A stretch of 64,000 nucleotides of DNA from Desulfobacca acetoxidans DSM 11109 (GTDB taxonomy: Bacteria > Desulfobacterota > Desulfobaccia > Desulfobaccales > Desulfobaccaceae), in the NCBI RefSeq assembly GCF_000195295.1, contig NC_015388.1, positions 1,488,001 through 1,552,000 of the forward strand. Direction: 5' to 3'. Shown one piece after another: positions 1-64,000 of this stretch (within the stretch, counting starts at the first letter, position 1; every line of letters begins with the position of its first letter). The notes under the pieces were generated by a model that saw nothing but the letters and a program-made list of their open reading frames with translations, had not been told where the DNA came from and did not search any database. Position numbers and translations under genes: made by a program.

Positions 1-144
1 GAACGGTATCTCACCAACGTGCATCACTGCCCCGAGAACGGGGGAGAAACTGATTTCCGGCGGCTTTTCCGGCGGCAGGCGGAACGGCTCATGCGGGCTG
101 TGCTGCTTAAAGGAACCTACCAACCCTATACATTTTTCTGGTAA
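1..144 (+). CDS. cas1: Cas1 CRISPR integrase, C-terminal fragment
   Basis: Reading frame 1 is open from the window edge to a TAA at 142-144 and encodes the last 47 residues, ending in YQPYTFFW. The arginine-rich helix (RRLFRRQAERLMRAVL) followed by a short aromatic tail is what the end of Cas1 looks like. Cas1 is the metal-dependent integrase that inserts new spacers at the leader end of a CRISPR array, as a complex with Cas2. The next gene, cas2, begins 3 bases after the stop and the array follows, which supports the call. The catalytic Glu/His/Asp residues lie outside the window, so activity and any Cas4 fusion cannot be judged. Confidence 0.8.
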   Translation, partial: ERYLTNVHHCPENGGETDFRRLFRRQAERLMRAVLLKGTYQPYTFFW

Positions 145-147
145 ACG

Positions 148-426
148 ATGATGTTTTATGCTATCAGTTATGATATCCGCGACAACCGGAGGCGTTTGCG
201 GGTTGCCAAGATTCTGAAGGATTACGGCGAGCGGGTGCAGCTCTCGGTGTTCGAGGCCGATCTGGATGAAAAATCTTTGGCCAGGTTGAAAAAGCGGTTG
301 GAGAAATGCCTGGACTTAACGGCAGACGGCCTCAGGCTGTATCCCCTCTGCGGCGCCTGTCGGCCCCGGATAGAGATAATGGGACAGGGAGTGGTTTCGC
401 AAGATCCTGATTATATTATTTTATAA
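148..426 (+). CDS. cas2: CRISPR-associated endoribonuclease/adaptor Cas2
   Basis: The 92-residue protein has the usual Cas2 length. It opens with the first ferredoxin-fold strand and metal-site motif FYAISYDIRDNRRRLRVAKIL (split here as FYAISYD, then IRDNRRRLRVAKIL), where the Asp after SY is the conserved acidic residue. The second motif region, ERVQLSVFEADL, is also typical. Cas2 dimers bridge two Cas1 dimers during spacer acquisition. The start is ATG 148 or ATG 151 (two adjacent Met codons). It is 3 bases from cas1, so the two are surely co-transcribed. The stop codon lies at the left border of a dispersed R1 repeat. Confidence 0.95.
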   Translation: MMFYAISYDIRDNRRRLRVAKILKDYGERVQLSVFEADLDEKSLARLKKRLEKCLDLTADGLRLYPLCGACRPRIEIMGQGVVSQDPDYIIL

Positions 427-650
427 GTTCCCATGTTCTCCCGAACACAACGAAGCATAAAAACAGTCGACTTCCAACGGATTGCCAGGAGTCATTACCT
501 CTAACCTCTTACCCCTTACCTATAACCTGTTTTTATATAAGTGCACATGTTCTGCCGAACACAACGAAGCATAAAAACAGAATCGGTGCGGCTGCTCACA
601 ATAATGTTTTTGCTGTTCACGGCTCACGGCTCACTGTTTTTATATAAGCA
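423..650 (+). repeat. R1 dispersed repeat, two tandem units
   Basis: Two units lie head to tail. Each has a conserved head (catgttctNNNgaac, then acaacgaagcATAAAAACAG), a variable interior, and a tail CTGTTTTTATATAAG that is the inverted complement of the head's last 10 bases. The first interior (about 471-525) contains the period-7 series CCTCTAA/CCTCTTA/CCCCTTA/CCTATAA. The second (about 583-633) contains GTTCACG/GCTCACG/GCTCACT. Closely related copies are at 4491-4615, 12898-13110 and 21527-21985. The paired ends suggest a MITE-like element, and the element separates cas2 from the CRISPR leader. Confidence 0.75.
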
Positions 651-839
651 GTAGACTATACCTGGGGAGAAAAATAACGGGGAGGTTACACGGAATTTGG
701 AACATAGTGGTTTTTCTCATATTTCGAGATGGAAAAGGGGTTTGGCAGGATAGGCGGGGAGCAGCAAAGCTGGAAAAAACAGGGGTTACACGCAGGGGAG
801 TTCTATCCTATCGATAATTCACAGGAAATATAAGGGTGC
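651..839 (+). promoter_or_regulatory. CRISPR leader region
   Basis: This non-coding stretch ends at the first repeat, on the side next to cas1-cas2. The opposite end of the array carries the decayed repeats, so this is the leader side where new spacers enter and where array transcription should begin. I see no clean -35/-10 pair that I would defend. Confidence 0.6.
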
Positions 840-2137
840 CTTACAACGATAAGAAGAGTCTTCGGACGATTGCGACTAATTTATAAAGGCTTCGTAGAAT
901 TCTATAGGTCTTTGCTTACAACGATAAGAAGAGTCTTCGGACGATTGCGACGGTTCCGGCTTCACACAGACCAACTACGATCTCTTGCCTTACAACGATA
1001 AGAAGAGTCTTCGGACGATTGCGACTTGGCAAGATTCCTCACATATCTTTCATCGAAATCGCCTTACAACGATAAGAAGAGTCTTCGGACGATTGCGACT
1101 CATATAAGATCGAAAGGCTTGTCTTTGTTCCTCAGACTTACAACGATAAGAAGAGTCTTCGGACGATTGCGACTTCTTTGTGTCGTTCCTTGAACGCTTT
1201 AAGATTTTTTACTTACAACGATAAGAAGAGTCTTCGGACGATTGCGACTAAGCGAATTACCCACTCCTGGATTAGCTAAAGATATTCTTACAACGATAAG
1301 AAGAGTCTTCGGACGATTGCGACCTTCCAGCTGGGGCAAGGCCTTCAAAAGATTGTTAATCAATCTTACAACGATAAGAAGAGTCTTCGGACGATTGCGA
1401 CCCAACTTGCATATGACAGAGGAAAGCTTTTCATCAATCTTACAACGATAAGAAGAGTCTTCGGACGATTGCGACTGTTCCGCTACAGCTCGGCACATGC
1501 CCAGGCCATGCTCCTTACAACGATAAGAAGAGTCTTCGGACGATTGCGACAGAGGTCCTGCGGGCGCACCACCGTGGCGTTGCCGCCTTACAACGATAAG
1601 AAGAGTCTTCGGACGATTGCGACAGCTTCATTACCCATTCAATATCGCCGGCGAGAGCGAAAACTTACAACGATAAGAAGAGTCTTCGGACGATTGCGAC
1701 TACAAGACATGTTTGTAACTTCTGATGTATTCAACGTCGCCTTACAACGATAAGAAGAGTCTTCGGACGATTGCGACCTAATCGATATCTGAGTCTCCAT
1801 GTCAAATGCGTTGACTTACAACGATAAGAAGAGTCTTCGGACGATTGCGACCTTGATCAGATTGGAAGAGGCTGTAGAAGGCAACATTCTTACAACGATA
1901 AGAAGAGTCTTCGGACGATTGCGACTCCTGGTCGGCGTTATCCAGTAAGTCAAGGACTTCATCCTTACAACGATAAGAAGAGTCTTCGGACGATTGCGAC
2001 TATTACAGCGGTCGCGGTATCTGTGAAGGCTGTGGTTTCCTTACAACGATAAGAAGAGCCTTCGGGCGATTGCGACCCGTAGGGGCGGGGTTACCCCGCC
2101 CCTACGCCGGTTACAACGATAAGAAGAGTCTTCGGAC
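840..2137 (+). CRISPR. CRISPR array, 17 full 37-nt repeats plus one truncated repeat
   Basis: Repeat consensus is CTTACAACGATAAGAAGAG followed by TCTTCGGACGATTGCGAC (37 nt). Repeats start at 840, 915, 989, 1063, 1137, 1212, 1287, 1365, 1439, 1514, 1587, 1664, 1741, 1815, 1889, 1964 and 2040; spacers are 36-41 nt. Repeat 17 has two substitutions (GTC to GCC, GGAC to GGGC). A final copy at 2111-2137 loses its last 9 bases, marking the old end. The repeat's last 8 bases, ATTGCGAC, resemble the ATTGAAAC 5-prime crRNA handle of type I and III systems, which agrees with plus-strand transcription. The repeat contains a small hairpin, GAAG-AGT-CTTC. Effector genes are outside the window, so the subtype is not assignable. 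Confidence 0.98.
2078..2106. repeat. R2 palindrome occupying the last spacer slot
   Basis: CGTAGGGGCGGGG and CCCCGCCCCTACG form a perfect 13-bp inverted repeat around TTA. It sits between the mutated repeat 17 and the truncated repeat 18, in a slot of only 34 nt. The same palindrome type recurs between genes elsewhere in the window (28752-28779, 63882-63906, and divergent forms at 11278, 23840 and 26211). It therefore looks like an inserted repetitive element rather than a captured spacer. Confidence 0.8.
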
Positions 2138-2161
2138 ATATTAGGAAATCAGACTGTTTTG

Positions 2162-2183
2162 GCACAGGCTGGAAAGCCTGTGC
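2162..2183. repeat. R3 hairpin
   Basis: GCACAGGCT-ggaa-AGCCTGTGC is a perfect 9-bp stem. Related sequences occur at about 36252-36274, 46622-46642 and inside R1 interiors near 13040 and 21580, so this is a dispersed family. The rest of 2138-2520 holds only the possible remnant listed next. Confidence 0.6.
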
Positions 2184-2196
2184 TACTGGGTATAGG

Positions 2197-2367
2197 GGAT
2201 TTTGGCGGATTATTCGGGATTATGGGGCAGAAGATGGGAGCGGGGTTTCTCCGTTTGAGGCGTTTTTCAGCATATCAGAAGTATTATCTTTCCTGAAAGA
2301 ACATCCCCGCCCGGCACATAGGGAGGTTTACACCAGGGTGGAGGTTTATGATGAGGATACCTACTAA
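2197..2367 (+). pseudogene. Possible gene remnant, unrecognised
   Basis: This frame is open for 56 codons without an ATG and ends at TAA 2365-2367. Its translation has coding-like composition (for example FLKEHPRPAHREVYTRVEVY, then DEDTY). After the stop the same frame continues in a protein-like way (WGEQGSKDKPLKALRNVNIL) between further stops. This fits a decayed gene next to the old end of the CRISPR array, but the family is not identified. It could also be chance. Confidence 0.25.
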
Positions 2368-2520
2368 TGGGGGGAGCAGGGCAGCAAGGATAAGCCCCTC
2401 AAAGCCCTGAGAAACGTCAACATCCTGTAACTTCCGGAAGCCTTGAAAGAATTTGCACCGGCATACGCCTGCTAAAATTTTCCTGTGGAGCGGATTGGCG
2501 CGCAAGGCGAATGGAGGGGA

Positions 2521-2706
2521 TTAAAGCATTTTCACCAGTGCGGCGACTAGGGGCACGGACGCGGCCAGCATCCCGCCAAGGCGTAGGGTGAGGTCATGCT
2601 TCAGGCGGAGTGCAGGCTTTTTCATATCGCATTGCAGGAGGGCAATATCTGTTTGGGAAGCCATTTCCCCTTGCACCAGGGCGATGTCGCTTTGCAGAAA
2701 GTACAT
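2521..2706 (-). CDS. Small coiled-coil membrane protein, DUF1640-like, short paralogue
   Basis: The 61 residues run from a heptad-like segment (LQSDIALVQGEMASQTDIAL, then LQCDMKK) into RLKHDLTLRLGGMLAAS and a hydrophobic C-terminus, VPLVAALVKML. This matches the second half of the bacterial DUF1640/CCDC90-like small proteins, which have a helical coiled coil followed by one C-terminal membrane helix. It begins 14 bases after the stop of the 87-residue protein upstream on the same strand and appears to be its shorter relative. The function of the family in bacteria is unknown. It could be a truncated copy. Confidence 0.5.
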   Translation of the reverse strand: MYFLQSDIALVQGEMASQTDIALLQCDMKKPALRLKHDLTLRLGGMLAASVPLVAALVKML

Positions 2707-2720
2707 CTGATACGTATGGC

Positions 2721-2984
2721 TTATTTGAGGAACTTAACGATAAAAGCAATGAAGGCCCCTTGGCCGATGACCAGCCCGAAAATCCATTTGATCAGGTCTG
2801 ATTTTAGTTCAGATAGCTTGACCTCAAGACGCATTTCCATTTCTCTCAAGTCTTGTTTAGTGGCTAACTGTTCTTCTACTACCCCGGCCATAGCTTCAGC
2901 CATAGCCTCAGCCTGCTCTTGGCTGAAATTGGCCGATTTTAGTTTTTTGGCAAAATTTAAGGTATCAAAGGCGATTGCTCTCAT
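2721..2984 (-). CDS. Small coiled-coil membrane protein, DUF1640-like
   Basis: The 87-residue protein has an N-terminal globular helix (AFDTLNFAKKLKSANFSQEQ, then AEAMAEAMAGVVEEQLATKQ), a charged coiled coil (DLREMEMRLEVKLSELKSDL) and one C-terminal membrane segment (WIFGLVIGQGAFIAFIVKFL). This order is typical of DUF1640-type proteins, often found next to mobile or defence genes, with no settled function. The start is supported by a GGGGTGAG ribosome site about 6 bases upstream of the ATG on the minus strand. It probably forms a two-gene operon with the 61-residue protein. Confidence 0.65.
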   Translation of the reverse strand: MRAIAFDTLNFAKKLKSANFSQEQAEAMAEAMAGVVEEQLATKQDLREMEMRLEVKLSELKSDLIKWIFGLVIGQGAFIAFIVKFLK

Positions 2985-3137
2985 AATATCTCACCCCACA
3001 AAAGAATATCATATTCGAAGAGCATGGATTGATTGTAATTACATTTTGTCGTTTAGTCAATTTATCTTGACAACCTGTCCCTTGCGGGGAATAACGGCGG
3101 GGCTAAAGCTTAGACGGCTCCCCGACCGTTAAATCGA

Positions 3138-3167
3138 AACGACAAGAAGAGTCTTCGGACGATTGCG
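3138..3167 (+). repeat. Orphan CRISPR repeat fragment
   Basis: Thirty bases match positions 6-35 of the CRISPR repeat with one mismatch (ACGAC instead of ACGAT). It lies 1.0 kb beyond the end of the array, has the same orientation, and has no second repeat nearby. It is either a relic of an array that once extended here or a moved fragment. Confidence 0.85.
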
Positions 3168-3223
3168 GGGATAGGGTCGAGGCTGTTATAATAAGACCGC
3201 CGTCCGTTCTCCTGTCAAGAAAC

Positions 3224-4474
3224 CTAAGATGGCCCGCACGAGAGATTATCAAGCAGCGCCGAGGCAAATCCGGAACAGGATAGTTCTCGGGCTCCGGGCA
3301 TGAGGCGGGCCAAGTCGTAGGTAACGGTCCTGGCCTGGATGGTCCGCGCCAAGCCCTCGTGGATGAGATTGGCGGCTTCGGTCCAGTCGAGATATTCTAG
3401 CATCATGGTTCCCGACAGGATGAGGGAGCTCGGGTTGATCTTGTCCAGGTTGGCGTATTTCGGGGCGCTGCCGTGGGTGGCCTCAAAGACGGCGTAGCGG
3501 TCGCCGATGTTGGCGCCGGGGGCCATGCCCAGACCGCCTACCTGGGCCGCCAGGGCATCCGAGAGGTAGTCGCCGTTCAGGTTGGGGGTGGCAATGACGC
3601 TGTATTCCTCGGGGCGCAGCAGCACCTGCTGGAAGATGGAGTCGGCGATGCGGTCCTTGATAATAATTCGATCGGCCGGAGCGCGGCCGTCAAACTCACG
3701 CCAGAGTTGCTCCTCGGTAATCACCCGGTCTTTGAATTCCGCCGCCGCCAGCTCATAGCCCCAGGTTTTAAAAGCTCCTTCGGTATACTTCATGATGTTG
3801 CCTTTGTGCATCAGGGTGACGCTGGGCCGGCCCGTCTGCAGGGCAAAGATGATGGCTTTCCGCACCAGCCGCTGGGAACCGGCAGCGCTCATGGGTTTAA
3901 TGCCGATGCCGGCCTCCGGAGAGATATGGCAACCCATCTGGGTGTTCAGGAAGTTTACTACCTTACGGGCCTCCGAACTCTGGGCCGGCCATTCGATGCC
4001 GGCGTAGACATCTTCGGTATTTTCCCGAAAGATCACCATATTGGTTTTTTCCGGTTCTCTTAAAGGGCTGGGAGTTCCAGCATAGTAGCGCACCGGGCGG
4101 ATGCAGGCATAGAGATCCAAGACCTGGCGCAGCGTCACGTTGATCGACCGAAAGCCTCCCCCCACCGGTGTGGTGAGGGGGCCTTTCAACGCTACCAGAT
4201 ACTCTTTGATGGCCTTCAGAGTCTCTTCCGGCAGGTGGCTGCCGACGGCCTCATAAGCCTTTTCTCCGGCCAGGGCCTCCCGCCAGACAATCCGCCGTCG
4301 GCCGCCGTAGGCCCGGGCTACCGCCCCGTCCAAAACCCGCACCGTTGCCCGCCAGATGTCGGGGCCGGTCCCGTCGCCTTCAATATAGAGGATGATGGGA
4401 TTATCCGGAACCCGGAGCTTGCCGGTCCCATCAAAGGTAATTTTCTCGCCTGTTAAAGATGTGGTGTCAGTCAT
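3224..4474 (-). CDS. icd: NADP-dependent isocitrate dehydrogenase
   Basis: This 416-residue protein has the length of the E. coli-type homodimeric Icd, which oxidises isocitrate to 2-oxoglutarate and CO2. Visible signatures are [11 protein letters not shown] near the N-terminus, the substrate loop [20 protein letters not shown] (whose Ser equals the Ser phosphorylated by AceK in E. coli), [14 protein letters not shown], the metal-site region [20 protein letters not shown], and [20 protein letters not shown]. No aceK is visible here. It is transcribed toward the CRISPR region and is separated from hldE by an R1 repeat, so it is probably its own unit. Confidence 0.97.
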
Positions 4475-4490
4475 AGATTGCCTATCGCCT

Positions 4491-4615
4491 CTTATAAAGT
4501 GTCATGTTCTGCTGATCACAACGAAGCATAAAAACAGAATCGTGGCGGCTGCTCACAATAATGTTTTTGCTGCTCACGGCTCACGGCTCACGGCCCACTG
4601 TTTTTATATAAGCAG
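4491..4615 (+). repeat. R1 dispersed repeat, single unit
   Basis: The head is catgttctgctgatcac, then aacgaagcATAAAAACAG. The interior is almost identical to the second unit at 583-633, and the tail is CTGTTTTTATATAAGCAG. The interior carries four period-7 words (GCTCACG three times, then GCCCACT). It fills the gap between icd and hldE. Confidence 0.8.
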
Positions 4616-4668
4616 CCAGGGGCCGGGGATTGGTCTTTCTTCGCTCACCCTTGGCCGCTGATCCCGGA

Positions 4669-6108
4669 TCACTCTGGATCAGTTGTGGCCAATAATATTA
4701 CATCACCGCCATAGCTGCGCACGAGATCTCCTCCGGCAACCTCGGCTTCCGGATAGTTGCTGCCTTTGGTCAATACCTCGGGCTGCAGGGTCCGGAGAAT
4801 CTCGGGAAGTTGTTCGGAAGAGAAGACTGTAACAAAATCTACCGCCTCCAAGGCCGCCAACATACGCCCGCGTTGACTGGCGCGGATTACCGGGCGGCCG
4901 GGGCCCTTTACCTGACGGACAGAATCATCCGAATCCAGGGCGACGATCAATATGTCCCCCAGACGCCGGGACTCCTCCAGGAATCTGATATGCCCCCAGT
5001 GCAGCAGATCAAAGCAGCCGTTGGTAAGCACCAGCCGTTTTCCTTGAGCCCTGAGTCTTGGGACCAGCAGCTTTAATTCCGATAAACCGACGATCTTCTC
5101 GGAGCTGGCCGTGCCGTCTGACTGCAGGGCTTTGGCCAATTCCGAGCGCAGAACCGGCGCGGTGCCGACTTTACCGACGACGATGCCGGCGGCGGTGTTG
5201 GCCAGATGCGCCGCCACCAGGAAGTCACGCCAGCAGGCCAACCCCAGGGCCATGACCGCCACCACGGTATCCCCCGCTCCGGAAACGTCGAACACTTCGC
5301 GGGCCAGAGCCGGAATCTCAACCGGCGGCGCTGCCTGCGGGAAGAGGGTCATACCCTCTGCGCCGCGGGTAATCAGGATGGCGTCCGTTTCGCAGGCGGT
5401 GCAGAGCTCCCGGCCGGCCCGCAGCACTTCATCGCCTCGCGACAGGGGATATCCCACGGCCAGTTCAGCTTCCTTGCGGTTGGGGGTGATGACGGCGGCC
5501 CGGCGATAGCGGGAAAAATCCCTCCCTTTAGGATCGACTACCACGGGTAGGTGCTGCTCCCGGCCCCGATGGATAAGCTCCGCCAGCAGCGAATCGACTA
5601 AGACGCCCTTGCCGTAGTCAGAGATAACTATGGCATGTAAATCTGGAAGGATATCGGTAAAGTAATGGCGCGCCTGCTGTTCGAACCACCCTGCCGCCAG
5701 GTGTTGGTTCTCCCGGTCGATGCGCACGATCTGTTGATTGCCGCCCACCACCCTGGTCTTGCGGGTGGTCTGACGCTCAGGATCAGTGAAAAGGCCGCTG
5801 GGGTCTACTCCCAACCTGCGAACCTCTGTTTTGAGAACCGCTCCTGCATTGTCTTCGCCCACCAGACCGAGCACTGCTACCTGGGCCCCCAGGCCCACCA
5901 GATTGTTGACAACATTGCCGGCCCCGCCCAAGACCCGGGTTTCCCGTTCAACCTTGACCACCAGCACCGGCGCTTCCGGTGAAATCCGCTCCACCTGCCC
6001 CCAGACGTACTCGTCCAGCATAAAATCGCCGGCCACCAATACTCTTAGGCCACTCAAGGCGTTGAGATCAATGCGGCTTAAATCTGGTTGAGACAGTTCA
6101 CAGTTCAC
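4669..6108 (-). CDS. hldE: Bifunctional heptose 7-phosphate kinase / heptose 1-phosphate adenylyltransferase
   Basis: HldE makes ADP-D-glycero-beta-D-manno-heptose for the LPS inner core. The N-terminal PfkB/ribokinase domain shows LRVLVAGDFMLDEYVWG, the glycine-rich LGGAGNVVNNL and the catalytic DVSGAGDT. The C-terminal nucleotidyltransferase domain shows TNGCFDLLHWGHIRFLEESR and the family motif LTKGSNYP. The frame is open to a TTG at 6150, but the extra residues come partly from an ACAGTTC period-7 tract. A GTG at 6108 preceded by GGTGG gives about 20 residues before the first strand, closer to other HldE proteins, so I chose it. The start is uncertain and the function is not. Confidence 0.95.
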   Translation of the reverse strand: MNCELSQPDLSRIDLNALSGLRVLVAGDFMLDEYVWGQVERISPEAPVLVVKVERETRVLGGAGNVVNNLVGLGAQVAVLGLVGEDNAGAVLKTEVRRLGVDPSGLFTDPERQTTRKTRVVGGNQQIVRIDRENQHLAAGWFEQQARHYFTDILPDLHAIVISDYGKGVLVDSLLAELIHRGREQHLPVVVDPKGRDFSRYRRAAVITPNRKEAELAVGYPLSRGDEVLRAGRELCTACETDAILITRGAEGMTLFPQAAPPVEIPALAREVFDVSGAGDTVVAVMALGLACWRDFLVAAHLANTAAGIVVGKVGTAPVLRSELAKALQSDGTASSEKIVGLSELKLLVPRLRAQGKRLVLTNGCFDLLHWGHIRFLEESRRLGDILIVALDSDDSVRQVKGPGRPVIRASQRGRMLAALEAVDFVTVFSSEQLPEILRTLQPEVLTKGSNYPEAEVAGGDLVRSYGGDVILLATTDPE

Positions 6109-6113
6109 AGTTC
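6093..6113. repeat. Period-7 microrepeat (ACAGTTC)3
   Basis: There are three perfect ACAGTTC units. They overlap the 5-prime end of hldE, so length changes here would shift the reading frame for any start upstream of 6108. Other period-7 tracts in the window have different unit sequences. Confidence 0.6.
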
Positions 6114-6315
6114 GAGGTCCACCAGGAGAAATCAATCGGCTGCAATGCAAGCAATGCCGGCCCTCATGCCAATGTGACGATATTTAACCTTTAGGTGAGA
6201 TTTCTGCTTGATTATGATAGCATATGGACGGTAAAGATTTCAACGGCTATCAAAAACTCCGGCGCAAGCCCTTAAATGGAAAATGCAAAATTGACCGGCA
6301 GGTCAGGAGTGCACT

Positions 6316-7152
6316 ATGTCAGAAATAGACATTATTCAGGCTATTGAACTGGCCATCTCACATGAACTGGAAGCTCGGCGGTCTTATCTCGAACTGAGCG
6401 ATCAGGCCGATGATTTGGAGTTGAAGAGGTTACTGCAGGAGATTGCCCAGGAAGAAGCCGGGCATGAGGCCTCCTTGCGCAGCCGGCTGCGTCTGTATCA
6501 GGAAAAACACCTTCTGCGCGATACTATTTCCCGTTATGTCAGCCCCAACGTCTGCGAGGAGATCTTAAAAAACCCTCAGCTCTTGCAGTTGGGTGGAAAA
6601 CGCCAGCGGGTGACAGTACTCTTTGCCGATATCTGGGGCTTTACCAGCATGTCGGAAAAATTAACGCCGGAGACCGTGGTGGAGATGCTTAACCACTTTT
6701 TCACTGCCATGGTTGATATTGTCTTTGAGCATGAGGGCACCCTGGACAAATTTATCGGGGACAATATCATGGCCGTTTTTGGCACCCCTTTGGAGATTGC
6801 CCAACCGGCCTTAAAAGCCGCGCGCTGTGCCCTGGCAATGCATCGGCGGCTGCGGCAGATGCAAACTGATCTGTGCCAGATCAAGCGCATCGGCATCGGC
6901 ATCAACACGGGGGAGGTCATCGCTGGCAATATCGGCTCCCATCGCCATATGGACTTTACCGTCATCGGCGATGTGGTCAACATTGCCGCCAGACTGGAGA
7001 GCCTGACCCGAGAACTGGACGCCGATATTATTATCGGACCTGAAACCTATCAGGAGATTGCTCCGTATTGCCGCCTGGAGCCCTGCGCCCCGGTTGTCCT
7101 GCGAGGCCGCAGCGAACCGTTGCTAACCTATCGGCTGTTGGGCGAAGTCTAA
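6316..7152 (+). CDS. Class III nucleotide cyclase with N-terminal half-rubrerythrin domain
   Basis: Residues 1-58 form two helices with ferritin/rubrerythrin-type di-iron ligands: Glu17 in ISHELEARRSY and Glu47/His50 in EEAGHE. After the usual linker (SRYVSPNVCEEILKNP), residues 98-275 are a class III cyclase. It has metal ligands Asp105 (FADIWGFT) and Asp149 (KFIGDN), adenine-selecting Lys145 and Asp219 (VIGD), and transition-state Asn222 and Arg226 (NIAARLE). All catalytic residues are present, and Lys plus Asp favour ATP over GTP. No membrane segment is seen, so it is cytosolic. It is flanked by hldE (divergent) and a convergent DUF3786 gene, so it is monocistronic. An iron, oxygen or peroxide sensor controlling cAMP is my inference. 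Confidence 0.85.
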   Translation: MSEIDIIQAIELAISHELEARRSYLELSDQADDLELKRLLQEIAQEEAGHEASLRSRLRLYQEKHLLRDTISRYVSPNVCEEILKNPQLLQLGGKRQRVTVLFADIWGFTSMSEKLTPETVVEMLNHFFTAMVDIVFEHEGTLDKFIGDNIMAVFGTPLEIAQPALKAARCALAMHRRLRQMQTDLCQIKRIGIGINTGEVIAGNIGSHRHMDFTVIGDVVNIAARLESLTRELDADIIIGPETYQEIAPYCRLEPCAPVVLRGRSEPLLTYRLLGEV

Positions 7153-7177
7153 AGCTCAAACCTCAAAATTTAAGAAC

Positions 7178-8047
7178 CTACACGGCAAAACCATGTTTGA
7201 AGGTAAGCTTCTTGATCATCTGTGCCAGTCCGACACCCAGGGTGAAGACCGAATCCGTACCGAGATTCCGGTCGGCGGTTTCATCAAAAAATACCTTGAG
7301 GCCGGATTCCAGGCCGTCTTCCGGCAACCAATAGCAGATCAGGATAGGAACCTTGGGGAGCGGGTATAAGACCACAGAAATATCGGACTCAAATTGCTGT
7401 GCCACCTGCCTGCCGCTGAAAAGCTGAATAATATTGTCAAAGAGTTCGGTATAGCTATCGGCCACCCGTTTTAAAGGCTCTTCGCATTGCCGTTGAAAAA
7501 GTGGATATCGTTCCCGGCCATTGCTCAACTCGCGCAGCGATACCCACTTATGCGCCAGCGGAAGCCCCTGTCCGTGGAGGATATAGTTGAGAAACGGCAC
7601 GGCAATCCAGGGATTGATGTGAATATCGGCGCTCAGATTTCCCCGCACATCGACACTAAAGTCTTTGCCGAGAACCTTTATAGTCAGTCGGTTATCCGAG
7701 AAGCTGCCTCCGGTTCCGGCGGTGGCGGCGGCGAGATCGAGGCGGGCTACCTCAGCCTTCAACCCTTCCAGGTATTCTATACCCGGATCAAAGGGAGGAC
7801 GGGTTTCGATTTCTTCCGAAACCTTCTCAGCAATGTCTTTGGCCAACCGGGGGCATTCGTTGAGCTTTCTCTGATCCTGAAAGACCGCCCGGGCAAAAGC
7901 GAGGCAGGTTTTTTCACCACACTTTCTGCAGTTCGATTTGTCCAGCAACTGCAATATTTCTAAGACATTTTTGGGTTTGGAGTTCAAGGCTTCCTCTTTT
8001 ATGGCGGGCAACAGTTCAGTCTTCCGAGGCTTTAGGTAGGTTGCCAA
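7178..8047 (-). CDS. Fe-S and DUF3786 domain protein
   Basis: The 289-residue protein starts with a four-Cys cluster motif, C40-x2-C43-x4-C48-x16-C65 (NCRKCGEKTCLAFARAVF). This is the small Fe-S domain also found in corrinoid/acetyl-CoA pathway proteins and RnfB-type proteins. The remainder (about residues 105-285) matches the DUF3786 type, with conserved patches INPWIAVPFLNYILHGQG and PLPKVPILICYWLP. Such proteins occur in anaerobes with C1/acetyl-CoA metabolism, but their reaction is unknown. It is cytosolic, with no signal peptide. It stands alone, converging on the cyclase gene. Confidence 0.8.
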   Translation of the reverse strand: MATYLKPRKTELLPAIKEEALNSKPKNVLEILQLLDKSNCRKCGEKTCLAFARAVFQDQRKLNECPRLAKDIAEKVSEEIETRPPFDPGIEYLEGLKAEVARLDLAAATAGTGGSFSDNRLTIKVLGKDFSVDVRGNLSADIHINPWIAVPFLNYILHGQGLPLAHKWVSLRELSNGRERYPLFQRQCEEPLKRVADSYTELFDNIIQLFSGRQVAQQFESDISVVLYPLPKVPILICYWLPEDGLESGLKVFFDETADRNLGTDSVFTLGVGLAQMIKKLTFKHGFAV

Positions 8048-8083
8048 GGTCGGAAATAGGGTTGGAAATTATTTTAGCAGAAA

Positions 8084-8116
8084 TAAAAAAGGGGTTAAAT
8101 ATCTATCTAACCCCTT
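8084..8116 (-). terminator. Rho-independent terminator of the tRNA
   Basis: Read on the minus strand, AAGGGGTTA and TAACCCCTT pair around a 10-nt loop, followed immediately by TTTTTATTT. It lies 10 bases past the encoded CCA end of the tRNA gene. Confidence 0.85.
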
Positions 8117-8125
8117 GAATGTACT

Positions 8126-8202
<77 letters not shown>

Positions 8203-8360
8203 TCAATCACAATAATTTAATATAAAGGTTTCCAATAAAATTGTCAAGGGCTAGTTGCTTCTCAGAGCCGTGCATAAAAAACATACGGCTTTCGGAAAAA
8301 TAAGAGAATATTGGCTTAATTTGTGGTATGCTAGCGCAGTTTATGACAGCAGAAAGAGCA

Positions 8361-9623
8361 ATGTCCGGGTCTAAGATTCCGCAATCGTTGTCGCGCAAGC
8401 TTTGGGTAGTAGGGGCGCTGTATTTTGCCGAGGGAGCGCCATATGGATTTATTAATATAACTCTATCGGTTTATTTCCGCTCCCAAGGGATGCCGCTGGA
8501 GCAGATCGGTTTTCTGAGTATTCTCGGATTAGCCTGGAGTCTTAAACTGTTATGGGCCCCCTTGGTGGACCGCTTCGGTCGGCGGGCGGCCTGGATAGTC
8601 CCGGCGCAGGTACTGTGCGCCATGTGTATGGCGCTAGTGCCCTATTATTCTGTGTCGCCCGCCCCCTGGGGTTTCTGGGTCTTGATCGGCTGTTTGTGTC
8701 TGGCTTCGGCTACCCAGGATATCGCCATCGATGCCTATACCATAGATCTTTTGGAGACCAAGGAGTTGGGCATTGCCAACGGCGTGCGTATGGGGGCCTA
8801 TCGCGTTGCTCTGATTGCGGCCGGTGGCGGCTTGATCATGCTCAGCGAGGCCGTAGGTTGGCGGGCCAGCTTTGTAGGGGCAGCTCTGCTGATGGGGGTC
8901 ATGGCCTTGGTTGTTTTCTGTTGTCCCGATTTTCAGCGCCCGCGTCTTTATCCTTCTGCAAGCAAGCCACAAGCGCCTCAGGTGTGGCGGCAACTGGTAG
9001 AAGCCGTTCAAGGCGTTCGGCAACTCCCGCATGTCTGGGCCGTGATATTGTTCATTCTGCTCTTTAAATTGGGCGATTCCTGGATGGGCTCCATGGTCAG
9101 TCCTTTCTGGGTGGACATGGGCTTCAGTCGGACTGAAATTGGTCTGATTTCAGGTTCTTTCGGAGCCGTTGCCACTATTGTAGGTTCGCTGGTCGGCGGC
9201 TGCTGCACCAGCCGTTGGGGTATTGCCCCGGCGCTGTTTGTTTTGGGCGCCTTCCAGGCCCTTTCTAATCTGGGTTACTGGCTGGCGGCCTGGCCGGGAG
9301 TATGGCGGTATACGACATATCTGGCCTCGTTGGGGGAGAGCTTCACCGGCGGCATGGGCTCAGCGGCATTTATGGCCTTTCTCATGAGTCTGTGCGATAA
9401 AAGGCATAGTGCCACGCATTACGCTTTCTATAGTATGCTATTTGGGTTAACCAGGTCCCTGGCAGGTTATTTAGGGGGTTTAAGCGCCGCCCGCTTCGGC
9501 TATGAGCCGTTTTTCCTCTATACTTTTCTTGCTGCCCTGCCAGCTTTTGCTCTTTTACCCTGGATTTTGCCGGTGGTCCGTCAGAGGGAAGCCGTTATTG
9601 AGGAGATTGCGGAGGATGCCTGA
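8361..9623 (+). CDS. MFS transporter, AmpG/acetyl-CoA-transporter-like
   Basis: About 420 residues with 12 predicted membrane helices. It has the MFS loop LVDRFGRRAAWIVPAQ between helices 2 and 3 and the AmpG-type segments LYFAEGAPYGFINITL and CLASATQDIAIDAYTIDLL. The charged DIAIDAY helix is characteristic of the AmpG/PAT group, which imports muropeptides or acetyl-CoA-type substrates; the substrate here is not determined. An extended -10 (TGGTATGCT, 8325-8332) favours the ATG at 8361 over upstream ATGs at 8328 and 8343. It is divergent from the initiator tRNA and is followed after 2 bases by a small gene. Confidence 0.8.
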   Translation: MSGSKIPQSLSRKLWVVGALYFAEGAPYGFINITLSVYFRSQGMPLEQIGFLSILGLAWSLKLLWAPLVDRFGRRAAWIVPAQVLCAMCMALVPYYSVSPAPWGFWVLIGCLCLASATQDIAIDAYTIDLLETKELGIANGVRMGAYRVALIAAGGGLIMLSEAVGWRASFVGAALLMGVMALVVFCCPDFQRPRLYPSASKPQAPQVWRQLVEAVQGVRQLPHVWAVILFILLFKLGDSWMGSMVSPFWVDMGFSRTEIGLISGSFGAVATIVGSLVGGCCTSRWGIAPALFVLGAFQALSNLGYWLAAWPGVWRYTTYLASLGESFTGGMGSAAFMAFLMSLCDKRHSATHYAFYSMLFGLTRSLAGYLGGLSAARFGYEPFFLYTFLAALPAFALLPWILPVVRQREAVIEEIAEDA

Positions 9624-9625
9624 AT

Positions 9626-9937
9626 ATGGAACAGAGTTCCTATGAAGCCAAACTGGCACAGTTGACCGACATTTTCCAAGGCGATGCAGTGTATGCCAAG
9701 ACTACTCTGGACAAGTGGCTCCAAAAAAACCGGGCCGATTTTGAGGCGCAGATCATCGCCGAAGTCAGCCGTCGGCTGGACGGTCTGAATTCTATCGTCC
9801 CGGTCACCTTAAAAATTATGGTTGACTCCCAGGGGGTGCGGCTTCCCGGCCTCGCAGCAGTTTCGTCGGAGGCAAAAACTTCGACCAAGAAAGAGAGACA
9901 CGCGGCGGCCAAGAAAAACAACCTCTTTGAGCCCTGA
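9626..9937 (+). CDS. Hypothetical protein, first of a tandem paralogous pair
   Basis: The family is not recognised. The 103-residue soluble protein has a helical, charged N-terminal half (YEAKLAQLTDIFQGDAVYAK, then WLQKNRADFEAQIIAEVSRR) and a strand-rich segment (VPVTLKIMVDSQGVRLPG), then a basic tail. The next protein has the same plan with about a third of positions alike. It starts 2 bases after the MFS gene stop and ends 2 bases before the next start, so all three are probably one operon. Confidence 0.6.
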   Translation: MEQSSYEAKLAQLTDIFQGDAVYAKTTLDKWLQKNRADFEAQIIAEVSRRLDGLNSIVPVTLKIMVDSQGVRLPGLAAVSSEAKTSTKKERHAAAKKNNLFEP

Positions 9938-9939
9938 TC

Positions 9940-10179
9940 GTGGAAGTGCAGGAATATCAAAAACGCCTGGCTGCCGCAGTCAATCTTTTAGGAGAGGATG
10001 CGGGCCGGCGTTATATGGAGCAGCGCCTGCGGGAGCTCCGCCGGGATATCGAACATCGTTTGCGCCAGGAGGTCAAACGTCGGCTTGGCGATCTTTCTTG
10101 TCCACTGCCGGTAGCATTTCAGATCGAGATCGGTCCTCAAGGAGTTCAGGTTAGGTTGGGTCGAAGAAGTAAACCCTAA
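9940..10179 (+). CDS. Hypothetical protein, second of a tandem paralogous pair
   Basis: The 79-residue protein begins at a GTG two bases after the previous stop. It aligns with its neighbour almost end to end: Y-x3-LA near the start, RxDIEHRLRQEVKRRLGDL against RADFEAQIIAEVSRRLDGL, then LPVAFQIEIGPQGVQV against VPVTLKIMVDSQGVRL. The paired arrangement suggests a heterodimer made by gene duplication. No enzyme motif is visible. It is coupled to the AmpG-like carrier. Confidence 0.6.
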   Translation: MEVQEYQKRLAAAVNLLGEDAGRRYMEQRLRELRRDIEHRLRQEVKRRLGDLSCPLPVAFQIEIGPQGVQVRLGRRSKP

Positions 10180-10225
10180 ATGAACTGAAAATCTTTTATA
10201 TCGCAGAGCAGATGCATAATTTTAC

Positions 10226-10255
10226 TTGACAGGCATCTCCTATTTTTAGTAAATT
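10226..10255 (+). promoter_or_regulatory. Sigma-70-type promoter of the cold-shock operon
   Basis: A consensus TTGACA at 10226-10231 is followed after 18 bases by TAAATT at 10250-10255. It would give a leader of about 150 nt before the csp start. Long structured leaders are known for cold-shock genes, and a hairpin TCCTCCTGTC-ctgat-GACAGGAGAA lies at about 10357-10381. Confidence 0.6.
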
Positions 10256-10409
10256 CTGACCAGTAGATTGCATGTCAGACTGGAACCAGGGCGGTGGGCT
10301 TTGGGGAGAATGAGGGAGGGTGTGCAGTTGCCCTTCCTTTTTTTTGCATGCAGTTTCCTCCTGTCCTGATGACAGGAGAACAATTAACACTTGTAGGAGA
10401 AGGTTATTA

Positions 10410-10616
10410 ATGAAGGAAACAGGCAGGGTGAAGTGGTTTAACGATTCCAAGGGCTTTGGCTTCATTTCACGTGAAAATGGGCCCGATGTATTTGTGCATC
10501 ATAGCTCTATCCAAAGCAAGGGCTTTCGGTCGCTGTCGGAGAATGATGAAGTTGAATTCGAGGTGGTTCAGGGTCAAAAAGGCCTACAGGCGCAAAACGT
10601 TGTAAAGATAGGTTAA
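10410..10616 (+). CDS. Cold-shock domain protein
   Basis: The 68-residue single-domain OB-fold protein has RNP1-like KGFGFI and RNP2-like VFVHH motifs ([31 protein letters not shown]). It belongs to the CspA family of RNA/DNA-melting chaperones. The frame extends upstream, but the ATG at 10410 with AGGAGAAGG about 8 bases before it gives the standard protein. A terminator follows directly, and two further RNA-related small genes lie downstream. Confidence 0.95.
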
Positions 10617-10630
10617 CCACATTCAGTTAA

Positions 10631-10673
10631 AGAACTCCGGTGTGATCGATTTGGCCCCGGAGTTCTGTGTTTT
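10631..10673 (+). terminator. Terminator after the cold-shock gene
   Basis: AGAACTCCGG and CCGGAGTTCT form a perfect 10-bp stem, followed by GTGTTTTAT. The next start codon (10693) is close, so read-through or partial termination may set the dose of the two downstream genes. Confidence 0.7.
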
Positions 10674-10692
10674 ATCCACATGGAGGTGTTCC

Positions 10693-10839
10693 ATGGTGAG
10701 AAACAGATTTAACCAGGAGAAGCGAGCTAAGGAAATTGCCCGACAGAAAAAACAGGAAGAGAAACTCTTGCGCCGCCAGAATAGAGTTCAACCAAAACTC
10801 GAATCACCGGAATCCGAAGTTGATGACGAGAGAATGTAA
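10693..10839 (+). CDS. Small highly charged protein in the cold-shock cluster
   Basis: The 48-residue protein has a strongly basic helical core (NQEKRAKEIARQKKQEEKLL, then RRQNR) and an acidic tail (ESPESEVDDERM). The start ATG 10693 has GGAGG 7 bases upstream; a longer in-frame extension would run through the preceding terminator and is unlikely. I recall similar short Lys/Arg/Glu-rich proteins beside csp and RRM genes in other deltaproteobacteria, which suggests RNA or ribosome association, but no function is established. Confidence 0.7.
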   Translation: MVRNRFNQEKRAKEIARQKKQEEKLLRRQNRVQPKLESPESEVDDERM

Positions 10840-10917
10840 GGGATGTATGTCCCTTTTTAAGATCTAATTAGATATTTTTTTCTGTAATGGCGGCAACCTG
10901 CCATTCAAGGATACCTC

Positions 10918-11247
10918 ATGAGCATGAAACTGTATGTAGGCAATCTGCCTCATCAAATGAGCGAGAGTGAATTGCAAGACCTTTTTTCCGAAGCCGGTTA
11001 CGTAGTATCAGCAAAGATTATCACTGATCGCCAGACCGGGCTACCAAGAGGTTTTGGCTTCGTCGAAATGGAGACCAAAGCAGAAGGCGCCAAGGCCATA
11101 TCAATGATAAATGGTCGGACTGTGGAAGGCCGTTTTTTAACGGTTAATGAGGCCAGACCGCAAAAGAGCGGTTTTGGCGGCGGTCGGAGCGGTGGTTTCG
11201 GCGGTCGGGGCGGCGGTTCCGGCGGTCGCGGGGGGCGGCGGCGCTAA
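10918..11247 (+). CDS. RRM RNA-binding protein with glycine-rich RGG tail
   Basis: The 109-residue protein has one RRM (residues about 3-80). RNP2 is LYVGNL and RNP1 is RGFGFVEM, with the usual spacing. An Arg/Gly tail follows (SGFGGGRSGGFGGRGG onward). This resembles the cold-inducible Rbp proteins of cyanobacteria and similar proteobacterial proteins that bind single-stranded RNA. It sits third in the cold-shock cluster, consistent with a role in RNA handling in the cold. A strong hairpin terminator follows. Confidence 0.93.
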   Translation: MSMKLYVGNLPHQMSESELQDLFSEAGYVVSAKIITDRQTGLPRGFGFVEMETKAEGAKAISMINGRTVEGRFLTVNEARPQKSGFGGGRSGGFGGRGGGSGGRGGRRR

Positions 11248-11277
11248 GCTACGATACGTTGGTCATAAAATTGTAAA

Positions 11278-11303
11278 TTGGGGCGAGGTTTACCTCGCCC
11301 CAA
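11278..11303 (+). terminator. Terminator after the RRM gene (R2-type palindrome)
   Basis: TTGGGGCGAGG and CCTCGCCCCAA form a perfect 11-bp stem with loop TTTA, followed by ATATTTT. Its sequence belongs to the same GGGGCGA palindrome class dispersed in the window, so an R2 copy may have been co-opted as a terminator. Confidence 0.75.
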
Positions 11304-11334
11304 ATATTTTCGGCAGCCGGCTGCGGGGGCAGTT

Positions 11335-12645
11335 TTATTGGACGCTGGCGGAATTCGCAGAGTTCAAGATCTGATTAACGGTATTAATCTGTCCGGTTGA
11401 CGGGTTGATTTCTGCGGCCCTCCAGGTATTGCCAGCCTGGCCGGAGACCGGAGTAATCGTTTGCAGCACTTTCCCGCCTTCGACAGTGACTCCGTTATAA
11501 GGTGTGGTGGCTGTAACTACCTTCCCACCTTCGATAAGCTGCATCGTTACCCCGGAAGTGGTGGAGAGATTGGTGCTGGTATAGGACGGATCCGAATAAT
11601 TATAGACCGAAGCCCGATAGACATCGCCCTGATTGAATTTGGCAATCGAAATGACTTCGCTGCCGTTGGCGACTACTGCGTCATAATGGTATAAGGAATA
11701 GGGTTGAGCGGTTGAACTGCCAACCTCGGCATAATAGACATGGAACCGGGAAGCGACCGGCCCGGTAAGATGCAGGTCCAGATCGGTTGCTCCCGTACCC
11801 CAGTAGGCCAGGATGTAGTAAGGCGTTGATATGGGGGTGGGCGCCGGCTGCGGCGGTACATACACGGCGCTTTGGAGATTCTGCACCGGATTAAGCTGAC
11901 CGGCCAACTGGCTGGCGACGGTAGTGGGAAGGCTGGCGGCCTGGACGGTACTTGCCGCCGCCTTGCTGAACATCTGCTCGGAGCCGGGTTGTGAGCGCAT
12001 GCTGATGACTTTTGGGCTCATCTGACCTTCGAGCCATCTTAGATCATCTTGGGTCAAGGGTAATGGCAGGGTGGGAGGAAGATTGGTCGCTACCCGGGTG
12101 TAGGCCTTGCCCTCCAATCTGGCCTTGCCAACGATTTCTGGAAAGATATTGGTAACTTCGGTAATACCGGTATTATTGTAGATGTCTGAAGCGTCGGGGG
12201 CCACCACGGTGTAATAGTCGGTACCGCGCACACCGATAACCGCGGTTTGGGTTTCTACAACGAAGTCAGGCGCTTCTTTTTTGAAGATTTTCGTCACCAA
12301 GGTATGAACCAAACCGTAAAAGATCTTGATACCGGCACGCCGTTGGTTCTGATCCGGGGCATAGAGGTATTCATTGATTGCCACTCTGCTGTTGGGAGCA
12401 ATAGAAAGTATGGAATCATCTGCGAAATGAAGCTTGACCTTGCTTTCGGACTTGGTGCGAATGATATCCCCCTGATAAATTTTGCCCCCTACTTCCGCCG
12501 GCAGAGCCGGGAGCTTGCCTTCCCTCAGGATATCAACGCGGCCAAGTACCTCGGAAACGCCACCAACCTCCTGGGCGGCAAAACCCTCAGGCGCTATGAG
12601 TATGGCCAACAACATCGGGATAACGGTCCAAAACAGGCGCCTCAT
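11335..12645 (-). CDS. Exported FecR-domain protein
   Basis: This 436-residue protein has a signal peptide (RRLFWTVIPMLLAILIAPEG, cleaved after FAA). Residues about 30-155 form a FecR domain (GRVDILREGKLPALPAEVGG, IYQGDIIRTKSESKVKLHFA, SILSIAPNSRVAINEYLYAP, TAVIGVRGTDYYTVV). The C-terminal 200 residues are Thr/Ser/Gly-rich beta structure ending in a repeated VEGGKV motif. There is no anti-sigma membrane helix, so it is a periplasmic or surface protein rather than a classical FecR regulator. The TPR/beta-barrel gene upstream on the same strand, 534 bases away, may be its partner. Confidence 0.85.
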   Translation of the reverse strand: MRRLFWTVIPMLLAILIAPEGFAAQEVGGVSEVLGRVDILREGKLPALPAEVGGKIYQGDIIRTKSESKVKLHFADDSILSIAPNSRVAINEYLYAPDQNQRRAGIKIFYGLVHTLVTKIFKKEAPDFVVETQTAVIGVRGTDYYTVVAPDASDIYNNTGITEVTNIFPEIVGKARLEGKAYTRVATNLPPTLPLPLTQDDLRWLEGQMSPKVISMRSQPGSEQMFSKAAASTVQAASLPTTVASQLAGQLNPVQNLQSAVYVPPQPAPTPISTPYYILAYWGTGATDLDLHLTGPVASRFHVYYAEVGSSTAQPYSLYHYDAVVANGSEVISIAKFNQGDVYRASVYNYSDPSYTSTNLSTTSGVTMQLIEGGKVVTATTPYNGVTVEGGKVLQTITPVSGQAGNTWRAAEINPSTGQINTVNQILNSANSASVQ

Positions 12646-12663
12646 GTGAATACTCCTCTTTTT

Positions 12664-12776
12664 CGGTTGTTTGGGGCGAATACAAGATTTGCTCCTACAG
12701 TTATTGCGAGCGGATACAAAATTTGCTCCTCAGAAAAGAATTTCTGTTTGACGGCTAATTGCTGTAATCCCGGTTA
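12664..12776. repeat. R2-type dispersed repeat
   Basis: TTTGGGGCGAATACAAGATT, then TGCTCCTACAG is followed by TCTGTTTGACGGCTAATTGC and TGTAATCCCGGTT. The same two blocks recur in the same order at 26208-26277 with a few changes, and the first block also at 20663-20693. The copies are all intergenic. Confidence 0.65.
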
Positions 12777-12897
12777 TATGAAAACAGTGCTCTTAAAGAC
12801 GGCGGGCGCGGCCCGCCCTATGAGTAAATTGCCAATAAATTATCGATAATGGCATAGGGCGGCCCGTGGCCGCCGCTTATCTTGAACATGGTCGATG

Positions 12898-13110
12898 AGA
12901 AAAAATTTATATAAAAACAGTGGGCGGTGGCCGGAAAAAGCATTATTGGGAGCAGCCGCCACGGTTCTGTCTTCATGCTTCATTGTGTCCCTCAGAATAT
13001 GATGATTTATATGAAAGAAGGTGGTGCAGGCTTTCCAGCCGGCACGCTGAGGCACAGACCAGGAGGCCTCGGCCGCCAATTATTCTTTCACTATTCGTTG
13101 TTATCTATAA
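12898..13110 (-). repeat. R1 dispersed repeat, two diverged units
   Basis: On the minus strand, one unit has the head CATATTCTGAGGGACACAAT, then GAAGCATGAAGACAG, the AACCGTGGCGGCTGCT interior, and the tail CACTGTTTTTATATAA. A second, more diverged unit starts near ACAACGAATAGTGAAAGAAT and carries an R3-like interior (GGCCTCCTGGTCTGTGCC). Together with nearby R2 sequence these account for most of the 534-bp gap 12646-13179; I see no gene there. Confidence 0.65.
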
Positions 13111-13179
13111 ATAATATCATCTCTTTGCAAAATGCGGCACACGAAACTTTGAGCTCCTGGCATTCTGATCAATAACAGA

Positions 13180-14700
13180 TTAATAACGATATTCGATCAT
13201 GGCACCGACAATCGATCTGTCGTAATCATACAGCGGGATGTTGGAGTCGTCCCGGATATAATAGTAGTGCAGGTTTAAATCCAGACCGGCATAAATTTTA
13301 TAAAACATCTGCAGTCCGAAAATCATGGTCTTATCTCGCCGTTTAGCCAGATAATCCACCCCGTTAAACCATTGGTGGTCGAAGGGTTGGTAAACAAATT
13401 CCAAGGTGGGGTTGATGCGGAATTTTTCGGTGACCGGATAGAACCCGCCCAACAGCAGGCGGTAGATGGAGCTGGTCCAGTTACTGCCGGAAGCGTCGTA
13501 GTATTCGTAACTAAAGCGGGCTTGCAGGTAGCCTTCTTTCTTTTTTAAGAAATAATAGAGTCCGAGGCTGCCGCCGTAGTTTTGCGAACTGCGGTCTTCT
13601 TGGGGAAAGGGTTGAAACCACCAATAGTAGTTCCGGGTCCACCGCAGGCCGGCTTCCAACCCGAGATTGGGTTTCAGCATATGAAGATACGTCGGGGTCA
13701 GGATATAAGAAGTCCAATATTTGTCAGACGCCAGGTCGGTATAATTATACCGGAAAGGCAGCCAGAAAGTGCCGGTCGTCCCCCGATAGCAGGGGGTAAT
13801 ACCCAGAGTATGGCTCATTACGTCGTAGATGGTCAGGCGGCGATGGAAGGTCTCAAAGAGATTATAGCTGGCCATCACCCCGATCGGCCCGGTGGGGAGG
13901 AATTCGTATTCAACAGTGCCAAATTGAGTAAAAACCGTGTCTCCCCGACCCAGAGGCACAATGTTGGCCACATTCAGGTCCCCCGGCTCCAGGGAGACAT
14001 TGGAGTCATAATCAAAGCTGGCACCCAGGTGCAGTCGCAGCGGTTTGGTCTCTTTGATCCGGCGGTCCATCGCCTCCATATAACGTTGGGCAAATCCCGC
14101 TTCCCGAGTTCCAGGGTTTAGGGAGATGGCCTCCGTGAGGACCTGTTTGGCATCCTTAAACTGATTCTGAGCTGCCATGGCGGTGCTGGCCTGAAGCTTG
14201 GCTTCCTGGGCCAGGTTCGGATCTTCTTCGGCCTGCCGGAAGTAGCGCACCGCCGGCTCATACTGCTTGCGTTTTAAGGCGGCCTGGCCCAAATACATCG
14301 ATGTTTGGGGAAGCTTATATGGCACTGCCTCCAGTTCCTGCAGGTGTGGCAGGGCTTCTTCAGGCCGGTTGAGAGCCAGGAAAATGGCGGCCAATTGCAG
14401 ACGCGCTTCATTAAATTGCGGATCTAGCCGCAGGGCCTCTTCCATAAATTCAAGGGATTGGGGATAGTCCGCCAGGCGGTAGCTGACAACACCAAGATAG
14501 AAGGCTTTTTCAGCCGTCTTGGCGCCCTTCTCCCAGGCGATTTTTAAATCAGCCAGGGCCTCATCGTAATTTTCCAACTGTAGGTTTTTCAACCCCTGGG
14601 CTACCAACACATCGTCATAAGGCGATTGTGCCGAAGCGGCTGCGGCGGCCAAACAGACGGTTAGCAGGACCCCGAGCAACCAAAAACCCCTCTTTACCAT
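13180..14700 (-). CDS. TPR protein with C-terminal outer-membrane beta-barrel
   Basis: The 506-residue protein has a signal peptide (FWLLGVLLTVCLAAAAASA). Residues about 30-225 hold five or so TPR units (GLKNLQLENYDEALADLKIA, GVVSYRLADYPQSLEFMEEA, and so on). Residues about 235-506 are alternating aromatic beta strands ending in a terminal Tyr (MIEYRY), the hallmark of an outer-membrane barrel. Similar TPR-plus-barrel proteins take part in secretion of exopolysaccharide or surface proteins. The adjacent FecR protein suggests a pair. The exact role is unknown. Confidence 0.8.
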   Translation of the reverse strand: MVKRGFWLLGVLLTVCLAAAAASAQSPYDDVLVAQGLKNLQLENYDEALADLKIAWEKGAKTAEKAFYLGVVSYRLADYPQSLEFMEEALRLDPQFNEARLQLAAIFLALNRPEEALPHLQELEAVPYKLPQTSMYLGQAALKRKQYEPAVRYFRQAEEDPNLAQEAKLQASTAMAAQNQFKDAKQVLTEAISLNPGTREAGFAQRYMEAMDRRIKETKPLRLHLGASFDYDSNVSLEPGDLNVANIVPLGRGDTVFTQFGTVEYEFLPTGPIGVMASYNLFETFHRRLTIYDVMSHTLGITPCYRGTTGTFWLPFRYNYTDLASDKYWTSYILTPTYLHMLKPNLGLEAGLRWTRNYYWWFQPFPQEDRSSQNYGGSLGLYYFLKKKEGYLQARFSYEYYDASGSNWTSSIYRLLLGGFYPVTEKFRINPTLEFVYQPFDHQWFNGVDYLAKRRDKTMIFGLQMFYKIYAGLDLNLHYYYIRDDSNIPLYDYDRSIVGAMIEYRY

Positions 14701-14809
14701 TTCCCCAACTCCCCATCAGAAAGCAACGCAGTATTCTTGTTGAGTATTTCCTTACCTAAGGAACACCGTTTACGAAATAGTATACCTTATCTCCCCCCGC
14801 AATATTTTC

Positions 14810-14839
14810 ATAATGGTATGAGGTCGTTTTTTTTGTCAA
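14810..14839 (-). promoter_or_regulatory. Promoter for the TPR/beta-barrel gene
   Basis: On the minus strand, a consensus TTGACA (14839-14834) is followed after 18 bases by CATTAT (14815-14810), about 110 bases before the start codon. The remainder of the 451-bp divergent gap to purL holds a small GC hairpin (ACCGGG-catcca-CCCGGT, near 15046-15063) and nothing else I can name. Confidence 0.55.
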
Positions 14840-15151
14840 GGTTTTTTTGCAAGCCTTTCAGTTTTGATAAACCGCCACGTGTAAAAATAAACCCTTTATC
14901 GAACAATGAGCCTCGCAATCAAATAGACGGGGACTGCCCAGCACTCCCTTAGCTTGCCTAATTTGCGCAGCAACTAGAAAAACTTAACCATACGCTGCGG
15001 AGTAATTCTTCTAACTTGCGCTGATTGCGTCATTAAATCCTTAAGCACCGGGCATCCACCCGGTTTTGAGCTTTTTGGTTCACAAGCGAAAAATCCATGG
15101 TAATATATCTGTGAACTTTTTTAACAAGCTGAAACAGATCAAAGGAACCTC

Positions 15152-18133
15152 ATGCCTGCCCGATTAGAGATCATGTTGCGGCCGGAATTGCCGGATGCGG
15201 AAGGGGAAAGCATTCGACGGAAGGCGAAGGAGTATTTCGGCCTGGAATTTTCCCAGGTGCGGGTGATTCAGGTATTGACTCTGGATACCGACCTGAGCCA
15301 GCAAGAGTTAGAGGCTATCCGCTGCGAAGTCTTTACCAACCCGGTAACCGAGCTATCGAGTTACCGGCCCCTGGCCGGCAGCTTTGATTGGGCCGTCTGG
15401 GTAGGACTACGTCCGGGGGTTCGGGACAATCCCGGTGCTACCGCAGTGGAGGCCATTCAGGCATTTATCGGGCGGTTGCTGGCCCCAGAGGCGGCGGTGT
15501 ATGCCTCCAAACTCATTCTTTTTGTTGGCAACGGCATCTCCCAGGCAGACATGGCCACTATCGCCCAGCAGTTGCTGGCCAATGACATCATCCAGCAATT
15601 TCGGATATTTTCCCCGTCCGGGTGGGATTCAGAGGTTGGCCTGGGCATCATCATTCCCAAGGTGCAGCTTGATCATCAACCGACAGTGACCACACTGTCT
15701 ATTGACAGTCTGGAAACCTTGAAGCGGCTGAGCGCCGAACGCCATCTGGCCTTGCAGGAGCAGGACGCACCCATCATCCGGGAGTACTACCTGCGACCGG
15801 AGGTACAGGTTCGGCGTGCGGCCTTGGGCCTGGGGCCGCCCACTGACGTGGAGTTGGAATACCTGGCCCAGGCCAGGAGCGACCACTGCAACCATAACAC
15901 CTTTCGGGGGATGTTTGACTACCATGACCTGGCCAGCGGCGAGCGGCTGACGGTCAATAATCTCTTTAAAACCTGCATTGAACAACCGACCTTGGCTTTG
16001 GCCCAGCAGAAGCCCTGGGTGGCTTCAGTGTTATGGGATAATGCCGGCGCCGGCTCTTTTGATGAGGAGTGGAACTACGTTATCACCGGTGAAACCCACA
16101 ATTCACCTTCCAATATGGAGGCCTACGGCGGTTCTTTGACCGGCATCGTCGGCGTTTATCGGGACCCCTTGGGCACGGGGCGGGCTGCCAAACTGATCGC
16201 CGGCCTGTACGGCTTCTGTGTCGGGCCGCGGGATTATCAAGGACCCTTGCGGCCCCATCTGCATCCCCGGCGATTGCTGGACGGGGTCATCGAAGGAGTA
16301 AAGGACGGCGGCAATAAGAGCGGCATTCCCACCCCTTTGGGGACTGTTTACTTTAATGAGTGCTATTTAGGAAAATGCCTGGTCTTTGTGGCAGCGATCG
16401 GGTTCATGCCGAAACAGGTCAAAGGGACGGACGCCACGCAGAAGACCACCAGCCCCGGCGATCTGATCTTTATGTGCGGCGGTCGGGTGGGCAAAGACGG
16501 CATCCATGGGGTAACCGCCTCCTCAGAGGTGTTCGGGGCTCACACCCCGGCCGGTCATGTGCAGATCGGAGATCCTTATACCCAGAAGAAGATGCACGAT
16601 TTTTTGCTGGAGGCCCGGGATCTGGGCTATATTGCCTTCATTACTGACTGCGGCGGCGGCGGCCTATCTTCGGCTGTCGGCGAGTCGGCCCGGTTTGCTG
16701 GCGGCTGTGAGGTCTGGTTGGATAAAGTGCCCCTCAAATATCAGGGTTTGGATCAATGGGAGATCTGGATCTCAGAGTCTCAGGAACGGATGGTGGTGGC
16801 GGTGCGCCCGGAGCATGCCCCGGACTTCCAGAGGCTCGCGGCTAAACAGGCGGTGGAGGTTACCAATATCGGCCGCTACACCGATACGGGAGTGCTGCAT
16901 CTGCTCTATGCCGGTCAATCCTGCGCCTATATCGACCTGAAGTTTTTAGAGAGCGATTTCCCCCCCTGGCGCTTTGAGGCCGATTGGACACCGCCGGAGC
17001 AGCGCGGTCTGACAGAGCCGGTTCTGGGCGAACCGACGGATCACACCCGGATACTCCGCACCCTGTTGGCCCGCCCCAATATCTGCTCCCGCGAGTGGAT
17101 TGTCCGCCAGTACGATCATGAGGTGCAAGGAAACAGTGTCATCAAACCACTGGTGGGCAAATCCGCTGATATCCCGAGCGACGCCGTGGTCATCCGCCCC
17201 CGTCCGGACTCCAACCGCGCCTTGGCCGTCAGCATGGCCCTGCATCCGGCCTACGGCCAGGTCGACGCCTACCATATGACCGCCGCCAGCATTGACGAGG
17301 CAGTCCGGCGTCTCCTGGCGGTGGGTGGCAGACTGGATCACCTCGGCGGCGTCGACAACTTCTGTTGGCCCAGCATCCGGTTCGATCCGGAGAAGAATCC
17401 CGACGGCCGATTCAAGGCGGCCCAACTGGTGCGGGCCAACTGGGCATTGAGGGATTATTGTCTGGCCTATGGCATCCCCTTGCTTTCCGGCAAAGACAGC
17501 ATGTACATCGACGGCCATCTGCCGGGAAAGTTCGGTGAAACCCATAAGATTTCCGGATTCCCGACCCTGCTGTTCACCGCGGTGAGCGTTATCCCCGATG
17601 CGACACAATGTCTTACTCTGGACCTAAAAGAACCGGGGGATTATATCTATCTGTTGGGAGAAACCCGGCCGGAATTGGGTGGATCGGAGTTTTATGAGCT
17701 TCTGGGCTATGTCGGACTCAGGGTTCCGCAAACCCAAGCCGGTGATTTCCTCACCTACTATCAAAAAGTGGAAGCCTGTATCGAAGCTGGGTTGCTGGCC
17801 TCGTGCCATGGCATTTATCGGGGGGGGCTGGCAGTGCATTTAGCCATGGCGGCCATGGCGGGAGAACTGGGTCTCGAGGTTGAATTAGCGGCGGCGGCCG
17901 GGTCTGCGATAGCGGCGCTCTATTCTGAGTCTACCGGTCGGTTTTTGGTTAGCGTCGCCCCTGGGGATCAGGCGAGATTCGAGGCCCTGATGCAGGGATC
18001 GCCGCTTCTGCAATTGGGACGGGTGCGAAGCGATGATCACTTTCTGGTAACCTGGAACGGCCAACTGCTGATCCAGGCCGATGTAAGAGAACTGAAGGCT
18101 GATTGGCGGCAGCGGTTCGCCGAGCTGATCTGA
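15152..18133 (+). CDS. purL: Phosphoribosylformylglycinamidine synthase, fused PurS-PurL form without glutaminase
   Basis: FGAM synthase catalyses the ATP-dependent amidation of FGAR in purine synthesis. Residues 1-200 contain two PurS-like repeats (LTLDTDLSQQELEAIRCEVF with FTNPVTEL, and ISQADMATIAQQLLANDIIQ). The rest is PurL, with the signature ARSDHCNHNTF, the ATP/FGAR motif GETHNSPSNMEAYGG, DGGNKSGIPTPLGTVYFNEC and a second AIR-synthase-like half (GGVDNFCWPSIRFDPE, LSGKDSMYIDG). At 993 residues it lacks the C-terminal glutamine amidotransferase domain of the roughly 1300-residue E. coli enzyme, so a separate PurQ must supply ammonia. AAGGAACC precedes ATG 15152. Confidence 0.95.
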   Translation: MPARLEIMLRPELPDAEGESIRRKAKEYFGLEFSQVRVIQVLTLDTDLSQQELEAIRCEVFTNPVTELSSYRPLAGSFDWAVWVGLRPGVRDNPGATAVEAIQAFIGRLLAPEAAVYASKLILFVGNGISQADMATIAQQLLANDIIQQFRIFSPSGWDSEVGLGIIIPKVQLDHQPTVTTLSIDSLETLKRLSAERHLALQEQDAPIIREYYLRPEVQVRRAALGLGPPTDVELEYLAQARSDHCNHNTFRGMFDYHDLASGERLTVNNLFKTCIEQPTLALAQQKPWVASVLWDNAGAGSFDEEWNYVITGETHNSPSNMEAYGGSLTGIVGVYRDPLGTGRAAKLIAGLYGFCVGPRDYQGPLRPHLHPRRLLDGVIEGVKDGGNKSGIPTPLGTVYFNECYLGKCLVFVAAIGFMPKQVKGTDATQKTTSPGDLIFMCGGRVGKDGIHGVTASSEVFGAHTPAGHVQIGDPYTQKKMHDFLLEARDLGYIAFITDCGGGGLSSAVGESARFAGGCEVWLDKVPLKYQGLDQWEIWISESQERMVVAVRPEHAPDFQRLAAKQAVEVTNIGRYTDTGVLHLLYAGQSCAYIDLKFLESDFPPWRFEADWTPPEQRGLTEPVLGEPTDHTRILRTLLARPNICSREWIVRQYDHEVQGNSVIKPLVGKSADIPSDAVVIRPRPDSNRALAVSMALHPAYGQVDAYHMTAASIDEAVRRLLAVGGRLDHLGGVDNFCWPSIRFDPEKNPDGRFKAAQLVRANWALRDYCLAYGIPLLSGKDSMYIDGHLPGKFGETHKISGFPTLLFTAVSVIPDATQCLTLDLKEPGDYIYLLGETRPELGGSEFYELLGYVGLRVPQTQAGDFLTYYQKVEACIEAGLLASCHGIYRGGLAVHLAMAAMAGELGLEVELAAAAGSAIAALYSESTGRFLVSVAPGDQARFEALMQGSPLLQLGRVRSDDHFLVTWNGQLLIQADVRELKADWRQRFAELI

Positions 18134-18240
18134 TCCGGTCCGGCACAGGCCAGGAAGCCCAAGAAAATGATAAGTTGTTTTCAGGGTCTGTGGTTATTTA
18201 TCAATAATGACAATCTGTTTTAGGATTATAAGGAGTTGTG

Positions 18241-18663
18241 ATGCACGCTGAGATTCTGGTGCTGCATTTTCCCAAAGATATCGTCGATCGACCCATCATT
18301 TATCGTCTGGTCAAGGACTTTGATCTGGAATTCAATCTGCTCAAAGCGACGATCTCCCCCCGCCGAGAAGGCATTATTGTGCTGGAACTGAGAGGCCACC
18401 CCAAAAACTTCCGGCAAGGGGTAAAGTATCTAAAAGATTCCGGCGTCAAGGTCCAGCGGGTGGCCAGCGACGTGCGGCGCAACGAAGAGCGGTGTTACCA
18501 ATGCGGCGTCTGCACTGCGGTCTGTCCTACCGGGGCCTTGTATGTGAAGCGGCCGGAAATGGAGATAGTTTTTGATCCGAGCAAATGCAGTGCCTGCGAA
18601 CTGTGTTGCCCGGTCTGCCCGGCCCGGGCCATGGAAGTGGAGATCAATCGCAATGTCGTCTGA
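18241..18663 (+). CDS. NIL-domain 2[4Fe-4S] ferredoxin
   Basis: The 140-residue protein has an N-terminal NIL domain (residues about 1-75, the ligand-binding fold first known from the methionine ABC ATPase MetN) and a C-terminal ferredoxin. The clusters are C85-x2-C88-x2-C91-x3-C95P and C116-x2-C119-x2-C122-x3-C126P. The ATG at 18241 has AAGGAG 7 bases upstream; a GTG directly before it is less likely. Proteins of this build are common in anaerobes and methanogens, with proposed roles in sulfur or homocysteine chemistry. Its job here is not shown by neighbours. Confidence 0.9.
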   Translation: MHAEILVLHFPKDIVDRPIIYRLVKDFDLEFNLLKATISPRREGIIVLELRGHPKNFRQGVKYLKDSGVKVQRVASDVRRNEERCYQCGVCTAVCPTGALYVKRPEMEIVFDPSKCSACELCCPVCPARAMEVEINRNVV

Positions 18664-18705
18664 GCGGTGCGAGGCAAGGTTTTTTTTGAGAGATTATTTC
18701 CTTTG

Positions 18706-19884
18706 ATGAGCAGCATATCCCGCCCCCAGGCTTCCTCTGCCCTTGACCGGCTACCGTCTTTTTTTATTTACGCCCTGTCGTTGTTGATGTCGGGAGTCTA
18801 TTTCTTCCTCCCCCTGTACCTGAAGAACAATCTTCACTTCAGCGGCCTCCAGATCGGAGTACTCTATGCCGCCGCCAGCCTGAACGCCCTGCTGGTCACC
18901 TTCCCTTTAGGGGTGGCTGGCGACCGCTATCCCCTGCTCCAGATCTTGCGAGGGGCACTCATCCTCAGCGCCCTCTGTCTCTGGGGTCTGGGTTATCTCA
19001 CCGATTATTTCCCGTATCTGGCGGCATTTTGGGGTTTTGGTCTGGGTCTGCAGGCCTTTCGGATCGCTCTGGACACCCTGCTCTTTAAATCTGCCGGGGC
19101 TGATGCCATCCGCAGCCTGGCCCGCTACAACTCCTGGCGCATGGCTGGCATGATGACCGGCACCCTGTTGGGGGGCCTGCTCTTCCACCGGCTGGGGTTT
19201 GATGTCTCTCTACAGCTATTGGCCCTGGCACCGCTGCTGCTCCTGGCGCCGACCTATCGGCTGCCCCGTCTAAAGATGCACTATAGTCCTTTGCGGCAAT
19301 ATGGCCGTGATTTCCTCACCCGCCCGGTACTCTTCTTCTCCACCTGGCTCTTTCTCTTCTGCCTGCATTGGGGAGCCGAAACCACCAGCTATGGACTTTT
19401 CCTGCGGGAACGCTTAGGTCTCGACCTCCAGGGGATGGGTCTCTATATGGCGGTGGAATTCGCTGTCCTGGCCATCACCGCCTATGTCTATGGCCGCTTT
19501 TGGTATGGCCGCCTGTCCCCTCTCCTATTTCTCAGCCTGGCCCTGCTCACCTCCGGCCTGGGTCATATCTTCATGACCATTCCCCAGGTCGGCATCTCGT
19601 TGGGTTGGCGGGTAGTTCACGGCTTTGGCGACGCCCTGATCCTGATGGAAAGCTACACCACTATCGCCCGACTTTTTCAGGTGGACCGCATCGGCGGCAA
19701 TTCCAGTCTGATCAACCTGGTGAGCGTCTCCGGCAGTTTTGTCGGAGCATTAATATTCGGGCCCTTGGGGGCCGGCTACGGGTATCAATGGCCGCTCATC
19801 GTCTCCGGGATTTTCACCCTGGCCCTTATCCCCCTGGCCTTTTGGGGTTTAAGAAACAAATCCTCTCTCCACCGGTTTTCCTGA
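18706..19884 (+). CDS. MFS transporter
   Basis: About 392 residues and 12 hydrophobic segments. The loop GVAGDRYPLLQILRG occupies the position of the MFS motif A between helices 2 and 3. Strong hydrophobic pairs continue to IVSGIFTLALIPLAFWGL near the end. The frame also allows a GTG start at 18667, but ATG 18706 begins a normal N-terminal cytoplasmic tail. It starts 42 bases after the ferredoxin gene and may share its transcript. The substrate cannot be inferred. It converges on the ferredoxin gene at 19897. Confidence 0.75.
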   Translation: MSSISRPQASSALDRLPSFFIYALSLLMSGVYFFLPLYLKNNLHFSGLQIGVLYAAASLNALLVTFPLGVAGDRYPLLQILRGALILSALCLWGLGYLTDYFPYLAAFWGFGLGLQAFRIALDTLLFKSAGADAIRSLARYNSWRMAGMMTGTLLGGLLFHRLGFDVSLQLLALAPLLLLAPTYRLPRLKMHYSPLRQYGRDFLTRPVLFFSTWLFLFCLHWGAETTSYGLFLRERLGLDLQGMGLYMAVEFAVLAITAYVYGRFWYGRLSPLLFLSLALLTSGLGHIFMTIPQVGISLGWRVVHGFGDALILMESYTTIARLFQVDRIGGNSSLINLVSVSGSFVGALIFGPLGAGYGYQWPLIVSGIFTLALIPLAFWGLRNKSSLHRFS

Positions 19885-19896
19885 TTATCCCCTTCT

Positions 19897-20643
19897 TCAG
19901 GCGGCCAATTTCTCCCGGCTGACAATCTGGCCCTGAGCCCCGATGACCACCTGTTCGTGGGGAATTCTTTTCCCGGCGGCAGCCATGCCCTTCTCCACGA
20001 TATGGCCCAGACCGGCGCAACAGGGTACCTCCATGATGACCGTGGTGACATGCCGGATTTCCGCCTTCTGAAAAATGGCGGCAAATTTCTCGATGTACTC
20101 CTGGATATCATCGAATTTGGGGCAGCCGATCAACACCACTTTGCCCGGCAACAGTTCCTGATGAACACCCGGATAGGCGAGGGCACTACAGTCGGCCAAG
20201 ACCAAAAGATCGGCATGTTTGAGAAAGGGGGCGTCGGGAGGTACCAGTTTGATCTTCACCGGCCAATTACTCAGGGCCGACACCCGGTCCATCGGCTCAA
20301 CCCCTTGAGGAGAGGAAGGACGAAGGGGCGCGAAACTCTGTACCTGGATCGAGGGACAACCGCAGGCCAGGGATGAAACCGGTGGTTCTGTCTGCTCCCG
20401 GTTCTTTAGATATTCTTCCACGGCATGTTCGTCAAAATCATCTGCTTCACGTTCAATGATCCGCAAGGCGCCTCGGGGGCACTCCCCCAGACAGGCCCCC
20501 AGGCCATCGCAGTACTTCTCCGCTACCAACTGCGCTTTGCCCTCCACGATCTGGATAGCCCCTTCGGCGCAGGAGGGCACGCATTGGCCGCAGCCGTCAC
20601 ATTTCTCCGGATCTATTTCGATAATCTTCCGCATTATCTTCAT
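19897..20643 (-). CDS. Ferredoxin-type Fe-S protein of the hcp region
   Basis: The 248-residue protein opens with a complete cluster motif (CDGCGQCVPSC) and a second motif in which the second Cys is Leu (YCDGLGACLGEC), a form I associate with this family. The C-terminal 150 residues carry further conserved Cys groups (ACGCPSIQ, DCSALAYPG, IGCPKFDD, EVPCCAGLGHIV) typical of the 4Fe-4S proteins found near hcp in anaerobes. It probably passes electrons. It is the last of three minus-strand genes with the HD protein and hcp. Confidence 0.8.
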   Translation of the reverse strand: MKIMRKIIEIDPEKCDGCGQCVPSCAEGAIQIVEGKAQLVAEKYCDGLGACLGECPRGALRIIEREADDFDEHAVEEYLKNREQTEPPVSSLACGCPSIQVQSFAPLRPSSPQGVEPMDRVSALSNWPVKIKLVPPDAPFLKHADLLVLADCSALAYPGVHQELLPGKVVLIGCPKFDDIQEYIEKFAAIFQKAEIRHVTTVIMEVPCCAGLGHIVEKGMAAAGKRIPHEQVVIGAQGQIVSREKLAA

Positions 20644-20662
20644 GGGTTGATCTCCAGGGTTA

Positions 20663-20693
20663 TTTGGGGCAAAGACAAGATTCGCCCGTACAG
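20663..20693. repeat. R2-type dispersed repeat fragment
   Basis: TTTGGGGCAAAGACAAGATT, then CGCCCGTACAG matches the first block of the repeats at 12664 and 26208. It lies between the ferredoxin and HD-protein genes. Confidence 0.5.
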
Positions 20694-20753
20694 ATAGAAA
20701 TTAAGTTTACGGATTATGTGTGATTTTTAGATAATGACCATCACTTTCCTCTC

Positions 20754-21512
20754 CTACGACTGCGAAGCCTGAGGCTTCCGGCAGTGTTTGGCCAACTCTT
20801 GGGAGGCCAATTCCCGTCCGCTCGGGGTGAGGAACCTGTTGGCCAGAAGGCCTTCCAGCTCCTCCGGGCTCAAGGGATGCTCCTTGGCACTCTCTTCCAG
20901 GTCAGCCAGCATCTTGGCATCATAATATATCTTGAAATTCTGGTTTTCGTTGGCGCCGGGGGCGTCTACATAGCTGATGATATCGCAGACCTCATCAATC
21001 AGCTTGGGGTTGGCCCCTAAATTTGTCAGGATTTCTCTGGCTGCAGCCGGTGCCTCTATCTCCTGCAAGCGCGGTTCGTCGCTCTGATATTTTTCCCACG
21101 CCTCCTTAGCGCCAACGCTGTGCAGATAAGCCGCGCTGAGAATAACCGCCAGGTTGCCTCGCTCCTGCTTGCCGATCTGCTCGGCGTACCGCGCTACCCG
21201 GGTAGCGTGGCCGACGCGCCGGAAATCTTTTCCCAGATATCGCTTAACGGCAATAGCCACTCGATCTTTAAACAGGTCCTCCCGGCCGGCCAGAAGTTCC
21301 GGCGGCAGGACGCCCAGACATTGTTCGGCGTATTTACAGTAAGAAGCGCAGCCGAAATCCAGCTTGGGATTAATCATACGCTCGCCGCACTTCTTGCAGC
21401 GCCGGCTGACTTCATCTTTAAAAAACTCTATTTCGCTGCCACAGTGGGGGCATTTAGCTTCAAAAACGGCGCCTGGCTTCCAGTAGCGCGTATCTTGTCC
21501 GGGGCATTGCAT
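20754..21512 (-). CDS. HD-domain protein with N-terminal zinc-ribbon-like motif
   Basis: About 252 residues. The N-terminus has two CxxC pairs (AKCPHCGSEI, RRCKKCGERM) resembling a zinc ribbon, followed by a Cys-rich patch (CASYCKYAEQC). The middle contains an HD-type phosphohydrolase helix set (GHATRVARYAEQIG, AAYLHSVGAKE), although the second His-Asp pair reads LHS rather than LHD. The ATG at 21512 is preceded by GGGAG at 7 bases; the longer frame runs into an R1 repeat. It lies between the hcp-region ferredoxin and hcp. Catalytic activity is uncertain because of the altered HD residue. Confidence 0.7.
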   Translation of the reverse strand: MQCPGQDTRYWKPGAVFEAKCPHCGSEIEFFKDEVSRRCKKCGERMINPKLDFGCASYCKYAEQCLGVLPPELLAGREDLFKDRVAIAVKRYLGKDFRRVGHATRVARYAEQIGKQERGNLAVILSAAYLHSVGAKEAWEKYQSDEPRLQEIEAPAAAREILTNLGANPKLIDEVCDIISYVDAPGANENQNFKIYYDAKMLADLEESAKEHPLSPEELEGLLANRFLTPSGRELASQELAKHCRKPQASQS

Positions 21513-21526
21513 ATGCTGACTCCCTT

Positions 21527-21985
21527 GCATAAAAACAGTGGGCCGTGGGCAGTGGGCCGCCGCCATACCCATGCACAGGCCAGGAGGCCTATGCTACCAA
21601 TCATTCTTTCATACTTCGTTGTGTTCTTGAGAACATGTGAACTTGTATAAAAACAGTGAGCCGTGAGCCGTGAGCCGTGAGCAGCAAAAACATTATTGTG
21701 AGCAGCCGCCACGATTCTGTTTTTATGCTTCGTTGTGTTCTTGAGAACATGTGAACTTGTATAAAAACAGTGAGCCGTGAGCCGTGAGCCGTGAGCAGCA
21801 AAAACATTATTGTGAGCAGCCGCCACGATTCTGTTTTTATGCTTCGTTGTGTTCGGCAGAACATGAGCACTTATATGAGAATCCCTTTTTTGGCAGGCCG
21901 ATCTCTTAATTCATATCTCACAGCGCATCCCGCCTTAATCAACATCCTCATATTTCGTTGTGTTACCCAGAACCTGATGATTAAC
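21527..21985 (-). repeat. R1 mini-array, four units with a 114-bp tandem duplication
   Basis: Read on the minus strand, four consecutive units each begin with a GTTCT-N2to4-AGAAC-like hairpin followed by ACAACGAA. The middle two (21642-21755 and from 21756) are direct copies with the AATCGTGGCGG interior, period-7 (GCTCACG) words and CTGTTTTTATACAAG tail. The outer units have unrelated interiors, one R3-like (GGCCTCCTGGCCTGTGC). The array fills the gap between hcp and the HD protein and overlaps the last bases of hcp. Confidence 0.8.
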
Positions 21986-23609
21986 CCAAAATCGCCTTCA
22001 GGTCCTCCTCGGCGCTGGTAATCGGTTTAAGATCAAAATTCTTTACCAGGGCGTCCAGGACGTTGGGCGTAACAAAGGCCGGTAGACTGGGACCTAAACG
22101 GATGTCCTTAACCCCAAGATAAAGCAGGGTCAACAGAATGGCAACGGCCTTCTGCTCATACCAGGAAAGGATCATCGATAATGGCAGGTCGTTGATTCCG
22201 ATACCAAAGGCCTTGGCCAGGGCTGCAGCAATCTGAATGGCGGAATAGGCGTCATTGCACTGGCCGACGTCCAGGAGGCGGGGAATACCCCCGATGTCGC
22301 CCAGGTCTTTGTCAAAAAACTTGAATTTGCCGCAGGCCAGGGTAAGCACGACTGTATCCTTGGGAGCCTTCTCGACAAACTCGGTGTAATAGTTGCGGGA
22401 GGCTTTGGCCCCATCGCAGCCGCCCACCAGGAAGAAGTGGCGAATCTGCTTGTTTTTTACCGCCTCGATGATCTGCCCGGCCACGCCCAGGACGGTGTTA
22501 TGAGCAAAGCCCACCATGACGCTGCGGCCGTTGCTGTCTTCGGTAAAACCGGGTAATTTTAGGGCCTTCTCAATTACCGGGGTGAAGTCTTTATCGGCGA
22601 TATGCCTGACTCCCGGCCATCCCACCAATCCGGTAGTAAAGATATGGTCCATATAGGTTTCGGCCGGTTTCTGGATACAGTTGGTGGTCATGAGGATAGC
22701 GCCGGGGAATTGAGGAAATTCCTTGCCTTGGTTCTGCCAGGCCGTGCCATAGTGGCCATAAAAATGGGGATATTTCTTCAGGCCGGGGTAGCCGTGGGTG
22801 GGTAGCATCTCACCGTGGGTATAGACATAGATGCCTTTGCCCTCGCTCTGTTGCAGGATCAACTCCATATCGACCAGGTCATGGCCGGAAACTAAGATGG
22901 CCTTTCCCTTTTTGGCCCCGAGAGGAACCTTGGTGGGAACCGGATGGCCATAACGGCCGGTGTTGCCGGCGTCCAGGAGCTCCATGGCCCGCAGGTTGAT
23001 TTCACCGCATTTTAAGACCAGCGACAATAAATCGGGAACGGCCAGTTTCGGGTCCAGCATCGCGGCCAGACCTTCGTGCACAAAGGCATAGACTTTTTCA
23101 TCCTCCTGCCCTAAAATCTCGGCATGGTCGGCATAGGCGGCCACCCCTTTGAGACCGAAGAGCAGAGTGTGCTTCAAGGACAAGGCATCCGCGTCCGGGG
23201 CCGGATAGGTGGTAATGGCCACTTCCTCCCCCTGCTTCACCAAATCCGCCAGACCGGAGGCCGGTTGGAAGGTGGCTGGACCGCCAGAGAATTCCGCGTT
23301 ACCGCCGGAGGCTTTGACTTTGGCTTTCAAGGCCTCCCGGTGTTTGACGCACTCATTGATCCAGGCAACAAAACGGGACGGATCAAAGTCCACATTGGTC
23401 AGGGTGGCAAAGGTGGCCTGCTGCGTGAAGACGTTAACCCCCTTGTCGCTGACGCCCACCCTGCGACCCTCTAGAGCCACCTGGGACAGGCCGACGAGGG
23501 CATAGATCAAAAGATCCTGCAAGGCGGCAACATCGGGCTTCTTGCCACAAACTCCCAGTACGGTGCAGGCTTCGCCTTTGGCGGTCTGTTCGCATTGATA
23601 ACAAAACAT
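21981..23609 (-). CDS. hcp: Hybrid cluster protein (hydroxylamine/NO reductase)
   Basis: The 542-residue protein has the N-terminal cluster motif CYQCEQTAKGEACTVLGVCG and the later hybrid-cluster ligand regions (VSGHDLVDMELILQQ, THGEMLPTHGYPG, LTLACGKFKF, LDVGQCNDAYSA). Hcp protects anaerobes against nitrosative stress; NO reduction and protein S-nitrosylase activities are documented in E. coli. The spacing of the N-terminal Cys residues fits the short-spaced (anaerobe) class. It is divergent from a Crp/Fnr-family regulator with an operator between them, the usual HcpR arrangement. Confidence 0.97.
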   Translation of the reverse strand: MFCYQCEQTAKGEACTVLGVCGKKPDVAALQDLLIYALVGLSQVALEGRRVGVSDKGVNVFTQQATFATLTNVDFDPSRFVAWINECVKHREALKAKVKASGGNAEFSGGPATFQPASGLADLVKQGEEVAITTYPAPDADALSLKHTLLFGLKGVAAYADHAEILGQEDEKVYAFVHEGLAAMLDPKLAVPDLLSLVLKCGEINLRAMELLDAGNTGRYGHPVPTKVPLGAKKGKAILVSGHDLVDMELILQQSEGKGIYVYTHGEMLPTHGYPGLKKYPHFYGHYGTAWQNQGKEFPQFPGAILMTTNCIQKPAETYMDHIFTTGLVGWPGVRHIADKDFTPVIEKALKLPGFTEDSNGRSVMVGFAHNTVLGVAGQIIEAVKNKQIRHFFLVGGCDGAKASRNYYTEFVEKAPKDTVVLTLACGKFKFFDKDLGDIGGIPRLLDVGQCNDAYSAIQIAAALAKAFGIGINDLPLSMILSWYEQKAVAILLTLLYLGVKDIRLGPSLPAFVTPNVLDALVKNFDLKPITSAEEDLKAILG

Positions 23610-23640
23610 GGTTTCTCCTCCTGAAAAATATATTTTCTAA

Positions 23641-23654
23641 CTTACACCTGTAAG
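23641..23654. promoter_or_regulatory. Palindrome upstream of hcp
   Basis: CTTACA-CC-TGTAAG is a perfect 6-bp inverted repeat 32 bases upstream of the hcp start. Its half-site differs from TTGA, so whether the neighbouring regulator binds it is unknown. Confidence 0.35.
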
Positions 23655-23839
23655 CGAGGGCTTCACCCGGAGATCTGATTACAACCAGGAAACGCTGCGC
23701 AAAAATTATCGGTAAAAGCTATCTACTGCCCAGACTTGAAATTAAAATTAAAATAATACTTCAGCTATCTGAGATAATAGATCAGGAGCATGGTTGGCGG
23801 TGCCCACCCTACAGCACCAAAGCATCGACAGACCCGTCT

Positions 23840-23862
23840 GTCGGGGCGAATCTTGTATTCGC
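23840..23862. repeat. R2 palindrome
   Basis: GGGGCGAATctTGTATTCGCCCC pairs over its arms. The flank AAGCAACTGAAGTG recurs as GAGCAACTAAAGTG after the related sequence at 36353-36377. It is intergenic in the hcp/crp divergent region. Confidence 0.6.
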
Positions 23863-23916
23863 CCCAAGCAACTGAAGTGTTACAAATTAAAATAATACCG
23901 CCAACTTCGCGTCGCC

Positions 23917-23930
23917 TTGATTTAAGTCAA
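23917..23930. promoter_or_regulatory. FNR/DNR/HcpR-type operator
   Basis: TTGATTTAAGTCAA has the TTGA-N6-TCAA spacing of Crp/Fnr-family sites. It lies 43 bases upstream of the regulator's own start and about 310 from hcp. This suggests autoregulation, with control of hcp possible. Confidence 0.65.
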
Positions 23931-23973
23931 GAAGGCAATTTTTTGCCAAAATTTTCTTGGAGGTTTCTAACCA

Positions 23974-24657
23974 ATGAGTGTTCTGTCCCACATCGCTGCC
24001 ATCCCGCTGTTCAGTAATCTCTCGGCAACCCAGTTGCAGGATCTGGCCCTGATCGTCATCGATCAAACCTACAATCGAGGGCAGATCATCTTTATGGAGG
24101 GAGATGAGGGTAAAGGTTTATTTGTCCTGATCAGCGGTAAGGTGAAGGTTTACAAATTTTCTCCCGAGGGCAGAGAACAGATCATACATATTTTCGGACC
24201 GGGCGAACCGTTTGCCGAGGCACCGGTCTTCGCCGGTCAACGCTTCCCGGCCAATGCCGAGGCCCTGGAGGAGAGCCGCATCTTCTTTTTCCCCCGGACC
24301 AGATTTTTGGAGCTCATCCGGCGGCACCCCTCTCTGGCTATGAATATGCTTGCTGTTTTATCTAAAAGGCTCTATCAGTTGGCGGCTTTAATAGAGGATT
24401 TATCTTTAAAAGAAGTGTCCGGGCGACTGGCGGCCTACGTCCTCTTTCAGAGCGATCAGAAACAGGGAGCGACCGAATATGAGTTGGACATCTCCAAGGG
24501 TCAGCTTGCCGGCCTGCTGGGTTCCAGCCCCGAGACCCTCTCCCGCGTCCTCGGCAGGATGGCGCGGGAAGGTCTGATTGAAAGCAAAGGACCTATGATC
24601 ACGATCCTCAATAAAGCGGGACTACGGCAACTGGCAGTGGGAACCAGGCGGTTATAA
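23974..24657 (+). CDS. Crp/Fnr-family regulator, HcpR-like
   Basis: The 227-residue protein has a cyclic-nucleotide-binding fold (YNRGQIIFMEGDEGKGLFVL, ISGKVKVYKFSPEGREQIIH), a dimer helix (LLAVLSKRLYQLAALIEDL approximately) and a C-terminal helix-turn-helix (ISKGQLAGLLGSSPETLSRV, then LGRMAREGLI). The recognition helix SSPETLSRVL has Glu and Arg as in FNR, matching the TTGA half-site. There is no Cys, so it is not a [4Fe-4S] FNR. Proteins next to hcp of this type sense NO through haem (HcpR). GGAGG lies upstream of ATG 23974. Confidence 0.88.
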   Translation: MSVLSHIAAIPLFSNLSATQLQDLALIVIDQTYNRGQIIFMEGDEGKGLFVLISGKVKVYKFSPEGREQIIHIFGPGEPFAEAPVFAGQRFPANAEALEESRIFFFPRTRFLELIRRHPSLAMNMLAVLSKRLYQLAALIEDLSLKEVSGRLAAYVLFQSDQKQGATEYELDISKGQLAGLLGSSPETLSRVLGRMAREGLIESKGPMITILNKAGLRQLAVGTRRL

Positions 24658-25291
24658 CGACGCCGGAGGAAATCTCGCCGCGCTCTTCGCGTTTGACGTT
24701 CACAACACCATGCCACGGCAGGTCTAACCATTCTATCTGACTATAATTATTTGACTTACAGCGCTCTATCTGGAATTAAGAATATACGATAATTGTTTAA
24801 TTATATTCTATTTATTATAATGATAATGATTACTTAGAGCTTGGTAATTAAACCGTTCATTAGATTGAACATCATGTTTATCCAACTGAACAATCTGCCT
24901 GCCTGATTATACCTTTCTAAGCGTTTTTTAAGAAAAAACATATTCCGTTCGGATAATTTTTCCCTTCCTCATTTTTAACTGCCAAGACCCTTGAACTCGG
25001 CTAACTTCTGGATTTTATTTCTTTCATCGCGGCAGGAACCTTGGAGCATAATTATAGAGGGTTCCGGTAACCGACGCTGAAAAGGAGTGTGAAGGTTATT
25101 GGCAGGATATTTGCACGGGTAAGAGATACAAATAAAAAATTTGGATTGCTTTAATACAGCTATTCTTTTGAAGGGAGGGTTGTCAGGGCGGAACGAACAG
25201 GCAAGCCCAGCTTGGCATGTCAGGATATTGTTAAATAGCGTGTTTAAATCCGCATCCATCTCATGGTTGTACCCAAGGAGGACGAATCGAA
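24658..25291. other. Gene-poor AT-rich stretch with a Fur-like sequence
   Basis: I see no convincing gene in these 634 bases. An AT-rich core (24740-24960) includes TATAATGATAATGATTAC at 24816-24833, which resembles two NATWAT hexamers of a Fur box, but it lies 460 bases before the next gene. AAGGAGGA at 25277-25284 is the ribosome site of the PEP-CTERM gene. Confidence 0.4.
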
Positions 25292-26125
25292 ATGAGAAAA
25301 AAAAGCCTTGTTTTTCTTAGCCTGGCGCTGTTGGTGATGATGCCGGCAGCCGCCTCGGCTTTAACCATTAATGATGTAGCTTCAAATCCGCCGTATACCG
25401 ACGCCGAGGTTTGGGTTAGTGGGCAGACGGTCGGGGGGGGCTATGCCGGTACCGGTGTCTTCCGGGATATTATCGGCAAACAATTTTCTACTGACTCCAT
25501 CACCATCAACTATAACCCCTTTAGCATCACGATCTTGACCAACAATAAGCCCGGCGGCTGGAATATTGCCGGCAAAAACTGGGGTGTGGCGGATCTGGCC
25601 ATCAACGCTGCTTCAGCCACTGCCGCCTATGATAGTGTTACCCAGGCCCATTTCCCCGGCGCCGTCAGCCCCTTTGAATTAGGCATCAATATGCAGGCGT
25701 ATGCCAATAATAATCAAAACGCCGGCAATGTCTTTCTGGCCTATGTGTATCAATGGGATACCAGTTTTGCCCAAGCCAACCCGATCCCCAAGGTAAATTT
25801 CGGCGGCGCTTACAAATCCAGCAGTGATGCGGCCGGAACCGAGATTTCGCCAGTGGAAGTCCTCATGACGAGTTATGAGGAATACATGGGTTTCGTCGGC
25901 AATATGACCTGGAAACAACTGGACAACGATATCAATAATCTCATCCCGGATTGGCAGATCGACATCGTCTTCCCCAATATGGCTGCACCCTTTTCCAATG
26001 CCGAATTCCTCTGGGGCACCGCCCTGTGCGGCAATGACATTGTTCATGCCGTTCCTCTCCCCGGCAGCTTGCTGCTCCTCGGCAGCGGCCTGTTGCGGTT
26101 GGTCGGCCTGCGGAAAAGAAGCTAA
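25292..26125 (+). CDS. Secreted PEP-CTERM (PLPG variant) sorting-domain protein
   Basis: The 277-residue protein has a signal peptide (SLVFLSLALLVMMPAAASA) and a C-terminal sorting tail: VPLPG, then SLLLLGSGLLRLVGL, then RKRS. This is the short motif, membrane helix and basic cluster that exosortase recognises. The 215 residues between are Gly/Asn/Ala-rich beta-type sequence of unknown function. Such proteins are processed at the cell surface together with an exopolysaccharide, and the large polysaccharide locus at 36.5-55.6 kb fits that. No exosortase gene is in the window. Confidence 0.85.
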   Translation: MRKKSLVFLSLALLVMMPAAASALTINDVASNPPYTDAEVWVSGQTVGGGYAGTGVFRDIIGKQFSTDSITINYNPFSITILTNNKPGGWNIAGKNWGVADLAINAASATAAYDSVTQAHFPGAVSPFELGINMQAYANNNQNAGNVFLAYVYQWDTSFAQANPIPKVNFGGAYKSSSDAAGTEISPVEVLMTSYEEYMGFVGNMTWKQLDNDINNLIPDWQIDIVFPNMAAPFSNAEFLWGTALCGNDIVHAVPLPGSLLLLGSGLLRLVGLRKRS

Positions 26126-26176
26126 CCGGAAGCAAACTCTGGTTCGTATAACAAGTATGACCTTTTGCAAATGGCC

Positions 26177-26207
26177 CAGGATGGCGGTGAAACCGCCATC
26201 CTGAGTC
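26177..26207 (+). terminator. Terminator after the PEP-CTERM gene
   Basis: CAGGATGGCGGT-gaa-ACCGCCATCCTG is a perfect 12-bp stem followed by AGTCGTTTT. Confidence 0.85.
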
Positions 26208-26285
26208 GTTTTGGGCGAATACCAGATTCGCCTCTACAGATAGTCTCTGTTTGACAGCAAGTCGCTGTAATACCGGTTGCAGGCA
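26208..26285. repeat. R2-type dispersed repeat
   Basis: TTTTGGGCGAATACCAGATT, then CGCCTCTACAG and, 10 bases on, CTGTTTGACAGCAAGTCGCT, then GTAATACCGGTT. The two-block order matches 12664-12776. A further R4-like half element (CATGCTGAGCGTAGCGAGGA, then TCTGATG) follows at about 26347-26373. Confidence 0.6.
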
Positions 26286-26396
26286 GGGTTACTTTTCTAC
26301 CGGCAGAGGTGTTTCATGTTATAGGTATCATATCATTCCATTTTGGCATGCTGAGCGTAGCGAGGATCTGATGTTTTTACAAGGTTAAGATCCTTT

Positions 26397-26443
26397 ACCT
26401 CGGGCGGGATAGCGAAAACGGCTATTGTGCCCGAGGTTTTTTC
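26397..26443 (+). terminator. Strong hairpin upstream of the CBS/SLC13 genes, possible attenuator
   Basis: ACCTCGGGC and GCCCGAGGT pair around an inner stem (ATAGC-gaaaacg-GCTAT), followed by TTTTTTCG. It lies 195 bases downstream of the PEP-CTERM terminator and 230 before the CBS gene. It therefore terminates either a small RNA or the leader of the transporter operon. AGGATCT and AGATCCT just upstream (26363-26395) could form a competing stem. Confidence 0.6.
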
Positions 26444-26669
26444 GTTTTAACATAATTTTTACACCCCCATCCCCTTTTTTAACCCCCTTTTAACTTCCCC
26501 CTTGCTAAAAAATATCCATGGCGTGCAACGGCGAGCGTTTAGGGCGAGCAGAAAATTTTTCCCTTTATCCCGAAGCTGCGTTTGTCAGCGAATTGCCATT
26601 AGATAAGGAATTACCGAAAAGAACCGCATTAACTTTCAACCAACATTCCCTAATAAGGAGGCTGTCATT

Positions 26670-27176
26670 ATGCCATACACCAAAAAGGTTAAAGATGTGA
26701 TGATCCCCTTGGAAGATTATCCTCACATCCCGTACTGGTTCACCCTGCGCCAGGCTATGGCTATTATCCGGGAAGCAACCATAAAGTTTGAAGGCAGTTT
26801 CGAACCCCGGGCCGTATTGGTCTTCGACGAAAAGTATCAGCTCATGGGTATGCTAACCCTGCGCGATATCCTGCGCGGCCTGGAGCCCCGGTTTGCCAAA
26901 GATTCTGGTCTTATCAAGGCCGACCCCAATCTGGCCGTGCTCATGGGAGATATGTTCGGCCCCGGTATGAGGGAGGCCTCCCAAAAGGCGGTGAGCGAGG
27001 TGATGAGTCCCATAAAGGTTACGGTGGACGGCAACGACCCCATCACCAAGGCCCTGTTTCTGATGATTCGCGAAGACGTTGGCATGATGCCGGTCATTCT
27101 GGAGAAGAAGGTAGCTGGCATGGTGCGCTTGAGCGACTTATTCCAAGAGATTTCACAAGTAGTTCTGGGCGATTGA
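26670..27176 (+). CDS. CBS-domain pair protein
   Basis: The 168-residue soluble protein consists of two CBS motifs. One is at residues about 5-70 (KVKDVMIPLEDYPHIPYW onward, VFDEKYQLMGMLTLRDILRG). The second is at 105-165 (AVSEVMSPIKVTVDGNDPIT, VAGMVRLSDLFQEI). CBS pairs bind adenosine nucleotides and gate transporters or enzymes. AAGGAGG precedes ATG 26670. It lies 40 bases before an SLC13 carrier, so it is probably a nucleotide-sensing regulator of that transporter. Confidence 0.9.
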   Translation: MPYTKKVKDVMIPLEDYPHIPYWFTLRQAMAIIREATIKFEGSFEPRAVLVFDEKYQLMGMLTLRDILRGLEPRFAKDSGLIKADPNLAVLMGDMFGPGMREASQKAVSEVMSPIKVTVDGNDPITKALFLMIREDVGMMPVILEKKVAGMVRLSDLFQEISQVVLGD

Positions 27177-27216
27177 ACCTCAGCGCAATTTGAAAGATCG
27201 GTAAGGAGTAACTACT

Positions 27217-28734
27217 ATGGCAGAGGAAACCAAAAAAGTTCCTATGAGCGCCGGCCTGCCGGAAATGCCTGAAGAGATCATTCTGGCACCACCCAAAAAG
27301 GTTGTTGATTGGAAACGGATTTTTTTCATTCTCCTGGGTTTCGGTATTTTTGTCCTTTTCTATTTTTTACCAGGGTTACCGGATGCAACAGACCCTTCGG
27401 GTAAGATTTTCAGGCTTTCCCCAACTGGCAAGCTATCAATCGGACTCTTTCTCATGGCAGGCATCTGGTGGGTCTTTGAGGTCATGCCAATCGGGGCAAC
27501 GGCCATCGCTATCGGCGTTTTTCAGACCCTGTTCTCTATCCGTACCGCCAAACAAGCCTTGGGGGATTTTTTGGATCCATCCGTCTGGTTTATCTTTGGC
27601 TCCGTGGTCATTGGCATGGCATTCACGGCTTCGGGGTTAACTAAGCGGATGGCCTATAAAATGCTGGATGTGGTGGGCGAGAGAACCACCATGATTTATC
27701 TGGGTTCTTTTATTGTTACGGCCGCCATGACACACCTTATGGCCCACACCGCAGTGGCCGCCGCCGTCTTCCCATTGCTGCTGGCCATTAATGCCCTTTA
27801 TACTGATTCCGATCAGCCCACCAAGTTTGGCAAGGGCCTCTTTATCGGCATGGCCTGGGTGGCCGGCGCCGGGTCCATCGTCACCTTCCTGGGCGCAGCC
27901 CGGGGTGTGGCCGCAGCGGGTATGTTCAAAGAGTTCACCGGTTCGGACATCGGTTTCTTCGAACTCACCTGGTACATGTTCCCCATCGGTTGGCTGATGG
28001 TATTCCTGATTTATCTGGTTATCGTCTTCTGCTTCCGTCCCGAAAAGGAGCGTATCGTCGGCCTGCGGGAAAAGGCCAAGGAACTGTCCCGGGAACTGGG
28101 TCCAATGAGCGGCAAGGAATACTTCGTCATCGTTACCGTGACAGTGGTTGTGGCTCTGTTCATGATTAATTCCTTTATCCCTAAACCTTTCAGCCGGGCC
28201 GGTATTGTTTTAATCGCCACCCTGGCTTTTTTTATGTCCAAGACCCTCACCGTCGAAGATTTGGAAGCCATACCCTGGAACATCATCCTGCTCTTCGGCG
28301 GCGCCATGTCCATCGGCTTTTGTCTCTGGCAGACCAAGGCCGCAGAGTGGATGGCAGTGCACTGGCTTACCATGTTCCTCAACGCTAATTGGCTGGTCTT
28401 TGTCCTGGGCATCGCCTTCTTTGTCCTGATGATGACCAACTTTATTATGAATGTGGCTGCCATCGCCATCTCTTTACCAGTTTCCCTGGTTATTGCTAAG
28501 TACTTGGGCGTTGCTCCCCATGTTATTCTGTTTGCCTCCCTGGTCACGGCCGGGATGCCTTTCAATCTGCTTATTGGCGCGGCTCCCAACGCCATTGCTT
28601 ATGAGAGTAAGCAGTTTACTACCGGTGAATTTTTTGGCTACGGCTGGATTGCCAATGCTATCCTGATGGTCGTACTGATGGTGTTTGTCTATTTGATCTG
28701 GCCGCTTCAAGGAATGCCGGTGTTGACCAAATAA
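27217..28734 (+). CDS. SLC13/DASS-family sodium-coupled anion carrier
   Basis: The 505-residue protein has about 11-12 membrane helices after a soluble 30-residue N-terminus. DASS features are the first hairpin-loop region VFEVMPIGATAIAIGVF, the paired hairpin ILLFGGAMSIGFCLWQTKAA, and the late segment SLVTAGMPFNLLIGAAPNAI with the conserved PxN/PNA ending. Family members import sulfate, thiosulfate or dicarboxylates with sodium. In a sulfate reducer, sulfate uptake is plausible but not shown. It follows the CBS gene by 40 bases and probably forms an operon with it. Confidence 0.88.
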   Translation: MAEETKKVPMSAGLPEMPEEIILAPPKKVVDWKRIFFILLGFGIFVLFYFLPGLPDATDPSGKIFRLSPTGKLSIGLFLMAGIWWVFEVMPIGATAIAIGVFQTLFSIRTAKQALGDFLDPSVWFIFGSVVIGMAFTASGLTKRMAYKMLDVVGERTTMIYLGSFIVTAAMTHLMAHTAVAAAVFPLLLAINALYTDSDQPTKFGKGLFIGMAWVAGAGSIVTFLGAARGVAAAGMFKEFTGSDIGFFELTWYMFPIGWLMVFLIYLVIVFCFRPEKERIVGLREKAKELSRELGPMSGKEYFVIVTVTVVVALFMINSFIPKPFSRAGIVLIATLAFFMSKTLTVEDLEAIPWNIILLFGGAMSIGFCLWQTKAAEWMAVHWLTMFLNANWLVFVLGIAFFVLMMTNFIMNVAAIAISLPVSLVIAKYLGVAPHVILFASLVTAGMPFNLLIGAAPNAIAYESKQFTTGEFFGYGWIANAILMVVLMVFVYLIWPLQGMPVLTK

Positions 28735-28751
28735 ATTATGACACCCCGTAC

Positions 28752-28779
28752 GTAGGTGCGGTTCACGAACCGCACCTGC
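28752..28779. repeat. R2-type palindrome
   Basis: GTAGGTGCGGTT-CAC-GAACCGCACCTGC pairs nearly perfectly (12 bp). It lies between the SLC13 gene and the first ArsB/NhaD-type gene and might also act as a terminator, although no T-run follows. Confidence 0.6.
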
Positions 28780-28820
28780 AAGATAGTTAAACTGACTTGA
28801 TCGACCAAGGATTATTGCTC

Positions 28821-30584
28821 ATGCTGAAAAACGTAAAAATTTCTATAATTATGCTATCCTTGATATTCCTGGCCGGACTTCTGGCCGGAACGACGGCCAT
28901 GGCCGTCCCGTCGAACCAGGCCGGCGACCGGCTAAGCGTGGCGGGAACTATGAAGAACCCCCAGGGGCGGGGCGTCAAAGAGGTGGAAGTGGAAGTGCTG
29001 GTCAACGGCCAGCATGTCCAGACCATGAAGGATGAAGACGTTGCCACTGGCAAATCCGGGGCTTTTCTGGGTGAATTTGTGTTGCCGGCGGGGACTCTGC
29101 CGGCAGCCAAAGTTGAGGTTAAGGCCTTCAAACCTTCCTGGGTTCCTTTGGAGCCCACCGCGGTGCAAGTGGTGGAATCGGGTACGGATGCCGCGGGCAA
29201 TAAGCTTTTCCAGGCCCAGCAGAACTTCAATATTAAGCGCCAGATAACCCCGGCTTTCTGGATTGCTACCTTTATCTTGCTGCTGGTGTATGTCATTATT
29301 GCGGCGGAGTGGATGCATCGCACCTTGGCGGCCCTGCTGGGAGCCGCGATTATCTTGTTTATCAGTTACACCGCCGGGACCTTTGACAAAAGCTACTTTA
29401 TTTTGTCCTTTGAGGACGCCATTGCCGCCATCGACATGAATGTCATCTTCCTGCTCATGGGTATGATGATCATTGTCGGCGTTCTGAAAAAAACCGGCAT
29501 GTTCCAATGGTTGGCCTACAAATCCTACGCCCTGGCCAAGGGTAACATATTTGTATTGGCGAGCATTCTCATGGTAGTCACCGCAGTAGTGTCGGCTTTT
29601 TTAGATAATGTTACCACAATGCTATTGATGATCCCGGTGACCATTGAAATTGCCGTCACTTTGAAGATTAACCCCATCAGTCTGCTGATCTCTGAGGTCT
29701 TCGCCTCCAACGTCGGCGGCACTGCCACCCTGATCGGCGACCCGCCCAACATCCTCATCGGCTCCTATGCCAACTTGACCTTTGCGGATTTTGTGGTAAA
29801 TCTTACCATAATTTGCGCCATATGTTTGGTAATTGCCGTAATTTACTATGTCTTTTGGTATAAAAAGGATTTCCTCAAAGCCGAGGTCAAAGATGTAGGC
29901 CGTACCATCGAATATTTGAAGGAAGAGTATCGCATCACCAACGTCAAACTGACAGTCATGGGCCTGGCCTTGCTGGCTTTTACCATTTTCCTGTTCATTA
30001 TTCACGGCGTGCTGCACATGGAACCTTCCATTGCGGCGCTGACCGGGGCCATGTTCCTGCTGGCCATCTCCCGGGTGGACATCGTGGAGATGTTAGAACA
30101 TGAGGTGGAGTGGCCCACCCTGATTTTTTTTATCGCCCTGTTTATGGTGATCTCCGGGGCAGAGGAAACCGGACTGATCCAGATCATTGCCGAATGGGTT
30201 CGGGATGTCTCCCAGGGCAATCTGACCCTGGCAGTGATTATGGTTCTGTGGGTCAGCGCTATCGCCAGCGCCTTTATCGACAACATTCCTTTCACGGCGA
30301 CGATGATGCCTATCGTGGCCTTTTTAAATACTACCATTCCCGGTGCTGAAACCGGCATCCTCTGGTGGTCCCTGGCCTTGGGGGCCTGCCTGGGCGGCAA
30401 CGGCACCATGATCGGAGCATCGGCTAACGTGGTCACTGTTGGTCTGGCAGAGAAGGCCGGTTACCGCATAACCTTTCTGGGCTACATGAAAGCCTGTTTC
30501 GTTCCCATGCTCATTACCGTGGCCTTGTGCAACGCCTTCCTGCTCATCGCCACGTTTGTCCGGCCTTTGGCCATGAGCCGCTGA
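28821..30584 (+). CDS. ArsB/NhaD-type ion carrier with N-terminal periplasmic domain, copy 1
   Basis: About 587 residues. A signal-like helix (IMLSLIFLAGLLAGTTAMA) is followed by a roughly 115-residue beta-rich domain (DRLSVAGTMKNPQGRGVKEV onward) that looks like an Ig/transthyretin-type fold. A 12-helix transporter follows with the ion-transporter signatures AFLDNVTTMLLMIPVTIEIA, NVGGTATLIGDPPNILIGSY and AFIDNIPFTATMMPIVAFLN. The family moves Na+/H+, arsenite or similar ions. ATG 28821 has AAGGAT upstream and gives a proper signal peptide; an earlier TTG (28797) is less likely. The periplasmic domain is an unusual addition. Copy 2 follows at 30873. Confidence 0.85.
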   Translation: MLKNVKISIIMLSLIFLAGLLAGTTAMAVPSNQAGDRLSVAGTMKNPQGRGVKEVEVEVLVNGQHVQTMKDEDVATGKSGAFLGEFVLPAGTLPAAKVEVKAFKPSWVPLEPTAVQVVESGTDAAGNKLFQAQQNFNIKRQITPAFWIATFILLLVYVIIAAEWMHRTLAALLGAAIILFISYTAGTFDKSYFILSFEDAIAAIDMNVIFLLMGMMIIVGVLKKTGMFQWLAYKSYALAKGNIFVLASILMVVTAVVSAFLDNVTTMLLMIPVTIEIAVTLKINPISLLISEVFASNVGGTATLIGDPPNILIGSYANLTFADFVVNLTIICAICLVIAVIYYVFWYKKDFLKAEVKDVGRTIEYLKEEYRITNVKLTVMGLALLAFTIFLFIIHGVLHMEPSIAALTGAMFLLAISRVDIVEMLEHEVEWPTLIFFIALFMVISGAEETGLIQIIAEWVRDVSQGNLTLAVIMVLWVSAIASAFIDNIPFTATMMPIVAFLNTTIPGAETGILWWSLALGACLGGNGTMIGASANVVTVGLAEKAGYRITFLGYMKACFVPMLITVALCNAFLLIATFVRPLAMSR

Positions 30585-30590
30585 GAAGCA

Positions 30591-30611
30591 GGGAAGAGAG
30601 AAAAGGGAGGA
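30591..30611. repeat. Period-7 purine microrepeat
   Basis: GGGAAGA/GAGAAAA/GGGAGGA directly follows the CTGAGAAGCA that ends copy 1. A longer version follows the identical CTGAGAAGCA of copy 2 at 32640-32681, so the duplication includes this flank. Confidence 0.6.
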
Positions 30612-30830
30612 ATAGCCTTAGAGGAAAAAACCATCCTGCCGACACCAAGTTGGGGATGAGACGTTCATATTCGGCCGATAGATAACGCTGGCCAACAGAC
30701 CTGCACTGTGTATTTCCTTCATGTCTTGAGGGAAGCAGTTCAGGCTGAGGGGTGCGTAAGACACCCCTTAGGGCGGTAAGCAGAAAGGCCTTCCAGGAGG
30801 AGTCTGTCACCTGGGAGGCCTTTTATATTT
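30612..30830 (+). promoter_or_regulatory. Structured leader with terminator before carrier copy 2
   Basis: The roughly 210 bases upstream of copy 2 contain a hairpin GAGGGGTG-cgtaaga-CACCCCTT (30748-30769). A terminator-like stem GGCCTTCCAGG/CCTGGGAGGCC (30787-30820) follows, with TTTTATATTTTG after it. There is no open reading frame worth naming. A stem-loop followed by a terminator 43 bases before a transporter start suggests attenuation or a riboswitch. I could not match it to a class I know. Confidence 0.45.
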
Positions 30831-30872
30831 TGTTGGCACTATTGCTAACTATTCGAAATAAGGAGTATTAAT

Positions 30873-32633
30873 ATGATAAAAGCACGGTATCCGGCTATTG
30901 CGGTAGTTCTGGTGATTTCTCTTATGGTCTTTGCAGGATTTCAGACCGTTCTGGCGGCGGTGCCACAGGCCGGGGACAGGCTGTCGTTGGCTGGAGCGAT
31001 GCAAAATCCCCAGGGACAAGGGGTGAAAGAAGTGGAAGTGGCAGTGCTGGTAAACGGCCAACATGTCCGGACCGTCACTGGCGAAAAGATTTCCACCGAC
31101 AAATCAGGGAGTTTTCTATCGGAATTTATTTTTCCCGCCGGGACTCTGCCCGAGGCCAAGGTGGAAGTGGCGGCCTACAAACCTTCCTGGAAAAAGCTGG
31201 CCCCAACAGCGGTGCAAGTGCTGCAAACGGGGGTTGATAAAGACGGCAACAGACTGTTTCAAGCCCAGGGTGATTTTGGCTTGGCCAGAACCATTACGCC
31301 GGCTTTTTGGCTTGCGACGGCTATTTTGCTGCTGGTCTATATCATCATCGCGGCCGAACTGATGCACCGGACTCTGGCGGCGCTCTTAGGGGCGGCACTG
31401 GTGTTATTCATCAGCTATACGGCTGGAACTTTTGACAAAAATTACTTTATCCTTTCCTTTGAAGATGCCATTGCCGCTATCGATATGAATGTCATCTTCC
31501 TGCTCATGGGCATGATGATCATCGTCGGGGTGCTGAAAAAGACCGGCATGTTCCAGTGGCTGGCCTATAAATCCTATGCCCTGGCAAGGGGAAATATTTT
31601 TATCCTGTCAGGTATTCTCATGGTAGTGACTGCGGTCTGTTCCGCCTTCCTGGACAATGTCACCACTATGCTGCTGATGATCCCGGTGACCATCGAAATT
31701 GCCGTTACGTTGAAGATCAATCCTGTGACTTTGTTGATTCCCGAGGTCTTTGCCTCCAACGTCGGCGGCACCGCCACCCTGATCGGCGATCCGCCTAATA
31801 TCCTTATCGGTTCCTATGCCAACCTGACCTTTATGGATTTCGTGACGAACTTGGTTATCATTATTGCCATCTGCATGGTCATTACTGTGACGTGCTATAT
31901 ATACTGGTACAAAAGGGATTACCTGAAGGCGGACGTGAAGGATGTGGGACGCACCATTGATTTTATGAAATCGGAATACCGCATCAAAGATATGAAACTG
32001 ACAGTGATGGGATTGGTCATGTTAGGGTTTACTATCTTTTTGTTTGTGATTCATGGCGTGCTGCACATGGAGCCGTCGATTGCGGCGCTCACCGGGGCCA
32101 TGGTCCTCCTGGCCATCTCCCGGGCAGACATTGTAGAGATGCTGGAACAAGAAGTGGAGTGGCCCACTTTGGTCTTTTTTATCGCTCTGTTTATGGTCAT
32201 CGCGGGCGCCGAGGAAACCGGATTGATTCAGATCATTGCCGAATGGGTCTTAGATGTTTCCCGGGGGAATCTGACCCTGGCAGTGATCATGGTCCTGTGG
32301 GTCAGCGCCATTGCCAGCGCCTTCATTGACAACATTCCCTTCACGGCGACCATGCTGCCCATAGTGGCCTTTTTGAATACCACCATCCCGGGGGCTGAAA
32401 CCGGCATCCTGTGGTGGTCCCTGGCCCTGGGGGCCTGTCTGGGCGGCAACGGCACTATGATCGGGGCTAGCGCCAATGTGGTTACCGTGGGTCTGGCGGA
32501 AAAGGCCGGCTACCATATTTCCTTCCTGGGCTATATCAAGGCCTGTTTCGTGCCCATGCTTATTACCGTGGTCTTGAGCAATGCCTTCCTGCTCATCGCC
32601 ACCTTTGTCCGGCCTTTGACCATGAGCCGCTGA
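30873..32633 (+). CDS. ArsB/NhaD-type ion carrier with N-terminal periplasmic domain, copy 2
   Basis: The 586-residue protein aligns with copy 1 along its whole length, and most transmembrane segments are identical (for example DAIAAIDMNVIFLLMGMMII). The signal helix and the periplasmic domain (residues about 30-140) have diverged more than the transporter part. AAGGAG precedes ATG 30873. Differences concentrate in the soluble domain, which suggests changed sensing or partner binding rather than changed substrate. The KdpDE-like pair begins 100 bases downstream, so it may control one or both copies. Confidence 0.85.
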   Translation: MIKARYPAIAVVLVISLMVFAGFQTVLAAVPQAGDRLSLAGAMQNPQGQGVKEVEVAVLVNGQHVRTVTGEKISTDKSGSFLSEFIFPAGTLPEAKVEVAAYKPSWKKLAPTAVQVLQTGVDKDGNRLFQAQGDFGLARTITPAFWLATAILLLVYIIIAAELMHRTLAALLGAALVLFISYTAGTFDKNYFILSFEDAIAAIDMNVIFLLMGMMIIVGVLKKTGMFQWLAYKSYALARGNIFILSGILMVVTAVCSAFLDNVTTMLLMIPVTIEIAVTLKINPVTLLIPEVFASNVGGTATLIGDPPNILIGSYANLTFMDFVTNLVIIIAICMVITVTCYIYWYKRDYLKADVKDVGRTIDFMKSEYRIKDMKLTVMGLVMLGFTIFLFVIHGVLHMEPSIAALTGAMVLLAISRADIVEMLEQEVEWPTLVFFIALFMVIAGAEETGLIQIIAEWVLDVSRGNLTLAVIMVLWVSAIASAFIDNIPFTATMLPIVAFLNTTIPGAETGILWWSLALGACLGGNGTMIGASANVVTVGLAEKAGYHISFLGYIKACFVPMLITVVLSNAFLLIATFVRPLTMSR

Positions 32634-32639
32634 GAAGCA

Positions 32640-32681
32640 GGGAGGAGGGAAGAGGGAAGGGGGAAAAGGGAATGGGAAATG
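32640..32681. repeat. Period-7 purine microrepeat, six units
   Basis: The units are GGGAGGA, GGGAAGA, GGGAAGG, GGGAAAA, GGGAATG and GGAAATG. It sits directly after the stop of carrier copy 2. Confidence 0.65.
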
Positions 32682-32735
32682 GGTTAATAATCGGGTATAC
32701 TAGGAAAATTATTGTTATCAGGAGCAGATGGCCCT

Positions 32736-34769
32736 ATGCCCCCGAACCATCGAGACCCTGTCGAAGGAATCACCTCCCCGGATTCAGCCAGCCATCCGGC
32801 CGGACAACGCTTCCTGGTCTGCCTGGGTCCCGACTCTAACGCCCTCGAGTTAGTGCAGACTGCCCGGAGGATGGCGGAGGGAGTGAAGGCAGAATGGTAT
32901 GCCCTGTTCGTCGATACCCCCTCCCATACTGATGGAACCAGGAGTGATAGAGAACATGCGGTCCACAGTCTCCAGGCGGCCGAATCCTGGGGGGCCAAAA
33001 CCTTCAAGGTTTCCGGTCTGGTGGTTGCTGCGGAGATTATCAACTTTGCCCGCCAGAATGGCATCACCACCATATTTCTGGGAAGATCGAAGCAGAAAAA
33101 ATGGTATTCCCGGTTGACAACATCCCTGGCGACAAAATTACTCCGAGGTCTGGAGGGAGTGGATATCTACCTGGTGGCGCCGGAAAGTACGGCTCCGCAG
33201 CCGGGGAAGAGGCGAACGCTGCAACTACCCAGGCGGCTGAAGGGTTATTTCCTGGCGGTGGCCGGCGTAATACTTTGTACTGTTCTAGCCTTCGGAGTAT
33301 TTTATTATCTGCCCCTCAGTAATCTGGTGATGTTCTACCTGCTGACCATGGTGATCATCGCCACGGTGTCTGAACGCGGCCCGACGATTTTGGCGTCTTT
33401 ACTCAGTATCGGGTTGTTCGCTTTCTTTTTTGTTACGCGCTACTTCTCTTTCTGGGTGGAGAATGTCGAATACACCGTCACTCTCGTGATGATGTTAGTA
33501 GTTGCCACCCTGATCAGTGGCCTGACGGCGCGGGCTCGCTACCAGGCCAAAGTGGCGCGCCAACAGGAATGGCAGACGACCGCCCTGTACGACATGAACC
33601 AGGGATTGCTGGGGAAATCCGGTCTGGAAGAACTGCTGGCGGCTGCCGTTGAGCAGATCAGCCGTCTGTTCGACAGCCGGGTAAGCATACTCCTGCCGCA
33701 TATGGATGATCTGGAGGTGCGGGCCGGTGAGCCGTTGCCCCAAGACGATGTGCGGGAGGGTATGGTAGCCCAATGGGTTTTTAAAAATAACTGCCTGGCT
33801 GGAGCCGGAACCCAAACCCTTCCCCAGGTTAAAGGTCTGTATATGCCCCTGAAGACTGCCAACCGACAGGTTCTCGGGGTTCTGCGGTTGGAGCGGCGGT
33901 CGCCGTCGACGGGTAAGTATGTAGAGGTGGAATATCTCCGCCTTTTGGAGGCCTTGGGCCATCAGATCGCCCTGGCCCTGGAACGGGAAAGCTTAAGTCA
34001 GCAAACCCGCCGGGCGCAGTTGCAGGTCGAAGCGGAACGCTTCCGCAACACCCTGCTGAGTTCCGTCTCCCACGACCTGCGCACTCCCCTGACGGTTATT
34101 GCCGGGTCCGCCAGCAGCCTGCTGGAGGCGCAGGAGAATCTGGATGACAAAATCCGCCTGGAACTCATTCAGACGATTTATGAGGAAGCCAAACGACTTG
34201 ATCTGGTCGTCCAAAACCTGCTGGAAATCAGCCGGCTGCAGAGCGGGGAGATCAGGATCAACAAGGAATGGCATGTCCTGGAAGAAGTGATCGGCTGTGC
34301 TTTGAGCCAATTGGAGGGTCAGCTCAAGCAGCATTCGGTGACCATCAACCTGCCTCAAGACCTGCCGCTCGTGCAGATGGACGCCTTACTGATAGAGCGG
34401 GTTTTCATCAATCTGTTAGAAAATGCCAGCAAATATACCCCACCAGGGACAAAGATAGAAATTTCCGGTGCTTTGGAGCCCGAAGCCCTGCACCTGGTGG
34501 TTGCGGATCAGGGACCGGGTCTGCCTCCCGGCCAGGAAGAAAGGATTTTTGAAAAGTTTTATCAGGCGCGGCCGGGCGCGATCCGCGGGGCCGGGCTGGG
34601 TCTGGCCATCTGCCGTTGTATTATTGAGGCGCATGACGGTCAGATCAACGCCATCAACCGGCCGGAAGGAGGAGCGGCGTTTCATTTTACGCTGCCCTTT
34701 ACGGGAGACCAGCCCGATTGGCAGGAACCGATGTTAGACCTGGAGCAGGAGACTCGAAATGAAGCCTAG
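32736..34769 (+). CDS. KdpD-like sensor histidine kinase lacking the N-terminal KdpD domain
   Basis: About 677 residues. It starts directly with a USP-like domain (RFLVCLGPDSNALELVQTAR, FARQNGITTIFLGRSKQKKW). Four close membrane helices of the DUF4118 type follow (about 180-280), then a GAF-like domain, a HisKA with the phospho-acceptor His in SSVSHDLRTPLTVIAGSA, and an HATPase (FINLLENASKYTPPG, ADQGPGLPPG, GAGLGLAI). KdpD of E. coli is about 890 residues and begins with a Walker-type KdpD domain; that domain is absent. The ATG at 32736 has AGGAG 9 bases upstream. It overlaps its response regulator by 11 bases. No kdpFABC is present, so it probably controls the adjacent carriers. Confidence 0.88.
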   Translation: MPPNHRDPVEGITSPDSASHPAGQRFLVCLGPDSNALELVQTARRMAEGVKAEWYALFVDTPSHTDGTRSDREHAVHSLQAAESWGAKTFKVSGLVVAAEIINFARQNGITTIFLGRSKQKKWYSRLTTSLATKLLRGLEGVDIYLVAPESTAPQPGKRRTLQLPRRLKGYFLAVAGVILCTVLAFGVFYYLPLSNLVMFYLLTMVIIATVSERGPTILASLLSIGLFAFFFVTRYFSFWVENVEYTVTLVMMLVVATLISGLTARARYQAKVARQQEWQTTALYDMNQGLLGKSGLEELLAAAVEQISRLFDSRVSILLPHMDDLEVRAGEPLPQDDVREGMVAQWVFKNNCLAGAGTQTLPQVKGLYMPLKTANRQVLGVLRLERRSPSTGKYVEVEYLRLLEALGHQIALALERESLSQQTRRAQLQVEAERFRNTLLSSVSHDLRTPLTVIAGSASSLLEAQENLDDKIRLELIQTIYEEAKRLDLVVQNLLEISRLQSGEIRINKEWHVLEEVIGCALSQLEGQLKQHSVTINLPQDLPLVQMDALLIERVFINLLENASKYTPPGTKIEISGALEPEALHLVVADQGPGLPPGQEERIFEKFYQARPGAIRGAGLGLAICRCIIEAHDGQINAINRPEGGAAFHFTLPFTGDQPDWQEPMLDLEQETRNEA

Positions 34770-35487
34770 TATCCTGTTGATTGAAGACGATGCCAACATC
34801 AGGCGCTTTCTGCGCCTCACGCTGGTGACCCAGGGATACGAACTCATTGAAGCAGAAACGGGCCAGGAGGGGTTGGCCCAGGCCTTCGCCAGGGTGCCTG
34901 ACCTGATCTTATTGGATCTGGGGCTGCCGGATATGGACGGCATCGATATTATTAAGCAGATCAGGGAATGGTCCCAGGTGCCCGTCATCGTTCTGTCGGC
35001 CCGAGGCCAGGAGAGGGAGAAAATCATCAATCTGGACGCCGGAGCCGACGACTATCTTACCAAACCCTTCGGTATGGGGGAGTTGCTGGCCCGGATCAGG
35101 GTGGTCCTCAGACGGGCGGTGCCGACCGAAGAGGGCGCCAGCGAAACCACGGTCAGGTTTGGAAAGATCACCATCGACTTCGAGCGCCGCCAGATCTGGC
35201 GCGACCAGGAGGAAATCCGCCTATCCCCCATCGAATACAAGCTGCTCGGTACGCTCATAAAATACCGCGATAAGGTGGTCACTCACCGGCAACTCTTAAA
35301 AGAGGTGTGGGGACCGGGCGCGACTGCACAGAATATTTATCTGCGCGTTTTCATTCTCAATCTGCGCCGAAAACTGGAAGATGACCCGGCGCGGCCGGTT
35401 TTCCTGATAACCGAACCGGGGGTGGGCTATCGGTTAAAGATCGAGGGGCAGCCCCCTGAATTCAGTCGGGGTTCCTATTTGGCCTGA
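34759..35487 (+). CDS. OmpR/KdpE-type response regulator
   Basis: The 242-residue protein has a receiver domain with the acidic pair in LIEDDANIRRFLRL, phospho-acceptor Asp in ILLDLGLPDMDG, Thr/Ser switch in IVLSARGQE and Lys in YLTKPFGMGELLARI. A winged-helix effector domain follows (IRLSPIEYKLLGTLIKYRDK, RVFILNLRRKLEDDP, EPGVGYRL). It is the partner of the kinase it overlaps, is closest in style to KdpE, and acts as a DNA-binding regulator. Its 3-prime end overlaps the convergent lipoprotein gene by 13 bases. Confidence 0.92.
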   Translation: MKPSILLIEDDANIRRFLRLTLVTQGYELIEAETGQEGLAQAFARVPDLILLDLGLPDMDGIDIIKQIREWSQVPVIVLSARGQEREKIINLDAGADDYLTKPFGMGELLARIRVVLRRAVPTEEGASETTVRFGKITIDFERRQIWRDQEEIRLSPIEYKLLGTLIKYRDKVVTHRQLLKEVWGPGATAQNIYLRVFILNLRRKLEDDPARPVFLITEPGVGYRLKIEGQPPEFSRGSYLA

Positions 35488-35978
35488 TTCATTTCGTCAT
35501 ATTTTTTTATGACCCTCTCGCTGATGTCTATGGTCTTCTGGAAATACGGGGCATTTTCGGTTGTCAGGATCAGGAGAAAATTATCTTCCTTGCCGATGGT
35601 TTCCAAAACCTTTCTTATCTGCTCAAATATTTTGCCTCGCAATTCCGCCGCTTTCTTTTTGATTTCTTCATCAGAGGCGGCAACCAGTTTCTGATATTCG
35701 ACGGCTGCCTTATTCAATTCGACCTCTTTCAAGTTTTTGGCCGCAGCATTTTCCTTCCTGGGACTTTTTTTCAGCTTCTCGAAAGCCTCAGCCTTTTCCT
35801 TCACCAGCGCCTGTTTGGCTTTGATCAGGACATTGAGTTCTGCGTTGGCCATTTTGCCGGCAACGGAATTATTGGTTACCCTGATCACGTCCACCACCCC
35901 GATCTTGGGCGGCTCGGCATTACATCCCATAACCGCCAGCAGCAAGACTCCCATGAGCACTAAAACAGGTCTGTGCAT
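35475..35978 (-). CDS. OmpH/Skp-like lipoprotein
   Basis: About 167 residues. A lipoprotein signal (LVLMGVLLLAVMGC) puts the lipidated Cys about 17 residues after the chosen Met. The mature part is KIGVVDVIRV followed by a long charged coiled coil (KAKQALVKEKAEAFEKLKKS and onward) and the closing strand FLLILTTENAPYF. This is the OmpH/Skp layout, in which trimers grip unfolded outer-membrane proteins, but Skp itself is not lipidated. The ATG at 35978 has GGGGAA upstream. It is a single gene converging on the response regulator. Confidence 0.75.
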   Translation of the reverse strand: MHRPVLVLMGVLLLAVMGCNAEPPKIGVVDVIRVTNNSVAGKMANAELNVLIKAKQALVKEKAEAFEKLKKSPRKENAAAKNLKEVELNKAAVEYQKLVAASDEEIKKKAAELRGKIFEQIRKVLETIGKEDNFLLILTTENAPYFQKTIDISERVIKKYDEMNQAK

Positions 35979-36035
35979 TTTCCCCATTCCCCTTGCGACT
36001 TCATTTATTACGAAGTATCGGACTGTTGTGCACAA

Positions 36036-36502
36036 AAAAGATAGTCAGGGCGAACACGAAGGATCGCCGCGGCTCTAAAAATCTATCATTAGCCAGATTT
36101 ATTATCTAAAAGTAGTTGATATTAAATAGTAGAATATATATCTTTGCCATATCCTCTCTTCCCCGTTATGCCTGGGGGGAACCCTTATAAAATTGAGTAT
36201 ATCATGTGCGGGCGAATTAGCACTAGTGTGCTGTTTTCTCAGATCCCGGTGGCACAGGCTTCCAGCCTGTGCAGCAATCGTTTTCCAACTGCGGCGGGAC
36301 GGAATCCGCTTTTTCGCTCTACAACCTTGCAGTACCGGCAGGCTTATCCATAGGAGCGAATCTGGTATTGGCCCCGAGCAACTAAAGTGCATTGTCTAGT
36401 TTGATTCGCAGGTATTTAAATCGTATAGAACTTTCATATTATTTTTTTAACCTTTTGACGCCTAATTACCGATAAATCCTTAAAAAGGTGGCGTCAGACA
36501 AT
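36036..36502. repeat. Gene-free stretch with R3 and R2 relics
   Basis: GCACAGGCTTCCAGCCTGTGC at about 36252-36272 is an R3 copy. GGAGCGAATCTGGTATTGGC, then CCCGAGCAACTAAAGTG at 36353-36385 is a decayed R2 copy with the same flank as at 23840. I see no gene in this stretch. Confidence 0.5.
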
Positions 36503-36543
36503 GTCCGGAGCGAAAAAGTTTCCAGATTTAGGAGTCTCCGGAC
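36503..36543 (+). promoter_or_regulatory. Hairpin just before the first polysaccharide gene
   Basis: GTCCGGAG and CTCCGGAC form a perfect 8-bp stem with a 25-nt loop containing a TTAGGAG. It ends 12 bases before the GTG start and has no T-run, so it looks like a translational or mRNA-stability element at the head of the operon rather than a terminator. Confidence 0.45.
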
Positions 36544-36555
36544 GCGGATATTAAA

Positions 36556-38007
36556 GTGAATAGTATAAATCGCCAGTTAATTATTGGATCAATAAAGATT
36601 TTGGATCAGATCACTCTGCTGGTCTGTTTTGTGCTGGCCGCTTCGTCGGTATCGAAACAGTTAGAGGGTCTGGGTTTCAGGGATTTTCTTTCCATTCGCC
36701 TCAAATTCAGCAATTTTTTGATAATATTGATCTTAATGGCGATCTGGTATGCGCTGCTCAACCTGTTTAATCTCTATCAGGCGCGGCGTTTTGAATCCTG
36801 GAAAACGGATTTGATCGACGTTGTGCATGCCACCACTTCCTGCACTCTGGTGCTTTATCTGATGAGCGTAATCTTTCAAGTCGCCATTGCCACCCCGATA
36901 TTCCTCTTTCTCTTCTGGCTTTATCTTACCGTGGCGAAAATAATAATCCGGATTTCCTTGAGAATTTTTTTGGAATTTTTACGGCGTCGCGGTCTGCAAA
37001 TAACCTACGTCCTGATTGTGGGCACAAACTCGCGGGCGGTAGATTTTGCCCGATCAATCGAAAATAAGCTTGAATTGGGCTATCGGGTCATTGGTTTTGT
37101 CGATCGGGAATGGCCGGGAATGAAAAAATTTCGGGATTCCGATTACGAATTAGTATCGGATTTTAAAGATTTTCCTGAGTATTTGAGGGGTCATGTGGTT
37201 GATGAGGTCATCATTGATCTTCCTTTAAATACGTTTTATCGGGAGGTCTCCAGGATTGTGCAACAATGTTTGGAGCAGGGGGTGATGGTCCGGTTTATTT
37301 CAGACAGTTTCTATCTCCTGCGCAATCTTAAGTTGGCCCGCTCCAAGTTTGAGCAGTTTGCTGACAACACGGTGATTTCTGTCTACAACGGCATTCTAGG
37401 GGGATTGCCGCTGGCTGGGAAACGACTGTTTGATTTTATCGCATCACTCATGTTAATCGTGTTTCTCTCACCATTATTTCTCGTGGTGGCTTTTCTGATC
37501 AGACTCACATCCCCGGGACCGGTTTTCTTTGTCCAGGAGAGACTGGGCTTTAATAAGCGGCTTTTTAAGATGTACAAGTTTCGTACCATGATTCCTGACG
37601 CGGAGAAGCGACAGGATGAATTAAAGAAATTCAATGAGGCCGATGGTCCGGTCTTCAAAATAAAGGATGATCCCCGGGTGACCCCTCTCGGCAACATCCT
37701 GCGTCGGACCAGCATTGATGAACTGCCGCAGCTCTTTAACGTTTTGGCTGGCGACATGAGTCTGGTAGGTCCGAGACCCCTGCCGGTGCGCGATTACAAA
37801 GGTTTTAATGAGGACTGGCATCGACGGCGCTTCAGCGTCAGACCCGGTTTAACCTGTTTCTGGCAGATTCAAGGTCGCAGCTCTCTTTCTTTTAAGGAAT
37901 GGATGAGACTCGATATGCAATATATCGATCATTGGTCCTTTTGGCTAGACTTGCAGATCTTGTTGCTGACTGTTGCCGCGGTGCTTAAGAAGAGAGGGGC
38001 GTATTAG
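36556..38007 (+). CDS. Polyprenyl-phosphate sugar-1-phosphate transferase (polysaccharide initiation)
   Basis: The 483-residue protein has four or five N-terminal membrane helices, a CoA-binding/Rossmann-like middle (YVLIVGTNSRAVDFARSI), a fifth helix and the catalytic bacterial sugar-transferase domain. That domain shows LPLAGKRLFDFIASLMLIVF, the Arg/Lys-rich VQERLGFNKRLFKMYKFRTM, LRRTSIDELPQLFNVLAGDM with the DE pair, SLVGPRPLPV and RFSVRPGLTCFWQIQGRS. It transfers a sugar phosphate to undecaprenyl phosphate to start each repeat unit. The start is a GTG. It heads the 19-kb operon. Confidence 0.93.
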   Translation: MNSINRQLIIGSIKILDQITLLVCFVLAASSVSKQLEGLGFRDFLSIRLKFSNFLIILILMAIWYALLNLFNLYQARRFESWKTDLIDVVHATTSCTLVLYLMSVIFQVAIATPIFLFLFWLYLTVAKIIIRISLRIFLEFLRRRGLQITYVLIVGTNSRAVDFARSIENKLELGYRVIGFVDREWPGMKKFRDSDYELVSDFKDFPEYLRGHVVDEVIIDLPLNTFYREVSRIVQQCLEQGVMVRFISDSFYLLRNLKLARSKFEQFADNTVISVYNGILGGLPLAGKRLFDFIASLMLIVFLSPLFLVVAFLIRLTSPGPVFFVQERLGFNKRLFKMYKFRTMIPDAEKRQDELKKFNEADGPVFKIKDDPRVTPLGNILRRTSIDELPQLFNVLAGDMSLVGPRPLPVRDYKGFNEDWHRRRFSVRPGLTCFWQIQGRSSLSFKEWMRLDMQYIDHWSFWLDLQILLLTVAAVLKKRGAY

Positions 38008-38195
38008 GTTAACTGAGTTATATCGCGCCGGGTGTCCGGCTAAGATATTCTTGTAGTTGTCATGCTTTTTATATCAGCCGCAGACCATTCAATGGTTCAC
38101 TGGCACCACATGCTTTCTAGTCCGGGCAGCAGTTATTTTCTTAGCAACTCGGAACTCTAAATCTTAGAATTTCTCATTACGAGTAAGGGCTTAAT

Positions 38196-38987
38196 ATGGG
38201 TCTAAATATCAAAAGCAGAAAGTTCTTTTCAGGTTGGCAGGATATTTTTAGCCGTCCCCGGACCCTTCCCGCCGGACTGGAGGCTCCCCAATCACCCCGG
38301 ACAGACACAGAAGTCATAGATTATACCGGGACATTGCGCCTCGTCCGGAAACCGCCAGCCCAGAGATATTTTGCCAACTTATATGAATACTTAATGGTAA
38401 AAGAGGTCAAAAAGACACCTGGCCTGGTGCTGGTCTGTTCTGCTACGAAAGGAGAAGGCGCCACTACGGTGGCGTTGGGACTGGCTAATGTTGCCGCTCG
38501 AAATAAACAGGAAAAGATTCTTTTAATCGATGGCAACTTTCATTATCCCTGTCTCAGCCAGGCATGGGGGCTGCGACAGGATATCGGTTTCATTGATCTG
38601 CTGACGGGAGCCCGAGATAGTGCAGAGGTTGCCCAGCCGACCGATTTGTCTAATGTGTGGGTCATAGGGGCGGGCGGCGATAAAGAGGAACGGAGCAGAG
38701 AATTGGAGCATGATCGTCTGCATACCGTCTTCCGAAAATTGGCAACGCACTATTCATTCATCGTTATCGATGGTCCGGCGATCAATGAATACCTGGAATC
38801 AAATCTGTTTGCCCATTATGTCCATAACGTTCTGTTGATCATTGCTGCCGGAATATCTCGGGCGCCGGTGGTGAGCAATGCCATTGCCAAATTTTCTCCC
38901 CAGGTGCGGGAAAAATTGGAATTGGTATTAAACCGCCGGAAATATCCCATACCAGGTTTTATTTATCGCAAGTTGTGGAAATATTAA
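38196..38987 (+). CDS. CpsD/CapB-like ATPase with degenerate P-loop
   Basis: The 263-residue protein has the fold order of bacterial tyrosine autokinases, but key residues differ. The Walker A reads CSATKGEGATTVALG, with Ala89 where the catalytic Lys of GEGKS/T should be. Walker A-prime reads LLIDGNFHYP instead of LLIDxDxRxP, losing the second Asp. The usual Tyr cluster is reduced to three Tyr in the last 16 residues (KYPIPGFIYRKLWKY). It probably acts as a non-catalytic partner of the chain-length protein two genes downstream. ATG 38196 starts a soluble N-terminus. Confidence 0.75.
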   Translation: MGLNIKSRKFFSGWQDIFSRPRTLPAGLEAPQSPRTDTEVIDYTGTLRLVRKPPAQRYFANLYEYLMVKEVKKTPGLVLVCSATKGEGATTVALGLANVAARNKQEKILLIDGNFHYPCLSQAWGLRQDIGFIDLLTGARDSAEVAQPTDLSNVWVIGAGGDKEERSRELEHDRLHTVFRKLATHYSFIVIDGPAINEYLESNLFAHYVHNVLLIIAAGISRAPVVSNAIAKFSPQVREKLELVLNRRKYPIPGFIYRKLWKY

Positions 38988-39108
38988 GGATATTATTATT
39001 TAAGGGATTGTTGCCGACAGTTTTTTGAAATACCACCATCAGGTTGAACTCTCATAATACCGGGTTGGAGGCGGAGAAAAACGGCGATCCGGGGCGAGGG
39101 GTTTTACG

Positions 39109-40098
39109 ATGCGGCATCGAATACTATTGATGTTGTTTCTGGGGATATTATTATCAGGTTGTTCGGGTCCGGACCGGATAGAGAGAAGGAGCTATCCGGA
39201 TTTATCCGCACCACCTCCAGGTGCGGTAGTGGAAGAATCGTACCGCATCGGTTTGGGGGATGCCTTAGCCATTAAGTTTCTGCTCAATCCCGAACTCAAT
39301 ACCGAAGTCACCGTCCGTCCGGACGGCAAGGTCGTCCTGCCGCTGATCGGCGAGGTCGCGGTGAGTGGTTTGACCCTGGAGGAATTGCGGCAAACCGCCA
39401 GCACAAAATATCAGAACTTTGTAAATCAGAGTCGTTATGGGGAAGTATTAAAGGAAGGCGATTACTTCGACCTGCGTTTTATCTATAATCCGGAACTGAA
39501 TATCGGAGTAAGAATCCCGTCTGACGGCTCGGTGTCGCTGCCGATGGTGGGGGAGGTAAAAGCAGCCGGACGGCAGCCGGAGGAATTGCGGCAGCAGTTA
39601 ATCGCCTCTTACCGGAAATATATCAAAAAACCCGACATTGCCTTGTTGGTGGGCGATACAACGGCCAAAAAGATTCATTTCAAGAAGAGTTATCTAACGA
39701 TTGCCCTTACCAAAGCAACGGCCCAGGAAGTATTCGTCGGAGGAGAAATTAACGCCCCCAAATTGATTAAGTTAGAAGGCCGCCTGACAGCAATTCAGGG
39801 GATTATGAAAGGTGGGGGGATCAAAGATAGCGGCGATCTCTCCCGAGTGGTTATCTTGCGCCGGGGATATTTTGAGAAGCCGGAGTGGATTCAGACTAAT
39901 CTGGCCGAACCGCTGAAAGGCAACAGTATCTTAAACGACGTAGAATTGCGGGGGGGCGATGTAGTCATTGTTCCGAAAACCGGCATTGCCAAGCTGAACC
40001 AATACGTTCGGGAATATATCCGCGATCTGTTGCCGATACCCGGCAGTTTTGGTGTAAGCCTACAATATTATATTGAATATCCGGTATGGGCACCCTAG
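39109..40098 (+). CDS. Outer-membrane polysaccharide export lipoprotein (Wza-like) with duplicated export domain
   Basis: The 329-residue protein has a lipobox (LGILLSGC). It carries two consecutive Poly_export modules: YRIGLGDALAIKFLLNPELN with VRPDGKVVLPLIGEV, and DYFDLRFIYNPELNIGVRIP with SDGSVSLPMVGEV. SLBB-type segments follow (VFVGGEINAPKLIKL, VELRGGDVVIVPKTG) and a C-terminal amphipathic segment that could form the helical barrel. It should be the outer-membrane exit channel. The doubled module is uncommon and implies a longer periplasmic tube or a ring built from two layers per subunit. Confidence 0.9.
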   Translation: MRHRILLMLFLGILLSGCSGPDRIERRSYPDLSAPPPGAVVEESYRIGLGDALAIKFLLNPELNTEVTVRPDGKVVLPLIGEVAVSGLTLEELRQTASTKYQNFVNQSRYGEVLKEGDYFDLRFIYNPELNIGVRIPSDGSVSLPMVGEVKAAGRQPEELRQQLIASYRKYIKKPDIALLVGDTTAKKIHFKKSYLTIALTKATAQEVFVGGEINAPKLIKLEGRLTAIQGIMKGGGIKDSGDLSRVVILRRGYFEKPEWIQTNLAEPLKGNSILNDVELRGGDVVIVPKTGIAKLNQYVREYIRDLLPIPGSFGVSLQYYIEYPVWAP

Positions 40099-40141
40099 CT
40101 GGCCAACAACCTGAAACCGGTAACCAGAAACTTTATTTTCT

Positions 40142-40744
40142 ATGTATCAATTGAGCCGGATCGGGAAAGGATTGTTAGGCTGCCTGTGTGGCTTAGGCCT
40201 GACGGCAGTCTGTTGCTGGGGGCAGGATTGGCTGCCGCCGCAGGAGATGAATCTGCCGCCCGGCGTGATTAATGTCGCCTTGCCTGATTTTGCCGACCAG
40301 ATCGGGGGAGGCTACTATGGTTTGGCCAACCACGTTCCCGTGGAAGTCAGAGCCGACGCGGCGCCCGAGCAGCGTATCCGGATTGTGCGGTCACCGCATG
40401 CCATGCGGTTGTCGAACCGCAAGGAAGCCAGGTTTCAGATCCTACTGGGTAATGTGGAAACTGTCTGGTTCTGGCTGGAGGCTCCTCCGGTGCACGGTCA
40501 ATGGCGGATCAGGATCACAGCGACGTATGCAGATAAATATCGAGAACCGATTTTTGGGGCCATACTCAAACCGGATATCATCCAGTACTGCTACGTTCCT
40601 CCGCATGGTCTGTTGGATATTCAGATCTCGTCCATAGAGCAGACCTTTAGGCTGAGTAAGAAATTTCTCTTCACTATGGCGCCGACGCAAATCGTTTTAT
40701 GGAGAGACGCCTTACCGTATCCGCGGCGGGAATTTTGGGATTAA
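40142..40744 (+). CDS. Secreted hypothetical protein of the polysaccharide operon
   Basis: The family is not recognised. The 200 residues start with a signal peptide (GLLGCLCGLGLTAVCCWG) and continue as a beta-rich domain (VEVRADAAPEQRIRIVRSPH, WFWLEAPPVHGQWRIRITAT) without obvious catalytic motifs. It lies between the export lipoprotein and the chain-length protein with short gaps. It is therefore probably a periplasmic accessory to export or assembly. No clear ribosome site precedes ATG 40142. Confidence 0.65.
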   Translation: MYQLSRIGKGLLGCLCGLGLTAVCCWGQDWLPPQEMNLPPGVINVALPDFADQIGGGYYGLANHVPVEVRADAAPEQRIRIVRSPHAMRLSNRKEARFQILLGNVETVWFWLEAPPVHGQWRIRITATYADKYREPIFGAILKPDIIQYCYVPPHGLLDIQISSIEQTFRLSKKFLFTMAPTQIVLWRDALPYPRREFWD

Positions 40745-40785
40745 TGGCATCGGAGGCAGGTGGTTAGCATGATGGAGATCGTACT

Positions 40786-42255
40786 ATGGATGTAAAAATT
40801 ACCGGACGTCTGCTTATCTTTAGCCTTTTCAAACGGCAAAAAATGATCCTGCACCTCATTCTCATCATGCTGCTGACGATCATTTTGGGGAGTCTCTTTC
40901 TGCCACCTACCTACGAAGCGGCGACGGCGGTGATGGTGCAGGGTCGGATCAATCAGGAAATCCTGATGCCCTTGCCGCGGGCCGACAGCAGCCGTACGGT
41001 GATGATGAACCCCAAGGAGGAGGTGAATACCGAAATCGAGATCGTCAAAAGCCGTCCGGTGATGGAAAAGGTGGTCAAAACACTCAAGCTGTATGACCGG
41101 CCGATCATTCAGGAAACCGGCTTTTTCGGAACCGTGCGCACCATTATACGGAAGGTCCGCAGCGCCTTTACCTGGGTTTTGACGAAAATCGGTCTCGTTT
41201 CCGCTCCGACGGAGGAGCAGGCCATTGAAATGGCGGTGTTGAAATTACAGAAAGCTTTAAGAGCCGAGCCTGCTGCTGAATCTCAGATTGTTCGCCTGAA
41301 ATATCGCGACCGGGATCCGGTCATGGCAAAGAAAGTGGTCAATACGGTGACCTCGGATTATCTCCGGCAACACATGATGATCAATTTAAATAAGGCGCAG
41401 TGTTCATTTTTCGCCGAACAGATCGACATCGTCAAGGCAGATTTGAAAAAATTGCAGGACCAGCTCGTTCAACTTAAGGAGAAAACCGGCCTCCTGGCGT
41501 TTGAGGAGCAGAGCCGGCTGATTTTGAAGCAGTTAGATACCTATGAGACGGCGCGCACCAGCATTCAGAAGGAAATTATTAACATTAAAGCGAAGATTGA
41601 AAAGATTCAGGATCTGCGCCGAACGAATCCGAAGCTGTTAATTCCACTACCGGAAATTGCCCAAGATGTCCAGGTGCAGGATCTGGAGAACAAGCTTATT
41701 AATATGCAATATCAATTGAATTCGGTCAATCAGCGCTACACTGGCGCCAGCCGGCAGGTTGAGACCGCGTCATCTCAGATCAAAGAGTTGGATAAACAGA
41801 TACGCCAGCAGGTGAATCAGATCTTGGACCGGGAGTTGGCCAAACTCAAAGCCCTCGAAGCCGAAAAACAGGCAGTGGAGGAAACGGTTGCCTCGCTCAA
41901 GAAGGAGATTGAACGGCTTCCGGCCCAAGAAGTGGCGCTGAGCAATCTCAACAGAGAAATCGATACGAAACAAGAGACTCTGGCAATCCTGTGGAAAAAA
42001 TATCAAGACAGTCTTATTGCCCAAAATACTGACGAGCGCCTGGATAACGTCAAGGTGGTCAGTTTCGCCGCCACTCCTTTGAAGCCGGTGAGTCCCAATC
42101 TGGTGTTGAACACCATTCTGGGACTGGTTCTGTCAGTGGTAGTGAGTTTAAGCGTCGCCTTTTTCCTGACCTATTGGGACGATACCATAAACCTGCCGGA
42201 AGACGTGGAGCGCTACCTGAATCTGCCGGTATGCGCTTCTATTCCCGAACTCTAG
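40786..42255 (+). CDS. Wzz/GumC-type chain-length and export protein
   Basis: The 489-residue protein has an N-terminal membrane helix (LILIMLLTIILGSLFL), a Wzz motif region (YEAATAVMV, EVNTEIEIVKSRPVMEKVVK), a long periplasmic coiled coil (residues about 200-385) and a C-terminal helix (VVVSLSVAFFLTYW) preceded by the Pro-rich ATPLKPVSPN. It lacks a fused kinase domain, which here is the separate degenerate ATPase. The protein polymerises in the inner membrane and sets chain length and export coupling. Confidence 0.92.
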   Translation: MDVKITGRLLIFSLFKRQKMILHLILIMLLTIILGSLFLPPTYEAATAVMVQGRINQEILMPLPRADSSRTVMMNPKEEVNTEIEIVKSRPVMEKVVKTLKLYDRPIIQETGFFGTVRTIIRKVRSAFTWVLTKIGLVSAPTEEQAIEMAVLKLQKALRAEPAAESQIVRLKYRDRDPVMAKKVVNTVTSDYLRQHMMINLNKAQCSFFAEQIDIVKADLKKLQDQLVQLKEKTGLLAFEEQSRLILKQLDTYETARTSIQKEIINIKAKIEKIQDLRRTNPKLLIPLPEIAQDVQVQDLENKLINMQYQLNSVNQRYTGASRQVETASSQIKELDKQIRQQVNQILDRELAKLKALEAEKQAVEETVASLKKEIERLPAQEVALSNLNREIDTKQETLAILWKKYQDSLIAQNTDERLDNVKVVSFAATPLKPVSPNLVLNTILGLVLSVVVSLSVAFFLTYWDDTINLPEDVERYLNLPVCASIPEL

Positions 42256-42256
42256 T

Positions 42257-43726
42257 ATGGACTCGGTGTTAGGTCAGAAATTAACGGGTTTTCGGCAGTT
42301 TTCCGGACGATGGCAGTTCTGGTTGGGAATGATCCTCGGGGCTGTTTTTTTGGCGATTTCGGAGTTGGAGTTTGCCTGGTTCACCGTTTTATTTTTAGGC
42401 CTGCTTATCGGTTTCATTTCTTTAGCTTTTCATGACAAGAAGCAATTCTCGCTTATTATCCTAGTAATTTCCCTCCCTATAATTATAGACATAAATCTTT
42501 ATTATCAGCCGAGCGCCGTCAGCCACTCAACCTATGGCTTTCAGGTCATTCTGTTTACCATTCCGCTCTGTGTCCTTTATCTCATCTGGATAATGCGGGC
42601 TATTGAGGGGAGGGAGTCCCCGGACATTGCTTCCCCTGGACTATTGGCCCTTGCCTTTTTGTGGTGTTCCTGTGCTGTCTCCGTGTGGTTCTCATCGAAC
42701 CGGCTGTATGGAGTTTTTGATCTCTGGGCGCTCTTCTCATCGGTGCTGCTCTATATATACGTCGCCAATCAGGTGCGGAAAAGGCAGGAGTTGGTCTTAG
42801 TCGCCGTGGTAACAGTGATAAATGTCGCCGTCCAGGGGATTCTTGCCTTACTGCAGTATCTGACCGATTCCAATCTCGGTTTGGATTTTTTCGGGGCTAC
42901 GAAGGCATTAAGGGATTACACCAGTCTGGCGGCGCTCTCCCGAGCCGGGGGTACTCTGGGTCATCCCAATTCTCTGGCCTTGTTTTTTGATTTAACCCTG
43001 CCTTTAACCTTCAGCCTGCTTTTCCACCCCATGAAATTCGGGCGGAAGTTCCTGTTGTTGCTGGCTTTTACTGCTGGGCTGGCGGGATTAACCGCTACCC
43101 TGTCGCGTGGCGGCATCCTGGCGGTCGGTCTCGCCAGCATTACCCTGTTGCTGATTCACTTCTTCCGTCGCTTTGGGCTAGCCCAAGCCGTGGTTTATGT
43201 GGTGTTAGTATTAGTGGTGGCCTCGGGACTGATTCTGGGAACTTCCAATCCGATCGAAAGGCGACTTTTTCAACACGATTACGGTACTGCCTACGGGCGC
43301 ATTCCTCATCTTCTGGTGGCAATAAATGTTATCCGGGCCAATCCCCTCTTCGGCGTCGGTTTGAACAATTATTGCGAAGCGGCGCCGGAATTCGACAACA
43401 CCCCGCAACAGATCATGGCCTACTGGCAGGCACCGGCTCACAATTTATATCTGTTTATCGCCAGCGAAATAGGTTTGGTGGGTTTGATATGGGTCGTTGT
43501 CTTTACTTTCGCCGTAGTTAAAGCCCTCTGGCCATCCCTCAGATCGCCAGACTCATTTGTCCGATGTCTGAGCCTCGGGGTATTGCTGGGGCTGATAGCC
43601 TTCTTCATTCATGGTCAATTTGATTATGCCAACTGGACCCATTTCTCGACACTCTGGTTTATGTTCGGTGTGGCGGCGGCCCTGGGCCGTTTTGGCGCCC
43701 GGGATGAAGTGATTGAGTCCGTCTGA
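42257..43726 (+). CDS. O-antigen ligase/Wzy-type polymerase
   Basis: The 489-residue protein has about 12 membrane helices and one large periplasmic loop typical of the Wzy/WaaL family. The loop segment YGTAYGRIPHLLVAINVIRA, then NPLFGVGLNNY, then HNLYLFIASEIGLVGL carries the conserved Arg and the family's GxGxxN and HN patterns. Inside a polysaccharide operon with its own flippase it most likely polymerises repeat units. It starts 1 base after the previous stop. Confidence 0.88.
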   Translation: MDSVLGQKLTGFRQFSGRWQFWLGMILGAVFLAISELEFAWFTVLFLGLLIGFISLAFHDKKQFSLIILVISLPIIIDINLYYQPSAVSHSTYGFQVILFTIPLCVLYLIWIMRAIEGRESPDIASPGLLALAFLWCSCAVSVWFSSNRLYGVFDLWALFSSVLLYIYVANQVRKRQELVLVAVVTVINVAVQGILALLQYLTDSNLGLDFFGATKALRDYTSLAALSRAGGTLGHPNSLALFFDLTLPLTFSLLFHPMKFGRKFLLLLAFTAGLAGLTATLSRGGILAVGLASITLLLIHFFRRFGLAQAVVYVVLVLVVASGLILGTSNPIERRLFQHDYGTAYGRIPHLLVAINVIRANPLFGVGLNNYCEAAPEFDNTPQQIMAYWQAPAHNLYLFIASEIGLVGLIWVVVFTFAVVKALWPSLRSPDSFVRCLSLGVLLGLIAFFIHGQFDYANWTHFSTLWFMFGVAAALGRFGARDEVIESV

Positions 43727-45302
43727 GCCTCATTTGAAACCATCTGATGAGTTAACCGATGATTTTTCCAGATCGTCCCGCCTGGTCCGCAACGGCGTCT
43801 TCCTGATTAGCATCGAGCTGGGGAGCAAGGTATTAGGACTGTTTTTCTTCGTCATGTTGGCGCGTTATCTGGGCGCCAGGGAGCTGGGCTTATACGCTTA
43901 TGCCGGTACTTTGGCCAATCTGTTTGTCCTGTTGCCGAAGTTTGGCTTTGAAAGTTTGGTGCAACGGGAGGTGGGGCGAGAGAAGGGGACAGCCTGGGAG
44001 TATTTTCGCCTGATTAGTATGCTGAAATTGATTCTGTCCTTAACCGCTCTGCTGGCGTTGGCACTCGTGTTGTTTTTAGTCCTTCCCAGAGCCGAGCGCT
44101 TCGTGGTGCTGTTGGTCGGCTGCTTCGTTTTTTCGTATTCCTTTTTAGAGTATGTCGATTCCTTTTTCCGGGCCTTGGAGCGGTCGGAGTTTGAAGTATT
44201 GGTGCGGCTCTGGTTTTCTCTGCTCAATCTGGCGGTGGGGGTCTATCTCCTTGCCGCCGGTTGGGGGCTGAGTACCGTTGTCTTAGGCCAGTTAGTATGC
44301 GTGCTGTCGGCCTTGGTGTTGGCTATGGCGGTCTTACGTCGCATTGCTTATGTGCCTTGCCAGCCCAGGAGGGGAATGGGGGCGGTTTTCAGAAACAATG
44401 TTTCGGGCGCATCTGGTTCTCTTCCCGCAGAAAACTGGGCCGGATGCATGACAGCCGGTCTCGGCAACGGCTTCCGGGAGTATCTGATCAAGGCGGCTCC
44501 TTTTGCCGGTATTGTAACGGCTCTGTATTTCAGTAACCAGATGGGGATTTTGATGTTGTCCTTTTTTGCCGATAAGACATCTGTGGGTTATTTATCGGCG
44601 GGGTTGCGTCTGTTTGACAACCTGACGCTCATTCCGGCAGCCGTGATGGGCGCCTTTCTGCCGGTGGTGAGCCGCTATTATCGCACCTCTATCGGCGCCT
44701 TCACAACCACGCTGCGCTTTACGGTTAAATATTTATTTATTTTATCAGCGCCGTTAGCAGTCGGCATGTATTGCCTTGCCCCGCAACTTACCGTATCCCT
44801 CTTTGGCGAGAGCTTTTTGCCGACCGCAGCGGTATTTAAAATACTGAGTCTGGCTTTGATTTTCAGCTTCTGGAATTATTTGGGAGACAATATGCTCATC
44901 GCCCGGAACCGGGAAAAAAGGTTGCTGCGACTGACCTGGTTGGGGGCGCTTATCCATATAACCGCCAATCTGCTTCTCATTCCGTTATTCGGTTATCTTG
45001 GAGCCGGATTGGCCACCCTGGCAACGCAATTACTCTATTTTATTGTATTATTTAGATTTATAAGGCGTTATCTGAGCATTGCCGGCCTGATCCGGCTTAT
45101 TTGGGGCCCCAGCCTGGCGGCGGCAACCATGGGAGCCTCGGTTCTATGGCTGCAGGACCTGTATCTTGGAGTGGTGGTGCCGATCGGCATAGTGGTGTAC
45201 ATGCTCATATTGTTGATTTCCAAGACGATAACTGCCGGTGAACTGGCCAGCTTTAAGGAAATCTGGCGGTTTCGCCGGATGAAAACCGGCATCGTGGGAT
45301 AA
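43713..45302 (+). CDS. Polysaccharide flippase (Wzx/MATE-like)
   Basis: The 529-residue protein has about 14 membrane helices and the Wzx N-terminal pattern (NGVFLISIELGSKVLGLFFF, ARYLGARELGLYAYAGTLAN). It exports undecaprenyl-linked repeat units. The start is a TTG at 43713 overlapping the polymerase stop by 14 bases; no ATG gives a complete first helix. A hydrophilic loop of about 30 residues between helices 6 and 7 (VSGASGSLPAENWAGC) is longer than usual. Confidence 0.88.
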   Translation: MSPSEPHLKPSDELTDDFSRSSRLVRNGVFLISIELGSKVLGLFFFVMLARYLGARELGLYAYAGTLANLFVLLPKFGFESLVQREVGREKGTAWEYFRLISMLKLILSLTALLALALVLFLVLPRAERFVVLLVGCFVFSYSFLEYVDSFFRALERSEFEVLVRLWFSLLNLAVGVYLLAAGWGLSTVVLGQLVCVLSALVLAMAVLRRIAYVPCQPRRGMGAVFRNNVSGASGSLPAENWAGCMTAGLGNGFREYLIKAAPFAGIVTALYFSNQMGILMLSFFADKTSVGYLSAGLRLFDNLTLIPAAVMGAFLPVVSRYYRTSIGAFTTTLRFTVKYLFILSAPLAVGMYCLAPQLTVSLFGESFLPTAAVFKILSLALIFSFWNYLGDNMLIARNREKRLLRLTWLGALIHITANLLLIPLFGYLGAGLATLATQLLYFIVLFRFIRRYLSIAGLIRLIWGPSLAAATMGASVLWLQDLYLGVVVPIGIVVYMLILLISKTITAGELASFKEIWRFRRMKTGIVG

Positions 45303-45330
45303 TCAGCCGCTTCATTGAAGGAAATGTCCT

Positions 45331-46572
45331 GTGTGCTCCGCTGACAAAAAAAAGGCCCTCTCCAGACCTCCTCGGGTGATCGCCTATGTAGGGCGAATTT
45401 TGCCCACTCTGTCGGAGACCTTTGTCGTACGCGAGATTGCCGCCCTAGTGAGATTAGGAGCGACGGTTGAGCTCTTCAGTCTCTACCCGCCGGAATCGTT
45501 GGCCGTTCACCCGGAAACCAGGGGTCTCAATCTAAACGTCACGACGATTTTCTGTCCCAGGTGTCCCTTCTTCTGGCTGGCGCAGGTATGGTACGCGGTT
45601 GTCCACCCTCGCCGCTACTGGGGTTGTTTCTGGCGTTACGTCCTGGTCGTTAGAGTTTCCTGGCGGGACCGCCTCAGGAGCCTGCTCTATTTTGTGGCGG
45701 CGCCGTATGCCGCCTGGAGTCTGCATTGCCGGAGGGTGACTCATATCCACGCGCATTTTGCCAACTCTCCCGCCAGCCTGGCGTTGATGGCGGCTCACCT
45801 GGCCGATCTGCCATTCAGTTTCATGGCGCATGCCTATGATGTCTTCGTTGACACGCTGCTGTTGCCGGAAAAGCTGAAAGCGGCCAAGTTCGCCGCCACG
45901 TGCAGTTTTTTCAACGTCAACTACCTCAAGGCTCATTTTCCGGCAGCGCCGGCGGCCCGTCTGGAGGTAATCCGTTATGGCCTGGATCCGGTTGCTTTCC
46001 CACTGCGGGAACAACCGAAAAACCGGATACCGTTGCTTTTGGGAGTGGGTCGGTTGGTTGAGACCAAGGGATTTCACACCCTGATTGAAGCCTGTGCCCG
46101 GTTGCGCGATGAGGGAGTGGCAGTAGACTGCCGCATCATCGGGGAGGGCCCTGAATTACCGCGATTAAGGCAGATGATTAAAGCCCGCCAGGTATCCGAC
46201 AGGGTCACCCTCCTGGGCAAACGGTTGCCTCAGGAGGTGAAAGGGTATTATGCCGAAACGGATATCCTGATCATGCCCAGTTGTGTACGCCACAACGACC
46301 GCGACGGCATTCCCAATGTGTTGTTAGAGGCCATGGCGATGGGTATTCCGGTGATATCCACATATGTCTCAGGTATCCCGGAATTGGTGCGTCATCAAGA
46401 AACCGGCCTGCTGGTGCCGCCAGATGATCCGGTGGCGCTGGCCGCAGCCATAAAAACCCTGTTGGCCGATCCTGGTCTGGCTCAAAAAATGGCATGCCAG
46501 GGGCGGGTGCTGGTGGAAAGGGAGTTTAATATTTATCACAGTGCCGCCAGCTTGCTGGAGTTATTCGACTAA
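45331..46572 (+). CDS. Glycosyltransferase family 4 (GT-B)
   Basis: The 413-residue protein has an N-terminal acceptor domain (GRILPTLSETFVVREIAALV, HIHAHFANSPASLALMAAHL) and a C-terminal donor domain. The donor domain shows LLGVGRLVETKGFHTLIEAC, then PELPRLRQMI, then VLLEAMAMGIPVISTYVSGI, then PELVRHQETGLLVPPDD, the GT4 E-x7-E region. It begins at GTG 45331 with AAGGAAA upstream. It adds one sugar of the repeat unit on the cytoplasmic face. Confidence 0.92.
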   Translation: MCSADKKKALSRPPRVIAYVGRILPTLSETFVVREIAALVRLGATVELFSLYPPESLAVHPETRGLNLNVTTIFCPRCPFFWLAQVWYAVVHPRRYWGCFWRYVLVVRVSWRDRLRSLLYFVAAPYAAWSLHCRRVTHIHAHFANSPASLALMAAHLADLPFSFMAHAYDVFVDTLLLPEKLKAAKFAATCSFFNVNYLKAHFPAAPAARLEVIRYGLDPVAFPLREQPKNRIPLLLGVGRLVETKGFHTLIEACARLRDEGVAVDCRIIGEGPELPRLRQMIKARQVSDRVTLLGKRLPQEVKGYYAETDILIMPSCVRHNDRDGIPNVLLEAMAMGIPVISTYVSGIPELVRHQETGLLVPPDDPVALAAAIKTLLADPGLAQKMACQGRVLVEREFNIYHSAASLLELFD

Positions 46573-46731
46573 TGCTCACTGCCGATCGGTTGCCCGCGAA
46601 CCATGAAAATCATTTGCCGGTAGCACAGGTTTTCTAACCTGTTCAGAAGATATTTTTTTGTTAACTTGGAACTTGGAACTGCGGCGGGAGGAGCTTCACT
46701 TTTCCGCCCAAGGGGCTGACTGGAGCGGGTG
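46573..46731. repeat. Short gap with R3 relic and period-7 tract
   Basis: GTAGCACAGGTTTTCTAACC, then TGTTC (46621-46645) is a decayed R3 hairpin. AACTTGG/AACTTGG/AACT (46663-46680) is a period-7 tract. This is the largest gap inside the second half of the polysaccharide operon. Confidence 0.5.
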
Positions 46732-48633
46732 ATGTGCGGCATCTGTGGGATCATAAATCGGGACGGCCAGCCGGTGGAAAAGGGGGTGCTGCAACGCCTG
46801 AGCTCAGTACTGCGCCATCGCGGTCCCGATGATGAGGGCTACCATTACGAGCCTGGCGTCGGTCTGGGTTTTCGGCGGTTAAGCATCATTGATCTGAGCG
46901 GCGGTCGGCAACCGATGACCAATGAAGATCAGACCGTTTGGGTGGTTTTTAACGGGGAGATTTATAATTTCAAAGAATTACGCCTCCTGCTGCAAACCTA
47001 TGGCCATGTCTTCCGCACCGCTTCGGACACTGAAGTCATTGTGCATGGGTTTGAGCAATGGGGCGAGGACGTCGTGCACCATTTAAACGGCATGTTCGCC
47101 TTCGCCGCCTGGGACAGTCGTTCCCGGCGGCTCCTGTTGGCCCGTGATCGCTTAGGCATCAAGCCTCTGTTCTACTCCCTGATTGACGGCTCCCTGGCCT
47201 TTGCCTCGGAAATCAAAAGTCTCCTGCTCTGGCCGCAATTAGACCCGGCCATCAACGACCGCGGGGTGTTTGAATATTTTTCCCAACATTTTGTCCCAGG
47301 GTCCGAGACTTTCTATTCCCATATTCATAAACTGCAGCCTGCCGAGATGCTGCGTTTGGCCGATGGTGACGTCAGGCTCAGGAAATACTGGCATCCTCAA
47401 GTCATCCCCAACGCTAAACAATCTGTGGCTGATGCCGTTGACGAATTGCGCCAGCGGCTTCTAGCCGCGGTCAAGATGCAGTTGGTGGCCGATGTCCCCT
47501 TGGGAGTCTTCCTCTCCGGAGGGCTTGACTCGAGCGCGGTGACGGCTGCCATGGGCCAGGCGGGGGTGCAGGAAATTCGTTCCTTTAATATCGGTTTCGA
47601 TGTCAAGCGCTATGACGAAACCGATTTTGCCCTCCAGGTGAGCCAACACCTGGGAACCAGGCACGAGAGTTTTCGCCTGAACGAATGGCCTACCAGCATC
47701 CTGCCGAAACTGCTCTGGCACCTGGACGAACCGATGGCAGACGCTACTATCATTCCTACCTACATCCTGTCCTTAATGACCAGGCGCCACGTCACTGTTG
47801 CCCTGAGCGGGGAAGGGGGGGATGAGCTGTTCGCCGGTTATACACACTATCAGGGGATGAAGCTCAACCGCCTCTTGCAGTTTTTTCCCGTTAGCTGGCG
47901 GCGTCTGGGGGTGGCATGGCTGAAGCATCTCCCTTACGGCGGTTCAGCTCGAACCGGCTATTTTCTGGACCGCCTGGCCCGGATTGTTTCGAGTTCCTTT
48001 TTTCCTTTATTCGAGGGTTATACCCGGAAGGTGGCGTTTTTCAGTCCTGAAGAGCAGCAGCTTCTGTTTTCACCGGCCTTTCAAGAAAAGATGGCCCACT
48101 TTCCTTATTTGAGCGCAGTCCGGCGGATACCCCAAGATCACCCGGAGCTGGATGCCGTCAGCCAAGCCAACCTAACGGATCTCCTCATTTATCTTCCGGA
48201 GGACATGTTGGTCAAAGTCGACCGCATGAGCATGGCCGGTTCTCTTGAAGTCCGGGTTCCTATCCTGGATCATACCCTGGTGGAGTTTGCCCTGAGCCTG
48301 CCGTTCTCTTTCAAAATGAAGGGGTTGGAGACCAAATATATCTTGCGCCGGGCTCTGCAACCCTGGCTGCCGGCGAGCATTTTACAGCGGCGCAAACGGG
48401 GATTTAATCCACCCCTGGAATTCTGGCTGCAAAAAGGCCTGGTAGAATACGCCCGGGAGCAGGAGATGATGGCGACCGTGGCGGCCTGCGGCTATTTTAA
48501 CCCCGATTACATACAACTGCTCATTGACGCCCATGTAAGTGGCCGGCGCAACTACGCCCGCCAGTTGTGGTCGATCCTTGTGTTCGCCCTCTGGTGGCGC
48601 CGGATCAGGGGGAAAGGAGAATGTCCGGTATGA
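46732..48633 (+). CDS. asnB: Glutamine-dependent asparagine-synthase-type amidotransferase of the polysaccharide locus
   Basis: The 633-residue protein starts MCGICG, so ATG 46732 rather than the GTG just before it must be used to expose catalytic Cys2. The N-terminal glutaminase (LRHRGPDDEGYHYEPG, NGEIYNFKELR) is followed by the synthetase domain (PP-loop LGVFLSGGLDSSAVTAAM, LSGEGGDELFAGY, EDMLVKVDRMSMAGSLEVRV). Members inside exosortase/PEP-CTERM polysaccharide loci are thought to amidate a sugar acid rather than make asparagine. The context favours that, but general asparagine synthesis is possible. Confidence 0.9.
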   Translation: MCGICGIINRDGQPVEKGVLQRLSSVLRHRGPDDEGYHYEPGVGLGFRRLSIIDLSGGRQPMTNEDQTVWVVFNGEIYNFKELRLLLQTYGHVFRTASDTEVIVHGFEQWGEDVVHHLNGMFAFAAWDSRSRRLLLARDRLGIKPLFYSLIDGSLAFASEIKSLLLWPQLDPAINDRGVFEYFSQHFVPGSETFYSHIHKLQPAEMLRLADGDVRLRKYWHPQVIPNAKQSVADAVDELRQRLLAAVKMQLVADVPLGVFLSGGLDSSAVTAAMGQAGVQEIRSFNIGFDVKRYDETDFALQVSQHLGTRHESFRLNEWPTSILPKLLWHLDEPMADATIIPTYILSLMTRRHVTVALSGEGGDELFAGYTHYQGMKLNRLLQFFPVSWRRLGVAWLKHLPYGGSARTGYFLDRLARIVSSSFFPLFEGYTRKVAFFSPEEQQLLFSPAFQEKMAHFPYLSAVRRIPQDHPELDAVSQANLTDLLIYLPEDMLVKVDRMSMAGSLEVRVPILDHTLVEFALSLPFSFKMKGLETKYILRRALQPWLPASILQRRKRGFNPPLEFWLQKGLVEYAREQEMMATVAACGYFNPDYIQLLIDAHVSGRRNYARQLWSILVFALWWRRIRGKGECPV

Positions 48634-49505
48634 ACCGCCGTCTGGTAGTCATTAGTCCCTGCCGGGATGAGGCCAGATTTCTTGAGGGGATGGTGCGCTC
48701 GGTAATCAATCAAAGCATCCGGCCGGTTGCCTGGATTGTGGTGGATGACGGCAGTCAGGATGACTCCTTCAAGATCATTTCCCGCCATGCCGCCCTGCAT
48801 CCCTGGATCAGGCCCGTCCGCCGGGAACGGAGCGGCCAGAGGCAGCTTGGACCCGGTGTGGTCAACGCCTTCCGGGCCGGATTGGCAGTTTTAAGTGAGA
48901 CCGATTACGAGGTAATTGCTAAATTAGACTGTGATCTGGAGTTCGGGCCGGAATGTTTTGCGATGATTCTCAAACATTTTGATGACTCCAGGGTTGGGAT
49001 AGCGGGAGGCACTACCTTTCTTAAGGTAGATGGCCGCCTCGTATCAGAGCGTTATGTCACGTATCATGTCCCAGGCGCCGTCAAGTTCTACCGTCGGGAA
49101 TGTTTTGTGGATATCGGTGGTCTGCAGCCTGTGTATGGCTGGGATATCCTCGATGAGACCGATGCCCGGCGTCATGGTTGGACTACCATAAGCGATCCCG
49201 GCATTGTATTTATGCACCATCGCCTGCAAGGCTCCTCCTTCGGGGCGGTTCAGGGCAAGGTTATCTGGGGACGGGGGGCGTATGTCATCGGCAGCCATCC
49301 CCTCTTTGCCCTGGCCCGGGGTCTCTTCAGGTTGTGGGAGCGACCCTGGATCATCGGTGGACTGGCCTTTATCTGGGGATATTATTCCAGTTATTTCAAT
49401 AAGCAGATCAAAAGGGTGCAAGATCAGGAGTTCATCCGTTACCTGAGGCGGGAGCAACTTTATCGACTGACGCATGGGAACCGCCTTCCCCCTAACCCCG
49501 TTTGA
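48621..49505 (+). CDS. Glycosyltransferase family 2
   Basis: The 294-residue GT-A protein opens LVVISPCRDEARFLEGMVRS and has WIVVDDGSQDDSF and the metal-binding AKLDCDLEFGPECF in place of the DxD region. A late segment (FVDIGGLQPVYGWDILDETD) carries the catalytic-site ED-like residues. ATG 48621 has AAAGGAGA upstream and overlaps the amidotransferase stop; a longer open frame upstream is not used. It acts on a lipid-linked intermediate in the cytoplasm. Confidence 0.9.
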   Translation: MSGMNRRLVVISPCRDEARFLEGMVRSVINQSIRPVAWIVVDDGSQDDSFKIISRHAALHPWIRPVRRERSGQRQLGPGVVNAFRAGLAVLSETDYEVIAKLDCDLEFGPECFAMILKHFDDSRVGIAGGTTFLKVDGRLVSERYVTYHVPGAVKFYRRECFVDIGGLQPVYGWDILDETDARRHGWTTISDPGIVFMHHRLQGSSFGAVQGKVIWGRGAYVIGSHPLFALARGLFRLWERPWIIGGLAFIWGYYSSYFNKQIKRVQDQEFIRYLRREQLYRLTHGNRLPPNPV

Positions 49506-49511
49506 GGAACT

Positions 49512-50285
49512 ATGACAGGACCTGCGGTTTCTATCCTTGGTGTAGAGGTGGGATGCTACACCCTGACAACTCTCCTGACCCGGGTGCAGGAGCTGCTTCA
49601 GGCCTCCGGCTGCAGTTATATCTACGGCGTCAACGCCCACACGTTAAACCTTGCAGCCGTAGATCGCGAGTTCCTGCAGATAGTTGCCGGGGCCGAAGCG
49701 GTATACGCCGACGGTGCTTCCCTGCGGCTGGCAGCCCGGGTATTGGGTCGGCACCTGCCGGCAAAGATCACCACCACCGATCTGTGGCCCGAGATGTGCC
49801 AGTTGGCCGTCGAAAAAGACTGGAAATTCTATCTTTTGGGAGGAGAGCCCGGATTGGCGCGGCGGGCCGGACTCCAGGCCGGTCAGCAATTCCCCGGTTT
49901 ACAGATTGTCGGCACCCATGATGGCTATACGGATATTTTCAGCCCACAGACGGCAGCGGCCATCAACGCGGCGCAGCCGGATGTCCTCTGGGTGGGGATG
50001 GGAGACCCGCTCCAAGGGTATTGGGCCAAGGTTATGCGGCCGCAGCTTCAGGTGAAAGTGATCATCACCTGCGGGGGGATGTTCAAGATTGTGTCTGGCG
50101 AGCTCAAGCGTCTTCCCCGATCCTGGCGAGAACGCGGCTTTGAATGGCTGTATCGGCTCTGGCAGGAGCCCCAGGCCTGGCGGCGTTACCTCGTGGGTCT
50201 GCCGCTTTTTGGCCTGAGGGTGCTCTCCCAGAGACTTACCCAGGCGTCGAACCGGTTGCCGGGTTCCGGTGAGCGACATCGATGA
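49512..50285 (+). CDS. WecG/TagA/CpsF-family glycosyltransferase (GT26)
   Basis: The 257-residue protein has the family motifs YGVNAHTLNLAAVDREFLQ, AVYADGASLRLAARVLG, ITTTDLWPEMCQLA, FYLLGGEPGLARRAG, then PDVLWVGMGDPLQGYWAKV and ITCGGMFKIVSGELKRLPRS. Family members transfer N-acetylmannosamine-type sugars to a lipid-linked acceptor at the membrane surface. Its stop overlaps the next start by 4 bases. Confidence 0.92.
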   Translation: MTGPAVSILGVEVGCYTLTTLLTRVQELLQASGCSYIYGVNAHTLNLAAVDREFLQIVAGAEAVYADGASLRLAARVLGRHLPAKITTTDLWPEMCQLAVEKDWKFYLLGGEPGLARRAGLQAGQQFPGLQIVGTHDGYTDIFSPQTAAAINAAQPDVLWVGMGDPLQGYWAKVMRPQLQVKVIITCGGMFKIVSGELKRLPRSWRERGFEWLYRLWQEPQAWRRYLVGLPLFGLRVLSQRLTQASNRLPGSGERHR

Positions 50286-51460
50286 GGATCTCCTACTTTA
50301 ATTATCATCACGACATCCAGGGTATGACCCAGGGTGCGGCGGTACAGATTCAGGCCCTAACAAAGGGGTTGGAGCAATTAGGCCACCAGGTGGACCTGCG
50401 ATTTCTGGCGGCGTATCATCAGGGAGAAACCGCCGCCCCGCCGACCCTGAAAAACATTCGCTGGCTGCGGCGCTATGGCCATGTCCCCCGGTTGTTGGCC
50501 CGCAACATCTCCTTCTACCGGCGCGAGCTCGACTATCTAAGGAAATTCCGGCCTGATGTGGTTCTTGCAGTAAGCTCGTATGGCACGATTTCAATGGCGT
50601 CCTCGTCCCGTCGGTTGGGACTTCCCCTGGTCCTCTTTTGTGAAGCGCCTTTGGAATATGAGTACTCCCTCTTCCTAAGGCAGTATTATTCCTATCCCTG
50701 TCTGGGGCGCTGGCTGGAAGGCGTTACAGTCCGCCAGGCGCGACGGGTTGTCTGTATCTCCGAAGTCTTAAAGGGTTACCTGATGCGCTATGGCGCCCCG
50801 GCAGTGAAGTTTGCCGTTATACCAAACGGGGTGGACCACCACCGCATCAGGCCGCAAACTCCTGATCAAGAGCTGCAACTTGCCCTGGGACTGCAAAAAA
50901 AACTTGTCATCGGGTTCGTGGGCTCGTTTCAGTTCTTTGCTCAGTTGGATAATTTTGTTAAACTGGCTCAAACCATATGTAATGACTATCCCGAGGTGGT
51001 CTTCTTGTTTGTCGGCGGCGGAGAAACCGCCCAGACTTTGCAGCGGCTCAACCAGACAGTCCAGCCGGCGCCGCGCTTTCAGTTTGTTGGCCTGGTGGCT
51101 CATGGTTTGATCCCCAGGTATTTAAGTCTGATGGATATCGTGGTCAGTCCCTACCGGGGCGATTACCTTTTTTATGGCTCATCTATGAAGTTGTTGGAAT
51201 ACCTGGCCGCCGGCAAGGCGGTGTTAGCGCCGGCCCTGGGACAGATCAAGGAGGTGGTGCAGGACGGCTATAACGGCATGCTCCATGAGCCGGATGACTG
51301 GGTGGGGATGGCCGAGAAATTGAAGCTGCTCATCCGGGATTCCCAACTTCGCCAGTATTTGGGAGCCAACGCCCGCCGCACTATCGAGGCAGGGTGGACC
51401 TGGGAGCATCAGGCTAAACGTCTGGCAAAGGCCCTCACCCAAGTTTTAGTCTCATCATGA
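50282..51460 (+). CDS. Glycosyltransferase family 4 (GT-B), second in the operon
   Basis: The 392-residue GT-B protein has the acceptor-domain opening YHHDIQGMTQGAAVQIQALT. The donor domain has IGFVGSFQFFAQLDNFVKLA, FVGGGETAQTL, FVGLVAHGLIPRYLSLMDIV, and SSMKLLEYLAAGKAVLAPAL, the GT4 E-containing motif. It is translationally coupled on both sides by ATGA overlaps. The sugar is not predictable. Confidence 0.92.
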   Translation: MRISYFNYHHDIQGMTQGAAVQIQALTKGLEQLGHQVDLRFLAAYHQGETAAPPTLKNIRWLRRYGHVPRLLARNISFYRRELDYLRKFRPDVVLAVSSYGTISMASSSRRLGLPLVLFCEAPLEYEYSLFLRQYYSYPCLGRWLEGVTVRQARRVVCISEVLKGYLMRYGAPAVKFAVIPNGVDHHRIRPQTPDQELQLALGLQKKLVIGFVGSFQFFAQLDNFVKLAQTICNDYPEVVFLFVGGGETAQTLQRLNQTVQPAPRFQFVGLVAHGLIPRYLSLMDIVVSPYRGDYLFYGSSMKLLEYLAAGKAVLAPALGQIKEVVQDGYNGMLHEPDDWVGMAEKLKLLIRDSQLRQYLGANARRTIEAGWTWEHQAKRLAKALTQVLVSS

Positions 51461-53772
51461 GCCGCTGGCGCCGTTTTCTGGCCAATCCCTATAAACTGCA
51501 CGTCCTTAAGGCATTGCTGGCCGGCAACCATCGTCAAAAGCGGGCACGGCGCCACCTTAAAAACCTCACTCCGGCAACGTTGGATCAGGTGTTGCGGAGC
51601 AGCGGCAGTTCGGTCTCATATCTTCGGGAACGCCGCCACCCCGCTTTTTACTTCGACTTCGACAACATTCCCAAGATTATTGACGCTATTCCGGACAATC
51701 AGAGGCAGCGGACCATTAAACGGGCCAAGCGACAGGCCGTCGAGAAGATTTTTCGTTTTCGCGGCAGCAAGCCGGTAATTTTTTTGGAAGGGTTTGACTG
51801 GTGGTATGCAATTGACCGCGACCTGGACTGGAACCGGGACTTGCATCGCCTGGACTGGCTGGTTGACGCCCTGTTGGCATCGTATTACACCGGGGAAGAA
51901 CGCTATGCCGCCGCCGCCGGTCAGGCTATCTGCCATTGGTGGCAGACAAATCCCCCCGGCACCGGACCCTGGTCCGAACCTTTCGAAGTGTCGCAGCGGG
52001 CTAATACCTTAAGCTGGCTCCTCTTTTTGGGGCTTCGGTCACCGTGTTTTCCCGCCGCCGCTTTGGAATGCACCCTCTGCGCCATCCTGGCCAGCGGCAT
52101 CTGGCTGGAAACCACCTTGGAGTTTCAAACTCCCAATAATCATCTTCTTATCGAAATTATCCGACTATATCAATTAAGCATACTACTGCCGGAATACCCG
52201 GCAGCCGCGCAATGGCAGCAGTTAAGTGTGAACCTTCTGGCTCAGGAAGTTGAGCGTCAGGTATTATCGGATGGGTTCCATTGTGAGCTGTCGGTTTTTT
52301 ATCACCGTCTGGTCCTCGAGGCCCTGCTCGAAATGATTGCTCTGGCCCACAGGAATAATATGTCGCTTCCGGAGATTATTCCGGAACGCACCGCCCAGAT
52401 GGTCCTGACGCTTTCCCGGCTGCGCCGCCCGGATGGCACCTATCCCCTTCTGGGCGATGGTTTTCAATCAGATATCCTGCTGCGCTATGATCTTGAGGTG
52501 GTGGGGGCAACTTTGCTCGGTAACGGTTATTCAGGCGGGGGGCCGAACGAAAGGACAATATGGCTCCTGAACGGCGTCTGGCCGCAGACCAACGCCTCCC
52601 GGCCGTCCGCGGCGCATTTCTGGCCGCAGGCGGGATATGCCGTTCTGAACCGTCCCTATCGTGGCGGGTTGAACCGGCTCATCTTTGACTGCGGCGATTT
52701 CGGATTAGCCGCGGCGCCCGGTCATGGCCACGCTGATTGCCTCGGAATAACCCTCGATCTAGCGGATCGCCCCATTTTGATTGATCCAGGGACCTACTCC
52801 TTCCAAGATCTGCATTGGCGGCAGGGATTTCGCGGCACTCGGGCGCACAACACCATGGTTATCGATAGCTGCGATCAGACCTACATCCCCGGGCTGTTCG
52901 GCGCTGGCCGGTTCGCCCGTCCCCGCCTTAACAGCGCCATCCTCAGCGGCGGACTGCGATTTTTTGACGCCAGTCACGATGGTTATCAGCGCTGCGGGGG
53001 ATCGGTTCAGCACCGGCGCCTTCTTCTGGACCTGCCGGATATGGGTTGGCTGGTAATCGATCTTGTGACCGGTCAAGGGAGGCATGAGGTGGAGGAGCTT
53101 TGGCACTTTCACCCTGATATCCTGCTGCGAATCAAGTCCTCTCAGATTGCGGCCTGTATCGGCGACAGAGAGGTATGCCAGATATATCAACGGTCTTCAT
53201 TCGAAACACTCTCAATGGTCGGATGTGGTATCTATGATCCGCCCTTGGGATGGCTGGCGGAAGAGGCAGGCCAGAAAATTCCCGCTCCGGTTCTAGTATC
53301 CTCCGGGACAGGAAATCTGCCTCTCCTAGTCGCCACACTTTTCGTCCCCGGCAGAACAAAAAAGAAAATATCCCTGCAGTTGAAAGAACTTGCCGGAAGT
53401 TGGGCGCTGGAGGCCAAAATAGGGGCAAACTCAGGTATTGCGTTGTTTAGTCCGGATAATGCGGCGGTGTTGGACTATCCGCCTTGGTCAGCCACGGGGC
53501 GGGTATTAGTCTGCCAGCAAACGCCGGATTGCGAAGCGATGATTCTTTCAGGCGGCGCAGCCGTCAGCCGAAAGAACAGCCTAACGCTCTCACTTCCACG
53601 GGAAAGCGGCGGTTTGTTGGTGAATCGAGAAAAGGGGGGCATTACGATATATGGAGATGTTCCCTTGCCCCTCGAGCTCTTCTGTCCGATTGAACTTCCG
53701 GTTGCGATCAATGGTGAGGCGGTGGCGGCGCGCTTTGACCGGAGGAGGCGGATGCTGCAGGTGTCGGGATGA
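51457..53772 (+). CDS. Heparinase II/III-like polysaccharide lyase family protein
   Basis: The 771-residue protein has an N-terminal alpha/alpha barrel (residues about 90-400) with the lyase features NTLSWLLFLGLR, FQTPNNHLLIEIIRLYQLSI and ELSVFYHRLVLEALLEMI. Its C-terminal beta sandwich carries GHGHADCLGITLDLADRPIL, then GFRGTRAHNTMVI, the conserved His-containing blocks. No signal peptide is seen, which is odd for an enzyme acting on exported polymer, although polysaccharide-locus members often lack one. It may trim or epimerise polymer, or be inactive. It overlaps neighbours by 4 bases at each end. Confidence 0.85.
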   Translation: MSRWRRFLANPYKLHVLKALLAGNHRQKRARRHLKNLTPATLDQVLRSSGSSVSYLRERRHPAFYFDFDNIPKIIDAIPDNQRQRTIKRAKRQAVEKIFRFRGSKPVIFLEGFDWWYAIDRDLDWNRDLHRLDWLVDALLASYYTGEERYAAAAGQAICHWWQTNPPGTGPWSEPFEVSQRANTLSWLLFLGLRSPCFPAAALECTLCAILASGIWLETTLEFQTPNNHLLIEIIRLYQLSILLPEYPAAAQWQQLSVNLLAQEVERQVLSDGFHCELSVFYHRLVLEALLEMIALAHRNNMSLPEIIPERTAQMVLTLSRLRRPDGTYPLLGDGFQSDILLRYDLEVVGATLLGNGYSGGGPNERTIWLLNGVWPQTNASRPSAAHFWPQAGYAVLNRPYRGGLNRLIFDCGDFGLAAAPGHGHADCLGITLDLADRPILIDPGTYSFQDLHWRQGFRGTRAHNTMVIDSCDQTYIPGLFGAGRFARPRLNSAILSGGLRFFDASHDGYQRCGGSVQHRRLLLDLPDMGWLVIDLVTGQGRHEVEELWHFHPDILLRIKSSQIAACIGDREVCQIYQRSSFETLSMVGCGIYDPPLGWLAEEAGQKIPAPVLVSSGTGNLPLLVATLFVPGRTKKKISLQLKELAGSWALEAKIGANSGIALFSPDNAAVLDYPPWSATGRVLVCQQTPDCEAMILSGGAAVSRKNSLTLSLPRESGGLLVNREKGGITIYGDVPLPLELFCPIELPVAINGEAVAARFDRRRRMLQVSG

Positions 53773-55649
53773 AATTATTGCGGCTTTATCGGATTGTCTG
53801 CCGAAATTTGATCATGCTGGTGGTGGTGTGGTTGACTGCCAGTCCGGTTCATGGCGGCACTCAGGCACAGATCATCGTATCGGCAGCGGTTGACCCGAAG
53901 AAGATAATTAACCAGAAGTTGTTTGGCCATAATGTCCTGTTTGCCGGCAACGGTATGTGGGATGCCAGGCGGAATTATCTCGAGACCGAGGCGGAATGCC
54001 TGATCAAGATGCTTCAACCTTCGGTCCTGCGGTTCCCGGGGGGCGATATTTCCGACCTTTATATCTGGGAAGATGGTTTGGGGGTGTCCAATACATCCCT
54101 GGTAACTCCGCAGGATACTGATATTGCTCTCGAAGCCGAGCCGGATTGGACCGGCGTGCGGAATATCCGGATACTGGATCGCCACGATGGTAAATACGGG
54201 GATCTCGGATGCTTCAGTTTTCAGGATGGGGTTCTCTTGAGGGGTGTAGTCGGCCTCAAGGCGACGCACCCTCCCGGCGCTTCGGTACGTCCGGAAAAGC
54301 GCCTGGGCCAGCCGGAATGGTATTCTCATAGTTATGGTATCATGGAGCATCTGCAGTTGTGCGAATTGCTGGGCGCCGAACCCATAATCACGGTCAACTA
54401 TGGCAGTGGCCTGAATAAAGACGGTAGGGTGAGTACTTACGTTTCCTTATCCCAAAAAGTTAAGCGCGCCGCTGCCTGGGTGGCCTTGGTGAACGGTAAC
54501 CCGGAAGATCAACGGCTGCTCGGCATTGATGAAGAAGGCCGCGACTGGCGTACCATCGGGTATTGGGCCGGACTGCGAGTGGCTCGGGGGCGACCGGCGC
54601 CATACGGCGTTACCTATTGGGAGATTGGCAACGAGGTTTTTAACCGCCAGGCCATAGGTTTTTGTTCGGCCCAAACCTATGCGGCAGATTATCTCGAATT
54701 TGTCCGGGCCATGAAAACCGTGGACCCCACAATAAAAATCGGAGCGGTGGGATTGGCCGAGCCTCATGGCCGGGGGGATGCCGACCAGGAATTACCCTGG
54801 AATGAAACTATCCTACAAGGGGCAAAAAACCATCTCGATTTTCTGTCGGTGCATCTCTATTATCCCAGCGCCTCGGCCTGTCCGCATTCTTACCAGAGTC
54901 AGTGCTGGTTCATGGCCGTGATGGGAGCGGCCTCGCAAGCGATGGCCGATCTGAAGGAAATCCGGCGTTTGATCGATACGATCTATGGGCCTTCGGAGAC
55001 GATTCCAATTGTCGTGTCCGAATACGGGGTGTGGCCGGCGGAATCAAAATCCGGAGGCGATTATGCAAATCTGGCTCGGGCATTGTATGACGCCGATCTG
55101 CTCATGGGGCTCATGACCGAGGGATCGGACCTCGGGGTTGACCTGGCGGCGGCCTGGAATATTCATGGCAATAACCCAACCGCAGCCATTCGCTTTGATT
55201 TTAACACTGAATCCAGAACCTTGCGGCCGCATTTCTGGGCCCAGCAACTACTCCGGAATTCCTTAGGGAACTGGATTTTGCCGGTTCAGGTGACCTGCCC
55301 GACGTTAGCCATCGGACGGCTGGGCAACGTCGGTCCTTTGTTGGCGGTTCCCGAGCTACAAGCTATGGCTACCCTTGACCTGCAGGGGCACCTGGCTCTT
55401 GCGGTCTTGAATCGTTCCCTGGTCAGCGGCCTGGAGGCCGACATCACCATCCGGGAGTATCAGCCACTACCCCTTGCCACGGTTCAATCCTGCCACGGAG
55501 ACTCTCCTGCCGCCCATAATGAAAGAGAACCATGTCGGGTAAGGGTGCAGACTCGGGATTATTCCCACGTGGCCGAGAATTTTCAATATCATTTTCCCCC
55601 ACATTCCTTGACTATCATTCATCTGCAACGTCAATCCGCACAGAAATAG
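53769..55649 (+). CDS. Secreted GH51/alpha-L-arabinofuranosidase-like glycoside hydrolase
   Basis: The 626-residue protein starts with a signal anchor (LIMLVVVWLTASPVHG) and then a TIM-barrel-like domain. LRFPGGDISDLYIWEDGLG near residue 80, TYWEIGNEVFN with the acid/base Glu, and IPIVVSEYGVWPAE with the nucleophile Glu are the clan-A markers seen in GH51. The last 120 residues are a beta domain (LDLQGHLALAVLNRSLVSGL). It is probably periplasmic or outer-surface and trims the polysaccharide made by the operon. It is the operon's last gene. The substrate is unknown. Confidence 0.75.
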   Translation: MKLLRLYRIVCRNLIMLVVVWLTASPVHGGTQAQIIVSAAVDPKKIINQKLFGHNVLFAGNGMWDARRNYLETEAECLIKMLQPSVLRFPGGDISDLYIWEDGLGVSNTSLVTPQDTDIALEAEPDWTGVRNIRILDRHDGKYGDLGCFSFQDGVLLRGVVGLKATHPPGASVRPEKRLGQPEWYSHSYGIMEHLQLCELLGAEPIITVNYGSGLNKDGRVSTYVSLSQKVKRAAAWVALVNGNPEDQRLLGIDEEGRDWRTIGYWAGLRVARGRPAPYGVTYWEIGNEVFNRQAIGFCSAQTYAADYLEFVRAMKTVDPTIKIGAVGLAEPHGRGDADQELPWNETILQGAKNHLDFLSVHLYYPSASACPHSYQSQCWFMAVMGAASQAMADLKEIRRLIDTIYGPSETIPIVVSEYGVWPAESKSGGDYANLARALYDADLLMGLMTEGSDLGVDLAAAWNIHGNNPTAAIRFDFNTESRTLRPHFWAQQLLRNSLGNWILPVQVTCPTLAIGRLGNVGPLLAVPELQAMATLDLQGHLALAVLNRSLVSGLEADITIREYQPLPLATVQSCHGDSPAAHNEREPCRVRVQTRDYSHVAENFQYHFPPHSLTIIHLQRQSAQK

Positions 55650-55826
55650 TTCGGGATTGCTGCAATAATTCCTTAAAAAACGCAAGTTCATCAATTTATT
55701 AGATATAACACATCTTCTAGAGCCATTATATAATTAAATAACAATGCAGCGGGTTGAGGAAAATATGAAAGACAACCCCACCCTAACCCTCAATGCCGTT
55801 GAAATAAGACTGCCAACTTTTCTTCG

Positions 55827-55914
55827 GTCATTCTGAGCTGCCTCCGGCGGCGAAGAATCTCATGGAATATAGCAGGTTATATTCTTTACTCCGCTTAGCT
55901 CCGTTCAGAATGAC
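55827..55914. repeat. R4 palindromic MITE-like element
   Basis: The 88-bp sequence is bounded by GTCATTCTGA and TCAGAATGAC, a perfect 10-bp inverted repeat, with partly pairing interior (GCGAAGAATCT against ATTCTTT). A half copy is at 26347-26373. The remainder of 55650-56211 holds C/G-run repeats (55945-56008, three versions of a CCCCCCC/AGGGGG motif) and no gene that I can see. Confidence 0.65.
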
Positions 55915-56211
55915 AATCTTAACTCAACAGTATTGACCCTACCTCCCCCCCCCGTAAACGGGAGGGAACTTTCCCCCCCCCGTTTATAGGGGGATAAAGG
56001 GGGTAAACATAGTAGCGTACCTAAATCCTCAGAAAACTGAACTGTTGCAATATCTTGAGAATCGGGTTATGTTGGAACACATATCCCTAATGCTGATATA
56101 CAAATACATCCAACTCATCCTTCTCGGATATCTACCGGCACGTTTCACGATACATCTTTCCGCCTTAACCATATCCCAGTCCTCTTTGGGGTTATCTGAT
56201 TCTATGAAGCC

Positions 56212-59200
56212 ATGTTAGTTCATAAGCTTTTATTGCCGGAAAATATCGAGCTGAATTTTAATCCCCCACCAGAAAAAATACTCAAGGCTCTCGTCAGGTT
56301 GGTCTACTCACGAGCGAAACTTGCGGTCGATTCCGGGACCTTCGAAGAAGAGGAATTGCACCTGCTCCATAGCTATCTGGGCGAAGGTCTGGCGATTCTT
56401 CATAACCTTTCCGAGGCCGTGGCGCAAACACTTCTAATACTGGTCCTGTCTCCCGCGGGGGTTGGATTGAACGGGCAGAGCTGTCAAGTGCTGGCGGTGC
56501 TGATCACGCCCCTGAAAGAAAGCGGTTCCCACTTCCAACTGCTTGCCAGGCTCACTGCCCTGTTGCGCAACCGCCGCTTACGCGAGGAATTGATGGCCAA
56601 AGAGAGCGCCACGGAGATCTGGCGGGCCATCAGGCGTGAGGAAGAATCAGGCTACGAAAATTACTGGGTGTTGTCCCGGGAAGAAATCCTGAAGGAACTC
56701 ACCACCGGCTTCCAAGGTCTTTCCCCGGAGGAAGCCCGGCACCGTCTGGAAGAAATCGGTCCCAATCGCATCGCCCGAGTCCGCCGCCGCCCTCTCTTCC
56801 TGCGTTTTGGAACTAATTTCGTCAATCTTTTTGCTATCCTGCTCTGGGCCGCATCCGGCTTTGCCTACCTGGCGGGGATAAAGGAGTTGGCTGCGGCTAT
56901 ACCTCTGGTGATTCTGATCAATGCCATTTTCAGTTTCTGGCAGGAATATCGAGCTGAGAAGGCCATCGAGGTCCTGGGAAAATTGCTTCCCTCCAGGACT
57001 CGGGTTTGCAGGGGTGGGGAGGTCAGGGAAGTGGAGGCAGCCGAACTCGTCCCGGGTGACATCATTGTTCTGGAAGCGGGAGACCAGGTTCCGGCGGATT
57101 CCCGGCTCATCGAAGCCCAGGATTTCCGGGTGGACAACAGCGCCCTGACCGGAGAGTCGCGTCCGGCCTATAAAACTGCGGAGTCCGTGGAGGATGGCCA
57201 GGAATTTCTCTGGACCGAGATGCCCAACCTGGTTTTTGCCGGTACCGCTGCCCTCTCCGGCGTCGCCCGCGGGGTGGTGTTAGCCACCGGTATGGACACC
57301 CAGTTGGGCAACATCGCTGCCCTTACCCAGGAAGTGAAGGAAAAACCCAGCCCCTTGCAGCGGGAGATGCAGTTTGTAGTCAAAGTTCAGGCGGTAGTGG
57401 CTGTCACCATTGGCCTGCTTTTTTTTCTGGTGGCGGTTCTGACCGGCAAACTCGCCTTCTTTAACAGCCTGATCTTTGCCATCGGCCTGATCGTCGCCTT
57501 CGTACCCGAGGGATTGCTGCCCACCCTCACCCTGGCCCTGGCTATGGGCGTGCAGCGCATGGCCCGTAAGAATGCCCTGGTCAAAAGACTGTCAGCGGTG
57601 GAAACGCTGGGGGCGGCCACGGTTATCTGCACCGACAAAACCGGCACCCTCACCACCAACGAGGTTATGGTGGCCCATCTCTGGCTGGCAGGCAACCATT
57701 TAACCGTTACCGGCAGCGGCTTTAAACTTCCTGGAAGACTGGAACAAGACAACAGTCCCCTTTCTCCTCCTAAGCTCGGATCGCCGCTCCTGACCAGGAT
57801 CAGCCATTGCGCCATCCTGTGCAATAACGCTTCGCTTAGCGCCGGGGACGAGAAGGTATCGGGTGACCCCACCGAGGCCGCCCTTTTGGTACTGGCTGCC
57901 AAGATCGGAAAGGATTTTGAAGCAATCCGCCGCAGCCAGCCGCGCCTCAAGGTCTTTCCGTTTGAGTCTGTCCGCAAGCGTATGAGCGTCCTCCACGCTG
58001 CGCCAGACGGCGGGGTGAGTTGCTGGGTGAAAGGGGCCCCGGAATCGGTGATCCCCCTGTGCACCACCATAACTGAATGGGATGGGCAGACCCGCCCGCT
58101 CACCCAACAGGATAGGGCCAGGCTGAGTCAGGAATTAAGCGAGATGGCCCAAAAGGGTCTCCGGCTCCTGACCCTGGCCTACAAACCGGTGGAAACCTTG
58201 GATCTGGGTCTGGAAGAAGCCGAGAGCAACCTTTCCTTTCTGGCAATAACCGGGATGGAGGACCCGCCGCGGCCGGAGGTTTCAGAAGCTATTGACAGGT
58301 GTCATAAGGCTGGCATCCGCATTGTGATGATCACGGGAGATTTTGGCGGCACCGCCGGCGCCGTGGCTTCCGAGATCGGTATGCGACTGGGGAAAGCTGC
58401 CATTCTCACCGGTGAGGAAGTCTCCCGCCTGTCCGAAGTCCAACTCCGAGGGTTGCTCAAGCGAAGTGGCGACAAGGTGTTTGCCCGTATCTCCCCGCAG
58501 GAGAAACTTCGAATCGTTGTGGCCCTGCTCAATCTGGGGGAGATTGTAGCCGTTACCGGCGATGGGGTTAATGACGGCCCGGCTTTGAAGGCTGCGGACA
58601 TCGGGGTGGCCATGGGCCAGCGGGGCACCGAGGTGAGCAAAGAGGCCGCCAGTATCGTACTGACGGACGATAACTTCGCTACCATTGTCGCTGCCATTGA
58701 AGAGGGGCGAGCCGTTTATGCCAATATCAAGAAGTTCATCACTTACATTTTCAACAGCAATATTCCAGAGGCGGTGCCCTTTGTCCTGTTCGTGCTTCTT
58801 GGCATCCCGCTGCCTTTAAATATCATGCAAATCCTGGCGGTGGATCTGGGGACCGACCTCCTGCCAGGTCTGGCCCTGGGGGTCGAACCGCCGGAGCCGG
58901 GGATCATGAACCGTCCGCCCCGTTCCCGCCGGGATCGCCTCATAGATTGGCCCCTGGCCCGGCGCTTCACCTTTTTAGGGCTGTTGAACGCCGCCGCCGC
59001 CCTCTGTGCCTTTTTCTTTGTGTACCTGTCGGCCGGTTGGCGGCCGGGATTAGAGATGGCGGCCAGCGGTCCCCTCTACGAACGCGCCACTACTATGTGC
59101 CTGGCAGGGATTATCGCCTCCCAGATCGGCAATGGCCTGGCTATTCGCACCGACCGGGAATCCGTCTTTAAAGTAGGCCTGTTTTCCAACCGGCTGCTCA

Positions 59201-59388
59201 TCGGCGGCATCGTCAGTGAGGTCCTTATTCTCCTGGCCTTGAGCTACCTACCCCTTCTACAGGGTATCTTCGGCACCGCTCCCCTCACCGGAAAGGACTT
59301 AATGTTCCTTCTCAGCTTTCCCCCAGTAATGCTGCTGGCCGATGAGCTGCGCAAGGCCTGGGGGCGCCGCCAGCATCAATCTCATTAG
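56212..59388 (+). CDS. P-type cation ATPase with N-terminal PTS EIIA-like domain
   Basis: The 1058-residue protein is a P2-type pump from about residue 150: actuator loop NSALTGESRPAY, M4 motif VPEGLLPTLTLALAMG, phosphorylation site CTDKTGTLTTNE, hinge VTGDGVNDGPALKAADIGVA and six C-terminal helices. PEGLLP is closer to the Na/K and Ca pump group than to heavy-metal pumps. Residues 1-145 match the EIIA(Ntr/fructose) fold: GEGLAILHNLSEAVAQ puts His64 at the phospho-His site of the canonical AIPH, and LLARLTALLRNRRLREELMA ends the domain. The pump may be regulated by PTS phosphorylation. The start is ATG 56212; it is monocistronic. Confidence 0.88.
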   Translation: MLVHKLLLPENIELNFNPPPEKILKALVRLVYSRAKLAVDSGTFEEEELHLLHSYLGEGLAILHNLSEAVAQTLLILVLSPAGVGLNGQSCQVLAVLITPLKESGSHFQLLARLTALLRNRRLREELMAKESATEIWRAIRREEESGYENYWVLSREEILKELTTGFQGLSPEEARHRLEEIGPNRIARVRRRPLFLRFGTNFVNLFAILLWAASGFAYLAGIKELAAAIPLVILINAIFSFWQEYRAEKAIEVLGKLLPSRTRVCRGGEVREVEAAELVPGDIIVLEAGDQVPADSRLIEAQDFRVDNSALTGESRPAYKTAESVEDGQEFLWTEMPNLVFAGTAALSGVARGVVLATGMDTQLGNIAALTQEVKEKPSPLQREMQFVVKVQAVVAVTIGLLFFLVAVLTGKLAFFNSLIFAIGLIVAFVPEGLLPTLTLALAMGVQRMARKNALVKRLSAVETLGAATVICTDKTGTLTTNEVMVAHLWLAGNHLTVTGSGFKLPGRLEQDNSPLSPPKLGSPLLTRISHCAILCNNASLSAGDEKVSGDPTEAALLVLAAKIGKDFEAIRRSQPRLKVFPFESVRKRMSVLHAAPDGGVSCWVKGAPESVIPLCTTITEWDGQTRPLTQQDRARLSQELSEMAQKGLRLLTLAYKPVETLDLGLEEAESNLSFLAITGMEDPPRPEVSEAIDRCHKAGIRIVMITGDFGGTAGAVASEIGMRLGKAAILTGEEVSRLSEVQLRGLLKRSGDKVFARISPQEKLRIVVALLNLGEIVAVTGDGVNDGPALKAADIGVAMGQRGTEVSKEAASIVLTDDNFATIVAAIEEGRAVYANIKKFITYIFNSNIPEAVPFVLFVLLGIPLPLNIMQILAVDLGTDLLPGLALGVEPPEPGIMNRPPRSRRDRLIDWPLARRFTFLGLLNAAAALCAFFFVYLSAGWRPGLEMAASGPLYERATTMCLAGIIASQIGNGLAIRTDRESVFKVGLFSNRLLIGGIVSEVLILLALSYLPLLQGIFGTAPLTGKDLMFLLSFPPVMLLADELRKAWGRRQHQSH

Positions 59389-59694
59389 AAGCAGAGCGAA
59401 GGAGTTTTTAACCCGTCTAGCATTTGACTGATATACGTTTAAAAAAAAGCCTCGGCAGGATATGATTCGGTAGAATATGATAATGATGTTAGGAAAACGT
59501 CACTTTTAATTGCTAAAATATTAACTAGTTAGTGTTCATCCGGAAACTGTGGCGGTGCCCCTTGCAGCACAAAGGGAAAAGCGGAAATCTTGTTTGTGGA
59601 AGTGGGGTTACCCTGCCTCTACAATGGATAAGCCCAAAAAAAGGACTTCCTGGATGGAGACTGGTTAGCGTTAATCCGGTTAAGGAGAAGTGCT
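59389..59694. other. Gap before the anti-phage locus
   Basis: These 306 bases are AT-rich in the first half. A decayed R2 sequence (GTGGGGTTACCCTGCCTCTA) lies at about 59601-59621, and AAGGAG at 59681-59686 is the ribosome site of the next gene. I see no reliable promoter or gene. Confidence 0.4.
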
Positions 59695-62600
59695 ATGAGA
59701 TCAATCTTACAGACATGCAAGCCTCGCCATGACATCCTCACCGGGACGTTTAATCCGGAGATTTTCACGGCTAATCTCAGTCAGGTAATGGACAGTTATC
59801 GAGGCAAAAGCAGCATTATTCACTCTCTGTATACTGACGCCAGGCAATTTTTTAAAGACGCCACCTATCCCACCGAAAGCCTGAAATTGATGCTTGCGGA
59901 TGTCCTGGGACGATTGGCCGGAGACAATTCGTTGCCGGCGATCCATCGACTGGAAACCGCCTTTGGGGGTGGAAAGACCCACATGCTTATCGCCCTGGCG
60001 CATCTAAGTTTTCGAGGGCAGGAACTGGTTGATGCGGTGCAGGACATTATTGATCCCACGATCTTGCCTCCGCCGGGGCAGGTACAGGTGGTGGGCATAG
60101 CCGGTGATGAACTGCCGGTTCATCAGCCCCAAGGGGCAGTCCTCTCGCCTTACACCCTCTGGGGAGAGTTGGCCTTTCAGATCGGCGGGGAAGCCTTATA
60201 CCGGGAGAGGGAAACCGAAGTCCGGTCTTATGCCGCGCCGGGGAGGAACTTCTTGGAACAGGTCTTCGGGGGGCGCAAGGTTCTCATTATGCTGGATGAA
60301 CTGGCTCAATATGCCGCCAGGCTACAGGCCGCCCGACCGGACGGGGCCGAAATGTTGGCCGCTTTTCTCATGGCCCTCCATAGTTATGCCAGAACGCATG
60401 CCGGGGTAGCGGTGGTGCTGACGCTGGCCAGCGCCGCGGATGCCTTTGCCAAAAACACAGAAAAGCTTCGGGAACTGATTGCGACGGTAAAGGGGGAAGA
60501 CGTTGATGAGATCCAAGCGTGGGAATTGGCGCAAAAAGCGGAGAAAGATATCCGCAGTGTAATTGCCCGGGACGCCACGACGGTGGTCCCCATTCAGGCC
60601 GGGGAAATTTCCCGTATTCTGGCCAAAAGATTATTTGACCAGGTGGATGCCGAAGCGGCGGCGGCAACGGCCCAAGCCTACCTTAAACTGTATGGCACTC
60701 ATGCGGCGGTGCTGCCGCCTCGGGCCTCGCAGCACGATTTTCACGACCTCATCACGGCGCATTATCCCTTCCATCCCACGTTTATCCGTTTTTTGAATGA
60801 AAAACTGGCCACGGTGGAGACGTTTCAGGGCACCAGAGGAGTGCTGCGAGTATTGGCTTTAGTCATACGAAGTCTGTGGCAAAAAAGACTAGAGACGCCG
60901 CTGATCCATACCTGTCATGTTCCCCTTGACGATCCCGGGGTGGTTAATGAAATTATGGGACGGACGGGAGGCGGCGATCTTTTGCCGGTGCTCAATGCCG
61001 ACGTGGGCGGACCTGATTCGGCCAGTCTTTCTTTAGGAAAGAGTTACGCCCAGATGGCTGATCAGAAGAATCCGCATCCTCTGGGTTATCCTTTGTACGA
61101 ATATACCTGGAAGACCGTTTTTTTGCACAGTCTGGTGGGACGGACGGAACAACTTAATTCCAATCTTTTCGGCATCACGGAAGCAGAGGCGACTCTGGCG
61201 GTGACCTTTCCTGGTCTGACCCCGCCACAGGTAAAGATGGCCTTGGATAAGATCGAAGACATTGAGGATGGCGCCCTTTATTTGCGCTTTCATCAGGGCC
61301 GATATTATGCCAGTTTAGACCCTTCCATCAACACCACTTTGAACGCGGTGCGTCGTTCTTTGAAAACCGAGCACATACAGGGCTTATTGGATGCGACAGC
61401 TCGAAAGATTATTACCAGCAGCCAGTCAGTGTTCCACGTCGTTCACGATGTGACGTTGCCAGAGCATATCCCGGATACTGATAAACAGCCGATCCTGGCG
61501 GTGGTGTCTCTGGATGCCGACCACGTTAAAGCCGAAGATTTTATTCTCTCCGCCGGTGCCAACAAACCTCGCTTTCATCAAAATGTTGTCTTTCTGCTGT
61601 TGCCGCAAACCGTAAGAGAGGCCACCGAACCTTGGGGGGAGGAAAAGGTTACCCGGTCCCAAGAAATGCTCAATCGTATGGAGGCAATGGCGGCCACAGT
61701 GCTGTCGATGCGAACCCTAAAAGCCCAACCGGAGAATTTTGGCATCAGCGCCGCCAAGCTGGTGGAGGCGGAATTTGATAAAAAACTCAAGGAAAAAGAA
61801 TTAGGCTTGGTTACCACCGTGACTCAGGCATATGATGGACTGTGGTTTCCTTCGGCGTCCCGACAGATTATCCGCCGGGAAATCAAGGCCGGCGTCGGTG
61901 AAGGTGGGGCTTCCATCGCCGAGGAGATCAAACGGATCTTAATATCGGAGGGCGAACTCCTGACGGCGGAAGCGGCCGTTACCCAGGAGCATTTGTTGGC
62001 TTTGGGAAAACTCTTCTTTGAGAACCAGGACACAAGCTCTTTAATCGTTGTGAAGGACAATTTTACCCGCCAACGGCATTGGCCGGTGCTGGAACAGACC
62101 GCGCTGTTGCCGCAGATCATCCGGGCGGGCGTCAATCGGGGTGTTTGGTGTCTCTTCCGCCTGGCCAGTAGTGAGAGTGTAAAACCGGAAGAATTTTTTA
62201 GTCGGGACACCGGCGAACTCCCTTTTGATTTAGACCTCACCCAGGAAGGTTGGTCTCTGGTTACCCTGCCCGGGGCCAAGAAGCGGGGCTGGGGGCCGGC
62301 GGCTATAGACAAAAAGAAGCTCGAACACTTAGTGATTCACCAGATTGAAGAGAAAGAAGCCGTCACTGTTAAAGACGTCCAGGCTGAGACCCTGAAAAAC
62401 TTTGGTGAGGTCCCGGAGGAAATCCTCTACGATGTTATTAAAGACCAGTTGCGCCATGGCAAACTGGCGGCTTATCCTGGGGTTGCCGATCAGCAGGAAA
62501 AACCGCCGGGTTTATATTTAGGCAAAACTCCGCTAACGCCGCCCATTACGCCTGACCTGGTATTAACCACTCCGGCGGCTGTGGCGGTCAAGGGCTGGGT

Positions 62601-62949
62601 GACGGCAGGACCGAATGCGTTCAAATTAGCCGGAACTGACGGGGCGCACCGTTTCTTTCCGTTACTGGGGCGATTGGGCAGTCTGTATGCCAGGGGAGCC
62701 CAATCAACCATAAAATCTTTGGAACTGGTGGATTATGAAACTCCCGGCGGCGGCGCCTTGCGCTTGACTCTGGAAAATATCCCGCCCGAAGGGATGAAGC
62801 GGCTCGAGGAATTCTTTGAGGTGCTGGGAGGAATTATTAGCCCTGGCCAGGACTCTGAGATATATTTAGAAATTGAGGACCCGGACGACTCATGTCCGCT
62901 GGTGCAGGAGTTGAAAAAAAGATTCCATAACATGACCATTTCCGGTTGA
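59695..62949 (+). CDS. DUF499-family AAA+ ATPase of an anti-phage locus
   Basis: The 1084-residue protein has a P-loop ATPase in its first third: LETAFGGGKTHMLIALAHL (Walker A GGGKTH) and KVLIMLDELAQYAARL (Walker B with catalytic Glu). Downstream helical regions contain FLNEKLATVETFQGTRGVLR, typical of DUF499 proteins. These ATPases sit in defence islands with a DUF1156 DNA methyltransferase and a helicase. The partial gene at 63919 matches DUF1156, so this is such a locus. The DUF499 protein probably acts as a motor or sensor on DNA. AAGGAG precedes ATG 59695. Confidence 0.88.
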   Translation: MRSILQTCKPRHDILTGTFNPEIFTANLSQVMDSYRGKSSIIHSLYTDARQFFKDATYPTESLKLMLADVLGRLAGDNSLPAIHRLETAFGGGKTHMLIALAHLSFRGQELVDAVQDIIDPTILPPPGQVQVVGIAGDELPVHQPQGAVLSPYTLWGELAFQIGGEALYRERETEVRSYAAPGRNFLEQVFGGRKVLIMLDELAQYAARLQAARPDGAEMLAAFLMALHSYARTHAGVAVVLTLASAADAFAKNTEKLRELIATVKGEDVDEIQAWELAQKAEKDIRSVIARDATTVVPIQAGEISRILAKRLFDQVDAEAAAATAQAYLKLYGTHAAVLPPRASQHDFHDLITAHYPFHPTFIRFLNEKLATVETFQGTRGVLRVLALVIRSLWQKRLETPLIHTCHVPLDDPGVVNEIMGRTGGGDLLPVLNADVGGPDSASLSLGKSYAQMADQKNPHPLGYPLYEYTWKTVFLHSLVGRTEQLNSNLFGITEAEATLAVTFPGLTPPQVKMALDKIEDIEDGALYLRFHQGRYYASLDPSINTTLNAVRRSLKTEHIQGLLDATARKIITSSQSVFHVVHDVTLPEHIPDTDKQPILAVVSLDADHVKAEDFILSAGANKPRFHQNVVFLLLPQTVREATEPWGEEKVTRSQEMLNRMEAMAATVLSMRTLKAQPENFGISAAKLVEAEFDKKLKEKELGLVTTVTQAYDGLWFPSASRQIIRREIKAGVGEGGASIAEEIKRILISEGELLTAEAAVTQEHLLALGKLFFENQDTSSLIVVKDNFTRQRHWPVLEQTALLPQIIRAGVNRGVWCLFRLASSESVKPEEFFSRDTGELPFDLDLTQEGWSLVTLPGAKKRGWGPAAIDKKKLEHLVIHQIEEKEAVTVKDVQAETLKNFGEVPEEILYDVIKDQLRHGKLAAYPGVADQQEKPPGLYLGKTPLTPPITPDLVLTTPAAVAVKGWVTAGPNAFKLAGTDGAHRFFPLLGRLGSLYARGAQSTIKSLELVDYETPGGGALRLTLENIPPEGMKRLEEFFEVLGGIISPGQDSEIYLEIEDPDDSCPLVQELKKRFHNMTISG

Positions 62950-62960
62950 AACATAAGCGC

Positions 62961-63578
62961 ATGGCAAACCACCATTCCGATCTGTTAGCCTATTACCAGA
63001 AGCACCTGGCCTCTTTGGTGACAACGTATCCTTTTGTTCTGCGCCTCGCGGAATGGAAGGATTATCCGGTGCCCATCCTGGTGGTGAAAGAACGGCGTGA
63101 ATTCATCAGCGACGGCAATGGCAAAAATCAATCATCGCTCCATGGGTCCACTAGAAAGATACTGTTGGAAATCGGTCATCTGGCGGGAGCCGCCCAACGG
63201 CGCTGTCTGCCCATCATCCGTCATCTGGTGGCGAAAGTCCGGGATAAGGCGGATGTTCCGCTGGAATTGCACCGCTTTCTGTCCAACGAGGGCCTGCGGC
63301 TGCGGCTCAGCCTGCCTTTGGATGAAGAGGCCGGAGCGAAATTGGGACTGATCTTCCGATTACAGGTGCGCCTGAAAGAACTGGATCGGGTGGAATTGAT
63401 TGCCCGGCGGGTGGCCAATTGCAGCCGGGAAGAGGCCGCTTATCTCCTCTCCCGCACCCTGAGGTTCGGCCCCGACGCCAACCGCTGGGCCATTTCCGGC
63501 CTGCGCCTGATGCTGGGCGGCCAGCCAGGCGACCCGGCCGTGGAAAAGATGCTGGCAAGGTTGCGGATCTCGGGGTAA
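62961..63578 (+). CDS. Hypothetical component of the DUF499/DUF1156 locus
   Basis: About 205 residues with no catalytic motif that I recognise. It begins MANHHSDLLAYYQKHL, continues with a strand pair (PVPILVVKERREFISDG) and then mostly helices rich in Arg/Leu. A TTG at 62946 would overlap the ATPase stop and add five residues (KHKRM); ATG 62961 is the other choice. It lies 11 bases after the ATPase gene, so it is co-expressed and is likely a structural or adaptor subunit of the defence complex. Its Arg-rich surface would suit DNA binding, which is inference. Confidence 0.7.
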   Translation: MANHHSDLLAYYQKHLASLVTTYPFVLRLAEWKDYPVPILVVKERREFISDGNGKNQSSLHGSTRKILLEIGHLAGAAQRRCLPIIRHLVAKVRDKADVPLELHRFLSNEGLRLRLSLPLDEEAGAKLGLIFRLQVRLKELDRVELIARRVANCSREEAAYLLSRTLRFGPDANRWAISGLRLMLGGQPGDPAVEKMLARLRISG

Positions 63579-63602
63579 CATTCGCCAAAGGAGGCAATTA
63601 TT

Positions 63603-63839
63603 ATGAAAAGCGTCTTGAATATCGAATTACTTAATAAATTTCAAGCAGTAGCACAAGGGCCGGATGGCGATCTTTTAATCAATCTCTTGGATATCCTCTA
63701 TGCCAGAATTGCCGATCAAGAGAATGATGATCAATATCTATCCCCCGATGATTTAGAGGCCATTAGACGCGGTCAGGAAGATATGCAGGGCGGCCGCTTT
63801 CTTTCTTTGGAGGATTACCGGAGTGGTAAGCGGCTATGA
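63603..63839 (+). CDS. Small antitoxin-like protein
   Basis: The 78-residue protein is acidic, with a helical N-terminus (LLNKFQAVAQGPDGDLLINL) and a C-terminus YLSPDDLEAIRRGQEDMQGG, then RFLSLEDYRSGKRL. The LSPDDLEAIRRGQEDxxxGRFLSLEDY pattern is common in type II antitoxins that neutralise RelE/ParE or PIN toxins. Its stop overlaps an ATG (ATGA) beginning a 28-codon frame. AGGAGG lies about 8 bases upstream of ATG 63603. It sits inside the DUF499/DUF1156 operon. Confidence 0.65.
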   Translation: MKSVLNIELLNKFQAVAQGPDGDLLINLLDILYARIADQENDDQYLSPDDLEAIRRGQEDMQGGRFLSLEDYRSGKRL

Positions 63840-63922
63840 AATACGCCGTTTCTCAGGGTGATGAGCAAAATGTAGCAAAATGTAGGGTGGGCATTGCCCA
63901 CCCTACGGGAATCATCACATGA
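63836..63922 (+). pseudogene. Short frame MKYAVS..., probable toxin remnant or coupling peptide
   Basis: ATG 63836 overlaps the antitoxin-like stop, and the 28-codon frame ends in a TGA that overlaps the DUF1156 ATG. The first residues, MKYAVS, resemble the start of a RelE/ParE-type toxin. From residue 17 on the frame is coded by an inserted R2 palindrome (63882-63906). This fits a toxin gene cut off by a repeat. A translational-coupling peptide between the two genes is the alternative. Confidence 0.45.
63882..63906. repeat. R2 palindrome inside the defence operon
   Basis: GTAGGGTGGGCA-t-TGCCCACCCTAC is a perfect 12-bp inverted repeat with a 1-nt loop. It is preceded by AAATGTAGCAAAATGTAG, a short direct repeat that may mark the insertion. 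Confidence 0.75.
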
Positions 63923-64000
63923 ATTTTTCTGACAAGCGCCTCATCGAACACGGCTTCCCCTGCCACCAGGTGGGGGCGGAGACCCAACGGGAACGGGGAG
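63919..64000 (+). CDS. DUF1156 DNA methyltransferase, N-terminal fragment
   Basis: The frame runs off the window. The 27 visible residues, NFSDKRLIEHGFPCHQVGAE, then TQRERG, match the start of DUF1156 proteins (RLIE-x-xFP at the N-terminus), which continue as adenine-type methyltransferases in anti-phage islands together with DUF499 ATPases. It begins by ATGA overlap with the short frame upstream. Methyltransferase motifs lie beyond the edge and cannot be checked. Confidence 0.75.
   Translation, partial: MNFSDKRLIEHGFPCHQVGAETQRERG

Follow-up and report, generated by a model that had tools for sequence, protein, structure and literature searches.

What does a short ferritin-like hairpin do at the N terminus of a class III nucleotide cyclase? 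The question is raised by a gene in the complete, 3.28-Mb genome of Desulfobacca acetoxidans DSM 11109, located in the 64,000-nucleotide stretch of contig NC_015388.1 analyzed here (positions 1,488,001 to 1,552,000, forward strand; hereafter, the window). Its reading frame starts with ATG, is open throughout, and encodes a product in which one helical hairpin runs directly, with no linker in between, into a class III cyclase domain that is complete.

A half-ferritin hairpin at the N terminus of a cyclase

The gene and the secondary structure of the hairpin are laid out as follows.

6305–6309, plus strand: AGGAG, likely ribosome-binding site, 6 nt 5' of the ATG (sequence reading)
6316–7152, plus strand: gene for the half-ferritin hairpin and class III cyclase, 278 aa (open reading frame, Pfam, AlphaFold2, orthologs)
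6322–6405, plus strand: helix A of the hairpin, residues 3–30 (AlphaFold2)
6415–6528, plus strand: helix B, residues 34–71, unbroken from the hairpin into the transducer element (AlphaFold2; no internal indel in 28 sequences)

The Pfam Rubrerythrin profile matches residues 10–66 with 31.6 bits (cut-off, 22.8), and the match spans profile positions 3–61 of 137, that is, a single helix pair. A second helix pair that would complete the site within one chain is absent, as judged from the profile coverage and from the AlphaFold2 model, which contains one hairpin, and no rubredoxin-type domain was found in the protein with Pfam. Residues 97–274 match Guanylate_cyc (PF00211) with 97.9 bits (cut-off, 21.9). 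The Desulfobacca genome encodes seven related class III cyclases, among which only the 6316–7152 product was matched through the hairpin region; three full-length rubrerythrins are encoded in the same organism.

The protein was modeled as a single chain with AlphaFold2, given an alignment of 28 sequences as input, and the hairpin was also modeled alone. Confidence is high within the hairpin (pLDDT >90; overall pTM, 0.81) and falls to a pLDDT of ~82 over residues 61–70. The preliminary description of this DNA had confined the hairpin to residues 1–58; the single helix pair is borne out, whereas the second helix extends past residue 58 to about residue 71, into the cyclase transducer element.

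The hairpin was compared with known sequences and structures. Its sequence profile matches 2fzf, EncFtn 5n5e, and EncB 7s5k in the PDB, and the EncB and encapsulin-ferritin families of NCBIfam are matched weakly (1.2e-6 and 1.7e-5), with scores far under their cut-offs. The top Foldseek matches of the hairpin model are EncFtn, EncB, EncC, and 2fzf, with a probability of 1.00 but E values of 0.02 or worse, and no Foldseek match reached E < 0.001. With VIA-align, EncB (Z, 9.6) is tied with unrelated hairpins such as those of Cep57 and ING4 (Z, 9–10), helical hairpins being generic. Because unrelated hairpins score equally, the case rests on the sequence and the ligands more than on the fold.

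The catalytic domain has the residues of a predicted adenylate cyclase

The enzymatic part of the protein was compared with solved class III cyclases.

6514–6597, plus strand: cyclase transducer element, residues 67–94 (RDTISRYVSP...GG) (aligned to 6fht and Cya2; motif from PMC5995499)
6604–7137, plus strand: class III cyclase catalytic domain, residues 97–274 (Pfam PF00211, 97.9 bits; Foldseek matches 6fht, 3r5g, and 2w01)
6628–6630, plus strand: Asp105, catalytic metal ligand (invariant; alignments)
6748–6762, plus strand: Lys145 (ATP selecting) to Asp149 (second catalytic metal ligand) (alignment to 6fht and Cya2)
6958–6993, plus strand: Thr215 (purine selecting, class IIIb), with Asn222 and Arg226 (transition state) (alignment to CyaB 3r5g; conservation)

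The catalytic set had been described as complete, and indeed Asp105, Lys145, Asp149, Thr215, Asn222, and Arg226 are all present and invariant, the last three in each of the 27 aligned sequences that extend to those positions. In the alignments, Lys145 pairs with a lysine of the adenylate cyclase construct 6fht and with a glutamate of the guanylyl cyclase Cya2, and Thr215 pairs with a threonine of CyaB (3r5g). On the strength of these pairings, ATP is the predicted substrate and cAMP, hence, the predicted product. Within the transducer element, -SRY- (residues 72–74) is the counterpart of the FGRY motif.

The hairpin is conserved throughout the order

Orthologs of the hairpin cyclase were found in 27 of the 28 other searched genomes of the order Desulfobaccales, with whole-protein identities of 60–89%, and in none of the sampled genomes of the phylum outside the order. 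Recurrence of the fusion, with its hairpin and ligands, across these genomes shows that the observation is not due to chance. A pattern scan of 84,980 species genomes returned 26 loci; the pattern reaches close relatives only. No plasmid matches were found. An apparent occurrence of the fusion outside the order (L055 in genome G137, contig C294) was rejected: its flanking genes, a DUF3786-FeS gene and a DeoC aldolase gene, the latter 87–92% identical to Desulfobacca members, are Desulfobacca genes, so that either the contig is misplaced or the bin is Desulfobacca. The contig is assigned to another family, and the bin is probably contaminated or misassigned.

The residues that would bind a metal, and the segment that follows them, stand out in the alignment of 28 proteins.

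6364–6366, plus strand: Glu17, predicted iron ligand, equivalent to EncFtn Glu32 (invariant, n = 28; also in histidine kinase hairpins)
6385–6387, plus strand: Tyr24, equivalent to EncFtn Tyr39 (invariant, n = 28; also in histidine kinase hairpins)
6454–6456, plus strand: Glu47 of ExxH, predicted iron ligand, equivalent to EncFtn Glu62 (invariant, n = 28; kinase hairpins)
6463–6465, plus strand: His50 of ExxH, predicted iron ligand, equivalent to EncFtn His65 (invariant, n = 28; kinase hairpins)
6475–6498, plus strand: LRSRLRLY, residues 54–61, eight invariant residues in a row, proposed coupling segment (alignment)

Glu17, Glu47, and His50 had been named as the ligands of an N-terminal half-ferritin hairpin, which is what the alignment supports, with Tyr24 as a further member of the set. 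All four are invariant in 28/28 proteins, an invariance that is in part an effect of the high conservation across the whole hairpin: the mean pairwise identity is 81% for residues 9–61, compared with 71% for the cyclase core. Residues 62–76 vary more than residues 54–61, and no indels occur between the hairpin and the transducer element. Judged from the alignment, the higher identity of the hairpin, its invariant ligands and block, and the lack of indels indicate that the constraint on the hairpin is at least as strong as that on the enzyme.

Encapsulated ferritins provide a precedent for a site built by two chains

In the encapsulated ferritin (EncFtn) of Rhodospirillum rubrum, two irons are held between Glu32, Tyr39, Glu62, and His65 from two chains, which pair as an antiparallel four-helix bundle with the C terminus of one chain beside the N terminus of the other (PMC5012862). 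Assembly of EncFtn is driven by Fe(II), and Zn and Co likewise raised it in vitro (PMC5012862). The ligand spacing of the cyclase hairpin, Glu17/Tyr24/Glu47/His50, is identical to that of EncFtn (0/7/30/33), whereas the entry-site residue Glu31 of EncFtn is not conserved, the equivalent position 16 being His or Gln in the cyclase hairpins. The proposal that two hairpins are needed for a full di-iron site thus has a solved structure with the same ligand spacing behind it, and this exact agreement makes the half-site idea much more credible. The hairpin probably binds a metal, with iron as the presumed one, and we lean, less firmly, toward a metal site common to two chains.

The same hairpin is found on histidine kinases

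Two profile searches for fusions of rubrerythrin to signaling domains were run on ~395 genomes of the phylum. They identified the same hairpin at the N terminus of histidine kinases with HisKA and HATPase domains, which belong to three genera in a different class of the phylum; among the best matches, hairpin cyclases and these kinases were the only rubrerythrin-signaling fusions. The next-ranking matches that were inspected consisted of full-length rubrerythrins, rhodanese fusions, or EncFtn-like proteins.

L115:2119–3153, minus strand: hairpin histidine kinase, all four ligand positions kept
L111:1547–2569, plus strand: hairpin histidine kinase, all four ligand positions kept
L112:1511–2710, plus strand: hairpin histidine kinase, all four ligand positions kept

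The kinase and cyclase hairpins are 33–38% identical and share 14 invariant columns, which include all four ligand positions. The chance that 4 set positions fall within 14 of 63 columns is ~2 in 1,000, on the assumption that columns are exchangeable, which is not strictly so for related sequences. In the kinases, the hairpin is followed by a Gly/Pro-containing stretch, whereas in the cyclases the helix continues straight.

These comparisons bear on two readings in which the hairpin would not be a switch. According to the first, it is a metal-free structural element for dimerization or scaffolding, and the ligand-like residues are relics. Helical hairpins are common dimerizers, and the equal Z scores of unrelated hairpins fit this reading; relics would be expected to drift, however, yet the four ligands are invariant in 28 sequences and are kept in the kinase hairpins, where just 14 invariant columns are held in common. 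Furthermore, buried Glu and His residues are costly in the absence of a metal. We therefore regard a metal-free scaffold as improbable. The second reading, to which we give the same low standing, is that the hairpin oxidizes iron or scavenges peroxide as a protective unit, or senses Zn, Mn, or Co, with no O2 or redox switch involved. Rubrerythrins are peroxidases, EncFtn is a ferroxidase, and the response of EncFtn assembly to Zn and Co also speaks for this possibility. Conversely, the protein has no rubredoxin-type electron donor domain, the organism has its three full-length rubrerythrins for such tasks, and the direct helical link to a signaling enzyme, together with the hairpins on histidine kinases, points to input rather than catalysis.

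Proposed pairing of hairpins and the geometry of the cyclase dimer

In the mechanism that we favor, an input role for a metal-binding hairpin, each chain would contribute Glu17, Tyr24, Glu47, and His50, and face-to-face pairing of two chains would create the site for two irons. The hairpin pair would be stabilized by metal loading and by oxidation of the metal with O2 or peroxide, and this pairing would in turn shift the two catalytic domains and change the cAMP output. Pairing would move the catalytic domains because helix B is unbroken through LRSRLRLY into the transducer element. In a phytochrome-cyclase fusion, a linker helix carries the action of the sensor to the transducer element, which has an FGRY-type motif (PMC5995499). 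Control of the cyclase by metal or redox state, including the direction in which it would act, is advanced as a tentative proposal.

The preliminary description had suggested that the two hairpins could meet at the interface of the cyclase dimer. A site made by two chains agrees with the EncFtn precedent, whereas its location within a single dimer meets a geometric difficulty: in an idealized helix model, the residue-71 ends would lie ~68 Å apart if the hairpins of that dimer paired canonically, as in EncFtn, compared with 10–14 Å for parallel helices. Antiparallel pairing of the EncFtn type, combined with the entry of the helix into the cyclase without a linker, conflicts with a class III cyclase dimer that needs the residue-71 ends together. 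This conflict leaves three options: the hairpins would pair between dimers, helix B would be broken once past the invariant block, or the site would be parallel and noncanonical.

In the latter two, the di-iron site would form between the hairpins of a single dimer and sit just above the transducer element, either canonical, with the helix broken near residues 61–66, or parallel. Class III cyclases act as dimers and their sensors normally couple via paired linker helices; both arrangements would bring the two sets of ligands to a common level, and the more variable residues 62–76, along with the lower pLDDT at residues 61–70, would permit a hinge. These points are set against the antiparallel orientation of EncFtn chains, with the wide separation of the chain ends that a continuous helix imposes, and against the parallel site in particular, since no parallel bundle with a ferritin-like site is known to us. 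An intradimer sensor is accordingly considered unlikely. We instead favor, with modest confidence, pairing between dimers over canonical pairing inside one dimer; the hairpins of neighboring cyclase dimers would then join into an iron-driven higher assembly.

Genomic context and a possible tie to sulfate respiration

In a comparison of ortholog neighborhoods, the neighbors of the window cyclase gene were not found near its orthologs. The cyclase gene has a DUF3786 neighbor, also encoding an FeS domain, in the window (7178–8047, minus strand) and on the probably misassigned contig (L055:1417–2274, minus strand), and in a sister genus a DUF3786 gene lies upstream of the cyclase (L045:8422–9147, plus strand). 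Also in the sister genus, the frame of a TrmO-like tRNA methyltransferase overlaps the cyclase gene at its end (L045:10325–10798, plus strand, identified with Pfam; L030:10280–10753, plus strand), an overlap that suggests an operon of the two genes.

In the sister family (L028–L054), a conserved protein of ~409 residues is encoded by the next same-strand gene downstream of the cyclase in 19/19 informative loci. It is ATP sulfurylase (sat) in the one case tested, and several others carry the motifs of this enzyme; by sequence reading, APS reductase- and Qmo-like genes appear after sat, forming an apparent sat-apr-qmo cluster. Between the cyclase gene and sat, eight of the nine sister-family loci that were parsed have a promoter-like site (TTGACA-17-TAnnnT) and, after it, a TGTGAnnnnnnTCAC palindrome.

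L031, L032, L035, L040, L041, L042, L046, and L054: gaps with the promoter-like site and the TGTGAnnnnnnTCAC palindrome

TGTGAnnnnnnTCAC is the HcpR/CRP consensus reported 5' of sat in Desulfovibrio (PMC545781). This context hints at a tie of the hairpin cyclase to sulfate respiration. A direct route from the cyclase through cAMP-CRP to sat was considered and rejected: the consensus is also known for HcpR (PMC545781), sat has its own promoter-like site and, in the Desulfobacca genome of the window, is located elsewhere, away from the hairpin cyclase, and none of the six cNMP-domain proteins of Desulfobacca pairs a CRP-type DNA-binding domain with the classical cAMP-binding motif, as read by eye.

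Two other genes encode proteins of related types. The window contains a CRP/FNR-type regulator nearest to DNR (23974–24657, plus strand) that lacks the classical cAMP-binding motif and is perhaps a gas or redox regulator. One unusual protein, encoded at L121:1357–2865 (plus strand), combines a cNMP-binding domain with rhodanese and MauE/DoxX membrane domains; this protein, with that of L123, is a plausible cAMP receptor in its genome.

Relation to known systems and implications

The closest known counterparts of the hairpin are the EncFtn proteins (R. rubrum Rru_A0973, 5da5; Pyrococcus furiosus, 5n5e; Myxococcus xanthus EncB and EncC), which share the two-helix chain, ExxH, and the Glu/Tyr/Glu/His spacing, are its top Foldseek matches, and take two chains to make a di-iron site. 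EncFtn, however, is an encapsulin iron store, stand-alone or fused to the shell, with a third helix and a targeting peptide, whereas the hairpin chain described here continues into a cyclase. Rubrerythrins (PF02915; 2fzf, sulerythrin) share the E...Y...ExxH motifs, and the hairpin scores above their Pfam cut-off, but it corresponds to one of their two helix pairs and has no rubredoxin domain. CyaB (3r5g), CyaC, Cya2, bPAC/OaPAC, and PaaC (6fht) agree with the present cyclase in catalytic residues, in fold, and in the transducer element; their sensors are of the light, PAS/GAF, or phytochrome type, and none is ferritin-like. In the designed Due Ferri (DF1) proteins, two helix-loop-helix chains likewise hold one di-iron site in common, but these proteins are man-made and have no output domain. 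A functional parallel is the hemerythrin-diguanylate cyclase of Vibrio cholerae (Schaller et al. 2012, cited in PMC9388753), a nucleotide cyclase that likewise carries a sensor of the non-heme di-iron type; in this protein, the site is His-rich and complete in one chain, the fold is different, and the output domain is GGDEF.

As the preliminary description had supposed, no characterized cyclase with a half-rubrerythrin sensor was found among the open-licence PMC papers searched, nor was any description of a hairpin-cyclase or hairpin-kinase fusion. The predicted input domain of the protein is of a type new to class III cyclases. The explanation as a whole, a class III adenylate cyclase of the IIIb type, located in the cytoplasm and equipped with an EncFtn-type half-ferritin input domain, in which metal-driven pairing alters cAMP output, appears to us evenly poised between right and wrong. 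A broader proposal, which we hold more loosely, is that the half-ferritin hairpin may be a general signaling input module of class III cyclases and, in another class, of histidine kinases. Iron would bind only where two chains come together, with the metal-driven assembly itself serving as the signal, in the cyclase either by joining catalytic dimers or by re-registering the transducer helix.

If the explanation is correct, this enzyme would be, as far as the searched literature shows, the first nucleotide cyclase found to be gated by a metal site split between two chains, and through it labile iron or oxygen would act directly on cAMP in anaerobic sulfate reducers. Such a cyclase would represent a natural case of iron-dependent chemical dimerization and an undescribed way to sense iron or oxygen. 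The hairpin cyclase would also be a testable case for the recruitment of ferritin-like hairpins from storage or detoxification to signaling.
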